Source: Cyanobacteriota bacterium
Lineage (GTDB): Bacteria; Acidobacteriota; Vicinamibacteria; Vicinamibacterales; UBA2999
Direction: 5' to 3'
Length of the DNA: 58,444 bases
Assembly: GCA_019752015.1 (NCBI GenBank)
Contig: JAIEMQ010000061.1
Span: 1 to 58,444, forward strand
Numbering within the stretch: the first letter of the stretch is position 1; each line of letters opens with the position of its first letter. Below, one piece after another: positions 1 through 58,444 of the stretch. Both the position numbers and the translations under genes were made by a program. The notes under the pieces were generated by a model. That model was given only the letters and a program-made list of their open reading frames with translations, was not told where the DNA came from and searched no databases.

Positions 1-90
1 CACCGCACTCTGCTATGAGGTACGGGCATTTCGAGCGTTTCGTTTACACGCCGAGCCGCAAACGCGCTTGTACTGGGTCTAGGCGAAGGC

Positions 91-186
91 TGGCGGAAGC
101 GCCTGGGAGTCGAACCCAGCCTGCCCCGCAAGGGGGCAGCGACCGATTTTGAAGACCGGGAGGGCCACCGGGCCCCGTTCACTTCC
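91..186 (-). tRNA. selC: tRNA-Sec (anticodon TCA), selenocysteine
   Basis: Read on the minus strand this 96-nt segment folds as a selenocysteine tRNA. The acceptor begins GGAAG and pairs with CTTCC before G73 and an encoded CCA (91-93). A long D stem GGGCC/GGCCC is followed by anticodon stem CCGGT/ATCGG with loop CTTCAAA, so the anticodon TCA is at 150-152. The variable arm is long (GCTGCCCC/GGGGCAG) and the T arm is CTGGG-TTCGACT-CCCAG. The extended acceptor, long D stem and long extra arm separate it from a nonsense suppressor. No selA, selB or selD lies in the window. Confidence 0.95.
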
Positions 187-235
187 GTCGCCGATCATAA
201 CTTGTCCCGCACTGGCGGCGTAGCCGCGAGGCGTA

Positions 236-856
236 TCAATCGGCCACCCCAATCCAATACCCGAACAACCGCTGCGATTCAAACAGCGTGAAGCGCAGCG
301 TCGAGCGCTCGCTCCACCAGCGATCGACATTCGCGCGATCGTAACGGCTATAGCGGGTGATCACCTTGACGTGGGTGCCGCTCATCCGGCGATTCATCAC
401 GAGACGGGCGCGACGCGTATGCTGCTTCGAGGTGACGATGATCACCTTTGAAAACTTTTCCTTCATCGACAGCTGATAGAGCAGGTCCGCCTCATGGGCG
501 GTACTGTTGGCGGGATCGAGAATCGTGATCGCCTCGCGCGGCACGCCCAGCCTCACCATCGCATCGACCTGGACGTCGACGACGCTCAGGAACCCGAAGC
601 CGCGGCGGCGCAGCTCGACTTCACCCCAGTCCGAGATTTCGCGAAGGAGAAACAGCCTGGGCGCCCATCCTTCTTTGTACAACTCGACCGCTTCGAGCTG
701 CCGCTCGTACATGGTGCCGCCGAGAATCAGCAGGCCGTCCGCTTTCTCGAGCGGATCTTCGACGACCAGCCACGCGCCGAGGCCGCGCAGCAGGAACACG
801 CCGATGATGATGGCAGGCGCCAGCACGTAGGCGCTGCGGCGGAGGAAGCGTTTCAA
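236..856 (-). CDS. YdcF/SanA-like DUF218 membrane-anchored protein
   Basis: The protein has a basic N-terminus (LKRFLRRS) followed by one hydrophobic segment, then a soluble DUF218-type domain. Visible family features are LLILGGTMYERQLEA near the start, DPANSTAHEADLL in the middle, and VIIVTSKQHTRRARLV. DUF218 proteins (SanA, ElyC, YdcF) are envelope-associated and largely of unknown chemistry; ElyC and SanA affect envelope integrity. I chose the TTG at 856 because it puts the positive charges directly before the membrane segment. A TTG at 919 is also in frame, there is no ATG, and neither start has a clear Shine-Dalgarno sequence. It ends about 50 nt from the tRNA-Sec gene and looks monocistronic. 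Confidence 0.8.
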   Translation of the reverse strand: MKRFLRRSAYVLAPAIIIGVFLLRGLGAWLVVEDPLEKADGLLILGGTMYERQLEAVELYKEGWAPRLFLLREISDWGEVELRRRGFGFLSVVDVQVDAMVRLGVPREAITILDPANSTAHEADLLYQLSMKEKFSKVIIVTSKQHTRRARLVMNRRMSGTHVKVITRYSRYDRANVDRWWSERSTLRFTLFESQRLFGYWIGVAD

Positions 857-961
857 TGTCAGAGTGATTATCGTCGACGAACATCCGGCCCCACGAGCCG
901 GGGGCCGGTTGGGAAGCAAATGGATTTCAGAATTCAGATCTCAGATTGCAGATTGCAAGTC

Positions 962-1168
962 TTACCCTTCAATCAGTCGCACGTCTCCGGCGCGAGGACC
1001 CTTCTGGGATTCCTCGATCGCGAACTCGACACGCTGGCCTTCCCGCAGCAGCTCGAACACCGCGCCCCTGACGGAGCTGCGATGAAAGAAGTGCTCGAGG
1101 CCGGATTCATCGCGAATGAACCCGAAGCCCTTGTCGATTAGGAGCCGTGCGATAGTCCCGGTCGGCAT
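962..1168 (-). CDS. Cold-shock-domain protein (CspA family)
   Basis: A 68-residue single cold-shock domain. The RNP1-type motif KGFGFI is at residues 13-18 and a divergent RNP2-type motif HFFHRSS at 26-32. Length and domain order match the CspA family of single-stranded nucleic-acid-binding chaperones. The ATG at 1168 is preceded by GGAGGA with about 7 nt spacing, so the start is well supported. It is divergent from the nucleotidyltransferase gene at 1360. The usual cold-shock RNP2 (FVHFS) is altered here, so a role as a general RNA chaperone or regulator rather than a true cold-inducible protein is inference. Confidence 0.9.
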   Translation of the reverse strand: MPTGTIARLLIDKGFGFIRDESGLEHFFHRSSVRGAVFELLREGQRVEFAIEESQKGPRAGDVRLIEG

Positions 1169-1359
1169 ACTGTCCTCCGATGTCCCGAGACCCGAAGGAA
1201 GCCGCCGTTTAAACTGATGGCAACGGTAGGGGTCGCGGAAAACCCGCAAATAGTAGGCAGGTCAACAATGGGAAGTCAAGTATACGAGCCGGAACCTGTC
1301 AGCGTTTACATCGAGGCCTCTACAGCCGCGCTGGATGCGCGATTCGCCGGGCAATTTTC

Positions 1360-1956
1360 ATGATTTCAGCGATCGTTCTCGCCGCCGGCGCGTCGTCTCG
1401 AATGGGGCAGGCCAAAGCCGCACTGCCTTTCGGTCAAACGGGCGAAACCGTGGTCGCCAGGATCGTCAGAACGCTGCTCGAAGGCGGTGCTCCGCAGGTC
1501 GTGGTGGTGGCCGGGGCGCACATCGATGCGGTGCGCGCGGCAATGTCGCCGCATGAATCGCGCGCGCGGCTCATCGAGCATCCGGGCTGGCAGAAGGGAC
1601 AGCTGTCTTCGTTACTGGCTGGTCTCGACGCGATCGACGATCCGCAGCTCGAAGCGGCGCTCGTCACGCTCGTGGACGTGCCGCTGGTGCGATCGGCGAC
1701 GGTCGCCGGGGTGATCGGCATGTGGCGCCGCACGCGCGCGCCCATCGTGCGTCCCGCCGACGGCACTCGTCACGGCCACCCGGTGATGTTCGATCGATCG
1801 GTTTTCGGGGACTTGCGGGCGGCGGATCCGGACACCGGCGCGAAAGCCGTGTTCGCGATCCACCGCGATCGCATCGTCAACGTGCAGGTGCAGGACGCCG
1901 GCGCATTCGAAGACATGGACACGCCGGAGGACTATGCGAAAATGCGAATCTCGTGA
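1360..1956 (+). CDS. MocA/MobA-like molybdenum cofactor nucleotidyltransferase
   Basis: A 198-residue NTP-transferase. The N-terminal signature LAAGASSRMG...K..LPF (residues 7-24) is the nucleotide-binding loop of the MobA/MocA/IspD-like fold. TLVDVPLV near residue 105 supplies the metal-binding aspartate, and HGHPVMFDRSVF matches the substrate-binding segment of MocA/PucB-type enzymes. MocA transfers CMP to molybdopterin to give the cytosine dinucleotide cofactor used by xanthine-oxidase-family enzymes. Whether this one uses CTP or GTP cannot be told from sequence alone. No other molybdenum cofactor gene is adjacent. It ends in the repeat array at 1947. Confidence 0.85.
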   Translation: MISAIVLAAGASSRMGQAKAALPFGQTGETVVARIVRTLLEGGAPQVVVVAGAHIDAVRAAMSPHESRARLIEHPGWQKGQLSSLLAGLDAIDDPQLEAALVTLVDVPLVRSATVAGVIGMWRRTRAPIVRPADGTRHGHPVMFDRSVFGDLRAADPDTGAKAVFAIHRDRIVNVQVQDAGAFEDMDTPEDYAKMRIS

Positions 1957-2052
1957 TTTGGTGATCTTGTGATCTCGTGATTTTATGTCACCAGATCTTG
2001 CGATCTCGTGATTGCAAAGCACCAGATCGCCAAGTTACCAGATCACCAGATT
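1947..2052. repeat. Inverted pair of degenerate 8-bp repeat arrays at a convergent gene junction
   Basis: Tandem octamers of the type ATCTCGTG/ATTTGGTG/ATCTTGTG run into the complementary orientation (CACCAGAT, CGCCAAGT, TACCAGAT, CACCAGAT), so the region can fold as a long imperfect hairpin. It separates convergent genes ending at 1956 and 2053. It resembles the arrays around the S23-type gene at 4686 but carries no gene. It may also act as a bidirectional terminator. Confidence 0.8.
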
Positions 2053-3168
2053 TTACGCCGTGCAGACCGGCTGAATCCCCTGTCCGCGGATCTGCTGTAA
2101 CACCTTGGTCGTGGCATCGCCGTGGTTGCAGCCGTTCAGGCGGTAGCGAAGATATTCGAGCACCCACACCACCGCGCCTTCGTTGTTCACGAACGACGAT
2201 CCGAGCGAGCGGCGCAGCGAGTCGCGATAGGTGTTGTCCAGCTCGTTCATGAACAGCAGGCCTTCGTTTCTCGGCGGGAACGGAATCGCGCCCGCGGGGG
2301 TTGCGGCGCAGACGAGCGTGCCGCCGTTGCTGGTGATCTGCGCCAGCGTGTTCTGTGTCGCCGCGCCGTGGCTGCACTGGCCGACGCGTTGGCGCGCGTA
2401 TTCGGTCAGCCAGATCACCGCGCCCTCCGAATCGACGTAGGTCGGCGACTGCGCCGCGCGCAGCTCGTCGCGATAGGCGGCGATCAGCGACTGGAAGAAC
2501 GCGTTCGGCTCGTTGCGCGGCGGGAACGTGATGTTGCCGGTGACGCCGCCGCCATACAGCGACTGCGCGCCGGCAATGTCGTCGGCGGTGAGCGAGTCGA
2601 GGTTGCCGAGCACCGAGTTCATCAGCGCATTGACGCTCTGGCCATTGGCGTCGGGGTGATCGAGACCGAGAAGGTGGCCGAGCTCGTGCAGCGCGACGCG
2701 GCGAAGGTCCCACACGCCGCTCGATCGCACGTTGCCGCGATACGCATCGAAGGTAAACGCGGTGTTGAACACCACGTCCGCTTCCACGCGCTGCGTGTTG
2801 TTGAGCATCCACCGCGTCGTGATCGCGAGCGTGTCTCGTTCGAACGACGTGCCGTAATAGTTCGAGTCGAAGAACACCTGGTTGAGGCCGTCGCCGTCGC
2901 CGCGCGGCACCGTGGACGGGTTGACCGCCGTCAGCTGGACGCGGCTGAGCGATCCGTTCCACGTGGACATGGCGCCGGCAAACACGGCGTTGAAATTCGC
3001 GCTGCCGTCGGCGAGGCCGGAGCCGCCGGTCAATTGGAGGTGCATCGGGATGGCGCCGCTGGCCCAAGTCGAGCCGAGCGTCGAGAAACCGATGGTCGTC
3101 TGCGAGGCCGCCGCGACGAAGGCGGCGGCAGTCAGGAAGCAGAGGATGACGCGCTGGCTGATCTTCAT
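2053..3168 (-). CDS. Secreted matrixin-like zinc metalloprotease with two C-terminal repeats
   Basis: A 371-residue protein with an N-terminal signal peptide (basic MKISQR then a hydrophobic run to about residue 22). The metzincin motif HELGHLLGLDH is at 161-171, with the three zinc histidines present, and a Met-turn candidate ALM at 181-183. The C-terminus carries two copies of a unit of about 75-90 residues, starting FPPRNE near 215 and again near 300. Each unit has YRD.LR, an EGAV.W..EY segment and a GC.HG cysteine-histidine motif. The function of that repeat is unknown to me. The start codon overlaps the upstream stop as ATGA, so it is translationally coupled to the secreted protein at 3165. 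It likely degrades extracellular protein. Confidence 0.85.
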   Translation of the reverse strand: MKISQRVILCFLTAAAFVAAASQTTIGFSTLGSTWASGAIPMHLQLTGGSGLADGSANFNAVFAGAMSTWNGSLSRVQLTAVNPSTVPRGDGDGLNQVFFDSNYYGTSFERDTLAITTRWMLNNTQRVEADVVFNTAFTFDAYRGNVRSSGVWDLRRVALHELGHLLGLDHPDANGQSVNALMNSVLGNLDSLTADDIAGAQSLYGGGVTGNITFPPRNEPNAFFQSLIAAYRDELRAAQSPTYVDSEGAVIWLTEYARQRVGQCSHGAATQNTLAQITSNGGTLVCAATPAGAIPFPPRNEGLLFMNELDNTYRDSLRRSLGSSFVNNEGAVVWVLEYLRYRLNGCNHGDATTKVLQQIRGQGIQPVCTA

Positions 3169-3734
3169 CGCGCCCTCCCCGCCAGCACGCGGCCGCGAAC
3201 GGCCGATGCCAGATCGGCGAGGCGCATCGGCGTGACCTGCGTCATGTAGTTCGGCCGCTGCACGCCGACCTCCGACGGGTTGCCGAGCGATCGGCCGTCA
3301 TAGGTGCGGACGCGATCGACGCCGTAGGGATCTTTCTCCACGCGCATGCGCCCGTGGTAGAAGCCGACCAGCGGGCTGACGGTGCGTTCACCGGAGACGA
3401 ACAGCACGGTGCGCTGGCCGTCGCGGAACGCCGGCATGCCGACCACTTCCATCGTGGTCTCGCCGATCGTGCCGCCGAGGAATTCGAGCTGAGTGACCGT
3501 GCCGACCGATCCCTTCCACACGTCTTCGACGCGGAAGGTCACGTAGGTCTTGATCGCCCGGCCCCGCGGCGTCGACATCCAGACGGCGCGCACGTCCATG
3601 ACTTCGCCGACGAAGATGGTGCTGGCGTTCGAGACCAGGGATTCGAAGGTCGGCGGAATGACGGTGGTCGATCCGGCCACACCGGCCATCAACAACGTAC
3701 AGATCAGTGACAGCGGTGCTAATCGCCGCGGCAT
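3165..3734 (-). CDS. Secreted protein of unknown function, coupled to matrixin
   Basis: A 189-residue protein with a signal peptide (MPRRLAPLSL, hydrophobic to about residue 22). The mature part has IFVGEV, VTFRVEDVWKG, LEFLGG and GMPAFRDGQRTVLFV segments typical of an all-beta secreted domain often encoded next to matrixins. I know no defined activity for it. The ATG at 3734 has AGGAGG 7 nt upstream. Its TGA overlaps the ATG of the metalloprotease, so the two form an operon; an inhibitor, carrier or substrate-binding role is only inference from that linkage. Confidence 0.75.
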   Translation of the reverse strand: MPRRLAPLSLICTLLMAGVAGSTTVIPPTFESLVSNASTIFVGEVMDVRAVWMSTPRGRAIKTYVTFRVEDVWKGSVGTVTQLEFLGGTIGETTMEVVGMPAFRDGQRTVLFVSGERTVSPLVGFYHGRMRVEKDPYGVDRVRTYDGRSLGNPSEVGVQRPNYMTQVTPMRLADLASAVRGRVLAGRAR

Positions 3735-3761
3735 GCAAGGCCTCCTAGGGATGAGGACTAA

Positions 3762-3807
3762 GGATAAAACAGAAGAGGCGGGACCGGGTATAAATCCCGA
3801 TCCCGCC
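3762..3807 (-). terminator. Rho-independent terminator of the DUF2911 gene
   Basis: Stem arms 3777-3783 (GGCGGGA) and 3801-3807 (TCCCGCC), with an inner CGGG/CCCG stem, form a strong GC hairpin. On the minus strand it is followed by a T-rich stretch (TCTTCTGTTTTATCC). It sits 20 nt beyond the stop of the minus-strand gene at 3828. Confidence 0.8.
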
Positions 3808-3827
3808 CCGTTTCTCACCCGAAGGAG

Positions 3828-4373
3828 TTATCCGACCGTGAACGGAATCGACGCGCGCGTGGTGCCCCAGTCGACGTGGAGCGTGCCGCCGGCCTGCGTG
3901 TCCTGGATCGAGATCGTGAGCTGCTCCGCGGCGCTCGGCGCCTTTCCGAGCATCATCGGCGCGCGGCCGAGATCCTCGCCCTTCGGGTACGGGATGCCCC
4001 ACTGGCCGGTCTTCTTGCTGACCACGAGCTGCCAGGTGCCGCCGGCCGGGATGGTGTAGAGCGTGTAGGTGCCGGCAGGAACGGCGAGGGCGCCGAACTT
4101 CAGGGGCTTGTTGGTCGTGAACGTCGTGGCCTCGTCGGCGCCGGTGCGCCATTCGCGGCCTTCGTACGGGTCGATGTCCTTGCCGGGCACGCGGCCCTTG
4201 AGCGACGGACGGCCATAGACGATCGACAGGTTGGCGCCGTCAATGGTCCACTCCGACTTCACGTGCGGGCTGCCGGCCTTGCCGGGATGAACTTCCGTCG
4301 TCTTCTGCGCCTGCAGGGACGCGCCCACGAGAGCCGTTGCCGCGAGGGCAACGGCGAACACAGATCGTTTCAT
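3828..4373 (-). CDS. DUF2911 secreted protein
   Basis: A 181-residue exported protein. The signal peptide is MKRSVFAVALAATALVGASLQAQ. The DUF2911 hallmarks are visible: VYGRPSLKGR near residue 52, the EWRTGADEAT segment, PAGTYTLYTIP, and a C-terminal beta-rich half ending GTTRASIPFTVG. The family is widespread in Bacteroidota and Acidobacteriota and has no assigned biochemical role. The ATG at 4373 has GGAG 7 nt upstream; an upstream in-frame start at 4391 is less likely because it would precede the signal peptide. A hairpin terminator follows. Confidence 0.85.
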   Translation of the reverse strand: MKRSVFAVALAATALVGASLQAQKTTEVHPGKAGSPHVKSEWTIDGANLSIVYGRPSLKGRVPGKDIDPYEGREWRTGADEATTFTTNKPLKFGALAVPAGTYTLYTIPAGGTWQLVVSKKTGQWGIPYPKGEDLGRAPMMLGKAPSAAEQLTISIQDTQAGGTLHVDWGTTRASIPFTVG

Positions 4374-4510
4374 TTCATGTCTCCTTCGCATGGCCCAGTT
4401 GGCCCTTCGACAGTCAGGGCCGGCCAGCGTTTTTCAAACGCCTATCGTACCAAACCTCGGAATTTTGGCGCCTCAGGTTCGGTTTTGTCGATGAATAAAT
4501 GCGCATCGCT

Positions 4511-4597
4511 CATTTGGGGATTTGGGGATCTCGCGATTTGGTGATTTGGGTTTTGGCATTTGGGGATTTGGGGATTTGGGGATTTGGCAGGATTTGA
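4511..4597. repeat. Left octamer array of the S23 unit
   Basis: About ten degenerate 8-bp units, with ATTTGGGG the most regular (three perfect copies at 4559-4582). The unit is complementary to the units in the array at 5111. Confidence 0.85.
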
Positions 4598-4685
4598 GAT
4601 GCCGGTGAGCGATTGATGTCGCAATAAGTTCGATCACAAATGCAGGCGCGCGCGGGATTCGGCCTGAAACCGAGAGGCATGGTCC

Positions 4686-5126
4686 ATGCTCCTTTGTTCG
4701 GACATGGACAAAGAGGAACTACAGGAACGGAGCCTTCAATTCGCGATCGACGTCCGGCCGATTTGCGAAATCGTCGCAACACTATCAGGCGGTCGAACGG
4801 CTGGTGAGCAGCTGCTCGCCTGCTCGTCGTCCGCGGCAGCCAATTATCGAGCCGCATGCCGCGCTCGCTCGCGCGCGGAATTCATCTCGAAGCTCGGTAC
4901 CGTCGTCGAAGAAAGCGATGAATCCGTGTATTGGCTCGAATACATCGCACGGAGCGGCCTGCGGACGCCAAATGAAGTGGAAAGTCATCTCGATGAAGCG
5001 CGTCAACTGCGCGCGATCTTTGCGGCGTCGTACGGAACGGCGCGCTTCAATTACAACCGGAAACCACGATCGCGGCGTCGCCTCGACGGAAACGCACCGA
5101 AGCAAAAAAAATCACGAAATCCCTAA
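4686..5126 (+). CDS. Four-helix-bundle protein (S23 / IVS-encoded family)
   Basis: A 146-residue mostly alpha-helical protein of the S23 family, first known from intervening sequences in 23S rRNA genes. The core is visible: an initial helix EELQERSLQFAIDV, a second helix with SGGRTAGEQLLACSSSAAANYRAACRARS, then FISKLGTVVEESDESVYWLEYI, and a last helix with HLDEARQLRAIFAASYGTA. The tail is basic (RKPRSRRRLDG...KQKK). The ATG at 4686 has GAGAGG 8 nt upstream; an ATG at 4704 begins exactly where relatives usually start. The fold resembles the Avd accessory protein of diversity-generating retroelements, but no reverse transcriptase is near. It sits alone inside inverted repeat arrays. Confidence 0.85.
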   Translation: MLLCSDMDKEELQERSLQFAIDVRPICEIVATLSGGRTAGEQLLACSSSAAANYRAACRARSRAEFISKLGTVVEESDESVYWLEYIARSGLRTPNEVESHLDEARQLRAIFAASYGTARFNYNRKPRSRRRLDGNAPKQKKSRNP

Positions 5127-5181
5127 ATCCCCAAATCCGTGACCCAAATCACCAAATCACCAAATCACCAACTCGCTAAAT
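5111..5181. repeat. Right octamer array of the S23 unit
   Basis: Units AAATCCCT, AAATCCCC and three consecutive AAATCACC, in the opposite orientation to the array at 4511. It overlaps the 3' end of the S23-type gene and runs into the stop region of the antiporter gene. Confidence 0.85.
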
Positions 5182-6390
5182 GTGATGGCTCCGTAGGAGC
5201 CTCGTCAGCATTGGCGACGTCATCATCGTTGTCGCCAGCGCCATGATCACGAGCGTGGTGAAGAGGCGCGGCGTCAGGACGCCGAGGTCGAGGCCGATGT
5301 TGAGCACGATCAGCTCGACCAGGCCCCGTGTGTTCATCAGCGCGCCGAGCGCCGCGCTGGTGCGCCAGTCGGTGCCGGTGAGCCTCGCGGCGACCGCCGT
5401 GCCGCCGAATTTCCCCGCCGTGGCGACGACGATGATCAACGCGCACAAGGCCCAGTCTTCGCCGGACTGGATCAAGCCGATTTGCGTGCGCAGGCCGGTA
5501 AATGCAAAAAAGGCGGGCAGGAACATCACTCGCACGATGTCGGCGATGCGTTCGGTGACGCGCATCGAGACCTGGCTGTCGTGCGGAATGATCGTGCCGA
5601 TTAGAAACGCGCCGAAGATCGCGTGGATGCCGATGAACTCGGTCGCCACTGAAGAGAGCAGCACGGCAACGAGCACCAGCGCCACGCTCTGTTCGCCGAG
5701 GTGCGTCGATCGATCGAGGCGCGCGGCCGCCGCCTTCGCCAGCGCCCGGCCGGCGGTCAACATCACGCCGATATACAGCGCGGTCAGCGCGGCGGTGCGG
5801 ATCGCCGCCGACGGCGTCGCCTGCATCACGCTGACGGCGAAGGCGAGCAGGCACCAGGCGATCGCGTCGTTGATCGCCGCGCAAGTGAGCGCGAGGATGC
5901 CGAGCGGCGTGCGCTGCAGGCCGCGATCCTCGAGGATGCGCGCGAGCACGGGAAACGCGGTGATCGACAGCGCGACGCCGATAAACACGACGAACGAAGT
6001 GCGGTCGACATGATCGGGGCTGATCGCGTTGTGCAGCGCCAGCGCCAGCATGGCGCCGAATGCAAACGGCACCACGATCGCCGCGAGCGCGATCATCATG
6101 GTTTTCGAGACGCTGCCGCGCAGCGCGCCAAGGTCGAGCTCGAGTCCGACCAGGAACATGTAGAGGATGACGCCGAGCTGCGCGATGACGCTGATCACCG
6201 GCGCGATCTCGGATGGCAGGATCGCGGCCTGCAACTCCGGCGAGAGGCGCCCGAGCAGGGACGGCCCGAGCAGGATGCCGCCGACGACTTCGCCGATCAC
6301 GGCCGGCTGGTCGAACTGCCTGAACAGTGCGCCGACGAGCCGGGCGGTCAGCATGATGACCGTCAGCGCCAGCAGGACGCTTAAGAGCAT
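5176..6390 (-). CDS. CPA2-family cation/proton antiporter
   Basis: A 404-residue integral membrane protein with about twelve hydrophobic segments. Family features are [20 protein letters not shown] in the first repeat, GLELDL near residue 83, [14 protein letters not shown], and the ion-site motif [10 protein letters not shown] near 170, which has the Asn-Asp pair of electrogenic CPA2 exchangers. The C-terminus ends right after the last membrane segment, with no TrkA-N/RCK regulatory domain such as KefB/KefC carry. It probably exchanges Na+ or K+ for H+ at the inner membrane. No partner gene is adjacent. Confidence 0.9.
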
Positions 6391-6476
6391 GGATTGTTGA
6401 TCTTACCCGCCTTCGCCAATGGCTACGGCGAGGCAGGCTGTCAACCTTTCATGGGCCGCATGCCGTCAAAGCCCGC

Positions 6477-8894
6477 ATGGACACCCTGCTGCAGGACGTG
6501 CGTTACGGCATTCGTACCCTCATTCGCCAACCGGGCTTTGCCGCCACGGCGATCCTGACGCTCGCGCTCGGCATCGGCGCCACGACGGCGATCTTCAGCG
6601 TCGTCAATGCCGTGGTGCTGCGGCCGCTGCCGTTCGACGAGCCCGACCGCGTGATGTACGTCACCAACCGCAACTTGAAGACCGGCAACCGCAACACCAC
6701 GATTTCCGGTCCCGACTTCGTCGACTGGCGCGCCCAGAACCGCAGCTTCGAAAAGTTGTCCTACTTCACCGGCGCCGGCGAAACGAGCGTGACCGTCAAC
6801 AACACGTCGGACTACACGGCGGTGGCGCGCGTCGCCCCCGGCTACTTCGACGTCTTCGGCGCGACCGCGGTGATCGGCCGCTTGTTCACGCCTGAAGAGC
6901 AGCAGCCTGGACAGCAATCCGAGGCCGTCGTAATCAGCGACGCGTACTGGCGGCGGCAATTCGGATCGGATCCGCGCGCCATTGGATCGACCATCACCTT
7001 CGGCCAGCGCACCCGCACGATCATCGGCGTGACCGCATTGCGTTATCCGGTGCGCACGGACATCTACTATCCGGATCCGATTGCGCCCGAGAGCCAGAAT
7101 CGCACCGCGCACAACTATCGCGGTGTCGGCCGTCTTGCGGCGGGCGTGTCGCTGGCGCAGGCACAGGCGGAAATGACGGGCATCGCGGCGCGGCTCGGAG
7201 AGCAATATCCGGTCAGCAATAGCGAGAAAGGCGTCGCCGTCGTGCCGCTGCAGGATGTGATCGTCGGCGACACGCGGCAAACACTGTTCGTGCTGCTCGC
7301 GGCGGTGGCGTTCGTATTGCTGATCGCGTGCGCGAACGTCGCCAACCTCCTGCTGGCGCGGGCCACGGCGCGCGGCCGCGAGCTCGTGGTGCGCGCGGCG
7401 GTCGGCGCGGGTCGACTCCGCCTGATCAGACAGATGCTGACGGAAAGCGTCGTGCTCGCGCTGCTCGCGGGAACCGGCGGCGTGATCATCGCGAGATGGG
7501 GCGTGACCGCCCTCGTGGCGCTCGCGCCGGACAACCTGCCGCGCCTTGGCGAGGTGTCGGTTGATGCGGCGGCGCTGCTGTTCGCGCTCGCCATCTCGCT
7601 TGCGGCCAGCGTGATCTTCGGGTTCGCGCCGGCGTGGCACGTATCGCGTGTCGATCTCACGGATGGACTACGCCAGGGCGGTAAGGGATCGTTACGCGGC
7701 GTGCGCGGCGGCTGGGCGCGCAAGGCGTTCGTCGTGACGGAGATCGCCCTTGCGGTCGCCCTCGTCATGGGCGCCGGGTTGCTCGGCCGCAGCCTGATGG
7801 CGCTGGCGCAGGTCGACATGGGCTTCAAGAGCGATCGGCTCGTCGTGCTGAAGACGGTCGTGCCGGTATCCGGCCGCGCCGATTTTCCGCGCGCGATCGC
7901 GGTCTATCGATCGATGCTCGACGAGCTGCGCGGTACTCCAGGTGTGATCTCCGCGGGCGGCGTCACCTCGCTGCCGACCGCCGTGATGTCCAGCGGCGGC
8001 TATTGGATTCAAGGCGGACCCGGCCCGGAAGTGCTCGGCATGAAGTCACCGCAAGCGGTCTTCAATGTGGTGACGCCCGATTACTTCAAGGCGCTGCAAG
8101 TGCCGATCGTGCGCGGACGCGACTTCAGCGACGACGATCGTCTCGAAGCCCCGCGCGTCGTCATGATCAACGAACAACTCGTCACGGACGCGTTCCCGGG
8201 TGTCGATCCGATCGGGCGGACGCTGCGATGCGGTCTCGATTCGCTCGAGCCGATGACGATCGTCGGCATCACGAAGGACGTGCGCACGAACGGACCGTCG
8301 CGGCCGGTCCAGGCGGAGATCTTCATGCCCTACGAGCAGCACCAGGGACCGGCGACGTCGCTCAACATCGTGATCCGAACCGGCATAGCCGATCCGCTGG
8401 CGCTTGGCGCGACAGCAGCCAAACAGATCCGCAGCCGCACTCCTGAAGTGCCCGTCCGCATCGAGACGATGGAGATGACGATGGCGACTGCGGCCGCGGC
8501 GCCGCGATTCAGAACGGTGCTGCTGATCGTCTTTGCGGCCGTCGCCCTGTTGTTGGCGATCGCAGGTGTTTACGGGGTGATGGCTTACACCGTGAATCAG
8601 CGCGTGCCCGAGATCGGCTTGCGGATTGCGCTGGGCGCATCGCCATCGGACGTGATGCAGCTGGTGCTGCGAGAAGGCGCGCTGCTCGTGGTGATCGGTC
8701 TTGCTGCCGGCGCCGCGCTGTCATTCGCCGGCGCGCGCTTCATCAGCGGATTGCTGTTTGGCGTCTCAGCGAGAGATCCGATGGTGTTCGCCGCCGTCTC
8801 GGCACTCGTTGCCATCGCGGCCCTGGCCGCATGTCTGGTGCCAGGTCGTAGAGCCCTACGCGTCGATCCATTACTGGCTTTACGAGCGGAGTGA
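6477..8894 (+). CDS. ADOP-type ABC transporter permease (MacB/FtsX duplicated), no N-terminal ADOP domain
   Basis: An 805-residue protein with two tandem MacB-periplasmic/FtsX halves. TM1 is [26 protein letters not shown] near residue 20, followed by a large extracytoplasmic domain. A three-TM FtsX block contains [33 protein letters not shown]-like signature residues near 285-320. A second TM is near 420, a second periplasmic domain follows, and a C-terminal three-TM block has [21 protein letters not shown]. It starts directly with the [15 protein letters not shown] helix and so lacks the roughly 80-residue N-terminal domain found in the other ADOPs here. It also lacks a padR neighbour. These permeases have no linked ATPase, and the substrate is unknown. 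Confidence 0.9.
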
Positions 8895-9003
8895 ACAAAC
8901 ATACACGGAACACACAGAATCACAGAAAACACAGAAATCTTTTTTGGAAAACCCAAAAGGCTTCTGTGCTTCTGTGCTTCAATGTTTCTGTGTATGTTTG
9001 TCC
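8888..9003. repeat. Palindromic A-rich repeat array, probable bidirectional terminator
   Basis: The left part has ACACAGAA-like 8-9 bp units and the right part has CTTCTGTG units in opposite orientation. The outermost 11 bases on each side (CAAACATACAC and its complement) match exactly. It fills the junction between convergent genes ending at 8894 and 9007. Confidence 0.8.
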
Positions 9004-9006
9004 AAT

Positions 9007-10266
9007 TCAGCAAGCCGTCCGTGTTTTCTCGACGTTGAGATCGAACATCGGCCGGAGACTCGTGCCGGCAATGTTGCCGAGGAAGGCCGCGACGAGCCAC
9101 AGCCAGCCGTGCAGGCTGCCTGATGCGATGCCGCTGAAATACGCGCCGATGTTGCAGCCGTAGGCAATGCGGGCGCCGTAGCCGAGCAGGAGTCCGCCAA
9201 TCACCGCCGCCGCGAGCGAGCGGCCCGAGACCTTCCATGCGGGTGCAAAACGGCCCGCGAGAATCGCCGCCAGCAACGCGCCGAGAATGATCCCGAAGTC
9301 CATCACCGACGTGACGTCCATCAACACGCTCGACTTCAGCGCGTTGGCTTGAGCCGGCGCGGTCCAGTACGACCACGACGCGACGTCAATGCCGAGGGCC
9401 GCAAACCATTTCGCGCCCCACAGCGCGAACGCCGACGTCACACCCCATGGCCGTCCGCCAATCGTCAGCGTCGCGATGTTCACGACCGCGAGGCCGATCG
9501 CCCCGGCGACGAGCGGCCACGGGCCGGTGAGCCATCGCCCTTCGACTCGCCACCGCCCACCAATGGTGCGCGGCGGCTCGCTCAGGGCAGGCGACCCTTC
9601 GATCAGCTGGCCATGCCGGCTGCGCTCCGCCGCCATGGTGATCCACGCGATTGCGCCGAACAGCGCGAGGCTCGCGGCGAGCGCCGGCCACGCACCCCAC
9701 TTCGTCACGATCGAGGTCGCCGCCCACGCCGGCAGCGCCGTCCACCAGCCCATGTGCGCGGTGCCGATCACCGAGCCGATGATGAAAAAGAACAGGGTGA
9801 TCAGCATGCGCGTGCTGCCGCCGCCGACGCTGAACAACGTCCCTGACGCGCAGCCGCCGCCGAGCTGCATGCCGACGCCAAAGATGAATGCGCCCGCCGC
9901 CACACCGACACCAATCGGTGAAACCGATCCGCGCAGTGGTTGTCCCATGAACGTGCCCGATGCGAGCAGCGGGAAGAAGACGACGCACGTGACCGCGAGC
10001 ATCAGCATCTGGGCGCGCAGGCCGGCGCCGCGGCGATCGGCAATGAACACGCGCCACGCCGAGGTGAAGCCGAACGCGGCGTGATACAGCACCACGCCGG
10101 CCCATGCGCCGACGACGAACAGCGCCGCCTGCCGCCAGCTGATCACGGCGTTGAGGTACCACGCCGCCAGTACGATCAAAAGACCCGTGATCGCCGCGGG
10201 CCCAGGAACGAGGGCCCGCGACTCGATCGCGATAGGAGAGGGTTGCCGAAGTGCTTGTGTTGTCAT
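9007..10266 (-). CDS. YeeE/YedE-family (TsuA-like) sulfur compound transporter
   Basis: A 419-residue protein with about ten hydrophobic segments in two related halves. The cysteine motif GGGCASGTLFSVGGG is near residue 150 and a second, GARIAYGCNIGAYFSGIASGS, near 370. In the characterised family member the conserved cysteines relay thiosulfate across the membrane. Import of thiosulfate or another inorganic sulfur species is therefore likely, but no sulfur-metabolism gene is adjacent to confirm it. The start is the ATG at 10266, just beside a hairpin-rich spacer. Confidence 0.88.
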   Translation of the reverse strand: MTTQALRQPSPIAIESRALVPGPAAITGLLIVLAAWYLNAVISWRQAALFVVGAWAGVVLYHAAFGFTSAWRVFIADRRGAGLRAQMLMLAVTCVVFFPLLASGTFMGQPLRGSVSPIGVGVAAGAFIFGVGMQLGGGCASGTLFSVGGGSTRMLITLFFFIIGSVIGTAHMGWWTALPAWAATSIVTKWGAWPALAASLALFGAIAWITMAAERSRHGQLIEGSPALSEPPRTIGGRWRVEGRWLTGPWPLVAGAIGLAVVNIATLTIGGRPWGVTSAFALWGAKWFAALGIDVASWSYWTAPAQANALKSSVLMDVTSVMDFGIILGALLAAILAGRFAPAWKVSGRSLAAAVIGGLLLGYGARIAYGCNIGAYFSGIASGSLHGWLWLVAAFLGNIAGTSLRPMFDLNVEKTRTAC

Positions 10267-10274
10267 AAAGCTGC

Positions 10275-10431
10275 GGTCCGCCTAAAGGCGGACCCTCACA
10301 GGGTTCTTGACCCTCACAGGGTTCTTGACCCTCACAGGGTTCTTGACCCTCACAGGGTTCTTGTGGAGCCCTTGTGGGAACCCGGACTCCCTCACAGGCC
10401 CTTGTCGGGCTCCGGCTTTAGCCGGGCCTTA
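10275..10431. repeat. Hairpin-dense spacer with four 18-bp tandem repeats
   Basis: A perfect hairpin GGTCCGCC-TAAA-GGCGGACC (10,275-10,294) is followed by four identical 18-bp units starting ACCCTCACAGGGT at 10,292, 10,310, 10,328 and 10,346. Each unit is itself an inverted repeat (ACCCT-CAC-AGGGT). A final CCGGCT/AGCCGG hairpin lies at the stop of the receptor gene. It may terminate transcription of the TonB receptor gene. Confidence 0.85.
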
Positions 10432-12540
10432 GAACGTGGTGCCGATGGTAATCCCAAACGTGCGCGGGCGGCCGTTCTCGCCGATGAACCCGGACGGCGC
10501 GAATCCCGGATAGGGAATGGCGATCGGGACGTAGCGCGTATCGAAGGCGTTGCGCACCCACACTTCGCCAAACAGGCGACGGGCACGGGCGCCGGCACGC
10601 AGGTTCACGAGCGTGTAGGCATCCTGGCCCTCCGAGTTGGCTTCGTCATACGAGAACGCGCCGCTCAGCACGACCTCGGCACGGGCGAAGCCGCTGATGG
10701 CGGAGTTGATCGCGCGCGTCATCTGCCCGCCGAACGTGGCCGTGTAGTCGGGCGTGTAAGGCAGATCGTTGTCGTCGACCGCCACGCCGTTTGCAAACGT
10801 GCCGGCAGCGAACTTCGCGTTGGTGAATCCGACCGCCGCGAACAGATCGAGCGACTGCGCCGGCCGCGCGGTCACGTCGAACTCAACACCGCGGCTCTTC
10901 GCGCCGCCAACGTTGGCGATGTAGAACTGGCCGGGCACGAACGGGTTCGGGACGTTCAGCTGCAGATCATCCCAGTCGATCATGAACACCGCGGCGTTGG
11001 CGGCGACCCTGCCGCCGGCCAGTGTTGACTTCACGCCGCCCTCGACGTGCCACGCATGCTCTTCGCCGTACGCCTCGCTGCCGGGGAGCGCCGCGGGGTT
11101 GAACCCGCCCGCCTTGTAGCCGCGCGACGCGGAGACGTAAATGGTGTTCTGCGGGTTGGCGCGGAAGCCGAATGCGACCTGCGGCGAAATGTCGTTGAAG
11201 CTTCGAGCCGCGGCGACGACGCTGGCGGGCGCAATCGCCGGCGAAAAGGACGTGTTGAGCCGGGCGTTGCTCGATTCGTGATCGAAGCGGAGTCCGCCCG
11301 TGACATCGACCTTGTCAGAGAAAGTCATCGTGGCGCGCCCGAACAGGGCGGCGCCGCTGTTGTCGATGGAGGCTTCCGGCGAACGCATCGACACCGGGAA
11401 GCCCAGTTGCGGATTCAGCACGAACGCGCTGAACACGTTGACCGCGTTCTGGTTGTAGGCCTGGTTGAAATATTCGATGCCCGCCTGCCACTTGAGCGTT
11501 GCCGCGCCGATCGCCAGCGGCGCGTTCTGCGGCGACGCGAGGCGGATCGCCTGCGTGAACTGGCGATCGTTCTCGGCATTGTTCCGCGTCGCCAGCGGCA
11601 GCGGCGAGTAGTCGAGGTCGGTCGAATCGACCGTCTTCCACTTGATGAGGCCGGTCGTGCTCTCGATCGCGACGTTCTGCCCCGTGCCGCGCAGGTTGAC
11701 CGTCAGGTTGTTGATGTCGCGATTGGTGAAACCTTCGTAATCGCGCGCGACGCGGAACGGTGTCAACCGGATCGCGCTCAGATCGCCGAGCGCGTAATCG
11801 CCGTCGCGATTGCGCTCGTAGGCATAGATCACGCGTCCCTCCCAGTTGGCGTTGGGCACGAACAGCGCCTGCGCCTTCGCAAACGTGCCGTCGCGGAAAT
11901 CGAGGTCGTTGCCGGTGACGGCATTGGTGGTATAGCCGTTGCGCTGCTGCCGGCCCGCCGCCAATCCAATCGCAACCTTGTCGCCGACAGGGCCCGACGC
12001 CTGGCCGCGCGCGTCCCACAGGCCGCTGCTGCCGAACGGGACGATGGCCGAGCCGTGCCACTCCGACATCGACGGCCTTGCCGTCGTCACGTTGACGATG
12101 CCGCCGAGCGTGTTGCGTCCGAACAGCGGGCTTTGCGGACCGCGCACGAATTCGATCTGGGCGACGTCGAGCAGCTCGATGTTCGAGGTGTTGCTGTTCA
12201 ACTGCGGCACGCCGTCGAGATACGTGGTGATGGCGGGGTTGGCCGGGCTCGAGCCAATGCCGCGGAACCGCGCGTTGCTGACCTTGCGCGCGGTGAACTC
12301 GGTGAAGATCGTGTTGGGCGCGAAGATCGCCGCATCGGTGATCGCGCGCAGGCCGGCGTCATTAATCGTCTGCGCGCTGACGGCCGTGACGCTGGCCGGA
12401 ACATCCTTGACGTCGGCTGCCTCACGTTCAGCGGTCACGATCACCGTGGGCAGGACGATGGCGGGCGATTGATTGGATTGCGCGAAAGATGCTGTGGGGA
12501 ACAGGGCCAAAAGCAGGAGTGCAAGGGCGGATCTGAGCAT
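10429..12540 (-). CDS. TonB-dependent outer membrane receptor
   Basis: A roughly 703-residue receptor. The signal peptide is MLRSALALLLLALFPTASFAQ. A TonB-box-like segment VIVTAERE precedes the plug domain (DVPASVTAVSAQTINDAG, then FVRGPQSPLFGRNTLGGIVNV). A long beta-barrel follows, ending IGTTF with the terminal phenylalanine needed for outer membrane insertion. The plug resembles the siderophore/cobalamin class, but the ligand cannot be assigned and no TonB, ExbBD or ABC partner is nearby. The ATG at 12,540 starts the signal peptide; an ATG at 12,549 is also in frame. A TATAAT lies 8 nt upstream of 12,540, so the transcript may be nearly leaderless, with an octamer array just upstream. Confidence 0.9.
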   Translation of the reverse strand: MLRSALALLLLALFPTASFAQSNQSPAIVLPTVIVTAEREAADVKDVPASVTAVSAQTINDAGLRAITDAAIFAPNTIFTEFTARKVSNARFRGIGSSPANPAITTYLDGVPQLNSNTSNIELLDVAQIEFVRGPQSPLFGRNTLGGIVNVTTARPSMSEWHGSAIVPFGSSGLWDARGQASGPVGDKVAIGLAAGRQQRNGYTTNAVTGNDLDFRDGTFAKAQALFVPNANWEGRVIYAYERNRDGDYALGDLSAIRLTPFRVARDYEGFTNRDINNLTVNLRGTGQNVAIESTTGLIKWKTVDSTDLDYSPLPLATRNNAENDRQFTQAIRLASPQNAPLAIGAATLKWQAGIEYFNQAYNQNAVNVFSAFVLNPQLGFPVSMRSPEASIDNSGAALFGRATMTFSDKVDVTGGLRFDHESSNARLNTSFSPAIAPASVVAAARSFNDISPQVAFGFRANPQNTIYVSASRGYKAGGFNPAALPGSEAYGEEHAWHVEGGVKSTLAGGRVAANAAVFMIDWDDLQLNVPNPFVPGQFYIANVGGAKSRGVEFDVTARPAQSLDLFAAVGFTNAKFAAGTFANGVAVDDNDLPYTPDYTATFGGQMTRAINSAISGFARAEVVLSGAFSYDEANSEGQDAYTLVNLRAGARARRLFGEVWVRNAFDTRYVPIAIPYPGFAPSGFIGENGRPRTFGITIGTTF

Positions 12541-12547
12541 GCCGGCC

Positions 12548-12553
12548 ATTATA
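12548..12553 (-). promoter_or_regulatory. Candidate -10 box (TATAAT) of the TonB receptor gene, abutting a repeat array
   Basis: Perfect TATAAT on the minus strand, ending 8 nt before the ATG at 12,540. The -35 region would fall inside the octamer array, and no TTGACA-like -35 is visible. Confidence 0.4.
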
Positions 12554-12656
12554 GGTGCCTGGGTGCCTGGGTGCCTGGGTGCCTGGGTGCCTGGGTGCCT
12601 GGGTGCCTGGGTGCGTGAGTGCCTGAGTGTCCGAGTGTCTGAGTGTCTGAGTGGGA
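12554..12656. repeat. Octamer tandem array GGTGCCTG
   Basis: Seven perfect or near-perfect copies of the unit GGTGCCTG are followed by degenerate octamers (GTGCGTGA, GTGCCTGA, GTGTCCGA, GTGTCTGA). It lies immediately upstream of the TonB receptor promoter and start, and ends just before the remnant at 12,665. Confidence 0.9.
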
Positions 12657-12664
12657 TAGCCTAC

Positions 12665-12963
12665 ATGCGTGACGGTGAACCCCCCTCTCGCATCGCCGCT
12701 GAGAGGTACTTCCGCGTTTGCGAATCCTTTCCGTCCACCGGCCCGCGCGATCGCAAAGGCCGATCGCTGCGTGAGCTCGATCTGCAGACGAGGCTGCTCA
12801 AGTACCGCTGCAGCTACATGGTCTGCTCGCCGGCCTTCGATGCGCTTCCGGGCCGGCGAAATCGGCATTGCTCTCGCGCCTGCGCGGAGTGATCACCGAT
12901 CGCGACACGATCGAGATCCTCGACGACACCAAGCCAGGATGGTCCGCCTCCGCTCACCAGTGA
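12665..12963 (+). pseudogene. C-terminal remnant of an unknown conserved protein, one frameshift
   Basis: The frame from 12,665 gives MRDGEPPSRIAAERYFR and then LDLQTRLLKYRCSYMVCSPAFDALPG. One base is missing near 12,850 (a GGGG reduced to GGG) and the protein continues in the next frame as PAKSALLSRLRGVITDRD and DDTKPGW, ending at the TGA at 12,963. The RSLRELDLQTRLLKYRCSY segment resembles the end of larger hypothetical proteins that I recall from Acidobacteriota and Planctomycetota. Here about 100 residues remain and the N-terminal part is absent, replaced by the octamer array. Confidence 0.6.
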
Positions 12964-13001
12964 GCTACGGCGAGACAGGCTTCTGTGGCATATTGCGCGC
13001 C

Positions 13002-14303
13002 ATGCGAATCGTCGTAGCCGCAATTGCAATCCTCGCCTTGTCGGCGCCTCGCGTGGTCGAGATGAACGCGCAAGCGCCCGTAACGGATTCGTGGCGGCAG
13101 TGGGGCGGTCCCAACCGCAATTTCATCGTCGATGCGTCCGGCCTCGCGGATAAGTGGGCGGACACCGGTCCGCCGGTGATCTGGTCGCGGCCGCTCGGCA
13201 CCGGCCATTCCGCGGTGCTCGTCGACGAGGGACGCCTCTTCACCATGTATCGCGCCGGCAACGGCCGCGCGAAGCAAGGACCGTGGGACGCCGAGGAAAC
13301 GGTCATCGCCATGGACGCCGCGACCGGCAAGACGTTGTGGGAGCACAAATATCCGTCGGGTCGTGAGGACTTCAGCTTCGGCGCGGGCCCGCACTCCACG
13401 CCGCTCATCGCCGGCGAACGGCTCTTCACGATCGGCACCAACAAACAACTGTTCGCATTCGAGAAGCGGACGGGCAGGATTCTCTGGTCGCGCGATTTCA
13501 TCAAGGACTTCAATTCGCACGAGCTGCTGATCCGGCCGGTGGTAAAAACCGGATACGGCTGCAGTCCGATTGCGTATCGCGACACCATCATCTGCAGCGT
13601 CGGCGGTCCCGGGCAGTCGGTGATGGCGTTCCGCCAGAGCGACGGCGCCGTGGCGTGGAAGAGCGGCGACTTTCTGACTTCGGAAGCGCCGCCGATTCTG
13701 ATCCAGATGGGCGGCCGCGATCAGCTGGTCGTGTTCGGCGGCGGCACGGTGCACGGCATGGATCCCTCGAACGGCCGCGTCCTGTGGTCGCACGTGCACG
13801 ATCCGGGCAACGATTTGAACTGCAGCACGCCGATCTTCGGACCTGATGGCATTCTGTTCCTGTCGTCCGCATATCGCGCCGGGAGCCGCGCGATCAAATT
13901 GACGCAGGAAGGACCGCACACGCACGCCGACGAGCTGTGGTTCACCAATCGCGTGCGGTTCATGTTCCTGAACGCGGTCCGTGTCGGCGATCACGTCTAC
14001 GGAACAACGGGCGATTTCGGTCCGGCATTCCTGACCGCGCTGAATATCAAGACCGGGCAGGCCGCCTGGCAGCATCGCGGCTTCGGACGCGCCAGCATGG
14101 TCTATGCGGACGGCAAGGCGATCATCATGGACGAGGACGGCGATCTGGCGCTCGCCAGGCTGGCGCCCGAAGGCGTGACGATCCTTTCGGAAGCGAAGAA
14201 GGTGTTCGACACGGTGTCGTGGACGGTGCCGACGCTCGTCGGCAAGACGCTCTACGCGCGCGATCGCGAAAAGATCGTCGCTCTCAACCTGGGAGCTCAG
14301 TGA
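13002..14303 (+). CDS. Secreted PQQ-like beta-propeller repeat protein
   Basis: A 433-residue protein with an N-terminal signal (MRIVVAAIAILALSAPRVV). The body is a series of propeller blades with the W-motif pattern of the PQQ/BamB family: AMDAATGKTLWEHKYP, AFEKRTGRILWSRDF, AFRQSDGAVAWKSGDF, GMDPSNGRVLWSHVH, ALNIKTGQAAWQHRGF. No PQQ-dehydrogenase catalytic residues are recognisable, so a structural or binding role is more likely than oxidation. The ATG at 13,002 was chosen because it starts the signal peptide; the open frame further upstream overlaps the remnant at 12,665. Its stop overlaps the next start as TGATG, so the two genes are coupled. Confidence 0.85.
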   Translation: MRIVVAAIAILALSAPRVVEMNAQAPVTDSWRQWGGPNRNFIVDASGLADKWADTGPPVIWSRPLGTGHSAVLVDEGRLFTMYRAGNGRAKQGPWDAEETVIAMDAATGKTLWEHKYPSGREDFSFGAGPHSTPLIAGERLFTIGTNKQLFAFEKRTGRILWSRDFIKDFNSHELLIRPVVKTGYGCSPIAYRDTIICSVGGPGQSVMAFRQSDGAVAWKSGDFLTSEAPPILIQMGGRDQLVVFGGGTVHGMDPSNGRVLWSHVHDPGNDLNCSTPIFGPDGILFLSSAYRAGSRAIKLTQEGPHTHADELWFTNRVRFMFLNAVRVGDHVYGTTGDFGPAFLTALNIKTGQAAWQHRGFGRASMVYADGKAIIMDEDGDLALARLAPEGVTILSEAKKVFDTVSWTVPTLVGKTLYARDREKIVALNLGAQ

Positions 14304-14818
14304 TGCGCGCCATCTTCATGACGGTGTTCGTTGCCGCGGCTGCGATTCTCAGCGCACAGGCGCCGGACTTCTCCGGCACGTGGCGACTGGATGAATCGAA
14401 GAGCCGCGTCACGGCAACCGCGGGCATCACCGGCCTCATTCCCGCCGGCGCGCCGAAGACGCTGCACATCACGCACTCGGCCAACGGCACGATCGTGATC
14501 GAGAGTCAGATCAACGAAGCGCACGCGCGTATCTACCGTCCAGGGAAGGAAACGGCCACCCCGGCGGGCCAGGGCGGCGCCGTGACGACGACATCGAAGT
14601 GGGAAGGCACGTCGCTCGTGATCGAAGGCGCGCTCAAGGCCGCGAACGGCGCCACGACGGCGATTCGCGAGGTGCTGTCGCTCGGTGCGGGCGGAACGCT
14701 GACAATGGAAGTGACGACCACGGCAGGCGAGAAAGCGTCGAGCACGCTCGTCTATACGAAGATCACGGACGTCGGCCCGTGCAACACGTGGCCGACGCCA
14801 TGTAAAAGGCCGAAATAA
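14303..14818 (+). CDS. Secreted protein of unknown function
   Basis: A 171-residue exported protein with signal peptide MRAIFMTVFVAAAAILSAQA. The mature part begins PDFSGTWRLDESKSR, a motif common in acidobacterial secreted beta proteins, then alternating strands (TLHITHSANGTIVIESQI, TSKWEGTSLVIEGAL, VLSLGAGGTLTMEVTT). It is co-translated with the PQQ-propeller gene through a TGATG overlap. The pattern suggests a small beta-barrel or lipocalin-like fold, but that is inference. The stop lies inside a 21-bp perfect-loop hairpin that closes the operon. Confidence 0.75.
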   Translation: MRAIFMTVFVAAAAILSAQAPDFSGTWRLDESKSRVTATAGITGLIPAGAPKTLHITHSANGTIVIESQINEAHARIYRPGKETATPAGQGGAVTTTSKWEGTSLVIEGALKAANGATTAIREVLSLGAGGTLTMEVTTTAGEKASSTLVYTKITDVGPCNTWPTPCKRPK

Positions 14819-14858
14819 CAAAGAACGAATAACGAAATTTCGTTATTCATTCTTTGTT
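14817..14858. terminator. Bidirectional hairpin terminator between convergent genes
   Basis: Two 21-base arms (14,817-14,837 and 14,838-14,858) are complementary with one mismatch and no loop. AT-rich flanks, including repeated CTTTGTT units, follow. It lies between genes ending at 14,818 (+) and 14,873 (-). Confidence 0.8.
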
Positions 14859-14872
14859 CTTTGTTCTTTCCT

Positions 14873-15973
14873 TCAGTCGTGCGGTTTTTCGACCGCGACG
14901 AGCTCCGGTTCACGCGTGATTGGCGGCAGATCCGTTGCCTGCCTGCGGCTCGGCGGCTGTTCGGGGCCGAACTGATTCAGCTCGACGACCTCGCCGCTCT
15001 GCGCTGACTGATACAACGCGTTGACGACGCGCACGTCCCAGCAGCCCTCTTCGGCCGACGGCTCCGGATCCTTGCCCTGCATCACGCAATCGGAGAAGTA
15101 GGCGATCTCCGCGGCGAACTGATCGCGGCGGCGGCCCTTCTTCTTGCGGACGTTGTCACCCTGGGTGAGCGTGTAGCCGAGCGCTTCGGCGTACTCATAC
15201 GCCGGCTCGGCGTGGATGTTGCCCTCGGTGCCGACGACGCGGAAGTCGGAAACGCCGTTGGCGTTGAAGCTGGTCGTGAACGTCGCCAGGCGGTCGCCGT
15301 CGAAGCGCAGCACGCCGGTCGTCAGCTCGTCGATCTCCGGCATGTTCGAGCGCGCGCCGTCGATGGACGAGGCGAACACCGACGTCGGCTCGGCGCCGAA
15401 CATGATCCGCGCGGTGTTGATGCAGTAGACGCCCAGATCGTAGAGCGTGCCGCCCCCGGTCTCGCGCCTGGTGCGGATGCCGCCCGGCTTGGCGTGCATC
15501 GAGAACGACGAGCTGAAATAGCGCGGCTCGCCGATCTTGCCGGAGCGGACGATGTCGAGCACTTCGAGAAACAGTGGCTCGAAGTGCAGGCGATAGGCGG
15601 TCATGATCCTGACGTCGCCCTGCTTGGCCGCCTTGATCATGCGGTGACACTGTTCCTGGTTCACCGCCAGCGGCTTTTCACACAACACGTGCTTGCCCGC
15701 CTTGGCGGCGCGTACTACGTAATCCTCGTGCTCGGAGTTGGGCGTGCAGATGTAGACGGCGTCCACTTCCTGCAGGACGCGCTCGTAGTCGTCATACGTC
15801 GCGCGCACCGGAATCCGGTACTTGTCGCCGATCTCGTTGAGCTTCTCGACGCTGCTGCTGACAATAGCGTGGAGGGAGGAGTTACGCCTCGCGTGTGCGA
15901 ATGACGGCAGCACTGCGGCCTGTGCGATGTAGCCAAGGCCAACGACTGCGTAACGAACCTTCGACTGAGCCAT
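14873..15973 (-). CDS. Gfo/Idh/MocA family NAD(P)-dependent oxidoreductase
   Basis: A 366-residue protein. The N-terminal Rossmann domain has VRYAVVGLGYIAQAAVLPSF (a GxGxxA-type loop). The family motif EKPLAVN near residue 100 carries the catalytic lysine, and GGGTLYDLGVYCIN near 185 matches the GGxxxDxGxH-type catalytic segment of glucose-fructose-oxidoreductase relatives, with Y-C-I-N in place of the histidine motif. A C-terminal alpha/beta domain follows. The substrate is probably a sugar or cyclitol but cannot be named. The ATG at 15,973 has a GGGGG run upstream. There is no export signal, so it is likely cytoplasmic. Confidence 0.88.
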   Translation of the reverse strand: MAQSKVRYAVVGLGYIAQAAVLPSFAHARRNSSLHAIVSSSVEKLNEIGDKYRIPVRATYDDYERVLQEVDAVYICTPNSEHEDYVVRAAKAGKHVLCEKPLAVNQEQCHRMIKAAKQGDVRIMTAYRLHFEPLFLEVLDIVRSGKIGEPRYFSSSFSMHAKPGGIRTRRETGGGTLYDLGVYCINTARIMFGAEPTSVFASSIDGARSNMPEIDELTTGVLRFDGDRLATFTTSFNANGVSDFRVVGTEGNIHAEPAYEYAEALGYTLTQGDNVRKKKGRRRDQFAAEIAYFSDCVMQGKDPEPSAEEGCWDVRVVNALYQSAQSGEVVELNQFGPEQPPSRRQATDLPPITREPELVAVEKPHD

Positions 15974-16019
15974 TTCGAACCCCCGCAAGAAAGGGTGCAA
16001 TCGACGTACCAGAGCTGAC

Positions 16020-16622
16020 TCAGATCTTGCTGAGCTTCCGACGGAAGGTCTTCAAATCGGCGACAAATGCGCGCCGCGCTTCAGCTCGTGCGGCTGAGTC
16101 TGGCGCGCGCAAAACTGAGGAAGGATGCACCGTCAACGAGACGTACCGCGCCAGGGTGGACTCAAAAAATTTACCTCTGTCGCGCGTGACTTTCGCGGCA
16201 GATCCGAGCAGCGTTCCGGCCGCCGTTGCGCCGAGCGCAACGATCATTGCGGGCTTCACCGATTCGATCTCTTCATCGAGCCACAGGCGGCACGCCAGGA
16301 CCTGTTCGCGGTTTGGTTTCTCGTGGATGCGGCGCTTGCCCTGCGGCTTCCACTTGAAATGTTTGACGGCGTTGGTCAGAAAAACCTCTGCCGGATCGAG
16401 ACCTGCTTCCTCGAGCGCGCTGCGCAACAGTTGACCTGTCGGACCTACGAACGGCTCCCCGGCAATGTCTTCCTGATCGCCGGGTTGCTCGCCGACGAGC
16501 ATCAAGCGCGCTTTGGCAGGCCCGTCACCGAACACTGTCTGGGTCGCGCGCTTCCACAGGTCGCACCTTCGGCAGCCGGCTGCCCGGTCGCGAGCGCGCG
16601 CGAGCTGCGATGTTTTCGCCAT
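16020..16622 (-). CDS. udgX: UdgX-type uracil-DNA glycosylase (covalent uracil-DNA trap)
   Basis: A 200-residue uracil-DNA glycosylase superfamily protein. Motif A is GEQPGDQEDIAGEPF from residue 44. The diagnostic R-loop KRRIH is at 96-100; in characterised UdgX enzymes the histidine of this motif attacks the abasic sugar and leaves the protein covalently bound to DNA. Motif B is HPSSVLR near the C-terminus. Cysteines 17, 20 and 111 fit iron-sulfur ligands, but a fourth is not evident. The ATG at 16,622 was preferred to an in-frame start at 16,655. It is flanked upstream by a 7-bp repeat array. Confidence 0.9.
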   Translation of the reverse strand: MAKTSQLARARDRAAGCRRCDLWKRATQTVFGDGPAKARLMLVGEQPGDQEDIAGEPFVGPTGQLLRSALEEAGLDPAEVFLTNAVKHFKWKPQGKRRIHEKPNREQVLACRLWLDEEIESVKPAMIVALGATAAGTLLGSAAKVTRDRGKFFESTLARYVSLTVHPSSVLRAPDSAARAEARRAFVADLKTFRRKLSKI

Positions 16623-16673
16623 GCGCACTCGACCGCGCTGCAAGAAGTCCACCAACGGGCGAACTTTTTCCCG

Positions 16674-16722
16674 GGGAGCCGGGAGCCGGGAGCCGGGAGG
16701 CGGGAGCCGGGAGCCGGGAGCC
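16674..16722. repeat. Heptamer tandem array GGGAGCC x7
   Basis: Seven adjacent 7-bp units fill exactly 49 bp; six are GGGAGCC and the fourth is GGGAGGC. It lies between the divergent udgX start and the AAC(3) remnant, so it may affect either promoter. Confidence 0.92.
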
Positions 16723-16737
16723 GATAGAATCGACAGC

Positions 16738-17258
16738 GTGTTTTCCAGAGCAGAGCTCGCCGATGATTTCCGCGCCCTTGGTGCCGCCGCCGGCGACGTG
16801 GTGATGGTTCACGCATCGGTGAGGGCGGTGGGCACGATCGCGGGCGGTCCGGATCAGATTCATCTCGCCATCAAGGACGCCATCACCGAGTCGGGGACGA
16901 TGATGATGTATGCGAGCTGCCCCGACCATTACGACGAGGTCGGCCGCGGCATCCATCCGGGATCGATCGAGCGCCGGATTCTCGAGACGCGCCCGGTATG
17001 CGGATCGCGGTCTTCGAGGTGCCGGTTCTCGAGAACGGCGTGCGTGTCTGGAAAGAGATGAAAGAGATCGACACGAGCGGCGCCGGCGCCCACCCGAACT
17101 GGCCCGACCGCTTCTTCGCGCACATCGTCAATCTCTATCTCGCCAAGACGCACAACCGCGGCAGCCGCGTTGGCTACGCGCACTGCTTCCTGATCGATGC
17201 GAAAGGGCTGCTGGAATTCGCGCTCGCGCGGATGCGATCGGTGGCGCTGAAGGCCTGA
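16738..17258 (+). pseudogene. Decayed aminoglycoside N3-acetyltransferase (AAC(3)) family gene
   Basis: The 5' part from the GTG at 16,738 encodes VFSRAELADDFRALG, GDVVMVHASVRAVGTIAGG and MMMYASCPDHYDEVGRGI, the N-terminal third of AAC(3)/FrbF-like acetyltransferases. After ILETR (about 16,990) the rest continues only in another frame: PGMRIAVFEVPVLENG, then FDTSGAGAHPNW-like EIDTSGAGAHPNWPDRFF, ending FALARMRSVALKA at 17,258. Compared with family length (about 260-280 residues) roughly 70-80 central residues, including acceptor-site segments, are missing. The deletion also shifts the frame, so no active enzyme is expected. Confidence 0.8.
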
Positions 17259-17293
17259 ACAAACTTTTCGGCCGCCATTCCCGTCAAAGCCAT

Positions 17294-17312
17294 TACCAAG
17301 ACTATCTTGGTA
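17294..17312. promoter_or_regulatory. Perfect 8-bp-arm palindrome upstream of padR, probable PadR operator
   Basis: TACCAAGA-CTA-TCTTGGTA is a perfect inverted repeat ending 12 nt before the ATG of padR at 17,325. This position fits autorepression, as is usual for PadR proteins. Confidence 0.7.
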
Positions 17313-17324
17313 TGCTGGGCACCC

Positions 17325-17666
17325 ATGCCGCCGACCTCGAACAAGACGCCGAACGCGCTCCTTCACGGGGCGCTCGATGCGCTGATCCTCAAGACGCTAA
17401 CGCGTGGCCCGAGCCACGGTTACGCGGTCGCGCGGTTCATCGAGGAGACGACCGGCGACGCGTTCCTGATCGAAGACGGGTCGCTCTACCCGGCCCTCTA
17501 CCGGCTCGAGCGCAAGGGGTGGGTCGAGGCCGAGTGGGGCACCTCGGAGCTCGGGCGGCGCGCCAAGCTCTACCGGCTCACCGACGCGGGGCGCACGCAG
17601 CTCGCCGCCGAAATGGCGACGTGGCGCAAGTTTTCAACCGGCGTGTCAAAGGTGTTTGCCACATGA
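17325..17666 (+). CDS. PadR-family transcriptional regulator of the ADOP operon
   Basis: A 113-residue PadR-s1-type repressor. The winged helix is visible: ALDALILKTLTRGPSHGYAVARFIEE, then LIEDGSLYPALYRLERKGWVEAEWG, the wing segment RRAKLYRLTDAGRTQL, and a short C-terminal helix. These proteins sense small molecules and repress adjacent transport genes. The ATG at 17,325 was preferred to 17,307 because the latter lies in the operator region. The stop overlaps the ADOP start as ATGA, so regulator and permease are translationally coupled. Confidence 0.9.
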   Translation: MPPTSNKTPNALLHGALDALILKTLTRGPSHGYAVARFIEETTGDAFLIEDGSLYPALYRLERKGWVEAEWGTSELGRRAKLYRLTDAGRTQLAAEMATWRKFSTGVSKVFAT

Positions 17667-20335
17667 AGCGTTCGCTGCGTTCGTGGTTGTGGCGCGTGCC
17701 GCTCGATCAGGAATTCGATGAAGAGATCGCGCTGCACCTCGAGATGCGCACGCGCGAGCTGATCGCCGCTGGCATGGATCCGGCGGAGGCGCGCGCCCAG
17801 GCGATCAGGAAGATGGGCGACGTGCGCACCCTGAAGCGCGAATGCGTGGACCTTGGCAGAAAGCGAGATCGTGAAATGCACGTGACCCTGTTCCTCGAAG
17901 AGCTGCGCGACGACATCAAGTTCGCGTTCCGGCAACTGCTGGCGGCGCCGGCATTCACGCTGGTCGCCACGCTGACGCTGGCGCTCGGCATTGGCGCCAA
18001 CAGCGCGATCTTCGCGCTGGTTGATGCGACCCTGTTGCGCGCGCTGCCGTATCCCAACCCCGATCGGCTGGTAACGATCTGGGAGACGTCGGCGATCAGC
18101 GCGAAGGGCTTCGTGTCGCCGCCCAACATGCAGGACTGGAATTCGAGGAGCCGGACGTTCGAGAAGATCGCCGGGTTCACGCCGAGCGTCGCCAGCATGG
18201 TGCTCGCGAAGAACGACGGCACCGCTGAAACGATCTCGCGCCAGTGGGTGACGGCCGGCATTTTCGATGTGCTCGGCGTGCCGCCGATTGCCGGCCGCAC
18301 GTTCACCGCCGACGACGAGCAGAAGCGCGCGCGAGTCGTGGTGTTCAGCGAAGGCTTGTGGGAGAGCCGCTTCAATCGCAATCCGGCGATCGTCGGCAAG
18401 GAGGTCAAGCTCGACGGCGAGCTGTGGACCGTCGTCGGCATCGTGCCGAAGGAATTCGAGATCCTCGGCAAGACCAGCATGTGGGCAATGCGCCCATTCG
18501 TCAATATGCCGCCGCGCGCGCGCGCCTCGTATCAATTGCAGGTGGTCGGCCGCATGAAGCCCGGCGTCTCGATCGAGGCGGCGCAATCCGATCTCGTTGC
18601 CGTGGCTAATGGCCTGGCGCGCGAGTTCCCCGACTTCAACAAGGATCGCGGCGTCGCCCTGGAACCGATGCACGACACCATGGTCGGCAGCGATCTGAAG
18701 ATCACGTCGATGCTGTTTCTCGGCGTAGTGGGATTCGTGCTGTTGATTTGCTGCGCCAACGTCGCCAACCTGCTGCTGGCGCGCGCGACGGCGCGGACGC
18801 GCGAGCTTGCGGTGCGCTCGGCGCTTGGCGCCGGCCGCCTGCGCATTGTCAGGCAGCTGCTGACCGAAAGCGTCGTGCTCGCGCTGATTGGCGGCGTGCT
18901 CGGCATCGGCGTCGGCTATGGGATTCTGCGCGTCGCCCCGCTGCTGATTCCGGACGGCCTCCTGCCGGGCACCGTCATCTTGCAGTTCGACATGCGCGTC
19001 GTCGCGTTCTGCGCCGTCGCGGCTCTGATCGTCGGCGTGCTGTTCGGGATTGCGCCGGCGTGGCAGGCAACGAGCTTCTCGTCGCCCGAAGTGATGGGCT
19101 CCGACACCCGCACCACCACCGGCAGCGGCGGCCGGCTTCGCAGCCTGCTCGTGATGGGTGAAGTCGCGACCGCGGTGCTGCTTCTCTTCGGCGCCGGCCT
19201 GCTGCTGCGCACGCTGATGGCGGTCGAATCGTTCGATCGCGGCTTCAAGGCACGCAACGTGCTGACCATGCTGGTCGATCCGCTGGGCTCGACGTATCCA
19301 ACGCCGGAGAAACTGCGGCAGTTCTTCGATCAAGTCGAAGCCGACACGCGCGCATTGCCCGGTGTGCAGGATGTGGCGTGGAGCAGCGCCGTCCCGCTCG
19401 GCGAGTCGGTGTTCGGCGAGTATCCGTTCAACTACCAGGTCGTCGGCGACGCGCCGCTCGAAGCCTCGCGCCGGCCGACCACGAACTACCAGATCGTCAG
19501 CCCGACATATTTTTCGACGCTCGATCTCGCGATCGTCGCGGGCCGCAACTTCGACGAGCGCGACGCACCGGCCAGCCCGCGCGTCGCCATCGTCAACGAA
19601 GCGTTGGCGCGTTCGCTCGGCGGCCGGAATCCCATCGGACTGCAGCTCGCGGTGGTGCCGGCGGATTCGCCGAATGACAAGCCGGCCATCGTCGAAATCG
19701 TCGGCGTGGCGAAACAGGTGAAACAGCGTCCCGATGAAACCTCGGACTTCGTCCAGTTGTATACGCCGCTTGGCCAGGACCTGGTGGGCGACATCATGCT
19801 GATGGTGAGGACGCAGACCGATCGCGCGTCGGCGCTGGCGCCGTCGGTGCGGTCGGTGATCGAGAACATCGACCGGACGCAGACCACCAGCGTGGCGAGC
19901 GTGACGACGCTCGAGGATGTGGAATGGGCGGCAACGGGCCGCCATCGGTTCCGCGCCGTGATGGTGTCGGCGTTCGCGACGCTTGCCGTCGTCCTGGCGA
20001 TGGTCGGCGTGTTCGGCATCCTCGCGTATTCAGTGCAGATGCGGATCCGCGACTTCGGACTGCGCCGTGCGCTCGGCGCAACGAGCGGCGACGTCATCAG
20101 GCTGGTCGTCGGCGGCGCGGCGAAGGTGGTCGCGGCCGGCATGGCGATCGGGCTGGTCTTGTCGGCGGCGTTCGCGCGGCTGATCACGACGATGCTGTTC
20201 GGCGTTCAACCGCTGGACTTCGTGACGTTCGCGCTCGTCACCATCGTGCTCGGCATCATGACGGCGCTTGCGATCGCGGGTCCGGCGTGGCGCGCGGCGC
20301 GGATCGATCCGGCGCAGGCGCTTCGACAGAAGTGA
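17663..20335 (+). CDS. ADOP-family ABC transporter permease
   Basis: A 890-residue protein with the full ADOP layout. The N-terminal domain (residues 1-80) has FDEEIALHLEMRTRELIAAGMDPAEA and ends ECVDLGRKRDREM. TM1 is [25 protein letters not shown], followed by a MacB-like periplasmic domain and an FtsX block with [29 protein letters not shown] second TM (near 490), a second periplasmic domain and a C-terminal FtsX block with RIRDFGLRRALGATSGDV complete it. No ATPase gene is linked, which is typical of ADOPs. It follows padR by a 4-nt overlap; a longer open frame upstream is not coding. Export or envelope-stress function is inferred from MacB relatives. Confidence 0.92.
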   Translation: MKRSLRSWLWRVPLDQEFDEEIALHLEMRTRELIAAGMDPAEARAQAIRKMGDVRTLKRECVDLGRKRDREMHVTLFLEELRDDIKFAFRQLLAAPAFTLVATLTLALGIGANSAIFALVDATLLRALPYPNPDRLVTIWETSAISAKGFVSPPNMQDWNSRSRTFEKIAGFTPSVASMVLAKNDGTAETISRQWVTAGIFDVLGVPPIAGRTFTADDEQKRARVVVFSEGLWESRFNRNPAIVGKEVKLDGELWTVVGIVPKEFEILGKTSMWAMRPFVNMPPRARASYQLQVVGRMKPGVSIEAAQSDLVAVANGLAREFPDFNKDRGVALEPMHDTMVGSDLKITSMLFLGVVGFVLLICCANVANLLLARATARTRELAVRSALGAGRLRIVRQLLTESVVLALIGGVLGIGVGYGILRVAPLLIPDGLLPGTVILQFDMRVVAFCAVAALIVGVLFGIAPAWQATSFSSPEVMGSDTRTTTGSGGRLRSLLVMGEVATAVLLLFGAGLLLRTLMAVESFDRGFKARNVLTMLVDPLGSTYPTPEKLRQFFDQVEADTRALPGVQDVAWSSAVPLGESVFGEYPFNYQVVGDAPLEASRRPTTNYQIVSPTYFSTLDLAIVAGRNFDERDAPASPRVAIVNEALARSLGGRNPIGLQLAVVPADSPNDKPAIVEIVGVAKQVKQRPDETSDFVQLYTPLGQDLVGDIMLMVRTQTDRASALAPSVRSVIENIDRTQTTSVASVTTLEDVEWAATGRHRFRAVMVSAFATLAVVLAMVGVFGILAYSVQMRIRDFGLRRALGATSGDVIRLVVGGAAKVVAAGMAIGLVLSAAFARLITTMLFGVQPLDFVTFALVTIVLGIMTALAIAGPAWRAARIDPAQALRQK

Positions 20336-20357
20336 CTGCCTCCCTGTCGCCTCGCAA

Positions 20358-22994
20358 TCACTCTTGCCGCAGCGTCGTCATCGGATCGAGCCGTGACGCG
20401 CGCATCGCCGGTACCGCCGCGGCGAGCAGGCATACCGCGACGATCAGGATGATGCTGGCGGCATACGCGAGCGGATCGGTGACGTGCACGACTTCACCAA
20501 TCACGCCCGCCGTCGGCGTTGCGATCAACAGAATCGCGAGCGCGAACGCCAGGCCGGTACCGGCAAATAACCCGAACCCGACCGGCTTCGCCGTCTGCGA
20601 GAGCACCAGCCTGGTGACATGGCGCGACGTGGCGCCCAGCGCCATCCGCACGCCGATTTCCCTGGTGCGCTGTTCCACGAGATATGACAGCACGCTGAAC
20701 AGTCCGGACACCGTCAGTGTTAACGCGAGCGTGCCGAGCACGAGCGTGGTCCAGAACGCAAGGTTCAGAAAGTATCGCTCCATCCGCGCCATCGTCCGCA
20801 TGGTGAGTATCTGGCCCATGTTCGGGTCGATGATCGTCAGCCGCTCGAGCAGGTGCTGGCGCGCCAGTTCCGGATCGCCGTTGACGCGAACGATGACGGA
20901 TGTCTTCGGTGTTTCAGTGCTGGCCGGAACGAAGATGCCCGGATCGTTCGTGTCCGTAATGCGGAATCCGGCGACATCTCTCGAGATGCCGACGACTGTG
21001 AACGATCGCGAGGACAGCATCGGTTCGTCGTCCCGCCGTGTCGGTGAATCCGGATCGGCCTCCATCTGCATGACCTGACCGATGGCGTCCGACTTCGGAA
21101 ACAGCGTGCGGGCCATGGTCTCGCTGAGGACCACGACCGGCGCGGCACGCTCGTGGTCCGCGAAGGTGCGCCCGCGGACGATCGGAATGTCGAGCACGGC
21201 GAAATATTCCGGGCCCACCATCTTGTAGGCGGCGGTCGTCTTCAACGCCGGCGTCTCGACGATCGCCGCGCGCGGCAACGACAGCAGGTCGGGCCAGGTG
21301 GCGGCCATCATCGCGATGCGCGGGTCCGAGGCCAGCGATTGGATCATCGCGGCGCGCTTCGGTTCGTTGACGATCTCGACGATCACGGTGTCCGCGGTCC
21401 GCATTCCGGGATCGACCGTGGCCGACGCGAGTGCGCTGCGGAGAAACACCGCTGAGCAGATCAACAGCAGCGCCGACGCCGCCACTTGCAGGCTGATCAG
21501 CACCGTGCGTGCCCGGCCGGGCTTGGCGTCCTTGATCAATTCGCCGCGCATCGTCCGCACCGGATCGATCCGCGTCGCATGCAGGGCAGGCATCAAGGCG
21601 AAGAAGATCGTGGACACCAGCGCGCCCGCGATCAGAAACACGCCGACGCGCCAATCCGCCTTGAACCCCATGATGGAGATGTCGCCGAGGTCGGGCGGGA
21701 TGGTCGGTAACACCGCGGCCAGCGTGCCTTCGATCGCGACGCGGGAGACCACGAATCCGACGGCCGCTGCCGCGAGTGCCAGCAGCAGGCTTTCGGTCAG
21801 CAGCTGCCGGACGATGCGGGGACGTGACGCGCCGAGCGAAAGACGAATGCCGATTTCGCGCTGCCGCGACACCCCGCGCGCCAGCAGCAGGTTCGCCACA
21901 TTCGCGCAGCCGATCATCAAAATCAGGCCGAAGGCAAAGAACAGCGGCGCAAACAGCACCATCGCTTCGAGGGGCTGCGGCACGGTGCCGCGCCGGGGCG
22001 TCAGCACGATTCGCGCGTCGCGGCGAGTGGTGGCGCCGCTGCGTTGCGCATCCCAGGCGTCGAGCTGCGCACGCGCGGCGGCGGCGCTCAGTCCGGGCTT
22101 CAGCCGGCCGACGATCGCGATGCCGGCCTGATCCTCGCGGCCGCGATGGATCGGCCGGAACTCGGCGAGCGACGAGAGCGGCGCCCACAGATCCGGCGCG
22201 CCGACGTTCAAGCCGCGGAACGACGCGGGCATCACGCCGACGACTTCGTGCGGCGCGCCGTTGACGATGATCTGGCGGCCGACGACGTTCGGGTCGCGAC
22301 CGAATCGTCGCTCCCAACCCTTGTCGCTCAGTACCACGACCGGTTGCGGCGCCGATCGATCGTCGTCGGAGGCGAGCAGCGTGCGCCCCATCGCGGCGCG
22401 GACGCCCAGCACCTGGAACGCGTTGCCGCCGAGCAACGTGATCGCCATCATGCGCCCGTCGACGCGTGAATCGACGTCGCCGAGCTCCATATACATGCCC
22501 GCGAACACGCTGGTCTCGCGCATCATGGCGTCGAACTGCGGCCGCGTGAACTGCTGCCACTCGTCGTTGGCGTCGCGCGGCCGCTCGACGGCAAACATCT
22601 CGTTGATGTCAGGCACGTGGTCGACGCGGAACAGGAAGATGTTGAGCACCGAGAACAGCACGGTAACGAGACCGAGCCCGAGTCCGACCGTGGCCACGAT
22701 CGTGAAGCTCGCCAGCGGCGCCCTGGCAATCGTGCGCACTGCGTAGGTCAGATCACGAATGGTGTTGTCGACGGTGGCGGTGCCGCGTTGGTCGCGGCAC
22801 TCGTCGGCGGCGACGGTGGTGGATCCGAACCGCGCCTGCGCCATGGCGCGTGCGTCTTCCGGGGACCGGCCCTGCTCGATGAGCTTTTGTGTTTCGCGAT
22901 CGAGGTGAAACGACAGCTCGTCGTTCAGATCGCGCTCGGCGCGCCGCGGTGACAACAGCGCCCGTGCCCGCAATAGCCAGTCGCGCACCATCAT
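20358..22994 (-). CDS. ADOP-family ABC transporter permease
   Basis: An 878-residue protein with the ADOP N-terminal domain (DLNDELSFHLDRETQKLIEQGRSPEDARAMA). TM1 is FTIVATVGLGLGLVTVLFSVLNIFLF, which is divergent from the ALGIG consensus. Two MacB/FtsX halves follow ([32 protein letters not shown] and VEQRTREIGVRMALGATSRHV). It starts one base after the padR stop (22,996), so the two are co-transcribed. It is convergent with the ADOP at 17,663, whose stop is 22 bp away, giving two complete padR-ADOP units tail to tail. Confidence 0.92.
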   Translation of the reverse strand: MMVRDWLLRARALLSPRRAERDLNDELSFHLDRETQKLIEQGRSPEDARAMAQARFGSTTVAADECRDQRGTATVDNTIRDLTYAVRTIARAPLASFTIVATVGLGLGLVTVLFSVLNIFLFRVDHVPDINEMFAVERPRDANDEWQQFTRPQFDAMMRETSVFAGMYMELGDVDSRVDGRMMAITLLGGNAFQVLGVRAAMGRTLLASDDDRSAPQPVVVLSDKGWERRFGRDPNVVGRQIIVNGAPHEVVGVMPASFRGLNVGAPDLWAPLSSLAEFRPIHRGREDQAGIAIVGRLKPGLSAAAARAQLDAWDAQRSGATTRRDARIVLTPRRGTVPQPLEAMVLFAPLFFAFGLILMIGCANVANLLLARGVSRQREIGIRLSLGASRPRIVRQLLTESLLLALAAAAVGFVVSRVAIEGTLAAVLPTIPPDLGDISIMGFKADWRVGVFLIAGALVSTIFFALMPALHATRIDPVRTMRGELIKDAKPGRARTVLISLQVAASALLLICSAVFLRSALASATVDPGMRTADTVIVEIVNEPKRAAMIQSLASDPRIAMMAATWPDLLSLPRAAIVETPALKTTAAYKMVGPEYFAVLDIPIVRGRTFADHERAAPVVVLSETMARTLFPKSDAIGQVMQMEADPDSPTRRDDEPMLSSRSFTVVGISRDVAGFRITDTNDPGIFVPASTETPKTSVIVRVNGDPELARQHLLERLTIIDPNMGQILTMRTMARMERYFLNLAFWTTLVLGTLALTLTVSGLFSVLSYLVEQRTREIGVRMALGATSRHVTRLVLSQTAKPVGFGLFAGTGLAFALAILLIATPTAGVIGEVVHVTDPLAYAASIILIVAVCLLAAAVPAMRASRLDPMTTLRQE

Positions 22995-22995
22995 C

Positions 22996-23328
22996 TCAGG
23001 CCAGCTTCATCACGCGCCCGATCGCGTGTGACATGCGCTGCCATTCGCGCGTTTCGACGGCCAGCTGCCGGCGGCCGGCGGCGGTGAGGCGGTAGTACTT
23101 GGCGCGGCGGCCGAGCTCCGACACCGCCCACTCCGCCTCGACCCAGTGCTGATGCTCGAGCCGGTGAAGCGCGGGGTAGAGCGACCCCTGGTTGATCCGC
23201 AGTACGTCTTCCGAGATCTGCTGGATGCGCTCGGAGATCGCCCAGCCGTGCAGCGCCTCCGCCTGCAGCGTCCGCAGGATCAGCAGGTCGAGGGTGCCGG
23301 GCAGCAGGTCGGGAGTGGCTCGTGGCAT
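22996..23328 (-). CDS. PadR-family transcriptional regulator
   Basis: A 110-residue PadR protein: LLPGTLDLLILRTLQAEALHGWAISERIQQ, then RINQGSLYPALHRLEHQHWVEAEWAVSELG, wing AKYYRLTAAGRRQL, C-terminal helix to KLA. The ATG at 23,328 gives the usual PDLLPGTLDLLIL start. It precedes the ADOP at 20,358 with a 1-nt gap and presumably represses it. A palindrome lies just upstream of the start. Confidence 0.9.
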   Translation of the reverse strand: MPRATPDLLPGTLDLLILRTLQAEALHGWAISERIQQISEDVLRINQGSLYPALHRLEHQHWVEAEWAVSELGRRAKYYRLTAAGRRQLAVETREWQRMSHAIGRVMKLA

Positions 23329-23332
23329 TGGT

Positions 23333-23345
23333 GTCGACTGTCGAC
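23333..23345. promoter_or_regulatory. Palindrome upstream of padR
   Basis: GTCGAC-T-GTCGAC, six-base arms, 5 bp upstream of the padR ATG at 23,328. It is a candidate operator by position; its sequence differs from the palindromes at the other two padR genes. Confidence 0.5.
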
Positions 23346-23357
23346 CATTCCGTGACG

Positions 23358-26065
23358 CTATTGGGCGCGCAGCGCGGAGCACGGGTCGATCCGTGTCGCG
23401 CGGCGCGCGGGCAGCCATGCCGCCATCACTCCCACCGCCAACAGCAGCAGCGTGACGATCGTGAATACGATCGGATCGGTCGGCGTTACCCCGAACAGAA
23501 ACCTCTGCAGCACGCGCGTCACCCCGGCCGCGCCGGCGAGCCCGACGATCAGGCCGGCGACGACGATGCGGAGCGCGCGCGCGAGCACGAGGCGGAGCAC
23601 GTCGCGGCGTTCGGCGCCGAGCGCCATGCGCACGCCGATCTCGCGGCGGCGCTGCGTCACCGCGTAGGCCATCAAACCGTAGAGGCCGCACGTCGCGATC
23701 AACGTCGCCGTCGTCGCGAACAGCCCCAGCAGCACCATCCGGAAACGCGGCTGCGCCACCGACGCCGCGACCGCTTCGTCCATCGTCACCGCGCTCTGGA
23801 TCGGCAAATCGGGCGCGGCGCGGCGAATTTCCGCGCGGATGCCTTCGACGGCGCTGGTGGGAGTCGATGTGCGGACGACGAACGCCACGAACCGCAGGAA
23901 CCCGCTGTGATCCTGCTGGAATGGCACGTAGATCATTGGCTGAACATCCCGCTCGAGACTCCGCTGACGAATGTCTGCGACCACGCCCACCACCGTCAGC
24001 CACTCGCCCCGATCGATCACGTTTGCGCGCACGCGCCGGCCGAGCGCCTGGCCCGGATCACCGGGAAAGGATTCGCGCGAGACGCGCTCGCTGACGATCG
24101 CCACCTTCGGCGCGGCCGCCGTGTCCTGCGCCGTGAAGTCGCGCCCCGCCAGCAGCGGAATTCCCATGGTCGTGAAATAGCCCGACTCGATCCTCGGCGC
24201 GCCGGCACGGAGCGCCGGCTTCGGCTGCCCTTCGACGTCGAAGTCGCCTTGGATGAACATTCTGCCGAACGGCATCGAGTTGATCAGGCTCGCGGATTGC
24301 ACGCCCGGCAGGTACTCGATGCGATCGAGCACGCCGCGCGCGAAGGCATGGATGCGATCGGGCCCGTCGTAGAGGTGTTCAGGGAGCGTCACCCGGACGG
24401 TCTGCACGACGCCGTCGCGCCCGCTCGATTCGAAGCCGGGCGACACGTTCGTGAGACGCACGAAGCTGTGAATCAGCAGGCCCGCGCCGACCAGCAGCAC
24501 GAGCGTCATCGCGAGCTGCCCGGCAACCAGCAGCGTCCGCAGCCGCTCGCCCTGACGGTCGCCCGTCGTGCGGCCGTCGCCGGCGTGCAGCGCGAGGCCT
24601 TCGCCAAACGCTGCGCCGCTGAGACGCAGCGCCGGCACGAGCCCGATCAGCAGCGTCGAGACCAGCGACAAGCCGAGGCAGAACATCGTCACGCGGGCGT
24701 CGATCACGATGCCGCCGAGGCGCGGGAGCATTGATGGCGGCACCAGCGGCAGGGTGAGGTCGATCGCGATCCACGCGATCATCACGCCGAGCGATGCGCC
24801 CAGCAGCGACAACACGACCGCTTCCGTCAGCAGCTGACGGACGATCCGCCGGCGTCCCGCGCCGAGGGCCATGCGTACGGAGAGTTCGCCGCGGCGCGCG
24901 CTGAGGCGCGCCATCTGCAGGTTCGCGACGTTGAGGCAGGCGATCAGGACTACGAACGAGACCGCCCCGAGCAGGATCAGCAGCAGCGTGCGCACCGACG
25001 CCGTGCCGTACTCCTGCAAGCCGGCCGCGCGCGCGACCACGGGGACGTTCGGCGCCAGTGCGCCTTCTGTCCCGAGTGTCCCGAACGGAACAATCGACGC
25101 ATCGTTCACCAACGCCGTCAATTCCGCTTCCGCGCGTTCCCGCGTCACGCCTGTCTTCAGGCGGCCCAGCAGGAAGAGAAACCTGTTCCGGCCGATGTCG
25201 CCCGGCCAGCGATTGGGCAGAAAGACGTCTGCTTCCTGCAGGGCCAGCGCGCCGTTCCCGACCACCGGCCTGAAGCCGAAGTCCGGCGCCAGCACGCCGA
25301 CGACGGTGCGGGGCGCGCCGTCGATGCTGATGGACTGTCCGACGATCGCCGGATCAGCCTGGAGCGACGTGCGCCACAATCGATGGCTGACGATCGCGGC
25401 GCGATCGTCGTCTGACGCCAAGGCGACGGCGAGGAAGGCGCGGCCGCGCACCGGAGCAACGCCCAGCGTGTCGAAAAAATTCGGACTCACGTCGACCGCG
25501 CTCACCTGCATCGGCTCGCCGCGTCCGGTGAGCAGCGCATCGATCGGGGCGTAGGCGGCGAGATGATCCAGCGCGGCGACGCGCGGGCGCATCCTCTCGT
25601 ACGCCGTGGGCGCCCAGGTCGAGAACGTCCTGACGCCCCTCTCGGTCTGCTGCGCGGACGAGACGATGACGAGGCGATCGGGAGTGGGATACGGCAGCGG
25701 GCGCCAGAGCACACCGTAGGCGACGGAGAAAATCGCGGTGTTGAGGCCGATGCCCAGCGCGAGCGTGGCGAGGGCGGTGAAGGTGAACCTGGATCGCGCC
25801 GCATCAATCGCAGCGTGTGCCGCAGGTCCTGCGCCAACGTTTCGACCGCCGGGACGATCCACGGTTCGCGCGACTGTTCGCGCAGCCGCAGCGGATTGCC
25901 GATCCGCCGCCGCGCTGCCGCGCGCGCCTCATCGCCGCACAGGCCATCCGCGTCGGCAAGGGCGTCCGCCTTCATCGCTTCGTGAAAGCGCAGCTCGTCT
26001 TCCAGATCCCGATCGAACTGATTTCGCCGGAAGAAAAACAGCAGACGTCGCAGCACCGAACCCAC
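23358..26065 (-). pseudogene. ADOP-family permease split by a one-base frameshift
   Basis: The 5' frame starts at the GTG at 26,065 (GGGAGG 5 nt upstream) and encodes the ADOP N-terminal domain (RDLEDELRFHEAMKAD...HTLRLMRRDPG). At about 25,788 a T is missing (GGTTT reduced to GGTT in the coding strand). The protein continues in the next frame as FTFTALATLALGIGLNTAIFSV and runs intact to 23,358, ending RRATRIDPCSALRAQ. The sum of both frames is about 902 residues, the normal ADOP length. The FtsX signatures LNVANLQMARLSARRGELSVRMALGAG and TQRRREIGVRMALGAERRDV are present. The frameshift is either a fresh mutation or a consensus error at a homopolymer. Confidence 0.85.
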
Positions 26066-26089
26066 GGCACCCTCCCGAGAATCAGGACA

Positions 26090-26434
26090 CTAAGTCGTCT
26101 TCATCACGCGCATGATCGCGCCGGACATCTGGGAGAATCGCGATTCCTGGACGCCGAGCTGGTTTTTCCCGGCAGTCGTGAGCTTGTAGAAGCGCGCGCG
26201 CCGGTGGTTCGCCGAAATCTTCCACTCGGCCAACACCCATCCCTTGATGAGCATCCGCTGGAGCGCCGGATACAGCGATCCCTCTTCGATCGTCAACACC
26301 TGCGCCGACAGCAGCTGAATGTGTTGCGCGATGCCGTAGCCGTGCATCGGCTCGATCGACAGCGTCTTCAGAATCAACATCTCGAGCGTGCCCGGAAGCA
26401 GCTCGTTCCTGTTCTTCGTCTTCGTGTTTGTCAT
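26090..26434 (-). CDS. PadR-family transcriptional regulator
   Basis: A 114-residue PadR protein: ELLPGTLEMLILKTLSIEPMHGYGIAQHIQ, TIEEGSLYPALQRMLIKGWVLAEWKISANHRRARFYKLT, and a C-terminal helix ending MRVMKTT. It lies 24 bp upstream of the frameshifted ADOP and presumably regulates it. A palindrome sits in its promoter region. Confidence 0.9.
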   Translation of the reverse strand: MTNTKTKNRNELLPGTLEMLILKTLSIEPMHGYGIAQHIQLLSAQVLTIEEGSLYPALQRMLIKGWVLAEWKISANHRRARFYKLTTAGKNQLGVQESRFSQMSGAIMRVMKTT

Positions 26435-26447
26435 CAGTTTCTCTTTG

Positions 26448-26462
26448 CATAGACGAACTATG
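26448..26462. promoter_or_regulatory. Palindrome upstream of padR
   Basis: CATAG-ACGAA-CTATG, five-base arms, 14 bp from the padR ATG at 26,434. It is a candidate PadR operator by position only. Confidence 0.5.
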
Positions 26463-26582
26463 GGAGTGGAAAGTTTCGCCCCTTTGAGGAGAAGAGTGGG
26501 TCGGCGATTTCAGCCGTGAAGCATCAAGGCCATACTTCCCGTAGGGCGGAGCCGCGCGGATGCGATCTGCTGCGGAGGGCTG

Positions 26583-26792
26583 CTATTCTTCGAAATGGCG
26601 CTTTGCGAACGCGCGGCCTGAGCCCGATTTCAGGTATCGCTCGAAGCGGACCGCCCTGTGCTCGTCTGTGAACTCGACGACAACGTGATGGTGCCATGGC
26701 CGGTGCTTCGCCGTGTGTGGGCAGCGGCCGGCATTGTGATCGACCAGCCTTGCATCGACGTTGGATGTCAGACCGGCGTAAAAGCGCGGCTT
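26583..26792 (-). pseudogene. GIY-YIG endonuclease remnant (C-terminal two-thirds)
   Basis: The frame encodes RFYAGLTSNVDARLVDHNAGRCPHTAKHRPW and then FERYLKSGSGRAFAKRHFEE, the YAGLT and R...H catalytic face and C-terminus of a short GIY-YIG nuclease. The first strand with the GIY-type tyrosine motif is missing. The coding sequence is fused upstream to an unrelated remnant, so the gene is truncated. Confidence 0.75.
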
Positions 26793-26829
26793 GGATCTTG
26801 CGCTCCGAAACGGAGTGACAGGGGGCAAA

Positions 26830-27157
26830 TTCCGGACAGTCGGGATCAATCGACCACGTCGGCGACAGGGCGCGTGCGCAAATGCGTTTCGAATGAGCCG
26901 GGAAATCTGATAGGCGGCTTGCCCATCTGGATTGGGAGAAGACTTGGGATCTGCTACGACTGCCCGATTCACCGTAACGGCCATGAGGTACGTGGCAGAC
27001 TTGAAGGAACGCCGCTGCGAAGTCGGCCTGATCCTGCCGTAGCGCAATCTCCTCGTACCGCACGCGATGCTGACCGTGCGTCCACTCGATAGGAAGATCG
27101 AGCGGCTGTCGATTCCCTGTGACGGCGAGCCGCACTGCAGATGTGAGGCGGAACTGG
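26830..27157 (-). pseudogene. Remnant of an unknown conserved protein, two frameshifts
   Basis: Three reading frames must be joined: HRVRYEEIALRQDQADFAAAF, then ATYLMAVTVNRAV and QAAYQISRLIRNAFAHAP, then PTWSIDPDC. Together they read as one conserved helical protein of a type I recall from mobile regions, but no function is known to me. The frame changes fall near 27,005 and 26,870. The N-terminus adjoins a SLOG remnant and the C-terminus a GIY-YIG remnant. Confidence 0.55.
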
Positions 27158-27262
27158 AGCATCTGAAAGCCCTTCTCGATCATCGTGCCGAGACGCGCCT
27201 TCACCTCGGCGGGAAGCCGGGAAATCTGTCGTGAACCGGCGACGAAAACGGTTGATGCAGGC
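27158..27262 (-). pseudogene. N-terminal remnant of a SLOG-like gene, paralogous to the island gene at 31,965
   Basis: It encodes VFVAGSRQISRLPAEVKARL and TMIEKGFQ, nearly the same as the first 32 residues of the intact protein at 31,965 (VFVAGSRQISRLPTEVSARL). Similarity stops after FQ. It shows that a related element once occupied this side of tRNA-Ala, outside the present island. Confidence 0.75.
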
Positions 27263-27271
27263 ACGACAATC

Positions 27272-27562
27272 TCAAAGGGGCAGGAAGCGTACTTGCCCCT
27301 CCCATTCGCCCTCGAGGCTGCATTCAGCGAGGAGCACCAAGTCTTCGATTGTCGAGCCGATCGGGTCTCGAGCGCGAACCGCGCAAACGCCGGGCATCGG
27401 CTGTCTGGCGCCGACACGGGCGAAGGCGTGGCCGACCAACGTGGAGATGTCATGCGTCAGCCCACCCGAGGACGGACGGATCATCGGCGCCAGAGAGACC
27501 CACGTCCTGGCGACGCGAACGATGTCGGCGTTGAAGTTCTCGTCCGCTGCACGGCGAAGCAT
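27272..27562 (-). pseudogene. Degenerate DUF5615 PIN-like toxin gene
   Basis: The C-terminal half is typical DUF5615: LTHDISTLVGHAFARV, PMPGVCAVRARDPIGS, IEDLVLLAECSLEGEWEGQV. The N-terminus has ADENFNADIVRV, but the next segment (DVGLSGADDPSVLGWA) is only readable in another frame before the original frame resumes. Two compensating frameshifts and a short deletion have therefore scrambled the region around the second acidic residue. It is preceded by a DUF433 partner with TGATG overlap, the usual toxin-antitoxin order, and is probably inactive. Confidence 0.7.
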
Positions 27563-27899
27563 CAGACGGACGGCCCTACTTGCGTCTGGCTAGCAACCGT
27601 TCCCGGATTCCCGTCGAAGGGGAATCGCTGCTCAACCTCTTCGCGGACCCGCTCGGCGAGTACGTCGCGTTCTTTGAGGTAGGCATCGACCGCAGGCTTG
27701 TTCCTCAGATAGTACGTGATGACCGAATACACATCGACTAGAGGGACGGTTGGATACTGCTGTGCGATCTCCTCCGCGGTCGCGCCGGCCTCGAACGCGC
27801 CCACGATCGTGTCGAGCGTCACGCGCGTCCCGGCCACCCGCACAACGCCGTCGGCGTCGGTGTGAATCGGACCCGTTCAATCGTTTCAGCCGAGTCCAC
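27562..27899 (-). pseudogene. DUF433 antitoxin-like gene with N-terminal frameshift
   Basis: The main frame (to 27,562) encodes VRVAGTRVTLDTIVGAFEAGATAEEIAQQYP, VDVYSVITYYL and a C-terminal helix, the DUF433 fold that pairs with DUF5615. A GTG at 27,899 with AGGAG 8 nt upstream begins VDSAETIERV, but this reaches the domain only after a one-base shift near 27,870 (then IHTDADGVVRVAG). A shorter product from the in-frame GTG at 27,843 remains possible. It overlaps the degenerate DUF5615 gene. Confidence 0.65.
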
Positions 27900-28034
27900 C
27901 TGAGATACTCCTAGCCGATTACACGGCCGGAGAGACGTGTCTCCGTTCACCCCTCGATCCCTTCTCTTTCACCTCCTGGTTGGCCAATTCGAACGGTCCT
28001 GCAGAGTTCACGGCGAAGCGTGAATAGAGAGATA

Positions 28035-28106
28035 TCACTCCGCGAGCTTTTTGTGATCGCCCGTGGACTTGAAGAACACGCCGCCGATGCCGGTGATCCT
28101 CGCCAT
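28035..28106 (-). pseudogene. N-terminal fragment of a VOC/glyoxalase-family gene
   Basis: Twenty-three codons, MARITGIGGVFFKSTGDHKK then LAE and a stop, match the start of a VOC-superfamily protein of about 125 residues. The rest is missing. It lies 78 bp from tRNA-Ala on the opposite strand. Confidence 0.6.
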
Positions 28107-28183
28107 TGCGGGGATTCTACAATCGACGGGCCGCTGGTTGCCTGCGATCGCTGCCCGGGATAGAATCAATCTCTTACCTGAGT

Positions 28184-28259
28184 GGGCCAGTAGCGCAGTT
28201 GGGAGCGCGCATGAATGGCATTCATGAGGTCACCGGTTCGATCCCGGTCTGGTCCACCA
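28184..28259 (+). tRNA. tRNA-Ala (anticodon GGC), integration target
   Basis: A 76-nt cloverleaf: acceptor GGGCCAG/CTGGTCC, anticodon stem CATGA/TCATG with loop ATGGCAT, so anticodon GGC at 28,217-28,219. The T arm is CCGG-TTCGATC-CCGG and CCA is encoded. Its last 12 bases (28,248-28,259) recur at 34,941-34,952, and the recombinase gene on the other strand ends inside the tRNA at 28,222. Confidence 0.95.
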
Positions 28260-29739
28260 TCCTTTCATTTCCGTCCTCGATCATCCGCAAGTAGCTGAAG
28301 GCCGGTGCGGTTACGCGGGTTCCAATAAAGCCGTTTCCATCGAACGAAATTCCGTCCGGAAAGAACAGTTGTTGGAACCGCTGGCGTTGCTCGAGGGACG
28401 CCTGCACCCAGAGATCGCTGGCGCGCGGCAGAACCCGTTCTGCGAACGCCAGGATGCCTTCCACGTCGAGTTCTTCGAGCTGACCTGAGTGACGGTCGAT
28501 CCGGGCGAGCGTCAGCTCTTCGCGCAGCTTCTCGGCGTGACGGTCGTACGTCTCGATGTCGATCGAGCGTTCGAAGAGGAACGCTTCGTCGAGGCGGTCC
28601 AGCTTGTCCTGGATCGCCGTCGCGGCGCGCTCAGCATTGGCCAGCTCCTCGCGAATGGCCGCCTTTCGCGCCTTCCAGATCTGCAGCACGGATTCCTTCA
28701 GTAGCCGCATGTAGCCCGGTGTCGGCTGCAGCAGCGCGAGTTCGTCGGCGAATAGTCCTTCGAGCGTGGCTTTCGAGACGTTCACCGCACGACAACCAGG
28801 GCGGCAGTGGTAGTACGCGTAGTGGTCGTTACCGCCCTTCGACCAGCTCCCCGTGAGGCCCCGTCCGCAGGATTGGCAGCGTACGAACCCGCGCAGCGGG
28901 AAGTCCGGATGCGCTCGTTGCCGCGGAGCCGTGCTCGGCACTCGACCCGACAGAATCGCCTGGACACGGTAGAACAGCTCTTCCGAAATCAGCGGTTCGA
29001 AGTCGCCGCGCTTGCCGCGGACGCCGTACTCGGGCACGTCCACAATGCCCGCGTACAACTGGTTGCGCAGCAGCACGCCGATCGCTTGTGACGTGAGCGG
29101 CTTCCCGCGCCGGTTCGTGAGGCCCCAGGTCCTGACCTGCTTGAGCAGCTGTTCCTTCGTGAATTGGCCTGTCGCGTACTTATCGAACGCGCGTCGAACG
29201 AGCGGCGCCCGCTCCGGATCGTGAATCAAGCTCTTGCCCATCGCCCGCGGGGCATTCAGATAGCCGATCGGCGCCAGGAACACCCATCGTCCGAGTTCCA
29301 GCGCGGCCTTCATGCCGGCGCGCGTGCGATCGGAGCGCACGTCATTGTCGAATTGCGCGAACGCTGCGAGGACCCCTTCCATCAACTTGCCGGTGGAGGT
29401 GTCATCGATTGGCTCCGTCGCCGAGCGCAGCGAGATGCCAAGCGACTGCAGGTGAGAGCGCAGCGCGAAGTGGTCGTACTTGTCGCGCGCGAAACGCGTG
29501 AGGTTGAACACGACCACGAAGTGGACGCGGCCCTTGTTCAACCGGCAATACGTGAGCAGGTTCTGAAGCTGGCTGCGGTCGGTCGACTTGGCGCTCTCGC
29601 CCTCTTCGTGGAAACGTTCCAGGACTTCGTAGCCTTGACGGCGGCAGAACTCCTCGCAGGCACGAAGCTGCGTCGGCAGGCTCAGGTTCTCGGTCTGCTC
29701 CTTCGTGCTGACGCGAACGTAGATCACCGCGCCGACCAT
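28222..29739 (-). CDS. Large serine recombinase (integrase of the tRNA-Ala island)
   Basis: A 505-residue large serine recombinase. The resolvase-type catalytic domain starts VIYVRVSTKEQTENLS, with the nucleophilic serine in YVRVST, and has LTRFARD and LMEGVLAAFAQFDNDVRSDRTRAGM. A Recombinase domain (YATGQFTKEQLLKQVRTWGL, LLRNQLYAGIV) follows. A zinc ribbon C-x2-C...C-x3-C (CQSCGRGL...YHCRPGC) and a coiled coil (about residues 360-440) come before the C-terminus. The last seven residues (GIEPVTS) are encoded by the antisense of tRNA-Ala, so integration supplied the end of the gene. The ATG at 29,739 begins the catalytic domain; a longer frame upstream looks non-coding. Confidence 0.92.
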   Translation of the reverse strand: MVGAVIYVRVSTKEQTENLSLPTQLRACEEFCRRQGYEVLERFHEEGESAKSTDRSQLQNLLTYCRLNKGRVHFVVVFNLTRFARDKYDHFALRSHLQSLGISLRSATEPIDDTSTGKLMEGVLAAFAQFDNDVRSDRTRAGMKAALELGRWVFLAPIGYLNAPRAMGKSLIHDPERAPLVRRAFDKYATGQFTKEQLLKQVRTWGLTNRRGKPLTSQAIGVLLRNQLYAGIVDVPEYGVRGKRGDFEPLISEELFYRVQAILSGRVPSTAPRQRAHPDFPLRGFVRCQSCGRGLTGSWSKGGNDHYAYYHCRPGCRAVNVSKATLEGLFADELALLQPTPGYMRLLKESVLQIWKARKAAIREELANAERAATAIQDKLDRLDEAFLFERSIDIETYDRHAEKLREELTLARIDRHSGQLEELDVEGILAFAERVLPRASDLWVQASLEQRQRFQQLFFPDGISFDGNGFIGTRVTAPAFSYLRMIEDGNERMVDQTGIEPVTS

Positions 29740-29798
29740 AATCGGCAGCGTAGATCCATTCGCCGAGCCGGGCAAGCAGCGTTTACGAGGCACAGTCT

Positions 29799-29987
29799 CT
29801 ACTCGGAAACGCGGCAGTGCTCCTGGTACATCTCGACCACGATGCACGCCATCGTCTCCGCGTGTCGACGGACGTCCTCGATGTCCTGATCGGTCATCGA
29901 CTCCGCGGCCTCGCCGAGCAGTTCACGACAGCGCGCGATCGAAATCGGCTCCGGCCTCGAATCCGCACGTTCGACGTCGTACTCCAT
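29799..29987 (-). CDS. Small acidic helical protein next to recombinase
   Basis: A 62-residue protein starting at the ATG at 29,987: EYDVERADSRPEPISIARCRELL, then MTDQDIEDVRRHAETMACIVVEMY. It ends 59 bp before the recombinase start. Similar short proteins with a SMTD.DIE..RRHA-type helix are often seen beside serine recombinases or XerC-like genes. A role as accessory or control factor is inference from position. Confidence 0.6.
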   Translation of the reverse strand: MEYDVERADSRPEPISIARCRELLGEAAESMTDQDIEDVRRHAETMACIVVEMYQEHCRVSE

Positions 29988-30588
29988 GGGCACCCTGCCA
30001 ACTCGCTGCAGACGTTCGTGATGCGGTGGAGTGCGCTCGAAGCGCGCCGACATGTTGTCGGCGCGCCGGGACGATGAGCGTTGATGTGGCGTGACGCCGA
30101 CACCCAAGCGCGCGACTTGAAGTCGAACGCGCTGATCGCATGACGTAGCGATCGACTTACTGGTTGTTGAAGGGCTGAGAGCCTTGCTCTGAGAGCGTCG
30201 GCTTCAGCGCTCCGCACCTGGCGAGATTGCGGAGGGGTGCACGATGCACTGAGGAGATCTTCACCATACGACCACTGATCAAGCGCGTCAATGCTGAAAT
30301 TGAAGTCGAGCTTCGTCGGCCATCACATAAGTGCTACCTTCGAGCTGCGCGCAGGCGTCGTCAAGGCCGCAGCCCGCAGGGTCGAGCGCAGCGAGAGCCT
30401 TGACGATGTCGAGCACAGCTCGATCCTGATCGTGGTGATGGCCGATTTCTGGCGAGAGGGACGCCGAGAAGTGGGGTGAGAAGTACAACGAGTTTCGCAG
30501 CGGATCTCTGGCGCGTTCGCAAGTGACAACACGCCTGATTCCGCGCGCAGATCACAGCGAGAACCCGCGAGCATCCGGCGCGGACATC

Positions 30589-30660
30589 GGGGCGTGAGCA
30601 ACCCTCCGGGCCGGCCTCGGGGCAGGACAGGCCGAAGAATCGGGGGGTTGCTCACGCCCC
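30589..30660. repeat. Long inverted repeat (hairpin A)
   Basis: A perfect 16-bp stem (GGGGCGTGAGCAACCC at 30,589-30,604; complement at 30,645-30,660) extends four more pairs inward. The loop of about 32 nt contains a second inverted repeat, GGCCT/AGGCC. It shares stem core GGCGTGAGC and loop motif with hairpin B. Confidence 0.85.
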
Positions 30661-31021
30661 CGCTCCAACAGTGACGCCGCCTAAGTGGCTTCGTGCGCGG
30701 CACAGAACGCCGCGCCGGGTTGTTCTGCTTCTCAGCTCGCAAGCAGTGGGCGTGGAGAGACTTCCGAGGGGCGCGCTCGCGGACACCGGTTCACCGACCA
30801 TCGTTATCGACTGACACCTTAGCGCTCCGGAAGTGCGCCAACCACCGCCTTTTGTCGCGGCCCCCCTCGCGGCGTCAGCCGTTGTGATCCCAGAGCCGGG
30901 ATCGCTGTGAAAAGAGCGTCGAGAAATCCATCAAGTTCTCCTCGCGGGCCGGGGGGTCGAATTCGCCGTAGTTTTCAGTGGACTCACGGCACCGACACAG
31001 TGCGCCAACACCCTCTCACTG

Positions 31022-31096
31022 GTGGCGTGAGCGACCACCTCGCTGGCCGCGGGCTTAGCAGGCCAAGCGGGTATTTCGGGTGGTCGCTCACGCCAC
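31022..31096. repeat. Long inverted repeat (hairpin B)
   Basis: A perfect 18-bp stem (GTGGCGTGAGCGACCACC at 31,022-31,039; complement at 31,079-31,096) with a loop of about 39 nt carrying GGCC...AGGCC and TTTCGGG, like hairpin A. The two lie about 360 bp apart, edge to edge. Confidence 0.85.
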
Positions 31097-31266
31097 GAGA
31101 CTGCTGTTGGCGACCACTCCTGCAGTGGTGCCACCACGCGGGCGCCACAGAGCGCCGCCCGAGAACGACGGGCCGCAACCTGCACGACCATAGTCACTTG
31201 ACGGATGCGCTCACCGCGCGCGAGTCGCGTTGGTTGACCAAGACGTATCCTCGGTGCGGGCCAATC

Positions 31267-31317
31267 CAGGGGGAACACCTCGCGCGAGGGTCCTGTTCCC
31301 CCCCTGTGTTCCCCCTG
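31267..31317. repeat. Inverted repeat (hairpin C)
   Basis: A perfect 12-bp stem, CAGGGGGAACAC at 31,267-31,278 with complement at 31,306-31,317. The loop contains an additional GTTCCCCCC copy of one arm. It is not obviously related in sequence to hairpins A and B. Confidence 0.75.
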
Positions 31318-31429
31318 TCGAAGCCTTGATTGAGCAGCGGTCGCTCAACACGCACACTGCCGTGGCGAACGAAATCTGACGGCATCTAAGACGCGTGACC
31401 GGGTGCTACCATCGACGCCAAGAGACTCG

Positions 31430-31687
31430 ATGCCGACCTTCCCGGAGTGGTGGAACTGGGGTCTTTCGTTCACCGCCCACGCCGAATTGCGCATGGAACA
31501 ACGAGGCGTGACCGAGGTGGAACTCCGCGCTATGCTGGAGCGAGCCACCGGGTTCGAAGCCAGCGTCGTGGAGGGCAGATTCATGATCCAAACCCGACGC
31601 GGTCAGAGTCCCTGGATCGTGATCGTCGAGCCGGACGCCGACGCCAGCTTGATCGTGGTCGTGACCGCTTACGAGGTGTCCCAATGA
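31430..31687 (+). CDS. DUF4258 protein, putative toxin
   Basis: An 85-residue protein with the DUF4258 pattern: LSFTAHAELRMEQRGVTEVEL near the start, a central EASVVEGRFMIQTRRG strand pair, and SPWIVIVEPDADASLIVVVTAYEV at the end. The family has a BrnT/RelE-like small-toxin fold by prediction. The ATG at 31,430 gives the shortest plausible product. The stop overlaps the start of the DUF2283 gene as ATGA, the usual arrangement of this toxin-antitoxin-like pair. Toxicity itself is inferred. Confidence 0.8.
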   Translation: MPTFPEWWNWGLSFTAHAELRMEQRGVTEVELRAMLERATGFEASVVEGRFMIQTRRGQSPWIVIVEPDADASLIVVVTAYEVSQ

Positions 31688-31956
31688 CGGAACGCTCGCT
31701 GCAGGTAACTTATCGGAAGGGCCGGACGTTTGCGGCGTACCTGCATCTCTCGCATCCAACCGGGGAGAAGAGTGCGAGGACTGTGCCATCGGGGGATGGG
31801 CTGTTGATCGTCGACTACGCCGCGTCGGGCCAACCGTTGGGCGTCGAGATCACCGCGCCGCAAGCGGTTCCTCTGGATCGCCTCAATCAGCTCCTCGCGG
31901 AGCTTGGCGAGGCGCCCCTCGCGGAACAGGACTACAGGCCCGCTCGGGCAGCGTAG
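31684..31956 (+). CDS. DUF2283 protein, putative antitoxin
   Basis: A 90-residue protein: LQVTYRKGRTFAAYLHLSH, GLLIVDYAASGQPLGVEIT and QAVPLDRLNQLLAELGE, matching DUF2283 (a short beta-sheet followed by a helix). It is coupled by ATGA to the DUF4258 gene at 31,430. No DNA-binding motif is obvious, so whether it autoregulates cannot be told. Confidence 0.8.
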   Translation: MTERSLQVTYRKGRTFAAYLHLSHPTGEKSARTVPSGDGLLIVDYAASGQPLGVEITAPQAVPLDRLNQLLAELGEAPLAEQDYRPARAA

Positions 31957-31964
31957 ACCGCACC

Positions 31965-32501
31965 GTGACGAGTGTTTTCGTCGCCGGTTCGCGGCAGATT
32001 TCGCGGCTTCCCACCGAGGTGAGCGCTCGTCTCGACACGATGATCGAGAAGGGGTTTCAGATCCTCGTCGGTGATGCCGACGGTGCCGACAAATCGGTGC
32101 AGCGGTACTTGGCCGACAGGTCGTACCTCAACGTTTTTGTGTATTGCATGAAGAACCACTGCCGGAACAACGTCGGAAACTGGCCAACGCGTGAGCTCGA
32201 AGCCCCGCGCGGCGCCAGAGGCTTCGACTACTACTCCCTCAAGGACCGCGCGATGGCGGAGGCAGCGGATTACGGCTTCATGCTCTGGGACGGCAAGAGC
32301 AAGGGCACCATCAACAACGTCCTGAACCTCGCCCGCGACAACAAGGCGGTCTTGGTGTGCGTGCTTCCTGCGAAGCTGTCTTGCACCGTGCGGGTGGTCG
32401 ATGATTTGACAGACGTTCTGGCGAAGGGCGACCCGACTCGCGTGCATCGACTGGCCGAGGATCTGCACCCGAGCCTTGGTCCCCGGCAGGCAGCCGGATA
32501 G
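31965..32501 (+). CDS. SLOG-like nucleotide-binding protein
   Basis: A 178-residue Rossmann-like protein beginning at a GTG at 31,965. It opens with SVFVAGSRQISRLP, then a helix, and the SLOG-type loop ILVGDADGADKSVQRYLADR. Conserved later segments are DYYSLKDRAMAEAADYGFMLWDGKSKGT and NLARDNKAVLVCVLP. SLOG domains bind or cleave nucleotide-derived ligands (as in DprA, LOG, TIR-linked defence proteins). This version is a stand-alone domain without a visible effector, 8 bp downstream of the DUF2283 gene. A truncated near-copy lies outside the island at 27,158. A role in signalling or defence is inference. Confidence 0.7.
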   Translation: MTSVFVAGSRQISRLPTEVSARLDTMIEKGFQILVGDADGADKSVQRYLADRSYLNVFVYCMKNHCRNNVGNWPTRELEAPRGARGFDYYSLKDRAMAEAADYGFMLWDGKSKGTINNVLNLARDNKAVLVCVLPAKLSCTVRVVDDLTDVLAKGDPTRVHRLAEDLHPSLGPRQAAG

Positions 32502-32523
32502 AACCCAAGCGGAGTGAAACGCG

Positions 32524-33018
32524 ATGGTACTTGGGCTTACTGTGGCGGTTCTCCTGGTTCTGCAGAATCCAGTCGTGAAGAGAGAACCGGTCGCGGTCTA
32601 TCTTGGACCGATCCCGAGTCCCGAGGGCTTCGTTGCCAGTTCGGAGGCCTTCAAGGACAGCTACAAGGATCTTCGAGAAGAACTTCGCAAGAACCGTGAC
32701 TTTCAGAAAGTGATCGAGCTTGTGTCGGACCCTGACCAAGCGCGACTCGTCATTGAGGTCGTAGACCGTGGGCTTGTGGACACCGGGATGAGGACGGGGA
32801 ATGCCGTGGCCACTGGTCCTACGACCGCCGTCGGAACGAGTGTTCCTGTTCGAACGAAGCAGCTCGCTCGTCTGGCTGTGCGCGGCACGACGTACGCTAT
32901 CGACATCGACGGGGCCGCCGGTATTCGGCTGCGGACTTACCGAAGCCAGGCAAAGAATGTACTCCAGCAGGTCATCGACTGGGTCGAGGCAAACCGTGAC
33001 AAGCTCCGACTGCAGTAG
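32524..33018 (+). CDS. Protein of unknown function with N-terminal hydrophobic segment
   Basis: A 164-residue protein. MVLGLTVAVLLVLQNPV suggests a short signal or anchor. The mature part has SEAFKDSYKDLREELRKNRDFQKVIELVSDPDQARLVIEVVDR, an RTKQLARLAVRGTTYAIDIDG strand pair, and a final amphipathic helix. GGAG lies 9 nt upstream of the ATG. It follows the SLOG gene in the same direction by 22 bp. I do not recognise a characterised family. Confidence 0.65.
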   Translation: MVLGLTVAVLLVLQNPVVKREPVAVYLGPIPSPEGFVASSEAFKDSYKDLREELRKNRDFQKVIELVSDPDQARLVIEVVDRGLVDTGMRTGNAVATGPTTAVGTSVPVRTKQLARLAVRGTTYAIDIDGAAGIRLRTYRSQAKNVLQQVIDWVEANRDKLRLQ

Positions 33019-33021
33019 ACC

Positions 33022-33252
33022 GTGGCACATGCGGTCTACTCGGCCATCGTTCAAGCCGTGACGAGCGGCAGGCTTGGAGAACCCTTTTCCAGAGCAGAAT
33101 TTCAATCCGCGTGTCCGGGCTTCAGTGAAGGCACCTATCAAGCCTTCCTCGATAAGCACCGCGTCGGGAACCCAGGTGGCAATAGCGAGTTGTTCGAACG
33201 CGTCTCGCCCGGTCGGTTCGTTTGTGTTCGGCCCTTCAGATATGGGTTGTGA
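33022..33252 (+). CDS. Small protein of unknown function, winged-helix-like
   Basis: A 76-residue protein from a GTG at 33,022, 3 bp after the preceding stop. VYSAIVQAVTSGRLGEPFSRAEFQSACPGFSEGTYQAFLDKHRVGN and then SELFERVSPGRFVCVRP resemble small DNA-binding-like proteins from mobile regions. The helix-helix-strand pattern could be a winged helix, but this is inference. A strong hairpin follows within 50 bp. Confidence 0.6.
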   Translation: MAHAVYSAIVQAVTSGRLGEPFSRAEFQSACPGFSEGTYQAFLDKHRVGNPGGNSELFERVSPGRFVCVRPFRYGL

Positions 33253-33283
33253 ATTGCAGCGTTCGACGGCTCCGTGCCAACGG

Positions 33284-33325
33284 CGGCGTGACGGAGCTCC
33301 ACGGGCCGTGGAGGTCACGTCGCCG
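33284..33325 (+). terminator. Hairpin downstream of the small gene at 33,022
   Basis: The inner palindrome CTCCACGG-G-CCGTGGAG (33,297-33,313) is enclosed by an imperfect outer stem GCGGCGTGAC/GTCACGTCGC. It has no T-run, so it could be a factor-dependent terminator or a relative of the island hairpins. Confidence 0.45.
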
Positions 33326-33435
33326 GGCCGAGCACTGGTTCACGGACCACTACGAGAGACCGCACGGTCGGCGACTTCGGACGGCGCGGGCAACTGGAAC
33401 ACGGCCGGATAGGGCGCGATGCTAGTCGTTGAACC

Positions 33436-34869
33436 TTGCCTCCTCAGGCTCGTGACGGCAGTCTCGATCCCTTCGGGTTGGCGCCGTATCTCGAGGATCT
33501 CCTGGCAAAGCAAGGGTGGTCCATTCTCCGCGGGTCAGAGGATCTGGTGAGCCCGGAATCGAGAGAGATGGCCAGCCAGACGATTCGTTGCGGGATTGGA
33601 ATCGACTACTCAGGCTTCGGAACCAAGGCGCTCTTGCGGTGTGTCGACGTGGTCGGTCGTGAGTTCGTGACGGCCACTGGGAAGGGCGTGGCGATTAGCG
33701 AATCCGGCGAGCTGAAGGCGGCGATTCGCGACCTCGCCAAAACGATTCAGACAATGAGACCTCGATTCGACGCGTCTCAGACCGTGGACATTTTGGCGCG
33801 TCTACCGACAGTCGAGACCCACTCCTTGACCGAGCGATCTCTCGACGAGATAGCGCAAGCAGGTCGCCCTCTGAGTCCAATCGAGGGCCTGTGGATCACG
33901 ACCGACGAGACTGGCTACCGCCTCGGCATCGTATCGGTTGACGCCGGCCGTGAATTCGCGGTCGTTACGCTCGATTCTCCACGTTCGTACGTCTGGCAGC
34001 CAGGCATGGTGAAAGCGCGCTTGACGTCGGCTGCGGATGGTCAAACATTCGCGGCGAAGTGGAGGCTTGGTGATAGGAGTGAAGTTTCGGGAATTGCAAC
34101 ACTGAAAGGGAGTGCGCTCGCCGTGTCGTTTCGACGCGAGGGCAAAGAAGAGACGATCCACCTGCTCAAGCTGCGTCCAAGCGTCGCTACGTCAGCTTCA
34201 GCCTCCAATTCAGACCCGATTGCTGCGAGTAGTGGAACGGGCTTTCTCTGCGCGCCCGGCATTGTCGCCACGAATCATCACGTGGTTGATGGAGCGAAAT
34301 CCGTCGAACTGTATCTTCCAGTGCAGAAGCGCTCCTTCAAGCTCCAGCTATTGCTCTCGGACGCAGCGAACGACTTGGCATTGCTGCGGGTAATGGAAGA
34401 CGCAGCCTCACTGCCCCCTCCTTTGGCGCTCGCGGACTCGTCCGAACTGAAGCTCGGAGCTGACGCATTCGTGGTGGGTTTTCCTCTGGGCGACGCGCTG
34501 GGCTCGGGACACAAGGTCACTTCCGGACTTGTCAGCGCGCTCGATGGGCTGAAGGGAGACCCACGTGAGCTTCAATTGACCGCGCCCATTCAACCTGGCA
34601 GCAGCGGGTCTCCGGTATTCGACAACACCTCGCGTGTGATCGGGGTGGTGACGTCAACGCTCGATTCGTTGGCAGCGATGCGAGCGGCCGGGCAGTTACC
34701 ACAGAACGTCAACTTCGCCATCAAGGCGGACTACTTATCGCTTCTTCTCAAGCGCATTCCCGATGCGTCAATGCCGACGGTTGGGGTCAAGGCTCCGGTC
34801 GCGCTCCAACTAACGGATCTCGTTGACCGGGTTCGAGTGTCCGTAGGCCAGATTCGAGCGTCACGCTGA
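33436..34869 (+). CDS. Trypsin-like serine protease with unknown N-terminal region
   Basis: A 477-residue protein from a TTG at 33,436, with no clear signal peptide. Residues 1-260 form an uncharacterised region (LLAKQGWSILRG, AIRDLAKTIQTMRPRF, then a beta-rich part). The C-terminal S1-type domain has SGTGFLCAPGIVATNHHVVDGA with catalytic His, NDLALLRV with Asp, and QPGSSGSPVFD with Ser, so the triad is complete. No PDZ domain follows, unlike DegP/HtrA. It sits at the right end of the island and its stop overlaps the recombinase remnant by 9 bp. If the start is wrong, a signal peptide may have been lost. A role in defence or surface processing is unproven. Confidence 0.8.
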   Translation: MPPQARDGSLDPFGLAPYLEDLLAKQGWSILRGSEDLVSPESREMASQTIRCGIGIDYSGFGTKALLRCVDVVGREFVTATGKGVAISESGELKAAIRDLAKTIQTMRPRFDASQTVDILARLPTVETHSLTERSLDEIAQAGRPLSPIEGLWITTDETGYRLGIVSVDAGREFAVVTLDSPRSYVWQPGMVKARLTSAADGQTFAAKWRLGDRSEVSGIATLKGSALAVSFRREGKEETIHLLKLRPSVATSASASNSDPIAASSGTGFLCAPGIVATNHHVVDGAKSVELYLPVQKRSFKLQLLLSDAANDLALLRVMEDAASLPPPLALADSSELKLGADAFVVGFPLGDALGSGHKVTSGLVSALDGLKGDPRELQLTAPIQPGSSGSPVFDNTSRVIGVVTSTLDSLAAMRAAGQLPQNVNFAIKADYLSLLLKRIPDASMPTVGVKAPVALQLTDLVDRVRVSVGQIRASR

Positions 34870-35193
34870 TGCTGATGCTGCCTGTTGAACCGCTTGAAGG
34901 TTCACCAGCCATTGCACGACTCGGTTCCAACTGGCGCTGTTCTGGTCCACCAAACTTTCTTTCGCGGTTCCAACAGGCTCTAACCAGTTGAAGGCAGGCG
35001 CGGTGAGAGCGGTTCGAACAAACGCTTTTCCGTCGAACGCAATCCCCTCAGGAAAAAACAGCTGCTGAAGGCGCTGGCGCTGTTCGAGCGAGGCCTGCAC
35101 CCACAGGTCCGCCGCGCGAGGTAAAACGCGCTCTGCAAAGCTTAGGATGCCCTCTACGTCCATTTCTTCGAGCTCGGTGGAGTGACGCTCCAT
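34861..35193 (-). pseudogene. C-terminal fragment of a second large serine recombinase
   Basis: It encodes ELEEMDVEGILSFAERVLPRAADLWVQASLEQRQRLQQLFFPEGIAFDGKAFVRTAL and LVDQ, closely matching the last 120 residues of the intact recombinase (ELDVEGILAFAERVLPRASDL). It continues past the shared att core TCTGGTCCACCA into unrelated codons, and the N-terminal part is cut at 35,193. It is the end of an older neighbouring element. Confidence 0.85.
34941..34952. repeat. Direct repeat of the tRNA-Ala 3' end (att site)
   Basis: TCTGGTCCACCA, identical to 28,248-28,259 at the 3' end of tRNA-Ala. It falls at the same place within the recombinase remnant (codons for VDQ) as the tRNA end does in the intact recombinase gene. 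Confidence 0.75.
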
Positions 35194-35421
35194 CCGGGGT
35201 CATCTCCACGAATGCGCCGCCGATCGTTCTGCCGTCGGCTCCGCCCCCGACCGAGTTCACCGATCTTGGCGCCACGCCGATTGTTGGTGTCGATGTAGCG
35301 ATCACCATCTCGCGGAACCTCGCGCTCGTCGGTTTCGTTCGCGCGCAAGCCCTCACGTTCGGGAGCGAATCACACGGCTTCTCGGTGCGGCCCGGTGCGG
35401 CCGCGCGGGTGTCGTTCTCTA
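35194..35421 (+). pseudogene. C-terminal fragment of an outer membrane beta-barrel protein
   Basis: The frame gives TDLGATPIVGVDVAITISRN, then LALVGFVRAQALTFGSESHG and RPGAAARVSF. Alternating hydrophobic strands and the terminal phenylalanine are typical of the last strands of an outer membrane barrel. The 5' part is absent, replaced by the recombinase fragment, and no stop follows the phenylalanine, so the frame runs on into the next gene. Confidence 0.5.
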
Positions 35422-35426
35422 GGCCC

Positions 35427-36216
35427 ATGCGGATCGCGATCCTCGCCATTGCGATCGCCGTCATTGCAGGCGGGCCCGCGGACACTCAATCGGTTCGCAA
35501 TGCCGGCAAGTACGGCGCGATGTTCTCGTGGTGGTACGACGCCCTGCCGCCGCAGACGATCGACACGCCGACCATTGAATGGAACGCGCGATCGATGGCG
35601 TGGTGGAACGGCGTCGTCCGCCAGGCGGTCTATGCGCGTCTCGGCTGGATCGCCGCCGCGTCGTGGGGAGAAGAAACCACCGCCGACCCGGCGATGCTCG
35701 AGCCGTTGCTGCGGCGATCGATGCGAACGGCGGCGGCTTGAAGGTCGCGTTGTTCGACGACACCACCTCCGAGGTGCTGCGTAAGAACCGCGCCCGGCAC
35801 GGCGACTGGTCGTTGACGCCGCGGTTCGACCTCGCCGATCTCGAGGGCAGGGGCGAAGGCGGCTTGCGCTTCTTGAGAGCTGGTACCGCCTCGATCCGTC
35901 CGCGCGGCCTGACGCGCTGCTTGACTGGTTCGATCCGTCGCGCAAGAACTGGACGTCCACCAACTTCGGCGGTGTGACGATCGGTCACGTGGTGCCGGGC
36001 GTCAACTGCCGCACCTGGGACCCGCCGCATCCGGTGGTCCAGCGCGAAACCGGCGAGCTGCTGCGCGCGGGGCTCGACCCGGTGGGGCCGCGTGCCGATC
36101 TCGTCCTGCTGGAAGGGCTGGTGAACGTCGACGAAAACGCGGAGTTCGTCGAGACCCTGACGTGGGGGCGCACGTACCTGGACATCGTCCGTTGGTTCGC
36201 CGCCCTCACACCGTGA
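35427..36216 (+). pseudogene. DUF5010-like secreted protein gene, frameshifted and internally deleted
   Basis: A signal peptide and N-terminus from 35,427 (MRIAILAIAIAVIAGGPADT, FSWWYDALPPQTIDTPTIEW). The frame changes near 35,710 to AIDANGGGLKVALFDDTTSEVLRKN and DWSLTPRFDLADLEG. It changes again near 35,875 to ESWYRLDPSARPDALLDWF, GHVVPGVNCRTWDPP and LVLLEGLVNVDENAEFVETLTWGRTYLDI, ending at the TGA at 36,216. About 70 central residues appear missing. Family members are secreted TIM-barrel-like proteins of unknown activity. Confidence 0.65.
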
Positions 36217-36236
36217 TTGTTCTTACGGGTCTGCCC

Positions 36237-36572
36237 CTACTTCGGAACGACCGCCAGCTGGTTGTCGATGGTGTAGCTCGACGCGTTTTCCTTCGCGATC
36301 TGGCCGGCCTTCTGCTTCTGCGCTTCGGTCGGCACCGAGCCACGCAGGACGACGACCTTCTTGTCCTGATAGGTGTCGACGTCGATGGCGCCGGAGTCGA
36401 TCGTCTTGTCGGCGATGATCGCCGTCTTCACGTCAACTGTCTCGACCGCGCCGCGAACGGCCGCGGTATTTTGTTTCGTATCCTGGACCACGCCGCGCGC
36501 GGTTTGCGCGCACGCCGTCATCCCTGCGAGCATCAGCACACCCGCCATAGCTTGAAAACCTGTTTTGACCAT
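36237..36572 (-). CDS. BON-domain lipoprotein
   Basis: A 111-residue lipoprotein. The lipobox LAGMTAC is at residues 15-21. The single BON domain follows: VDVKTAIIADKTIDSGAIDVDTYQDKKVVVLRGSVPTEAQKQKAGQIAKE. BON proteins (OsmY-like) bind phospholipid or stabilise the envelope under stress. The ATG at 36,572 has a GGGGA-type ribosome site. No operon partner. Confidence 0.85.
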   Translation of the reverse strand: MVKTGFQAMAGVLMLAGMTACAQTARGVVQDTKQNTAAVRGAVETVDVKTAIIADKTIDSGAIDVDTYQDKKVVVLRGSVPTEAQKQKAGQIAKENASSYTIDNQLAVVPK

Positions 36573-36672
36573 TGCTTTCCCCTTTGAGAGCGCGATCGGC
36601 CGCTAGTCGGCCGACCGCTGAAGAGGAGAGCAAAAAGTGCGCCGCCGCAAAGCGGAACCGGCGGTGCGAGCG

Positions 36673-37143
36673 CTATCGCTTCTGCCTTGCAATCCACTCT
36701 AGCGGTTCGTCACGCCGGTCGCGGAACGCCTCCCACGTGGGCGTGATCAGCTGATCGGGCATCTTCGATCGCGGCAGCTCCATGCCGTCGTTCTCCTGGT
36801 AACTGTTCGGCTTCTCACCCGGCGGCTCGCCGACGAGCACTGCGCCCAGCAAGTTGCGGAAATCAATCGCGTTGACCATTGCCGCCGAGAAGGTGCGGCG
36901 CCCGGTGATGACGAACACTTTCGCGCCGGTGTAGCGGCGTTGTTTCAGCTGAGGAATCAGCTGCTCACGCGGCTTCGTGAAATCACCGCCGCTGTTCTGT
37001 CGCAGATCGATTGCCAGGTAGGCAGGCGTGCGGCTGTCGACGGCGGCCAGCAATGCGCGCGCGTTGCTGCGGAAGTCATCGTAGCCGCGAAAGGCGACAT
37101 ACAGGCCGCCGGCATCGCCGGTGATTGGCTCGAACCAGAATCG
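36673..37143 (-). pseudogene. S41-peptidase-like C-terminal fragment
   Basis: The frame reads FWFEPITGDAGGLYVAFRGYDDF, then AYLAIDLRQNSGGDFTKPRE, VFVITGRRTFSAAMVNAIDF and LVGEPPGEKPNSYQE. The GRRTFSAA motif carries the serine of the S41 (tail-specific protease) fold, and LRQNSGGDF is a conserved turn. The N-terminal half is missing: upstream sequence becomes a DUF433-type regulator at about 37,145. The C-terminal part alone might be translated from an internal start at 37,053, but it would not be a complete protease. Confidence 0.65.
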
Positions 37144-37146
37144 TTC

Positions 37147-37855
37147 AGCCGTGCGCGTTCGTCAACTGTAGGCCCGAAATCGGAAGCAAGGTCCTCTGGT
37201 GACTCACCAGCGATGAGGCGTTCAAAAATCTCAGAAGTAGGGACACGCGATCCGGCGATTACCGGCCGGCCAAAGGCGACCGCTGGATCAATGGCAATTA
37301 TTCGAGGCTGGACCATGATCGCCGAGTCACGCGGCGAGGTCTGGGGACGCGTCAACGGAAACAACCGGACGGCCAAGCCGTGATCATCGCGGTCGACACG
37401 CTTCAGATACTCCTGAATCAGGGTCTTCATGGCCAGTTGGCCATGTTTCGACGCGTTAATCAGAGAGCCGAGCCTGGATACGAAGATATCGGTTCCGTCG
37501 GTAACCATCTCTTCGTTGATGAGGGGTCGAGGCGAATTCAATTGTTTCTTTAGGTAGTCAATCGCTCGCCGAATGCTCACCATGTGAACGCCGTGCTCGC
37601 GCCGAAGCGCCGCGAGCACATGCAGTTCAACCAGGTTGAAAAACGAAAAGTCGTGAGCTCCGCCCCCCTCGGCTTCGATAAGCGGCTGGTTCGCTGGCGT
37701 CCCAGAGCCTTTGTCGAGTACGCGTACCCGCGTGACCAATTTTGGATTGTGCGTTCCGGCAAATGCAGATAACGCGCAACATCGAATAGTGTGTATGCGG
37801 GAATCTGACGCGGGTCGCGTCCGCGATATGGGTCCCGCTCCGCTCGCTTCGTCAC
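37147..37855 (-). pseudogene. DUF433 HTH regulator, frameshifted and 3'-truncated
   Basis: A GTG at 37,855 has AGGAGG 9 nt upstream and starts TKRAERDPYRGRDPRQIPAYTLFDVARYLHLPERTIQNW, a MerR-like helix-turn-helix. One A is missing near 37,710 (AAAA reduced to AAA). The next frame continues GSGTPANQPLIEAEGGG, FFNLVELHVLAALRREHGV, GQLAMKTLIQEYLKR and AFGRPVIAGSRVPTSEIFERLIAGESPEDLASDFG (DUF433). The last residues are replaced by the S41 fragment. Full-length relatives act as antitoxin or regulator beside DUF5615; no toxin partner remains here. Confidence 0.7.
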
Positions 37856-37945
37856 TCGGGCAGGCCTCCTGAAGGAGTCAGTTGAAACAGCGTACAGCGA
37901 ATTGACACTCCAATTCAATTATCAGCTGTGACGCGGCCCTCTATA

Positions 37946-39136
37946 CTAGCTCGCAGCTGCTGCTGCGGCGAGCTGACGGCGCAACCCGAAGAACATGCCG
38001 GCCGCGATCAGTTGTGCGGCGACACCCAACGCGACCAGCGCGAATACCGAGACCCCATACAGCACACCCATCAGCGCGCTCCCCGCGAACCAGGCGACGC
38101 CGAACACTCCGCTGAAAGTGCCGAACGCGGTGCCGCGCTTGTTCATCGACACCACCTGCGCGATGCCGGCCCGCAAACACGCGTCCTGCACGCCGAGACC
38201 GGTTGCCCAGCACAGCACGGCGAGAATGCCGCCGGTGACGCCGCCGAAAAATCCCAGCGGCAGCGCCAGCAGCGAGATGAGGATGCCGAGCGACATCATC
38301 GAAATGCCGTACTTGTCGAACAGCTTGCCGAAGATGAACGCCGTCAGCCCCGTCATCGCCATCGCCGCTGAATAGAGCAGCGGAATGGTGGCGGGCGCAA
38401 AGGTCTTCCGGGTCTCGAAGTGCGCGGCCAGTACGGGGAAGTCGACAAAGCCAAACGCGAGCAGGCCCGCGGCCGCGACGTACGGCCGGAACACCGCCGG
38501 CATTTTCGGAATGACCATGGCCGGCGGCGGCTCGACGCGAACCGGCCGCACCGCCCGCGCGAGCAGGATCGATAACAAGGCGAGCGCCGCCGGGATCGCC
38601 AGCCACGCAAATCCAATCGCCAGGTTGCCCGTGCGCGCCGCAATGATCGCCATCAGCAAGGGACCAGCGCATGCGCCGGTTTGATCCATCACGGTGTGCA
38701 CGCCGAAGCCGAAGCCGTGGCCGACCTTGCCGGTGGCTTCGGACAGCAGCAGGTCGCGCGCCGGCCCGCGAACCGCCTTACCGGTGCGCTCGATGATGAT
38801 CAGCACCGCGGCCTGCTGCCAGGTCGTCACGAACGCCAGCAGCGGAATCGACAACAGGTTGAGGACATAGCCGGTGATCGCCAGCGTCCAATAGGCGTGC
38901 GTGCGATCGGCGAGGCGGCCCGAGAAGAATCGCAGGCCCGCCGCGATCATCTCGCCAAAGCCGGCGACGATCGCCACCGCGGTGACGCTGGCGCCCAGGC
39001 CCGTCATCAACGGACCGATGGTGCCGTGCGCGCCTTCGTAGGTCATGTCCGCGAACAGGCTGACCAGCCCCATGCAGAGGATGAAGGTCATCGCCCGCCG
39101 GCGATCGGCGGCGGTGATGGCGCGCCGGTCGGTCAA
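37946..39136 (-). CDS. Major facilitator superfamily transporter
   Basis: A 396-residue protein with twelve predicted membrane helices in two six-helix halves. The loop 2-3 signature is GRLADRTHAYW and a related one after TM8 is GKLFDKYGISMMSL. RTGKAVRGPARDLLLSEA in the central cytoplasmic region resembles the subgroup of MFS proteins annotated as unknown drug or metabolite exporters. The substrate cannot be assigned. The TTG at 39,136 is the first start; an ATG at 39,091 would remove 15 basic residues and is also plausible. Confidence 0.85.
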   Translation of the reverse strand: MTDRRAITAADRRRAMTFILCMGLVSLFADMTYEGAHGTIGPLMTGLGASVTAVAIVAGFGEMIAAGLRFFSGRLADRTHAYWTLAITGYVLNLLSIPLLAFVTTWQQAAVLIIIERTGKAVRGPARDLLLSEATGKVGHGFGFGVHTVMDQTGACAGPLLMAIIAARTGNLAIGFAWLAIPAALALLSILLARAVRPVRVEPPPAMVIPKMPAVFRPYVAAAGLLAFGFVDFPVLAAHFETRKTFAPATIPLLYSAAMAMTGLTAFIFGKLFDKYGISMMSLGILISLLALPLGFFGGVTGGILAVLCWATGLGVQDACLRAGIAQVVSMNKRGTAFGTFSGVFGVAWFAGSALMGVLYGVSVFALVALGVAAQLIAAGMFFGLRRQLAAAAAAS

Positions 39137-39221
39137 CGACGTTCCCGCATCCCGTGGATCATCTTACGACTGCTGGTAGTAGCGGTCAGCCACAAAGGGT
39201 AAGATGGCACGGGAGCAGATC

Positions 39222-39959
39222 ATGAAAGTTAAGCGCCTTGCGCTCGTCGGCATATTCCTTTTCACCGCGCAATTCGCGTCGGCACAGACCGCCGAAGAAG
39301 TGATCGAGAAGAGCATCACCGCCATGGGCGGACGCGCCGCGCTCGAGAAGATCAAATCGCGCGTCGTCACCGGCAGCCTGTCGATCGGCACGCCGGCCGG
39401 GGACATTGCCGGCACGGTTGAAATGTACGGCGCCGCGCCGAACAAGCAGCGCACCGTCATCAAGGCCGATCTATCGGCGTTTGGCGCCGGACAGTTGCTG
39501 ATCGATCAGCGCTTCGACGGCACGGCCGGTTACGCGATGGACAGCATGCAGGGTAATCGCGATATCACCGGTAGTCAGCTGGACAACATGAAGGCGCAGG
39601 GGTTCCCGCATCCGTTCCTGAGCTACAAGGCGGCGGGCATGAGCCTCAAGCTCGGCCCGAAAGAGCAGGTGCTTGGCCGCGACATGTACGTATTGCTGTT
39701 CGAGACGCCGTCGGGTTCACCGATCAAGCAGTACGTCGATGCCGAAACGTTCCTGCCGGCGCGCACCATCATCACGGCCGACGTGCCGCAGGTGGGGAAG
39801 ATGGAGCAGATGGTCGATCCCAGTGATTACCGCGAGCAGGACGGCGTCAAGGTGGCCCACAAACTGACGCTCACCAACGCGATGCAGAGCATTTCGATGA
39901 CGTTCACCAAGGTCGAGAACAACGTCGCTCTCGACGAGAAAATGTTCGTCAAGCCGTAA
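39222..39959 (+). CDS. Secreted LolA-like outer-membrane-lipoprotein-sorting-type protein
   Basis: A 245-residue exported protein. The signal peptide is MKVKRLALVGIFLFTAQFASAQ. The start TAEEVIEKSITAMGGRAALEKIKSRVVTGSL is the typical entry of LolA/LolB-like half-barrels that bind lipid. Further strands include VEMYGAAPNKQRTVIKADL, MYVLLFETPSGSPIKQYVDAETFLPART and the final TFTKVENNVALDEKMFVKP. ATG at 39,222 with GGGAG upstream. Lipid or lipoprotein binding in the periplasm is inferred from fold resemblance only. Confidence 0.8.
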   Translation: MKVKRLALVGIFLFTAQFASAQTAEEVIEKSITAMGGRAALEKIKSRVVTGSLSIGTPAGDIAGTVEMYGAAPNKQRTVIKADLSAFGAGQLLIDQRFDGTAGYAMDSMQGNRDITGSQLDNMKAQGFPHPFLSYKAAGMSLKLGPKEQVLGRDMYVLLFETPSGSPIKQYVDAETFLPARTIITADVPQVGKMEQMVDPSDYREQDGVKVAHKLTLTNAMQSISMTFTKVENNVALDEKMFVKP

Positions 39960-39960
39960 C

Positions 39961-40931
39961 GTGTTCCTGCACGTCGCGAACGGTCACGCCACCACCGGCC
40001 TGATCGAGCGGTCGGGCCTGACGGGTCGCACGCAAGTATGGTGCGACCCGCTCAACGAGGGTCCGGTGCCGGGCGGGATTTCCGACGACTGCTGCTGGTG
40101 CGCGCGCGCTTTCTCGCGTCGCATCCTGACGAGGCACGCGAGGTCGCTGCCGATCTGCAGCAGTGGCGGCACACCGTCGATGATGAAAGCGCCTACGACG
40201 AGCTGGTGCTGTGGTTCGAGCACGATCTGTTCGATCAGCTCAACCTGATCCAGTTGCTGACGCACATCGGACAGCGGCGGCGATCGAAACCGGTCTCGCT
40301 GATCTGCATCGATCGCTATCCAGGACACCCGAATTTCACGGGGCTCGGCGAACTGCCGCCGCACGATCTCGAGGGGCTGTTTCCTGCGCGCCGTGCCATC
40401 ACGGAGTCGCAGATTGCGGCGGCACGGCAGGCGTGGGCGGCGTATCGATCGCCGGATCCGCGCGCGCTCGAAGCGCTCTTGAAAACCGATCTGTCGGCGC
40501 TGCCGTTTCTCGCCGCCGCACTGGCGCGGCATCTCGAAGAATTCCCGTCCGACCGCGACGGGCTGTCGCGCAGCGAGCGCCGCATGCTCGAACAGGCGAT
40601 CGACGGACCGGCGCAGATTCACACGGCGTTTCCCCGGATGCACCAGGGCGAGACGGCGTACTACATCGCGGATTCGTGGTTCTTCGATCGCGCGAAAGAT
40701 CTTTCCGATGCGTCGCCCGCGCTGATGCAGCTGACGATCACGTTGGACCAGCCCAATGCGCTGCCGGCTGGAACCATCGCGCTGACGCCGGAAGGCCGCG
40801 GCGTGCTGCAGGGCGAGGCCGATCGCGTCAAGCTCTGCGGGATCGATCGCTGGCTCGGCGGTGTCCACGTGCACGGTCACGGCCGGGCGTGGCGGTGGAG
40901 CGATCGCGCCGGCCATCTCGTCCACGCCTGA
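39961..40931 (+). pseudogene. DUF1835 protein gene split by a one-base frameshift
   Basis: From the GTG at 39,961 the frame reads FLHVANGHATTGLIERSGL and VWCDPLNEGPVPGGISDD, the DUF1835 N-terminus. One base is missing near 40,092 (probably CC reduced to C). The next frame continues LLLVRARFLASHPDEAREVA, YDELVLWFEHDLFDQLNLIQLL, a helical middle, and a C-terminal winged-helix-like part ending at 40,931 (LGGVHVHGHGRAWRWSDRAG). Joined, the length is about 323 residues, normal for the family. The frameshift may be a consensus error. Function of DUF1835 is unknown; the C-terminal part looks DNA- or RNA-binding. Confidence 0.75.
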
Positions 40932-40951
40932 CTGCGTTACGATCTGATTGA

Positions 40952-41356
40952 ATGACGGACGCGGATCGCGCTCTGCTGGTCGAGCTTCGCAAGCTGCTTC
41001 TCCAACTCCACAAGACGTTGATCGACTGGCAGCGCGCCGACTACGAACGGGTTCGCGGCCGCTTGCAGACGACGCAATTGCTGAACGTGATGTTCAACGA
41101 TCCGGAGTTCGCGTGGCTGCGATCGATGTCGGGTCTGATCGTCCGCATCGACGAAGCACTCGAGGTCAAGGCCAGGAAGGATCCGATCGAGTCCGGACCG
41201 CTGGTCGCCGCCGCGCGCGAGCTGATCGCGCCCGAGGGCGGGACTCCGTATGCGCAGCGCTATCACGCCGCCCTGCAGGAATTGCCCGATGCCGTGCTGG
41301 CGCACCGCGATCTCGTCACGCTGCTGAAGCTGCAGCGGCCGGCGTCTAACGCGTAG
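40952..41356 (+). CDS. Conserved helical protein of unknown function
   Basis: A 134-residue protein from the ATG at 40,952: LLVELRKLLLQLHKTLIDWQRADYERVRG, then LLNVMFNDPEFAWLRSMSGLIVRIDEAL and an LIAPEGGTPYAQRYHAALQELPDAVLAH end. It is all helical with no membrane segment. The pattern (K.LID.ER..YE...G.......LL..DP.FAWLR..S.LI..ID) recurs in many bacteria as a hypothetical protein. No function known to me. Its stop overlaps the convergent lipoprotein gene by 11 bp. Confidence 0.75.
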   Translation: MTDADRALLVELRKLLLQLHKTLIDWQRADYERVRGRLQTTQLLNVMFNDPEFAWLRSMSGLIVRIDEALEVKARKDPIESGPLVAAARELIAPEGGTPYAQRYHAALQELPDAVLAHRDLVTLLKLQRPASNA

Positions 41357-42323
41357 CCGCCGTTTTCAGCGCCAGCCCCTGCGCGATCTTTGCCTTGATC
41401 TTGCGAATGTAGCGATCGGCTTCGGGCTGCGGATACCAGCCGGCCTCGAAGGCGGCGCGCCACTGGCTGTCCGGAATCTTCGCGAGCTGCTCGCACGCCC
41501 AGACCACGTCGGGCGCCGTCACCGTATCGACGAGCGCCTGGTTCATGCCGCGATAGTCGAACCTGACGCGGTTGCCTTCGACCTTCTCGATGAATCCCTG
41601 CTGTTCGAAGTCGTCGACGTTGTTCTTGCTGCCCTGGTTGCCGCGCGTCCCGAGCATGGCGAAGAAGCGATTCTGACGCGAGTGTCCGAGCGATGCCCCG
41701 ACATCGCGGACCATGAACTGATGGCGGGGCACTGCTGCCGGATCGGTCGCGTCATAGATGCGGTTGTTGGTGGTCTTCATGTCCCAGTTGTTGAGCACCA
41801 GTTGCGCGACGATCAGACCGCGGAACTGCTGCGTGTTGACGAACGGATTCTCGTACCATGACCACTCGCCGCCCGCTCGCCATTGCGGCAGGTCGGTGCG
41901 GAAGCGCGCGTGTTCCTTGACGCCGGCATCGGTGCCGGTCAGCGTGAACTTCGGGACGAAATACACCGCCGGCTGCGGATAGCCCATCGCCCACAGGATG
42001 CGCGACGCCGTCACTTCCGACTGCGCTTCGATGCCGAGCTTCACGCTCCACACGCGGCCTGATGCGTCCTTCACGTCGTATCCCGGGTTCGTCCCTGTGG
42101 TCTTGAAGGCGACGAACTCGAACGATGCGTCTTCGGGAGGCGCCAGCGCGGCGCCGCCTGGGCCGTTTCGCAGATCGCGCTGAAGAAGATCGGTTGGCTC
42201 CTGCCAGAGCTCGGCGATGTCGGCGGCGCCGCCAGCTCGGGGTTCTGGCTGCGGCGCGTAGGTGCACGCGAGCACGGCGATCACGATCACGGTGGCCCGG
42301 ATGGGAGTAAGGAACCTCATCAT
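41346..42323 (-). CDS. Lipoprotein with protein-kinase-like motifs, function unknown
   Basis: A 325-residue protein. The lipobox VIAVLAC places the acylated cysteine at residue 20. The body has a kinase-like order of motifs: VWSVKLG with Lys95, then Glu103 in QSEVTASRILW, the sequence NNWDMKTTNN (D181-x-K183-x-x-N186, as in catalytic loops), and VRDVGASLG (D207-x-G209, the place of DFG). These resemble CotH/HipA-type atypical kinases more than classical ones. The C-terminal third is helical (ACEQLAKIPDSQWRAAFEAGWY). The ATG at 42,323 or 42,320 follows GGAG. An exported kinase would be unusual; the assignment is inference and needs structure comparison. Confidence 0.6.
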   Translation of the reverse strand: MMRFLTPIRATVIVIAVLACTYAPQPEPRAGGAADIAELWQEPTDLLQRDLRNGPGGAALAPPEDASFEFVAFKTTGTNPGYDVKDASGRVWSVKLGIEAQSEVTASRILWAMGYPQPAVYFVPKFTLTGTDAGVKEHARFRTDLPQWRAGGEWSWYENPFVNTQQFRGLIVAQLVLNNWDMKTTNNRIYDATDPAAVPRHQFMVRDVGASLGHSRQNRFFAMLGTRGNQGSKNNVDDFEQQGFIEKVEGNRVRFDYRGMNQALVDTVTAPDVVWACEQLAKIPDSQWRAAFEAGWYPQPEADRYIRKIKAKIAQGLALKTAATR

Positions 42324-42413
42324 TTTCTCCGGCCGAAAAGAAATCGACTGATTGATATGGAGCAAAAGTTACGCCCACCGGCGTCCGAGGCTTCGATGGG
42401 GAAGCTTTTTTGC

Positions 42414-43013
42414 TTAACGGGTGAGCTTGACCTGCGTGCGCGCGCCGGACACTTCGAGCGGCTGCTCCACCGTCTGGCCGCTGAAGGTCACGCTGACCTT
42501 GTACGAACCGAACGCAATGTTCGGCATCGAGAAGCGGCCATCATCTCCGGCAATCGTCGTCATCGGCCCGCGCGCGACGATCACCGTCGCCTCCATCCCT
42601 TCGTGGATGTCGCACTTCACGTCGAACTGGCCGACGCGCTCGAACGTGTGCACGTACTTCTGATGCGGCTCGGTGCCGACGTTGAAGACCTCGCTGCCGC
42701 TTTCCCGCCGCAGCACGCTGACGTTGTGCGGCATGTCTTCGCTGTTGCGGAACTCGACCGGCTGACCGACGCGCGCCAGCAGCGTGTGCGGCAGGAATTG
42801 CTTCGAGATTTGATCCAGCACCGCGGGCTCGACCGGCATCGCCGGGTCGCCCGACGCGGGCAGCAGCGTGACGATGGCGTTCTTCGGCACGACGCCGGTG
42901 ACTTCAGAGGTGGTGGCCGCGACCGGGAGCGGCGCCGTCGGGGGCGGCTCAGTCGAACTGCACGCCGCCAGGAACACAACGGCGATTGCCGCGCCGATTC
43001 GAATGAAGATCAC
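42414..43013 (-). CDS. Cupredoxin-like lipoprotein
   Basis: A 199-residue lipoprotein from a GTG at 43,013 (VIFIRIGAAIAVVFLAACSS, lipobox LAAC). A plastocyanin-type domain follows, with RVGQPVEFRNSEDMPHNVSVLR carrying a copper-ligand-like His and FDVKCDIHEGMEATVIV carrying Cys and His in the C-x2-H-x2-M pattern of type 1 copper sites. A C-terminal carboxypeptidase-regulatory-like beta sandwich (DDGRFSMPNIAFGSYKVSVTFSG) ends the protein. It may carry electrons or bind copper at the outer surface. An ATG at 43,064 is possible but would overlap the divergent exonuclease start. Confidence 0.8.
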   Translation of the reverse strand: MIFIRIGAAIAVVFLAACSSTEPPPTAPLPVAATTSEVTGVVPKNAIVTLLPASGDPAMPVEPAVLDQISKQFLPHTLLARVGQPVEFRNSEDMPHNVSVLRRESGSEVFNVGTEPHQKYVHTFERVGQFDVKCDIHEGMEATVIVARGPMTTIAGDDGRFSMPNIAFGSYKVSVTFSGQTVEQPLEVSGARTQVKLTR

Positions 43014-43052
43014 CCGACGATCATAAAGGAACCTGCTACATTTACCTTCCTC

Positions 43053-43904
43053 TTGATCGTTCATCTCATCGACGGGACATACGAGCTCTTCCGGCATTAC
43101 TACGCGGTCCCCAAGGCGCAGGACAAGACTGGCGCCGAAGTCGGCGCCGTTCGCGGCGTGCTCGGCTCAATCCGCGGGATGTTGAACAGCCGCGTGGCCA
43201 CGCACGTCGGCGTGGCCACCGATCACGTGATCGAGTCGTTTCGCAACGACCTGTGGCCCGGATACAAGACCGGCGAGGGCATCGAGCCGGATCTGCTGTC
43301 GCAGTTCCACCTGCTCGAGGACGTCCTCACCGCCTTTGGCGTCGTCGTGTGGGCGATGGAGGAGTACGAGGCCGACGATGCGCTCGCCGCGGCGGCGGTG
43401 AAAGCGGCCGCGGACCCGCGCGTCACGCAGGTGCGCATCTGCACGCCCGACAAGGACCTGTCGCAGTGCGTCAGCGGCACGCGCATCGTGCAGGAGGATC
43501 GCCTGCGCCGGACGACTCGCGACGAGGCCGGCGTGATCGCGAAGTTCGGTGTGCCGCCGGCGTCGATACCCGATTACCTGGCGCTGGTCGGCGATTCGTC
43601 TGACGGCTATCCGGGTCTGCGGGGGTGGGGCGCGAAGTCGGCGGCCGCGGTCCTGGCGAAGTTCGGTCACCTCGAAAACATTCCCACCGACTGGCGATCG
43701 TGGGGCGTGAACTGCGCGCGGCCGGGGGCGCTGTCGATCACGCTCGAAAACAATCGCGAGCTGGCGATGCTGTTCCGAGATCTCGCGACGTTGCGCACCG
43801 ACATCCCCGTATTCGACAATGTCGATCAACTTGAATGGCATGGGCCGAAGCCGGCCTTCCATGAATACAAGGCGCGGCTCGACTCAGCTCCGGTCACGCC
43901 CTAA
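43053..43904 (+). CDS. 5'-3' exonuclease / FEN-like nuclease
   Basis: A 283-residue FEN-superfamily nuclease from a TTG at 43,053. It opens with IVHLIDGTYELFRHYYAVP (first metal-binding Asp). EEYEADDALAAAAVKAAADP carries the conserved acidic cluster, CTPDKDLSQCV the second cluster, and VPDYLALVGDSSDGYPG-like SIPDYLALVGDSSDGYPGLRGWGAKSAAAVLAKFG the third with the helix-hairpin-helix. This matches the stand-alone version of the PolA N-terminal domain. It likely removes RNA primers or flaps. There is no strong ribosome site; the start is set by family alignment. A divergent cupredoxin gene shares the promoter region. Confidence 0.88.
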   Translation: MIVHLIDGTYELFRHYYAVPKAQDKTGAEVGAVRGVLGSIRGMLNSRVATHVGVATDHVIESFRNDLWPGYKTGEGIEPDLLSQFHLLEDVLTAFGVVVWAMEEYEADDALAAAAVKAAADPRVTQVRICTPDKDLSQCVSGTRIVQEDRLRRTTRDEAGVIAKFGVPPASIPDYLALVGDSSDGYPGLRGWGAKSAAAVLAKFGHLENIPTDWRSWGVNCARPGALSITLENNRELAMLFRDLATLRTDIPVFDNVDQLEWHGPKPAFHEYKARLDSAPVTP

Positions 43905-43957
43905 ATCCCCAGGGCCGCAGAAGGCACAGAAGGCTCCGATCACTATAGGATCCCGCC

Positions 43958-44902
43958 ATGAGACATCTTTCCAGGCGTGAAGTGCTCCAGTTCGCCGGTG
44001 CGGCCGCAGCTTTTCCCCTCGGCGTACGGGCACAGACGCCGGCCGCGCTCAACACGTTGCGCTTTTTTCCGGGCTTCCAATCGAAGCGCGTGAAGACGTC
44101 GGGCGCGGAGATCAATCTCGTGCACGCGGGCTCGGGACCGCCGCTGTTGCTGATGCACGGCGCGCCGCAGACGCACGTATCGATGCGGTTGATCGCTCCG
44201 GAGCTGGCGAAGGACTACACGGTGATCGTGCCCGACCTGCGCGGCTACGGCGACAGCAGCAAGCCGCCCGACGGCGAGAACCACGCGAATTATTCGAAGC
44301 GCGCGATGGCGCTCGACCAGGTCGAGGTGATGAAGAGCTTCGGCTTCGACAGGTTCGCCGTCGTGGGACACGACCGCGGCGGCCGCGTTGGCCACCGGCT
44401 GGCGCTCGATCATCCGGACCAGGTGACGCGCCTCGCCGTGCTCGACATCGTGCCGACCTATTACCTTTACACGCACGTCGACATTCGTTTCATCCAGTCG
44501 TACTTCCACTGGTTCAACAACGTCCGCGCGGCGCCGGGGCCGGAGAACGATCTGAAGGCGCAATACGAAGCGCAGAAAGCGCGCGCCACCAATGAAGTGC
44601 AGATCGAATATCTGCGGACGTCGAGCGACCCGGAGAACATCCACGCAATGTGCGAGGACTATCGCGCGGGGGCGTCGATCGATCTCGAGCACGACGCCGC
44701 CGACCTCTCGAAAAAGATCGCGTGTCCGCTGATGACGCTCTGGGGACTCAAAGGACCGATGGGCCGCATCTACGACGTGCTCGCCATCTGGAAAGAGCGC
44801 GGCGTCAACGTCACCGGCAAGGGATTGGGCGGCGGCCACAACCTGCAGGAAGACGTTCCGACCGAAGTACTCACTGAATTGCGCCCGTTTCTGCGGACTT
44901 GA
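43958..44902 (+). CDS. Haloacid/fluoroacetate dehalogenase-like alpha/beta hydrolase, Tat-exported
   Basis: A 314-residue alpha/beta hydrolase with a twin-arginine-type leader (SRREVLQFAGAAAAFPLG). Alignment by eye to fluoroacetate dehalogenase gives all catalytic and halide-site residues: nucleophile D139 and R140, R143 in GHDRGGRVGH, D163 in AVLDIVP, H184-W185 in SYFHWF, Y235 in EDYRAG and H294 in GGGHNLQED. LMHGAPQTHVSMR is the oxyanion segment. The reaction would be hydrolysis of haloacetates, possibly including C-F bonds; epoxide hydrolase relatives lack the full pocket. The export leader is unusual for this family. It may be monocistronic. Confidence 0.85.
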   Translation: MRHLSRREVLQFAGAAAAFPLGVRAQTPAALNTLRFFPGFQSKRVKTSGAEINLVHAGSGPPLLLMHGAPQTHVSMRLIAPELAKDYTVIVPDLRGYGDSSKPPDGENHANYSKRAMALDQVEVMKSFGFDRFAVVGHDRGGRVGHRLALDHPDQVTRLAVLDIVPTYYLYTHVDIRFIQSYFHWFNNVRAAPGPENDLKAQYEAQKARATNEVQIEYLRTSSDPENIHAMCEDYRAGASIDLEHDAADLSKKIACPLMTLWGLKGPMGRIYDVLAIWKERGVNVTGKGLGGGHNLQEDVPTEVLTELRPFLRT

Positions 44903-44913
44903 CAGCTACTTTG

Positions 44914-44940
44914 GCGCGCTCCGGCGCGCTCCGGCGCGCG
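44914..44940. repeat. Short GC tandem repeat upstream of blaI promoter
   Basis: Three partial copies of a 10-bp unit GCGCGCTCCG between the dehalogenase stop and the blaI promoter. Confidence 0.7.
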
Positions 44941-44942
44941 AC

Positions 44943-44986
44943 TTGACATGCTACGTTCGTAGCATTAGCATGCTACGAACGTAGCA
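44943..44986 (+). promoter_or_regulatory. blaI promoter with two palindromic BlaI-type operators
   Basis: TTGACA (44,943-44,948), a 17-bp spacer and TAGCAT (44,966-44,971) form the promoter. Two perfect 7-bp-arm palindromes, TGCTACG-TT-CGTAGCA (44,949-44,964) and TGCTACG-AA-CGTAGCA (44,971-44,986), have centres 22 bp apart. They cover the spacer and the region from the -10 to the start codon. This is a classical autorepression layout. Confidence 0.85.
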
Positions 44987-45366
44987 TGGATATCAAGCTT
45001 AGCCGCCGCGAACGCGAAATCTTGGAGGTCCTCTACGCGCTGGGGCACGCCGCCACCGCCGAAGAAATCCGCGAAAAGCTCACCGATCCGCCGAGCTATT
45101 CCGCCGCGCGCGCAATGCTCGCCAAGCTCGAAGCCAAAGGCGTGATCCGCCATCGCACCGAAGGCCAGCGCTACGTCTACTCGCCGATCACGTCGCGCAC
45201 CGCGGCGCAGAAGAAAGCCGTCAGCCAGTTGATGCGCGTGTTCTTCGGCGGCTCCGCCAGCGACGCCGCGGCGGCGCTGCTCAAGCAGGGGTCGTGGAGC
45301 GACGAAGAGCTCGACGCGCTCCGCGATCAGATCGATCACGTGCGCAAGAACCGGAGGAAGTCATGA
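44986..45366 (+). CDS. blaI: BlaI/MecI/CopY-family repressor
   Basis: A 126-residue winged-helix repressor: DIKLSRREREILEVLYALGHAATAEEIREKL, then YSAARAMLAKLEAKGVIRHRTEGQRYVYSPI, and a C-terminal dimerisation helix (SQLMRVFFGGSASDAAAALLK). BlaI is normally cleaved after its partner M56 peptidase senses a signal. The partner gene starts within the stop codon (ATGA) but is degenerate here. Two operator palindromes overlap its own promoter. Confidence 0.92.
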   Translation: MDIKLSRREREILEVLYALGHAATAEEIREKLTDPPSYSAARAMLAKLEAKGVIRHRTEGQRYVYSPITSRTAAQKKAVSQLMRVFFGGSASDAAAALLKQGSWSDEELDALRDQIDHVRKNRRKS

Positions 45367-46359
45367 GCCCGCACCCGTCCGGCGCGGCGTTGATGTTGTC
45401 CGACTACTTCGAGCTGTCGCTGCTCGCGAAGCCGTCCCTGATCCTGATCGGCGGCCTCGTGGTGACGGCATTCGCGAGAACGGCGCGCGCCTCGGCGCCG
45501 CATCTCGTGGTCGCGACGTCGTTCGCGGCGCTCGTCGCGCTGCCGATCCTGCGGCCGAACAGCCGAAAAAGATCGTCGCCGTCACTCCGGACATCGGCGA
45601 CACGATCTCGACCGGGCTGCCCGTCGCCTGGCACCGCGCCGAACTTGCTCGCCTCGCGGACGCGCGCGGCGTTTCCCTGCCCGTCGAACTGCTCGAGCAC
45701 GAAGCCGTGCCCGGGCCCATGACCTTCGGCATCCGCCGGCCGGTGATCGTCCTCCCCCTCGACGCGCGAGAGTGGTCCGAGGCCGAGCTGCGGCGCGCGC
45801 TGATGCACGAGATCGAACACATTCAACGAAGAGATTGGCGTATGCAAAACGCGGCTCGCACGGTGGCGGCGTTCTACTGGTTCCATCCGCTCGTGTGGAC
45901 GGCGTGGAGGCGGCTGGTGTCGCTGGCGCAACGCATGTCCGCCGCGCCGGCGCAGCCGATGCTCGGCATGGCGAACCGCAGCGATCTGTCGACGCGCGTG
46001 ACGGCGGTGCTCGACGATCGCCTGAAGCGCGGACGCGGCGGCTTCACGCTCGCGGCGGGTACGGTTGCCGCCGCGGCGCTCGTGGTGCTGACCGTTGCGC
46101 CGGTGCGCGCGATCGCGATCTCGGCGCGGGCGTAAACCTCGCGGTCGAAGGCGATGAGAATCCGCTGATGAATGCCGCCGAGGGCGGCAGCCTGGCGATC
46201 GTGCGGCTCCTGGTCGACCGGGGCGCCGACGTCCACGCGAAAATCTGGACCGAGAAATACAACGGCGGCGGCGAATGGCGGAGCGCCATCAGCCAGGCGC
46301 GCAAGAACCGCCACCTGGATGTGGTCCGTTACCTCGAATCGCGCGGCGCGCGCGAGTAG
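45363..46359 (+). pseudogene. M56 (BlaR1-like) peptidase-ankyrin fusion gene, degenerate
   Basis: The first frame encodes ALMLSDYFELSLLAKPSLIL and APHLVVATSFAALVALPILR. Near 45,560 the frame changes to KIVAVTPDIGDTISTGLPVAWH, VELLEHEAVPGPMTFGIRRPVIVLPLD and the zinc motif HEIEHIQRRDW. Part of the region after LVSLAQ is deleted. After VAPVRAIAI (about 46,120) another frame change leads to ankyrin repeats (NPLMNAAEGGSLAIVRLLVDRGADV, RKNRHLDVVRYLESRGARE). Several membrane helices and repeats are missing. Relatives are single M56-ankyrin proteins; this copy cannot work as a sensor, so BlaI may be permanently bound. Confidence 0.75.
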
Positions 46360-46362
46360 GCG

Positions 46363-46713
46363 TCAGGCTGCCTGAAGGGCGGCGGAGACGCGCTGAAACT
46401 CCTGCTCGAGACGCTGAATCCGGGCGCGATCGATCGCGCCCGGTTCGGCGACTTCCACGTCACGGCTCAGCGAGCACAGATGCAGGGCGCCGATGGCGCC
46501 GCTCATCCCACGGAGACTGTGAGCCGCTCTCCGAGCGGACACTTCGTCGCCATTGAGCAGAGCATCGCTCATCCGGCTGAGGCGCTCGCGGCCGTCCGTG
46601 ATGAACGTGGTGGTGACTTCCGCGACCGGATCGGGCTGGCCCTCTTCCGCGAGGGAGCGCAGCATTTCGATCACGGTTACGTCGATGGCGGGGGGTAAAG
46701 CGTTGGCGTGCAT
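46363..46713 (-). CDS. Hpt-domain phosphotransfer protein
   Basis: A 116-residue stand-alone histidine phosphotransfer protein. The motif AAHSLRGMSGAIGALHL (H-x-L-R-G, phosphorylated His) sits in the expected second helix, with an acidic C-terminal helix bundle (GAIDRARIQRLEQEFQRVSAAL). It relays phosphate between hybrid sensor kinases and response regulators. No kinase or regulator gene is adjacent. ATG at 46,713. Confidence 0.85.
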   Translation of the reverse strand: MHANALPPAIDVTVIEMLRSLAEEGQPDPVAEVTTTFITDGRERLSRMSDALLNGDEVSARRAAHSLRGMSGAIGALHLCSLSRDVEVAEPGAIDRARIQRLEQEFQRVSAALQAA

Positions 46714-46840
46714 TGATTCTCCGTGGCATCGACGGCTGCAATCGGTCTGCCACGGCCACCTACCTGAACACGCGCGATTTCAGAGAGTTTTCACTGAAAA
46801 ATGAATGCGCCCAGTGTGCGCGCACACTCTCCGCGCACTT

Positions 46841-47947
46841 CTAGTACTCGCTGAAGATCCGCTGCAATTCGTTGCGATCCGTCGTCTTCGTCAACGCCAC
46901 CATCAACAGCACCCGCGCTTTGATCGGCGTGTGATCCTCGCCGGCGATCGTGAACTGCCGGCGCTTCTGTTGCTCCGGGCTCAACTGAAAGGCCGGCCCG
47001 CCGTCCCCCTGACGCTGCGGCGGCGCAATACGTCCGCTGCCGGTGCGCGTGCTGGTGACGATGAACACGCCCTTCGACGCCGCGTAAGTGAGGCCGTCAT
47101 TCTGCGTGCCGCTCGTCGCCCCCGCCCCGGCCACGGCGATCACGATGCCTTTCGCGCCATTGTCCACAGCGGCCTTGATCAAATCGCCGGACGCGCCTTG
47201 ATAGACCATGATCACGTCGACGCGCGGCAGCTCGCTCACCTTGTTGATGTCGAATTCACTCTGCTCGTTGTGCCGCTGCACGATCTGGTTGAAGAACACC
47301 ACCCGATCGCGATCGACGACGCCGAGCTGGCCGTATTCGCGGCTGCGAAACGTCTGCAGCCGCAGCGCGTCGGACTTGGTGACGTTGCGCGCGGAATTGA
47401 TCTCGTCGTTCAGGACGACCAGCGCGCCCTTGTTGCGGGCCGCGGGATCGGCGGCAACGCGCACGCCTTCGAGCAGGTTCGCGGCGCCTTCATATCCGAC
47501 CGTGCTGGGATTCCGCATCGATCCGACGACAACCACCGGACGCGGATCGCGAACGGTGAGATGCAGGAAAAATGCGGTCTCTTCGAGCGTGTCGGTGCCG
47601 CTCGTGACGACGATGCCGGCGAGCTCCTTGTCGGTGGCGAAGACCTCGTTGATGCGTTTGGCGAGGCCGAGCCACTGCGCCAGCGTCAGCTCGCTGCTCG
47701 CGATGTTGGTGAACTGTTCGTGCGTGAGCCGGGCGTAGCGCTCGACGCCGGGCATGGACTTCGCGAGCTCCCCGGCGGTGAGCCGGCCGCCTTCCCTGTT
47801 GGAAATCGTGCCGCCGGTGGCCACGAAATGCACGCGCGGCAGGGCGGCCTGCGAGCGTTGCGCGGCAAGGGGTTGCCACATCACGGCGAGCAAGCACAGC
47901 AGTGCCGCAGCCGCCACAGGCACTGGGCGAACGCGCGTCGGATTCAT
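46841..47947 (-). CDS. Type II L-asparaginase, periplasmic
   Basis: A 368-residue asparaginase. The signal peptide is PVAAAALLCLLAVMWQPLAAQ (residues 9-29). The first active-site motif FVATGGTISN is near residue 41, with the nucleophilic threonine. The second, GIVVTSGTDTLEETAFF, is near 111, with the catalytic Thr-Asp pair. SMRNPSTVGYEGAANLLEGVRVA and the C-terminal domain are intact. It converts extracytoplasmic asparagine to aspartate and ammonia. It is followed by no clear partner. Confidence 0.92.
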   Translation of the reverse strand: MNPTRVRPVPVAAAALLCLLAVMWQPLAAQRSQAALPRVHFVATGGTISNREGGRLTAGELAKSMPGVERYARLTHEQFTNIASSELTLAQWLGLAKRINEVFATDKELAGIVVTSGTDTLEETAFFLHLTVRDPRPVVVVGSMRNPSTVGYEGAANLLEGVRVAADPAARNKGALVVLNDEINSARNVTKSDALRLQTFRSREYGQLGVVDRDRVVFFNQIVQRHNEQSEFDINKVSELPRVDVIMVYQGASGDLIKAAVDNGAKGIVIAVAGAGATSGTQNDGLTYAASKGVFIVTSTRTGSGRIAPPQRQGDGGPAFQLSPEQQKRRQFTIAGEDHTPIKARVLLMVALTKTTDRNELQRIFSEY

Positions 47948-47956
47948 AGCCGGTAA

Positions 47957-48172
47957 TTATGTATTGGCTGCGACCGGAGTGGAGACCAGAGAGAGCCATT
48001 TGCTGAGCTCCCGTGCAGCTTCATCGGGCGTCTGACCGTAGAACGGCATCAGGGAGGTGGGCATCCCGGGCCGCCGCGCAATTTGTGCGCGCCAGCGTTC
48101 GGCCGAAACGGGCGAAACCTCGATCAGGTACGTACGCCCTGCAATCTGCTGTTCGTAGCGGTGGACGGTCAC
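47957..48172 (-). CDS. Small protein of unknown function
   Basis: A 71-residue protein from a GTG at 48,172: VHRYEQQIAGRTYLIEVSPVSAERWRAQIARRPG, then MPFYGQTPDEAARELSKWLSLV. It resembles small conserved beta-beta-alpha proteins of unknown role. The strength of the call is limited by the weak ribosome site. It ends 10 bp from the asparaginase start, so it could be its upstream operon partner. Confidence 0.55.
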   Translation of the reverse strand: MTVHRYEQQIAGRTYLIEVSPVSAERWRAQIARRPGMPTSLMPFYGQTPDEAARELSKWLSLVSTPVAANT

Positions 48173-48371
48173 GTTTGGAAGGTGTTGATTCTACGGGTTC
48201 GAGCGGGCGATTCAAGCGAAGCGGGGCGCGAAAGCGGCCAACCGGCGGGTTTGGGCGTCTCGATCAGAGTGAGATCGCGCGCGAATTTATTTTCATCGTC
48301 ATGTCATCCACAGCGTTTTCACACTTCATCAACAGGTTTTCAACAGGGGCGATAAACTAATCACTCCGATC

Positions 48372-49754
48372 ATGCTTCGTCTGGCCGGCGCGCTGCTTCT
48401 GGCCGCCCTGATTCCGTCGAATGTTTTCGCCCAGGCGGCGGCCAGCCGGGTGCTGTTCCGCGTGTTCCTGACCGATGGCCGCGTGCTGTCGAGTTACGGC
48501 GAATGGTCGCGGCTCGACGAGCGCGTGATCTTTTCGATGCCGACACAGCTGACGCGCGAGCCGGTCGAGCTGCAGCTGGTGACGATACCGTCGCAGCGCG
48601 TCGACTGGCCGCGAACGGAGCAGTATGCCGAGTCGGTGCGCGCCGCGGCCTACGCCGCGTCGCGCGGCGACGCCGATTTCAACGCGTTCAGCAGCGAAGT
48701 CGCGAAGGTCCTGAACGACGTCGCGCGCATCTCGGATCCGGCCTCGCGTCTCAAGATGGCCGAGCGCGCGCGGCAGAAGCTGGCCGACTGGCCGGCGTCG
48801 CATTACGGTTATCGCAACAAGGAAGTCCGCGACGCGCTCGGGGTGCTCGACGAAGTGATTGCGCAGCTGCGCGCGGCCGCCGGCATCACCACGTTCGAGC
48901 TGACGTTGAGCGCCAACGCGCCGCTCGCCGAGCCGCCGCCTCCGCCGCTGCCGCCGCCGAGCGATGCGGAGCTGGTCGAGCAGTTCGTGGCCGCCGCCTC
49001 GATCGCGGAAACGCCCGTGGAGCGCATCGGCCTGCTGCGCACCGTGATGCGGCTGATCGATCGCGCCATCGGCATGCTGCCCGGCGAGTGGGCGACGCGG
49101 ATGCGCCGCGCCGCCGGCGGCGATCTCGAGCGCGAGCAGAAGATCGAGCAGGCCTACAACGACCTTCGCACGCGCTCGCTCGAAGAGGCGAACCGGCTGG
49201 CGTTGAAAGGTCGCGCCGCCGATCTCGAGCGGCTGCGCGAGAAGGTCAGGGAAGAAGATCAGAAGCTGGGCGGCCAGCGTCCGGGCGATGTCGCCGCGCT
49301 GCTCGCGACCATCGACCTCGAAGCCTCGACAGTGATTGCAACGCGCGAGGCGCGCCGCGAATTCGACAAGCGCGCGCCGGTGTATCGCAAGTACCGCCGC
49401 TCGACCAACACCGCGTTCAAGGTCTTCAACGACGCGGCCATCGCACTCGAGCAGATCAAGACGATGAGCGGCCCGCCGATCAACACGATCGGCCCGCTCA
49501 CCAGGCGGCTGACCTCGGCGAGCCGCGGCTTCCAGAAAGTGAAGGCGCCGCCGGAGCTTGCGCCGCAGCACGCGTTGATCGGCAGTGCCTGGGAGCTGGC
49601 GCAAAACGCATTCACCATGCGCGTGCAGGCGGTGTCGTCGAACAACATCGACGTCGCGCAACGCGCCTCGTCTGCCGCGGCCGGCGCGCTGATGCTCTAT
49701 CAGCGCGCGCGAACCGAGCAGCTGAACACGATGGAGCCGCCGGGCGGGAAGTGA
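48372..49754 (+). CDS. Exported protein of unknown function, upstream of addB
   Basis: A 460-residue protein with a signal peptide (MLRLAGALLLAALIPSNVFAQ). The mature part starts VLFRVFLTDGRVLSSYGEWSRL, with a proline-rich linker PPPPPLPPP near 195. The rest is long helices (EREQKIEQAYNDLRTRSLEEANRLALKGRAADLERLREKV, FDKRAPVYRKYRRSTNTAFKVFND). Its stop overlaps the addB start (GTGA), so it is co-translated with the DNA-repair operon. Why a secreted helical protein would precede addAB is unclear. Confidence 0.75.
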   Translation: MLRLAGALLLAALIPSNVFAQAAASRVLFRVFLTDGRVLSSYGEWSRLDERVIFSMPTQLTREPVELQLVTIPSQRVDWPRTEQYAESVRAAAYAASRGDADFNAFSSEVAKVLNDVARISDPASRLKMAERARQKLADWPASHYGYRNKEVRDALGVLDEVIAQLRAAAGITTFELTLSANAPLAEPPPPPLPPPSDAELVEQFVAAASIAETPVERIGLLRTVMRLIDRAIGMLPGEWATRMRRAAGGDLEREQKIEQAYNDLRTRSLEEANRLALKGRAADLERLREKVREEDQKLGGQRPGDVAALLATIDLEASTVIATREARREFDKRAPVYRKYRRSTNTAFKVFNDAAIALEQIKTMSGPPINTIGPLTRRLTSASRGFQKVKAPPELAPQHALIGSAWELAQNAFTMRVQAVSSNNIDVAQRASSAAAGALMLYQRARTEQLNTMEPPGGK

Positions 49755-52753
49755 TCACCCCTCGCCGCATCCGGCTGCTGCGCGCGCCCGACCTGGCCGG
49801 TTACCGGAACACGCTCGTCGATCTCGCGCGCGCTCTCGATGGGGCCACCGCCGCAGACACGTTCGTCCTGGTGCCGACGGCCGCCGCCGCCGGACAGCTG
49901 ACCCGCACGTTCGACGATCGCCTGCGCGATCACGCTCTCAGGCCGCTCGCCGGATCGCGCGCCGCGCTGTACGACGCGTTGATCGAACGGCTGCCGGCAC
50001 CGCCGTCGCTCCTGACCGGGTTCGAGCGCGAAGCGCTGCTCGCGGCGGGCGCGCGCGAGGCGGAAGAGGGCGGCGCCCCGCCGCCGTTTCACGTGCGTCC
50101 GGCGCTGATCGCCGAAATGCTTGCGCTGTACGACCACGTGCGCAGGCTCGGGCGCAGCGTCGACGATTTCGATCGCCTGCTGTCGGGCGAGCTCGAACCT
50201 GCCGCGGAATCGGATCGCGGCGCCGCGCAGCTCCTCGAGCAGACACGTTTTCTGTCAGCGGCGTTTCGCGCGTATGAATCGCGCCTGCGCGAGGGAGGGG
50301 CCGTCGACGAACACGGCGCCCGCACTCAGTTGCTGAGTGTTGCGTCATCCCGGCCAATTCGACGCGTCGTCGTAGCGGTCGGCGATCGTCCGTTCGATCC
50401 CGACGGCTATTGGCCTGCCGACGTGATGATGCTCACCGCGATTCCCGGCCTTGAATCGATCGACATCGTCTCGACCGCGAACGTGCTCGACGCGGGATTC
50501 CTCGATCGGCTTGAACTGGCGTTCGTTGGAATCGAGAACGAGAGCGGTGCGGACACCGAGACGCTGTCACAGACAGTCCGGCTGAAGCCGGACGCCCCAC
50601 TGTCTGCGTTATCGGCACCGATGCTGGTCGTTCCGGATGACGGACTCGTCTTCTCCTATCGCGACCGCGAGGATGAACTGGAGGCGGTTGCGCGCCGTAT
50701 CAAATCGGATCGCCGGCGCGGTATCACGACACCGCTAGATCGTATCGGTCTGGTGGTGGCGCGTCCGCTGCCGTACCTCTATCTCGCGCGCGAGGTCTTT
50801 GCGGGCGCCGGCATTCCGTATGAAGCGCTCGATACCTTGCCGCTGGCCGCGGAACCCTATGCCGCCGCCGTCGACGTGGTGCTCGAATGCGCGGCCGCCA
50901 ACTTCACGCGACGCGCGCTGATGGCGCTCTTGAAGTCGCCGCACTTCCGATTCGAGATCGACGGCGCTGCAATCGATCGCGCCGCGGTGGCGGCCCTCGA
51001 CGTGGCGATGGCCGAGCAGCGCTATCTCGGCGGACTCAATCGGTTGCGCGCACTGACCGAATCGTGGACCGGTACGGAATCGCCGGCGGCTCAGGCGGCG
51101 CTCGACGCCGCCACCGCGCTCGCGCCGCTGATCGAATCGCGGCCGATGGTGGATCAGGTCGAAGTGCTGCGCGCGTTTCTGGATCGTCACGACAAAGATT
51201 ACGACGATCGTCCATCGACTTCGCTCGGGACGACCCTGAGCTTGTCGAAGGGTCGTCGCCGCCGCGCGCGATCGGCGGTCGCGCTGGCGCTCGACGGGCT
51301 TGGCGCCGCGTATCGCCGGCACGATCCCGCCGCGTCGGGAACGGTCAGCGAACTATCGGCAGCGCTCCGGCGCTGGCTGGGCACGCAGACGTTCGAGCTC
51401 GCGACCACGCCGGGCGGGATCCGCATCCTCGACGCGCCGTCGGCGCGCTTCGCGGACCTGGATGACGTCCAGATTCTCGGGCTGGTCGAAGGCGAGTGGC
51501 CCGAACGCCAGAGGCGGAACGTGTTCTATCCGCGATCGCTGGTCGCGCAACTCGAGCCGTCGCGCCCGGAGCGCATCGCGCTCAACGAGGAGCGAAGTCA
51601 TGTGCGCGCGTCGCGCGCCATGTTCCGCGATCTGATCGGCCTCGCTCGATCACGCACGCGGCTGTCAACCTTCGCGCTCGAATCCGAAGCCGTCGTCGAA
51701 CCGTCTTCCTTTGTCGACGACGTGCCGTCGTTTGGATTGGCGACCGAGCGGGCCGCCGCCAATGACGATGCGCGAGTGTTCAGCTTCGAAGTGCTCGCCG
51801 ACGATCCGCTCGCGGCGGGATCGCCGTGGGCCCGCGCGCGAGCGGGCAACGCCGATCGGGAACGGGGCCGCTTCGAAGGCGATGCGGGCGAATGGGTGCT
51901 GCCTCGTGTCAGCGTCAGCCGCCTCGAGCGCTACATGAAGTGCCCGTTCCAGTTCTACGTCGCCAACGTGCTGCAGGTGACGGAGGAGCCGGAAGACGAA
52001 ACCTCGCGCTCGCCGCTCGAGCGCGGCCGGTTTCTGCACGAGCTCTTCGAGACCTTCTTTCACGAATGGCAGGCGAGGGGCCGTGGCCGGATTACCGCCG
52101 GCGACATGGCCGATGCCCGCGCGCTGTTCGAAGAAATCGCCGGCCCGGCGCTGCGCTCGCTGCCCCCGGCCGAAGCGGGCCTCGAGCGCGCGCGGTTGTT
52201 TGGATCGGCGGTCGGCTCCGGCATTGCCGACCGCGTCTTCGCGATGGAGGCCGAACGGGGCACGGGCATTCGTGAACGGCTGATGGAGTACGAGCTCGAC
52301 GGGACGTTCACGTTCACGGGCCAGGACGGCGGCGCGCGCGAGGTCAAGCTGCGCGCCAAGATCGATCGCGTCGATCTGCTGGAGGACGGCACGTTCCGGC
52401 TGATCGACTACAAGACGAAGTACGTGCCCGATCGCCGGCAGGCGTTGCAGCTGCCCATTTACAGCGCGTGCGTGCGCAGGTCGCTGGTGACGACGCATGG
52501 GCGCGACATGGCCGCGAGCGAAGCAATGTACTTGTCGTTCGAAGGTCCGCAAGCGGTGGTGCCGCTCGAAGAGCGCGGCAAGCTGTTCGAAGACCTGACG
52601 ACGTCCGCCGGCCACCGGCTGGTGGCGACGCTCGACAATATCGCGGCGGGCCGGTATCCCTCGCGGCCCGAAACGAAAAACCTCTGCACGATGTGCGCGT
52701 TCGTCACGGTCTGCCGCAATCCCGGTGGTGTGGAGGACACCGACGGTGCCTGA
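49751..52753 (+). CDS. addB: AddB-like helicase-nuclease subunit
   Basis: A 1000-residue protein from the GTG at 49,751, overlapping the previous stop. The N-terminal half is a degenerate helicase (LVPTAAAAGQLTRTF in place of Walker A). The C-terminal domain is a RecB-type PD-(D/E)XK nuclease: VSRLERYMKCPFQFYV, AKIDRVDLLEDGTFRLIDYKTK and QLPIYS. Iron-sulfur ligands are the Cys in KCPFQ and LCTMCAFVTVC. A palindromic repeat is inserted in frame at 51,216-51,255. With AddA it processes double-strand breaks for recombination. Its stop overlaps the addA start. Confidence 0.85.
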   Translation: MITPRRIRLLRAPDLAGYRNTLVDLARALDGATAADTFVLVPTAAAAGQLTRTFDDRLRDHALRPLAGSRAALYDALIERLPAPPSLLTGFEREALLAAGAREAEEGGAPPPFHVRPALIAEMLALYDHVRRLGRSVDDFDRLLSGELEPAAESDRGAAQLLEQTRFLSAAFRAYESRLREGGAVDEHGARTQLLSVASSRPIRRVVVAVGDRPFDPDGYWPADVMMLTAIPGLESIDIVSTANVLDAGFLDRLELAFVGIENESGADTETLSQTVRLKPDAPLSALSAPMLVVPDDGLVFSYRDREDELEAVARRIKSDRRRGITTPLDRIGLVVARPLPYLYLAREVFAGAGIPYEALDTLPLAAEPYAAAVDVVLECAAANFTRRALMALLKSPHFRFEIDGAAIDRAAVAALDVAMAEQRYLGGLNRLRALTESWTGTESPAAQAALDAATALAPLIESRPMVDQVEVLRAFLDRHDKDYDDRPSTSLGTTLSLSKGRRRRARSAVALALDGLGAAYRRHDPAASGTVSELSAALRRWLGTQTFELATTPGGIRILDAPSARFADLDDVQILGLVEGEWPERQRRNVFYPRSLVAQLEPSRPERIALNEERSHVRASRAMFRDLIGLARSRTRLSTFALESEAVVEPSSFVDDVPSFGLATERAAANDDARVFSFEVLADDPLAAGSPWARARAGNADRERGRFEGDAGEWVLPRVSVSRLERYMKCPFQFYVANVLQVTEEPEDETSRSPLERGRFLHELFETFFHEWQARGRGRITAGDMADARALFEEIAGPALRSLPPAEAGLERARLFGSAVGSGIADRVFAMEAERGTGIRERLMEYELDGTFTFTGQDGGAREVKLRAKIDRVDLLEDGTFRLIDYKTKYVPDRRQALQLPIYSACVRRSLVTTHGRDMAASEAMYLSFEGPQAVVPLEERGKLFEDLTTSAGHRLVATLDNIAAGRYPSRPETKNLCTMCAFVTVCRNPGGVEDTDGA
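51216..51257 (+). repeat. In-frame palindromic repeat inside addB
   Basis: The element has arms GACGACCCT and AGGGTCGTC around GAGCTTGTCGA, preceded by TTCGCTCGG. It encodes PSTSLGTTLSLSKGR, a low-complexity insert between two helices of AddB. Related copies are at 53,539 and 56,140. Confidence 0.8.
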
Positions 52754-55598
52754 TCAGGTGCGCTTCGACTTCGATGCGGCGCCTGAGCCGGCGGCCGAGA
52801 CACCCGACGCGCGGGCGCGGCGGCTCGCGATCGATCCGCTTCGCAACGTCGCGCTCGAGGCATCGGCAGGCACCGGCAAGACGCGCGTGCTCGTCGATCG
52901 CTACGTGCGCTTGCTCGAAGCCGGCGTTGCGCCGCGCAACATCCTGGCGATCACCTTCACGCGCAAAGCCGCTGCGGAAATGCGGCAGCGGGTGATGGCC
53001 ACCTTGCGGCAGCGCCATCGCGAGGGCGCCCTCACCGACGCGCGCTGGCGCGAGATCCGCGACGCCTTCCACGAGATCAGCATCAGCACCATCGACGCGT
53101 TCTGCCTGTCATTGCTCCACGAATTTCCGCTCGAGGCCGGCGTCGATCCCGGCTTCGATCTCGCCGACGAGACCGAAACGCCCCGATTCATCGAATCGTC
53201 GCTCGACAGCGCGCTCGCCATCGGCCGTGCCGTGTCGCTCAACGATCCGGACGTGGCGCTGTTGTTCACCGAGCTGGGCGAGCCGCGTCTTCGAAAAGCA
53301 TTGACGGCGCTGCTCGATCGCCGCCTCGTGGCCGGCGACGCGCTCAATCGCTTTCTGCGCGGCCGCGAGATGTCGATCGAGGCGGCATGCCATCGCTTGA
53401 TTCACGCGCTGCGTGGCGCGATTGCTTCCATCGCGTCCGGCGATCGCGCCGTCCAGGCGTTTGTCGCCACCGGCCCGGCCGTCCCGGGCTTTGATCTGCT
53501 GGCCCGCGAAATGCGCGAGCTGATGGCGGATCCACCGTCCTTCGACTCCGCTCAGGACGGCCCTGAGCCTGCCGAAGGGCCTTTGCCGCCCGCGCGGCTG
53601 CGCGGCCTGCTGGATCGGTTGTCGGACCTGGTGCTGACGAGGCAGGGCGAACCGCGCAAGCGGCCCGCCAACGTGAAGGCGGACTTTCGATCGCCCGCTG
53701 ATTACGAGCGCCACAAGGTGATCGTGTCCGGGCTCGGTCCCTACGTGCAGGCGGCGGTCGAGGCCTTCAAGCGCGACATCAATCTCGTACTGGCCCGCGG
53801 CGTGCGCAGGCTGTTCGCGATCGCGCATGACGAATACCGGCGCACGCTCGACAAGCACGGCGTCCTCGACTTCGCCGATCTGCTCGAGCGCACCCTGAAG
53901 CTGCTCGGCCAGATGGAGGAGTTCTCGCGCAGCCGGTATCGTCTCGAGTCGCGCTACGAGCACGTGCTCGTGGATGAATTCCAGGATACGAGCCGTGCGC
54001 AGTGGCGGCTGGTGCGCGAGCTGGTGCGCGCGTGGACCGCCGGCGAGGGCCTCAGCCACGGTCCCATCCCGCCGTCCATCTTCATCGTCGGCGATCGGAA
54101 GCAGTCGATTTACGGTTTCCGCGACGCGGAGGTCACCGTGCTCGATGCCGCCGCCGAATTCATCGACGCGTTGCGGCCCGAAGCGCCGGCCCGTGCGGCG
54201 ATCACGCGCAGTTTTCGATCGGTGCACGAGCTGTTGATGTTCGTGAACGACGTCTGCGCGGCGATGGAGAAAGCGCCGGATCGCGCCGATGCGTTCCGCT
54301 ATTCCGAGAACGACGCGTTTCCGTCCATCGCAGGCACGCCGTCGCAATCGAACGCGATCGCCATTGTCACCGCTGATTCCGATGCGGCACAGGCCGAAGC
54401 CGTCGCCGAGGAGATTGCGCGCCTGTTGATCGAAGGTGCGACGATCCGCGATCGCGACACCGGCGTTCGCCGGCCAATCGGCCCCGGCGACGTGGGCGTG
54501 CTGTTCCGCACACGCGAGAGTCACAGCCTCTTCGAAGCGGCGCTGGCGCGGCGCGGCGTGCCGTATTACGTCTACAAGGGCCTTGGGTTCTTCGATGCCG
54601 AAGAGGTCAAGGACGTGCTCGCGCTCGTGGCGTATCTGGCCGATTCCGGATCGAACCTGCGCGCCGCCGCGTTCCTGCGTTCGCGCATCGTGCGGTTGTC
54701 CGATGAAGCACTCAAGCTGCTCGCGCCCGGGCTGGCGCAGGCGCTGACCGGCGAGGTCCCTCCCGCGATCGATCGATTGCGCGACGACGATCGAGAGCGG
54801 CTGCTGCTCGTTCGCGACTCAGTCGGTGCGTGGATCGCCGCCGCCGATCAGGTGCCTCCGGCCGAACTCGTCGATCGCGTGCTCGCGGATTCCGCCTACG
54901 CGGTCGAGATCGGCGGCCCGGGGTTTGCGCAGGCCAAGGAAAACCTGAAGAAGATCCGCGGCTTGATCCGTCGCATCCAGAATCGCGGCTACACCACGCT
55001 GGCGCGGCTGACCGATTACTTCGACGGCCTCGCGGCCGGCGGCGACGAGTCGAACGCGATCATCGATGCAGCCAACGCCGTGAACCTCATGACGGTGCAT
55101 GCCGCGAAGGGTCTCGAGTTCCCGGTCGTCTTCATCGTCAACATCGGCAAGGGCAGCGGCGGCAATCGCGGCGACATCAGGGTTTCACCGGCTCCATTCG
55201 TTGATGACGACGAAGAGGGCGAGCCCTCCGTGACGATCAGCGATCACGAGAGCCCGGCCGATCGGGATGATGATGAAAAAGAGAACGAGGAAACCAAGCG
55301 GCTGCTGTACGTCGCCCTGACCCGGGCGCGCGATCGCCTCTATCTCGCCGGCACCATCGCCAACGGCAAGCTCACGCTGCAGCGTGGATCGATCGGCCGG
55401 GTGTTACCGGTGTCGCTCACGGCCGCGATGGCGCTCAGCGCCGGCCCGGAAACCCTGGTTTGGTCCGGGACTGCGTCGACCCATGCCATCCGCCGCGTGC
55501 CGGGCGCCGGTGAGACGCCGATGACCTGGCGGCCGCGCGTCGACGGGCGGAGCCGGGTGAACGATCACATGCCGATTCCGGTAAAAACCGCCCCGTGA
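52746..55598 (+). CDS. addA: AddA-like UvrD/RecB-type helicase, lacking a C-terminal nuclease
   Basis: A 950-residue SF1A helicase. Walker A is ALEASAGTGKTRVL, motif Ia ITFTRKAAAEM, motif II HVLVDEFQDTSRAQW, motif III FIVGDRKQSIYGFRDAE, motif V VNLMTVHAAKGLEFPVV and motif VI TKRLLYVALTRARDRLYLAG. The protein ends about 80 residues after motif VI, so the C-terminal nuclease of typical AddA is absent. Cutting would depend on AddB alone. GTG at 52,746 with GGAGG upstream overlaps the addB stop. A palindromic repeat is inserted in frame at 53,539-53,582. Confidence 0.9.
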   Translation: MPDQVRFDFDAAPEPAAETPDARARRLAIDPLRNVALEASAGTGKTRVLVDRYVRLLEAGVAPRNILAITFTRKAAAEMRQRVMATLRQRHREGALTDARWREIRDAFHEISISTIDAFCLSLLHEFPLEAGVDPGFDLADETETPRFIESSLDSALAIGRAVSLNDPDVALLFTELGEPRLRKALTALLDRRLVAGDALNRFLRGREMSIEAACHRLIHALRGAIASIASGDRAVQAFVATGPAVPGFDLLAREMRELMADPPSFDSAQDGPEPAEGPLPPARLRGLLDRLSDLVLTRQGEPRKRPANVKADFRSPADYERHKVIVSGLGPYVQAAVEAFKRDINLVLARGVRRLFAIAHDEYRRTLDKHGVLDFADLLERTLKLLGQMEEFSRSRYRLESRYEHVLVDEFQDTSRAQWRLVRELVRAWTAGEGLSHGPIPPSIFIVGDRKQSIYGFRDAEVTVLDAAAEFIDALRPEAPARAAITRSFRSVHELLMFVNDVCAAMEKAPDRADAFRYSENDAFPSIAGTPSQSNAIAIVTADSDAAQAEAVAEEIARLLIEGATIRDRDTGVRRPIGPGDVGVLFRTRESHSLFEAALARRGVPYYVYKGLGFFDAEEVKDVLALVAYLADSGSNLRAAAFLRSRIVRLSDEALKLLAPGLAQALTGEVPPAIDRLRDDDRERLLLVRDSVGAWIAAADQVPPAELVDRVLADSAYAVEIGGPGFAQAKENLKKIRGLIRRIQNRGYTTLARLTDYFDGLAAGGDESNAIIDAANAVNLMTVHAAKGLEFPVVFIVNIGKGSGGNRGDIRVSPAPFVDDDEEGEPSVTISDHESPADRDDDEKENEETKRLLYVALTRARDRLYLAGTIANGKLTLQRGSIGRVLPVSLTAAMALSAGPETLVWSGTASTHAIRRVPGAGETPMTWRPRVDGRSRVNDHMPIPVKTAP
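53539..53582 (+). repeat. In-frame palindromic repeat inside addA
   Basis: A copy of the same element, with arms GGCCCT/AGGGCC and TTCGACTCCGCTCAGG alongside. It encodes SFDSAQDGPEPAEGPLP within AddA and keeps the frame. Confidence 0.8.
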
Positions 55599-55619
55599 CC
55601 CGAACGGGGCCGATTTACA

Positions 55620-55649
55620 TTGCGTCCCTGTCTGGGCATCCCATACAAT
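55620..55649 (+). promoter_or_regulatory. Candidate promoter of the zinc-ribbon gene at 55,676
   Basis: TTGCGT, an 18-bp spacer and TACAAT (55,644-55,649), 27 bp upstream of the start. A GC hairpin CCCCGT/ACGGGG (55,591-55,609) at the addA stop lies just upstream and may terminate the addAB transcript. Confidence 0.5.
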
Positions 55650-55675
55650 TTCGTAGGTTCAAGGAGCCTCGCTGA

Positions 55676-55897
55676 GTGCCATTGACGTGTCCGAACTGCG
55701 GTAATGCCCGCAACTTCCTGGTGAAAACGCTGCAGATGCACGTCGTCCAGCTCGACGACAGCCGGGTCGAGGTGTCAGAAGAGAGCAAGCCCGGCGTGAT
55801 CGAAGTGCTGTGCGATGAATGCGAGACGGCGCTGAACTTCGAGGATGCGGAGGAAGCCATCCGCAAGGAAGTGCTCCTCACGCTCGGCGCGCGCTAG
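55676..55897 (+). CDS. Small zinc-ribbon protein
   Basis: A 73-residue protein from a GTG at 55,676 with AAGGAG 9 nt upstream. CPNCGNARNF and VLCDECETALNFED form a C-x2-C...C-x2-C zinc ribbon around a beta hairpin (VKTLQMHVVQLDDSRVEV). It probably binds nucleic acid or protein; no specific role is known. Its stop overlaps the stop of a convergent zinc-ribbon gene (CTAG shared). Confidence 0.75.
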   Translation: MPLTCPNCGNARNFLVKTLQMHVVQLDDSRVEVSEESKPGVIEVLCDECETALNFEDAEEAIRKEVLLTLGAR

Positions 55898-56058
55898 CCG
55901 ATATCGCCGGCGTCGGCTTCTTCGAAGAAGTCACACTCCGGACACACCCACTCGCGGACTTCCGCTTTCACTTCCTGCTGCGTGCCGGGCAAGCGCGAGA
56001 TATTTTCCCGCGTCACGAGCTTCATGAACTCGCCGCACATCGGACATTCTTTCGGCAT
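55894..56058 (-). CDS. Second small zinc-ribbon protein, convergent with the first
   Basis: A 54-residue protein: MPKECPMCGEFMKLVTREN, then EVREWVCPECDFFEEADAGDIG. The C-x2-C...C-x2-C ribbon is clear. AGGA lies 7 nt upstream of the ATG at 56,058. The TAG at 55,894-55,896 shares bases with the TAG of the plus-strand zinc-ribbon gene. Function unknown. Confidence 0.75.
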   Translation of the reverse strand: MPKECPMCGEFMKLVTRENISRLPGTQQEVKAEVREWVCPECDFFEEADAGDIG

Positions 56059-56086
56059 TAGCGCATCCTAAACCTGCTGCATTGTC

Positions 56087-56115
56087 TTGACAACCCGGAG
56101 TCGCGCTTCTATCGT
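56087..56115 (+). promoter_or_regulatory. Promoter of the gene at 56,125
   Basis: TTGACA (56,087-56,092), 17-bp spacer, TATCGT (56,110-56,115). The expected transcription start falls about 3 nt before the GTG, so the message would be leaderless or nearly so. Confidence 0.6.
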
Positions 56116-56124
56116 GACTCCAAG

Positions 56125-56634
56125 GTGTTTGAAGATCATCGACGACCCTTCGACAAGCTCAGGGTCGGCCCGAGCGGAGTCGAGGGCCGATCCGACGCGT
56201 CGCGAGTTGCGCTCGAAACGCTCGTGCCTCACGAGCGGGCGTATCGCCGCTCGTTTGCCGACGAAGTCGCGATCGATTTTCCGTCGTCGCGCGCGGCGAT
56301 CGAATTCTTCCGCCGCGATCACGTGGCGCCGGAAGTGTCGGGCCAGACGGCGAGCGCCGCGATCACGATCTCGGCGAGCCAGGCCGGCGCCGGCGCAATG
56401 GTGTCGCTCGACGTGCACGTGCCGCGCACGTGTCCATGCTGCGGCGGGCGCGGCGAAGTGTGGAGCGAGCGGTGCGAGCCGTGCAACGGCAAGGGCCAGG
56501 AGCTACTGCCGCAGCGGCTGACCGTGGCGGTGCCGGCCGGCGTCGTCGACGGCGATCGCTTCAGCTTTACGCTGTGGCTGCCGCGCGGTCCGCGCACGCG
56601 CGTGGATGTTCGCGTCGCCGTCACACCCTGCTAA
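56125..56634 (+). CDS. Protein with a DnaJ-type cysteine-rich motif
   Basis: A 169-residue protein from the GTG at 56,125. After VFEDHRR a repeat-derived insert (PFDKLRVGPSGVEGR) interrupts, then SRVALETLVPHERAYRRSFADEVAIDF. The C-terminal half has CPCCGGRGEVWSERCEPCNGKGQ, half of a DnaJ zinc-binding domain (two CxxCxGxG units), then VAVPAGVVDGDRFSFTLWLP as in DnaJ C-terminal strands. A chaperone-adaptor-like function is inference. A J-domain is absent. Confidence 0.7.
   Translation: MFEDHRRPFDKLRVGPSGVEGRSDASRVALETLVPHERAYRRSFADEVAIDFPSSRAAIEFFRRDHVAPEVSGQTASAAITISASQAGAGAMVSLDVHVPRTCPCCGGRGEVWSERCEPCNGKGQELLPQRLTVAVPAGVVDGDRFSFTLWLPRGPRTRVDVRVAVTPC
56140..56186 (+). repeat. Palindromic repeat inside the DnaJ-zinc-motif gene
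   Basis: A copy of the palindromic element in reverse orientation to the one in addB (GACCCTTCGACAAGCTCAGG core). It adds about 15 codons near the N-terminus without breaking the frame. Confidence 0.8.
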
Positions 56635-56641
56635 GCGGTAC

Positions 56642-57022
56642 TTGAAGCGTCACGTCGATTTCCTCGCGACACTCTATGTAGCCTGGGGCGCGCTCTTCGC
56701 GCTCGTTGCCATTGCCGGCTTCGCGCTGGCCGGCGGCGCCTTTGCGATCGCCGAATCGACGGGGCCGGTTCGCTTCAGCTCGGAGATGGCGGCGCGCTTC
56801 GCCGGCGTCTCGATCACGATCATCGCGCTCATCGCGCTCATCTGGGCGGCGCTGCACATCTTCGTCGGCCGCCGGATGCGCCGGATGCTGCCGTCAGCGC
56901 GCCTGATGGCGCTCGGTCTCGCGCTCGGCAACCTGACGCTGTTTCCGTTCGGAACGGCGCTCGGCGGCTATGCGCTGTGGGCGTTGCTCAAAGACGAGGG
57001 ACGGAGGCTCTTTGAATCATAG
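56642..57022 (+). CDS. Small membrane protein of unknown function
   Basis: A 126-residue protein from a TTG at 56,642, 7 bp after the preceding stop. Three or four membrane segments: TLYVAWGALFALVAIAGFALAGG, ITIIALIALIWAALHIFVG, LMALGLALGNLTLFPFGTALGGYALWALL. RRMRRMLPSARL separates the second and third. Likely co-transcribed with the DnaJ-zinc-motif gene. No known family assignment. Confidence 0.7.
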   Translation: MKRHVDFLATLYVAWGALFALVAIAGFALAGGAFAIAESTGPVRFSSEMAARFAGVSITIIALIALIWAALHIFVGRRMRRMLPSARLMALGLALGNLTLFPFGTALGGYALWALLKDEGRRLFES

Positions 57023-57087
57023 GTTCCAAGGGTTCCAGGGGTTCCAGGCGTTCCAAAGGCGGGGTTCTATCGGGGTTCCAGGAGTTC
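57021..57087. repeat. Left nonamer array of the second S23 unit
   Basis: Four consecutive nonamers with core GTTCC, then two further degenerate copies. About 130 nt of unannotated leader separates it from the gene at 57,221. Confidence 0.85.
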
Positions 57088-57220
57088 TTTGATCGCAGGA
57101 GTTGCAACATCGTTCGCGATGACACAGATCAATTTCTGAAGCGCGGCCGACGACCATTCCCGAGAATCCAAACGAATTCGCGAAATCGCGTGCGGCAATC
57201 CGGTTGCTTCGGATTCGCGC

Positions 57221-57643
57221 ATGGCTGGATGGAAAGACTTCAGAGAGATCGCCGCGTGGCGGCATGCCCGCGAACTAAAACTCCAGATCGATGAGTTCCT
57301 GGAACGGCCTAACGTAAAGAAAAAATATGAGCGGTACGATCAGCTCTATAACTCTGCGCGTTCGGGTCCGAGCAACATCGCCGAGGGCTTCGCCAAATTC
57401 GGAAACAAGGAGTTCGCACGCTACGCGCGTATCGCGAAGGGTTCGGAGGTCGAGGTGATCAATCACCTGATCGATCTGCGCGACCAGCGGTTAATCTCCC
57501 ACGACGAGTTGCTGCTGTCGGAACATAAAGCTCGCATTGCGCTCAAGGCGGTGGTGGGCTTGATCCGGCATCTCGAAAATTCACCCGATCCGCCGCGCCC
57601 GCCGAAACCTAAGCGAGACGATAACGACGACGAGAACCCATAA
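57221..57643 (+). CDS. Four-helix-bundle protein (S23 / IVS-encoded family)
   Basis: A 140-residue helical protein: GWKDFREIAAWRHARELKLQIDEFL, then YDQLYNSARSGPSNIAEGFAKFGNKEFARYARIAKGSEVEVINHLIDLRDQRLIS, and a last helix with LLSEHKARIALKAVVGLIRHL. The SGPSNIAEGFAKF...EFARY segment is the strongest family signature. The tail is proline-rich then acidic (DDNDDENP), unlike the basic tail of the protein at 4686. The ATG at 57,221 gives the standard start. It lies inside inverted nonamer arrays. Confidence 0.9.
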   Translation: MAGWKDFREIAAWRHARELKLQIDEFLERPNVKKKYERYDQLYNSARSGPSNIAEGFAKFGNKEFARYARIAKGSEVEVINHLIDLRDQRLISHDELLLSEHKARIALKAVVGLIRHLENSPDPPRPPKPKRDDNDDENP

Positions 57644-57708
57644 CCCTTGGAACCCCGTCGGAACCGCGCCTCTGGAACCACTGGAACCCCTGGCACCTAT
57701 GGAACCGG
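57643..57708. repeat. Right nonamer array of the second S23 unit
   Basis: Units TGGAACCAC, TGGAACCCC, TGGCACCTA, TGGAACCGG in opposite orientation to the array at 57,021. It abuts the stop codon of the S23-type gene and the stop of the convergent yidD gene. Confidence 0.85.
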
Positions 57709-58002
57709 GTCTACGGAGCCCATCGCCGTCCAAGGCCCACAGCGAAGCACGCGTTTGCCGGCGAGATAGCCTCCGCGGACCACGCCGTAACGGCGAATCG
57801 CTTCCTCTCCGTAGTGGCTACACGTCAGAGAGAAGCGGCACTGCGCGCCCATCCTGGCGTAAAGGGGTGACAGCGTCGCCTGATAGAGGTGGATCGATCC
57901 CACCGCGGCGGCGGTGGTCCACTGCGCCGACGGCGGGCGGCGGAGATCGAGCGCGATCGCGATCACGATGATCGCGACCGCGGCGAAAGCGCGCTTCTTC
58001 AT
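57697..58002 (-). CDS. yidD: YidD-like membrane protein insertion efficiency factor
   Basis: A 101-residue protein. The YidD signature is clear: HLYQATLSPLYARMGAQCRFSLTCSHYGEEAIRRYGVVRGGYLAGKRVLRCGPW, with three conserved cysteines, and the end GSVDPVP. Unlike most YidD proteins it has an N-terminal hydrophobic segment (FAAVAIIVIAIALDL). It assists YidC-dependent insertion. It is 3 bp downstream of the DUF4870 gene, and no rnpA, rpmH or yidC is near, so this is not the usual operon. Confidence 0.88.
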   Translation of the reverse strand: MKKRAFAAVAIIVIAIALDLRRPPSAQWTTAAAVGSIHLYQATLSPLYARMGAQCRFSLTCSHYGEEAIRRYGVVRGGYLAGKRVLRCGPWTAMGSVDPVP

Positions 58003-58005
58003 TGG

Positions 58006-58356
58006 TTAGAACTTGTCGGCGAGCTCCGAGAATCCCGGGATGATCAGGCGCTGGCCGTTGATGCCCTTCAGGATGCACATGATGTGCAGGCCCATCTGGG
58101 CGAGGCCGAGCAGCGGCGGAATGATCAACCCGACGAAGCAGCCGTAGATCCCGAGCGGGCCGATCACGATGGTCAGGGCGGTCCACAGGAAGAGCTCGGT
58201 CACCATCAGCAACAGGCCGTGCTTGGCGTGCCACTGCACTTCCTTGTCGTCCTTCTCCGTCAGCAGCGGCACCAGCGCCAGCAGCCAGAGATACGACAGC
58301 ACGATCATCACATTGCGATTGCTCGACGGAGCGCTTCCGGGCGTTGCATCGGCCAT
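58006..58356 (-). CDS. DUF4870 membrane protein
   Basis: A 116-residue membrane protein with two to three hydrophobic segments: VMIVLSYLWLLALVPLLTEKDDKEVQWHAKHGLLLMVTELFLWTALTIVIGPLG and GLIIPPLLGLAQMGLHIMCILKGINGQ. The VQWHAKHGLLL motif is typical of DUF4870. AAGGAG lies upstream of the ATG at 58,356. Function unknown; it shares an operon with yidD. Confidence 0.85.
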   Translation of the reverse strand: MADATPGSAPSSNRNVMIVLSYLWLLALVPLLTEKDDKEVQWHAKHGLLLMVTELFLWTALTIVIGPLGIYGCFVGLIIPPLLGLAQMGLHIMCILKGINGQRLIIPGFSELADKF

Positions 58357-58444
58357 CTGATCTCTCCTTGTGCGCCGGGTTAAACCGGCGAGGTGTAGTG
58401 AATGAAAGAGTCATACGGTAAAGGGCTAGCGACCCACACCGACC

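Follow-up and report, generated by a model that had tools for sequence, protein, structure and literature searches.

In many bacterial phyla, S23 genes are enclosed by two inverted stretches of DNA, mostly tandem units of 7–9 bp, and the repeat unit tracks the clade of the encoded protein, neither the locus nor the genome. This dependence of the repeat word on the protein clade suggests that the protein and the repeats form one self-spreading unit. We consider it rather probable that an S23 gene and its two arms are a single selfish repeat unit, resembling the RAYT/REP systems but having no transposase.

The window, the whole stretch of 58,444 nucleotides analyzed here, holds near its right end an S23 gene with an arm on either side.

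57022..57086, + strand: left (upstream) arm of 9-bp tandem units GGTTCCAGG, from the TRF row 57022-57056 and the arm alignment
57221..57643, + strand: S23 / four helix bundle protein gene, 140 aa, of the GGTKC-array clade, from PF05635, TIGR02436, the predicted model and its fold matches
57642..57706, + strand: right (downstream) arm, an inverted copy with units TGGAACCCC, from the TRF row 57672-57706 and the arm alignment

TRF reports 3.9 copies of a 9-bp unit at 57022-57056 (GGTTCCAAG) and again at 57672-57706 (CTGGAACCA), and the right arm starts within the stop codon of the S23 gene. For the arm score, the right flank was reverse-complemented and aligned to the left flank. By this measure, 57022-57086 and 57642-57706 are ungapped 65-bp arms, complementary at 53 of 65 positions, with a score of 70. 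The 99th percentile of 1000 dinucleotide shuffles of both flanks is 32, and their maximum is 37. The sequence-only reading had placed an S23 gene at 57,221 between inverted 9-bp arrays; TRF and the arm score confirm this arrangement, and the coordinates given for it are correct, off by a few bases at most.

The 57221-57643 protein matches PF05635, its sole Pfam family (E 2.4e-17, 63.5 bits against a cut-off of 33.8), and TIGR02436 (E 5.1e-17, 62.1 bits against a cut-off of 24). Its predicted structure has a mean pLDDT of 93.2, and the model matches 2gsc (Z 18.3, rmsd 1.4 over 113) and 2rld (Z 15.5). A PDB sequence search identified 2gsc as the one clear relative when run with the single protein, and both 2gsc and 2rld when run with the profile. 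The protein is a member of the S23/TIGR02436 family with a predicted four-helix-bundle fold. Avd proteins of diversity-generating retroelements share this fold (8ub8, Z 13.5; 4dwl, Z 13.1), but sequence identity to them is 4-5%, and Z values near 13 may be generic for helical bundles. PF05635 has been described as related to Avd (PMC10053308). Third codon positions vary more than first and second positions in 14 of the 14 closest pairs of S23 genes, as expected under purifying selection.

Further arrays lie elsewhere in the window, among them those of a second S23 locus.

4511..4569, + strand: left arm of the second S23 locus, 8-bp units ATTTGGGG, from the arm alignment; the TRF array extends to 4587
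4686..5126, + strand: second S23 gene, 146 aa, AANYRA clade with GATYTG-type arrays (TIGR02436 E 1.2e-15)
5125..5182, + strand: right arm of the second S23 locus, an inverted copy, from TRF and the arm alignment
8903..8992, + strand: gene-free inverted-array hairpin (ACACAGAA ... TTCTGTG), from TRF rows, with a GxxExxY-class-like word
12554..12653, + strand: single-orientation GGTGCCTG array without S23, from TRF, its word class being that of the 57221 locus
16674..16723, + strand: single-orientation GGGAGCC array without S23, its word shared with the arms of S23 locus L015 (contig C38)

The second S23 protein scores 33.1 bits against PF05635, slightly below the cut-off of 33.8. It belongs to a clade other than that of the 57221 protein, and its 8-bp unit is unrelated to the 9-bp unit there. 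The two units of the window are two classes within a larger code that links protein clade to repeat word. Two such loci in one stretch had been judged unlikely to arise by chance; the arm score is 70 at the 57221 locus, where shuffles reach at most 37, and 61 at the second (4511-4569 against 5125-5182). The neighborhood of the first S23 locus along the window, identified by a 404-aa gene, was located in 4 of 9 genomes; the three relatives with this neighbor gene have no S23 at the orthologous site, and the left neighbor differs there. The window also contains an 18-bp tandem array, GACCCTCACAGGGTTCTT, at 10291-10363 (4.1 copies, 100% match by TRF) and a selenocysteine tRNA at 95-186 on the − strand, whose 61.2 bits exceed the Rfam gathering score.

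The source genome (G000; 5.9 Mb in 82 contigs) has 12 TIGR02436 matches in a profile search, and nearly every locus has a different repeat unit in its flanks. A score of at least 34 was taken as the threshold for inverted arms, with at least 40 as the stricter one. Eight of the 12 loci reach 34 with 400-bp flanks. Control placements were drawn from 1.24 Mb of the same genome: 1 of 234 other genes of 100-200 aa scores at least 34, as do 2 of 353 intergenic placements with an S23-sized gap (320 bp), and among 3000 random placements 0.9% reach 34 and 0.13% reach 40. Intergenic placements with a 10-bp gap are positive in 19 of 353 cases; these are gene-free hairpins, and their rate is far under that of S23. 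A survey of the genome's S23 genes had been proposed as a check, and a comparison with intergenic regions as a possible refutation. Over this 1.24 Mb, intergenic regions are not as array-rich as S23 flanks (2/353 against 8/12), and the supposition that the arrays are tied to S23 genes holds well beyond chance.

Some loci of the source genome match the plan imperfectly. At L016 and L022, the inverted arrays lie farther out and enclose more than the S23 domain; L024 is a truncated S23 whose nearby arrays are in direct orientation; L013 has an inverted repeat (score 52) without clear tandem units; and the left arm of L015 is more than 400 bp from the gene. In L022 (G000:C29:64629-64871), the S23 domain stands within a single 404-aa open frame together with an upstream repeat protein, which we take to be NHL-like, and inverted AAGGCAG arrays flank the entire frame.

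Across the order, 59 genomes were searched, G000 and 58 relatives, and 43 have S23 matches. The loci are top hits per genome, not random draws; L048 was excluded before counting, and of 126 distinct loci 124 were scored with 450-bp flanks after L248 and L304 were dropped for short flanks. Inverted arms reach at least 34 at 103 of the 124 and at least 40 at 97; 21 are under the threshold, and the direct orientation reaches 34 in 13. Most arms, not all, are tandem arrays, since 96 of the 103 exceed 95% of their own shuffles in periodicity and 79 have a self-match of at least 0.6 (54 of at least 0.7). Many phyla are represented in a set of the best 80 of 586 loci. Coverage outside the order was the canonical S23 clade and a few plasmid loci. 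Of these best 80, 46 score at least 34, 38 at least 40, and 34 fall under the threshold, with the direct orientation reaching 34 in 13; among 153 shifted controls one reaches 34 and none 40. On cyanobacterial plasmids, two of the three S23 loci retrieved score at least 34, one of them higher in direct orientation. At one plasmid locus, L396 of Pseudanabaena galeata (NZ_CP112875.1), an S23 gene with long AAAGCTA arrays sits inside a CRISPR-Cas locus, with cas6 on one side and cas4 on the other.

The code emerges when loci are compared by protein. The 25 loci of the 57221 clade (DQLxDAARSAPxNIAEG) come from 25 genomes, and the arms of 22 contain GGTGC or GGTTC (GGTKC), words picked after viewing; none of 78 other loci has them. 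In 71 of 81 cases, the arms of a locus are closer to those of the nearest protein in another genome than to the arms of each S23 paralogue there, and the mean arm similarity (4-mer cosine) is 0.44 for the nearest protein against 0.07 for paralogues. Pairwise protein and arm similarity have a Spearman correlation of 0.258; in 500 permutations of arms among same-genome paralogues, the mean is 0.008 (sd 0.022) and the maximum 0.085. The code is not seen in the spacer between arm and gene (38 of 79; 0.22 against 0.19) or in the flank outside the arm (31 of 81; 0.26 against 0.23). It weakens with protein distance, and at similarity below 0.4 the count is 45 of 82 (0.19 against 0.07; spacer 23 of 80). 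Chance or base composition as the source of the arms is excluded by the shuffles, the random placements, and the gene-centered, intergenic, shifted, and spacer and flank controls.

For other clades, the words were read by eye: GATYTG/GATTG in the AANYRA clade, A-rich AAGTGA in the SGANLEE clade, and 7-bp CAGTAGG/AGTNGYC-like words in the canonical SIPSNIAEG clade. Fixed words are less clean here than in the GGTKC clade, being found at 17 and 12 of 45 loci for AANYRA and SGANLEE combined and at 20 of 29 for SIPSNIAEG. The code might also arise from joint inheritance of gene and arms, provided that something else keeps array words from changing fast.

Over the 59 genomes, S23 count correlates with Y1_Tnp (rho 0.58, or 0.52 after genome size), with GxxExxY (0.61), and with genome size (0.52), but not with the count of reverse transcriptases (rho 0.14). 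Given the Y1 correlation, a transposase unrelated to S23 might be active in trans. A reverse transcriptase is another candidate, as Avd proteins act with such an enzyme (PMC10053308). S23 would be cargo or cofactor in either case. However, G000 has no RVT_1 match at E <= 0.001 despite its 12 S23, which rejects the reverse transcriptase as partner and also sets S23 apart from Avd, and Y1 transposases, though correlated, have no match in three S23-rich genomes, G022 (5 S23), G041 (17), and G051 (8). We hold movement of the units by either enzyme in trans to be very unlikely.

The arms have a preferred polarity, with the G-rich strand upstream of the gene. In the order, G outnumbers C in the upstream arm at 87 loci and is outnumbered at 12; across phyla, the numbers are 42 and 3 within the best 80 of 586 loci, where upstream arms contain AGT 100 times and ACT 13 times. 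Mismatches between arms, read on the sense strand, comprise 166 G:T and 151 A:C pairs, and this lack of a clear wobble bias means that an RNA stem is not singled out; selection for an RNA stem was set aside on this test. The same counts weigh against a further explanation, in which the arms pair in the transcript around the S23 frame, RNase III cuts the hairpin, and S23 acts on RNA, as do the many stems with no gene in the loop. In its favor are the gene family and the plan, an open frame in the loop of a long stem, common to the intervening sequence of Coxiella 23S rRNA, whose 28-bp stem sits in a helix loop and is cleaved by RNase III in vitro (PMC4990558), and the fold matches to Avd (8ub8, 4dwl), part of a ribonucleoprotein in diversity-generating retroelements. 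We hold this RNA-hairpin explanation to be quite unlikely. The window locus resembles such intervening sequences in placing an S23-family frame in the loop of a long inverted repeat (65-bp arms, 53/65 complementary). It differs in that it lies outside an rRNA gene, with protein genes as neighbors and only tRNA and tRNA-Sec found in an Rfam search of the window, and in that its arms are tandem arrays with a clade-specific word.

The words of the arms also occur away from S23 genes. In 1.24 Mb of G000, they recur as single arrays and as 22 tight gene-free hairpins. Of 185 dispersed arrays there, 108 match arms from the genome's own 13 loci (11 S23, one GxxExxY, and one S23 remnant, with L013 omitted and six of the 13 arm sequences entered by hand), whereas 300 draws of 13 arms from other genera give a mean of 22.6 matches (sd 8.5, maximum 48). 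The polarity of S23 arms is kept in 20 of the 22 hairpins and in 16 of the 16 whose word assignment is at least 0.5; the window hairpin at 8903..8992 is one of the 22, weakly assigned (0.36) and scored in the outward orientation. An ACGAAAA array of 17.3 copies lies at G000:C9:87769-87889. The idea of a unit specific to its locus is not supported by these results, as the word follows the protein clade (71/81) and returns without S23 in the 22 hairpins and many single arrays.

Relatives give a less even picture. No hairpins occur in 526 kb from seven S23-null genomes and 10 occur in 640 kb from eight S23-bearing relatives, four of which have none. Hairpin density correlates with S23 count (0.56, p 0.02), and array density does so weakly (Spearman 0.43, p 0.10; S23-null against positive, p 0.08), in a sample in which S23 count itself correlates with genome size (0.57). 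G037, with 10 S23, has no arrays, and G022 and G055 have two each in 80 kb.

S23 may instead be a word-specific DNA- or RNA-binding regulator, with the arms serving as operator or mRNA control sites for S23 itself and the dispersed arrays as its regulon. A regulator would fit the clade-word code, the conservation of the coding sequence, and the dispersed cognate arrays just as well. In Geobacter metallireducens, octa- and heptanucleotide arrays that form pairs on opposite strands have been described as putative sites of a global regulator (PMC2700814), and the TAACTGA arrays of Beggiatoaceae as possibly regulatory (PMC4679880). However, the gene-free hairpins have no promoter bias, with 12 between codirectional genes, 5 between convergent genes, 3 between divergent genes, and 2 inside an open frame, against a background of 185 codirectional, 78 convergent, and 94 divergent gaps. 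Nor are they concentrated between convergent genes (5 of 22), so a role as terminators there was rejected. At the orthologous site of nine congeners, moreover, some genomes have paired arrays, some a single array, some a hairpin with another word, and some no array. A regulator is unlikely, though it retains some chance.

That orthologous site shows how quickly the arrays change. The right-hand neighbor gene of the 57221 locus is present in 9 of 9 genomes of the genus searched, and the arrays beside it were judged by eye. In G000, S23 stands between GGTTCC arms. In G001, inverted GGTGCC arrays enclose an S23 remnant that aligns over 41 aa at 54% identity, with stops inside a longer match. G004 has a mini-hairpin, GGTTCCaGGAACC, and no S23, G007 a hairpin with another word, and G002 and G005 a one-way GGTGCC array; G003 and G008 have neither array nor S23, and G006 is without the left neighbors. 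The differing words and states among congeners imply that both change fast and that paired arms stay matched. A single fixed terminal sequence is rejected, in line with the sequence-only reading, since words vary between loci and between congeners at one site, where G001 has GGTGCC and G000 GGTTCC. These states show turnover, not its direction, and insertion and loss both fit. Elsewhere in G000, an apparent C-terminal remnant of S23, seen by eye between inverted GCCTGTT arrays (C9:144129-144316), was read as a decayed unit.

In a further alternative, S23 genes would insert passively into inverted arrays that slippage and templated repair had already made. In its favor, both single arrays and hairpins without a gene are common, and arrays occur with and without S23 at the orthologous site. 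Yet G000 holds many array words and each clade sits in its own, and permuting arms among paralogues within a genome abolishes the link. Passive insertion is therefore highly improbable.

A second protein family shares the architecture. The GxxExxY gene at G000:C9:92064-92623 is enclosed by inverted CACGGAGA arrays, and its protein belongs to PF13366 of the PD-(D/E)XK superfamily (E 1.2e-41). Such genes are frequent in the order. Thirty GxxExxY loci were gathered and 29 scored, L236 having been dropped; 21 of the 29 have an inverted score of at least 34. The direct orientation reaches 34 in 5 of 29 and exceeds the inverted score in 3 of the 21. A CRGAG, ACGAAG, GCGAAG, or GCAGAT word, picked after viewing, is found in 20 of 21 GxxExxY arms against 7 of 103 S23 arms. 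Plasmid copies from Bacteroidota and Gemmatimonadota (Bernardetia, Bacteroides, Gemmatirosa) carry the CRGAG-type word, and three of the seven plasmid loci retrieved score at least 34, that of Gemmatirosa in direct orientation also. The arrays are thus not exclusive to S23, since GxxExxY genes share the plan with a word of their own. Of the sequence-only reading as a whole, the tie of arrays to S23 and the rejection of a fixed terminal sequence are retained, and locus specificity is not supported.

REPINs are a known system close to RAYT/REP. The RAYT/REP/BIME systems (PMC2817692) resemble the S23 loci in four respects. The gene lies between two inverted cognate repeats (S23: 103/124, and 46 of the best 80); the repeats coevolve with the protein (71/81, with the within-genome permutations and controls); cognate repeats are dispersed (108/185 arrays against a mean of 22.6 with foreign arms); and paired gene-free copies occur. 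The RAYT protein, however, is a Y1/HUH transposase, whereas S23 is a four-helix bundle with PF05635 as its only Pfam family, and REPs are single palindromes with a GT(A/G)G head, whereas S23 arms are tandem 7-9 bp arrays. With the four hallmarks present and the Y1 transposase absent, S23 would work like such a system without being a member of it.

We infer that S23 binds its word and that the unit is mobile. The S23 protein would recognize its own word, as DNA, hairpin single-stranded DNA, or RNA, and promote the copying, growth, or retention of arrays bearing that word, around its own gene and in trans. As S23 has no recognized catalytic domain, host enzymes would supply the chemistry. Copying of one arm from the other, or selection for pairing, may keep the arms complementary, and loss of the S23 gene would leave a hairpin or a single array. 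GxxExxY, with its PD-(D/E)XK fold, would be a second, independent protein with the same plan and another word.

Short intergenic heptanucleotide arrays in many copies are also known from cyanobacteria as STRRs. The TAACTGA arrays of Beggiatoaceae are similar in being intergenic 7-bp tandem arrays in many copies but are almost all direct, with one inverted, and helix-bundle and 23S terms are absent from that paper (PMC4679880). The arrays of Geobacter metallireducens share tandem units in opposite-strand pairs and occur in tens of copies, but were read as regulator sites, in a paper whose main text does not use the term S23 (PMC2700814).

Short intergenic arrays have been noted without explanation in several bacterial genomes, and dispersed 7-9 bp arrays were earlier read as regulatory or as products of slippage (PMC4679880, PMC2700814). 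The S23 (23S_rRNA_IVP) domain has been termed functionally uncharacterized (PMC11270868), and what the S23-bearing rRNA intervening sequences do, and where they come from, has been described as unclear (PMC4990558). Titles and abstract openings in the open-licence literature yielded nothing on S23 or GxxExxY genes flanked by cognate tandem arrays. We tentatively propose, as a possibility short of an even chance, that S23 and GxxExxY genes encode the proteins of a class of selfish tandem-repeat elements found throughout bacteria, in which every clade of protein recognizes a 7-9 bp word of its own. These small proteins, one type lacking a recognized catalytic site, would cause short intergenic arrays to arise, pair, and spread, and the intervening sequences of 23S rRNA would belong to the class as its ribosomal branch. 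The code from clade to word joins two puzzles, the function of S23 and the dispersed 7-9 bp arrays, and renders both testable. If the units move, they would form a RAYT/REP-like system built on a protein other than a transposase.
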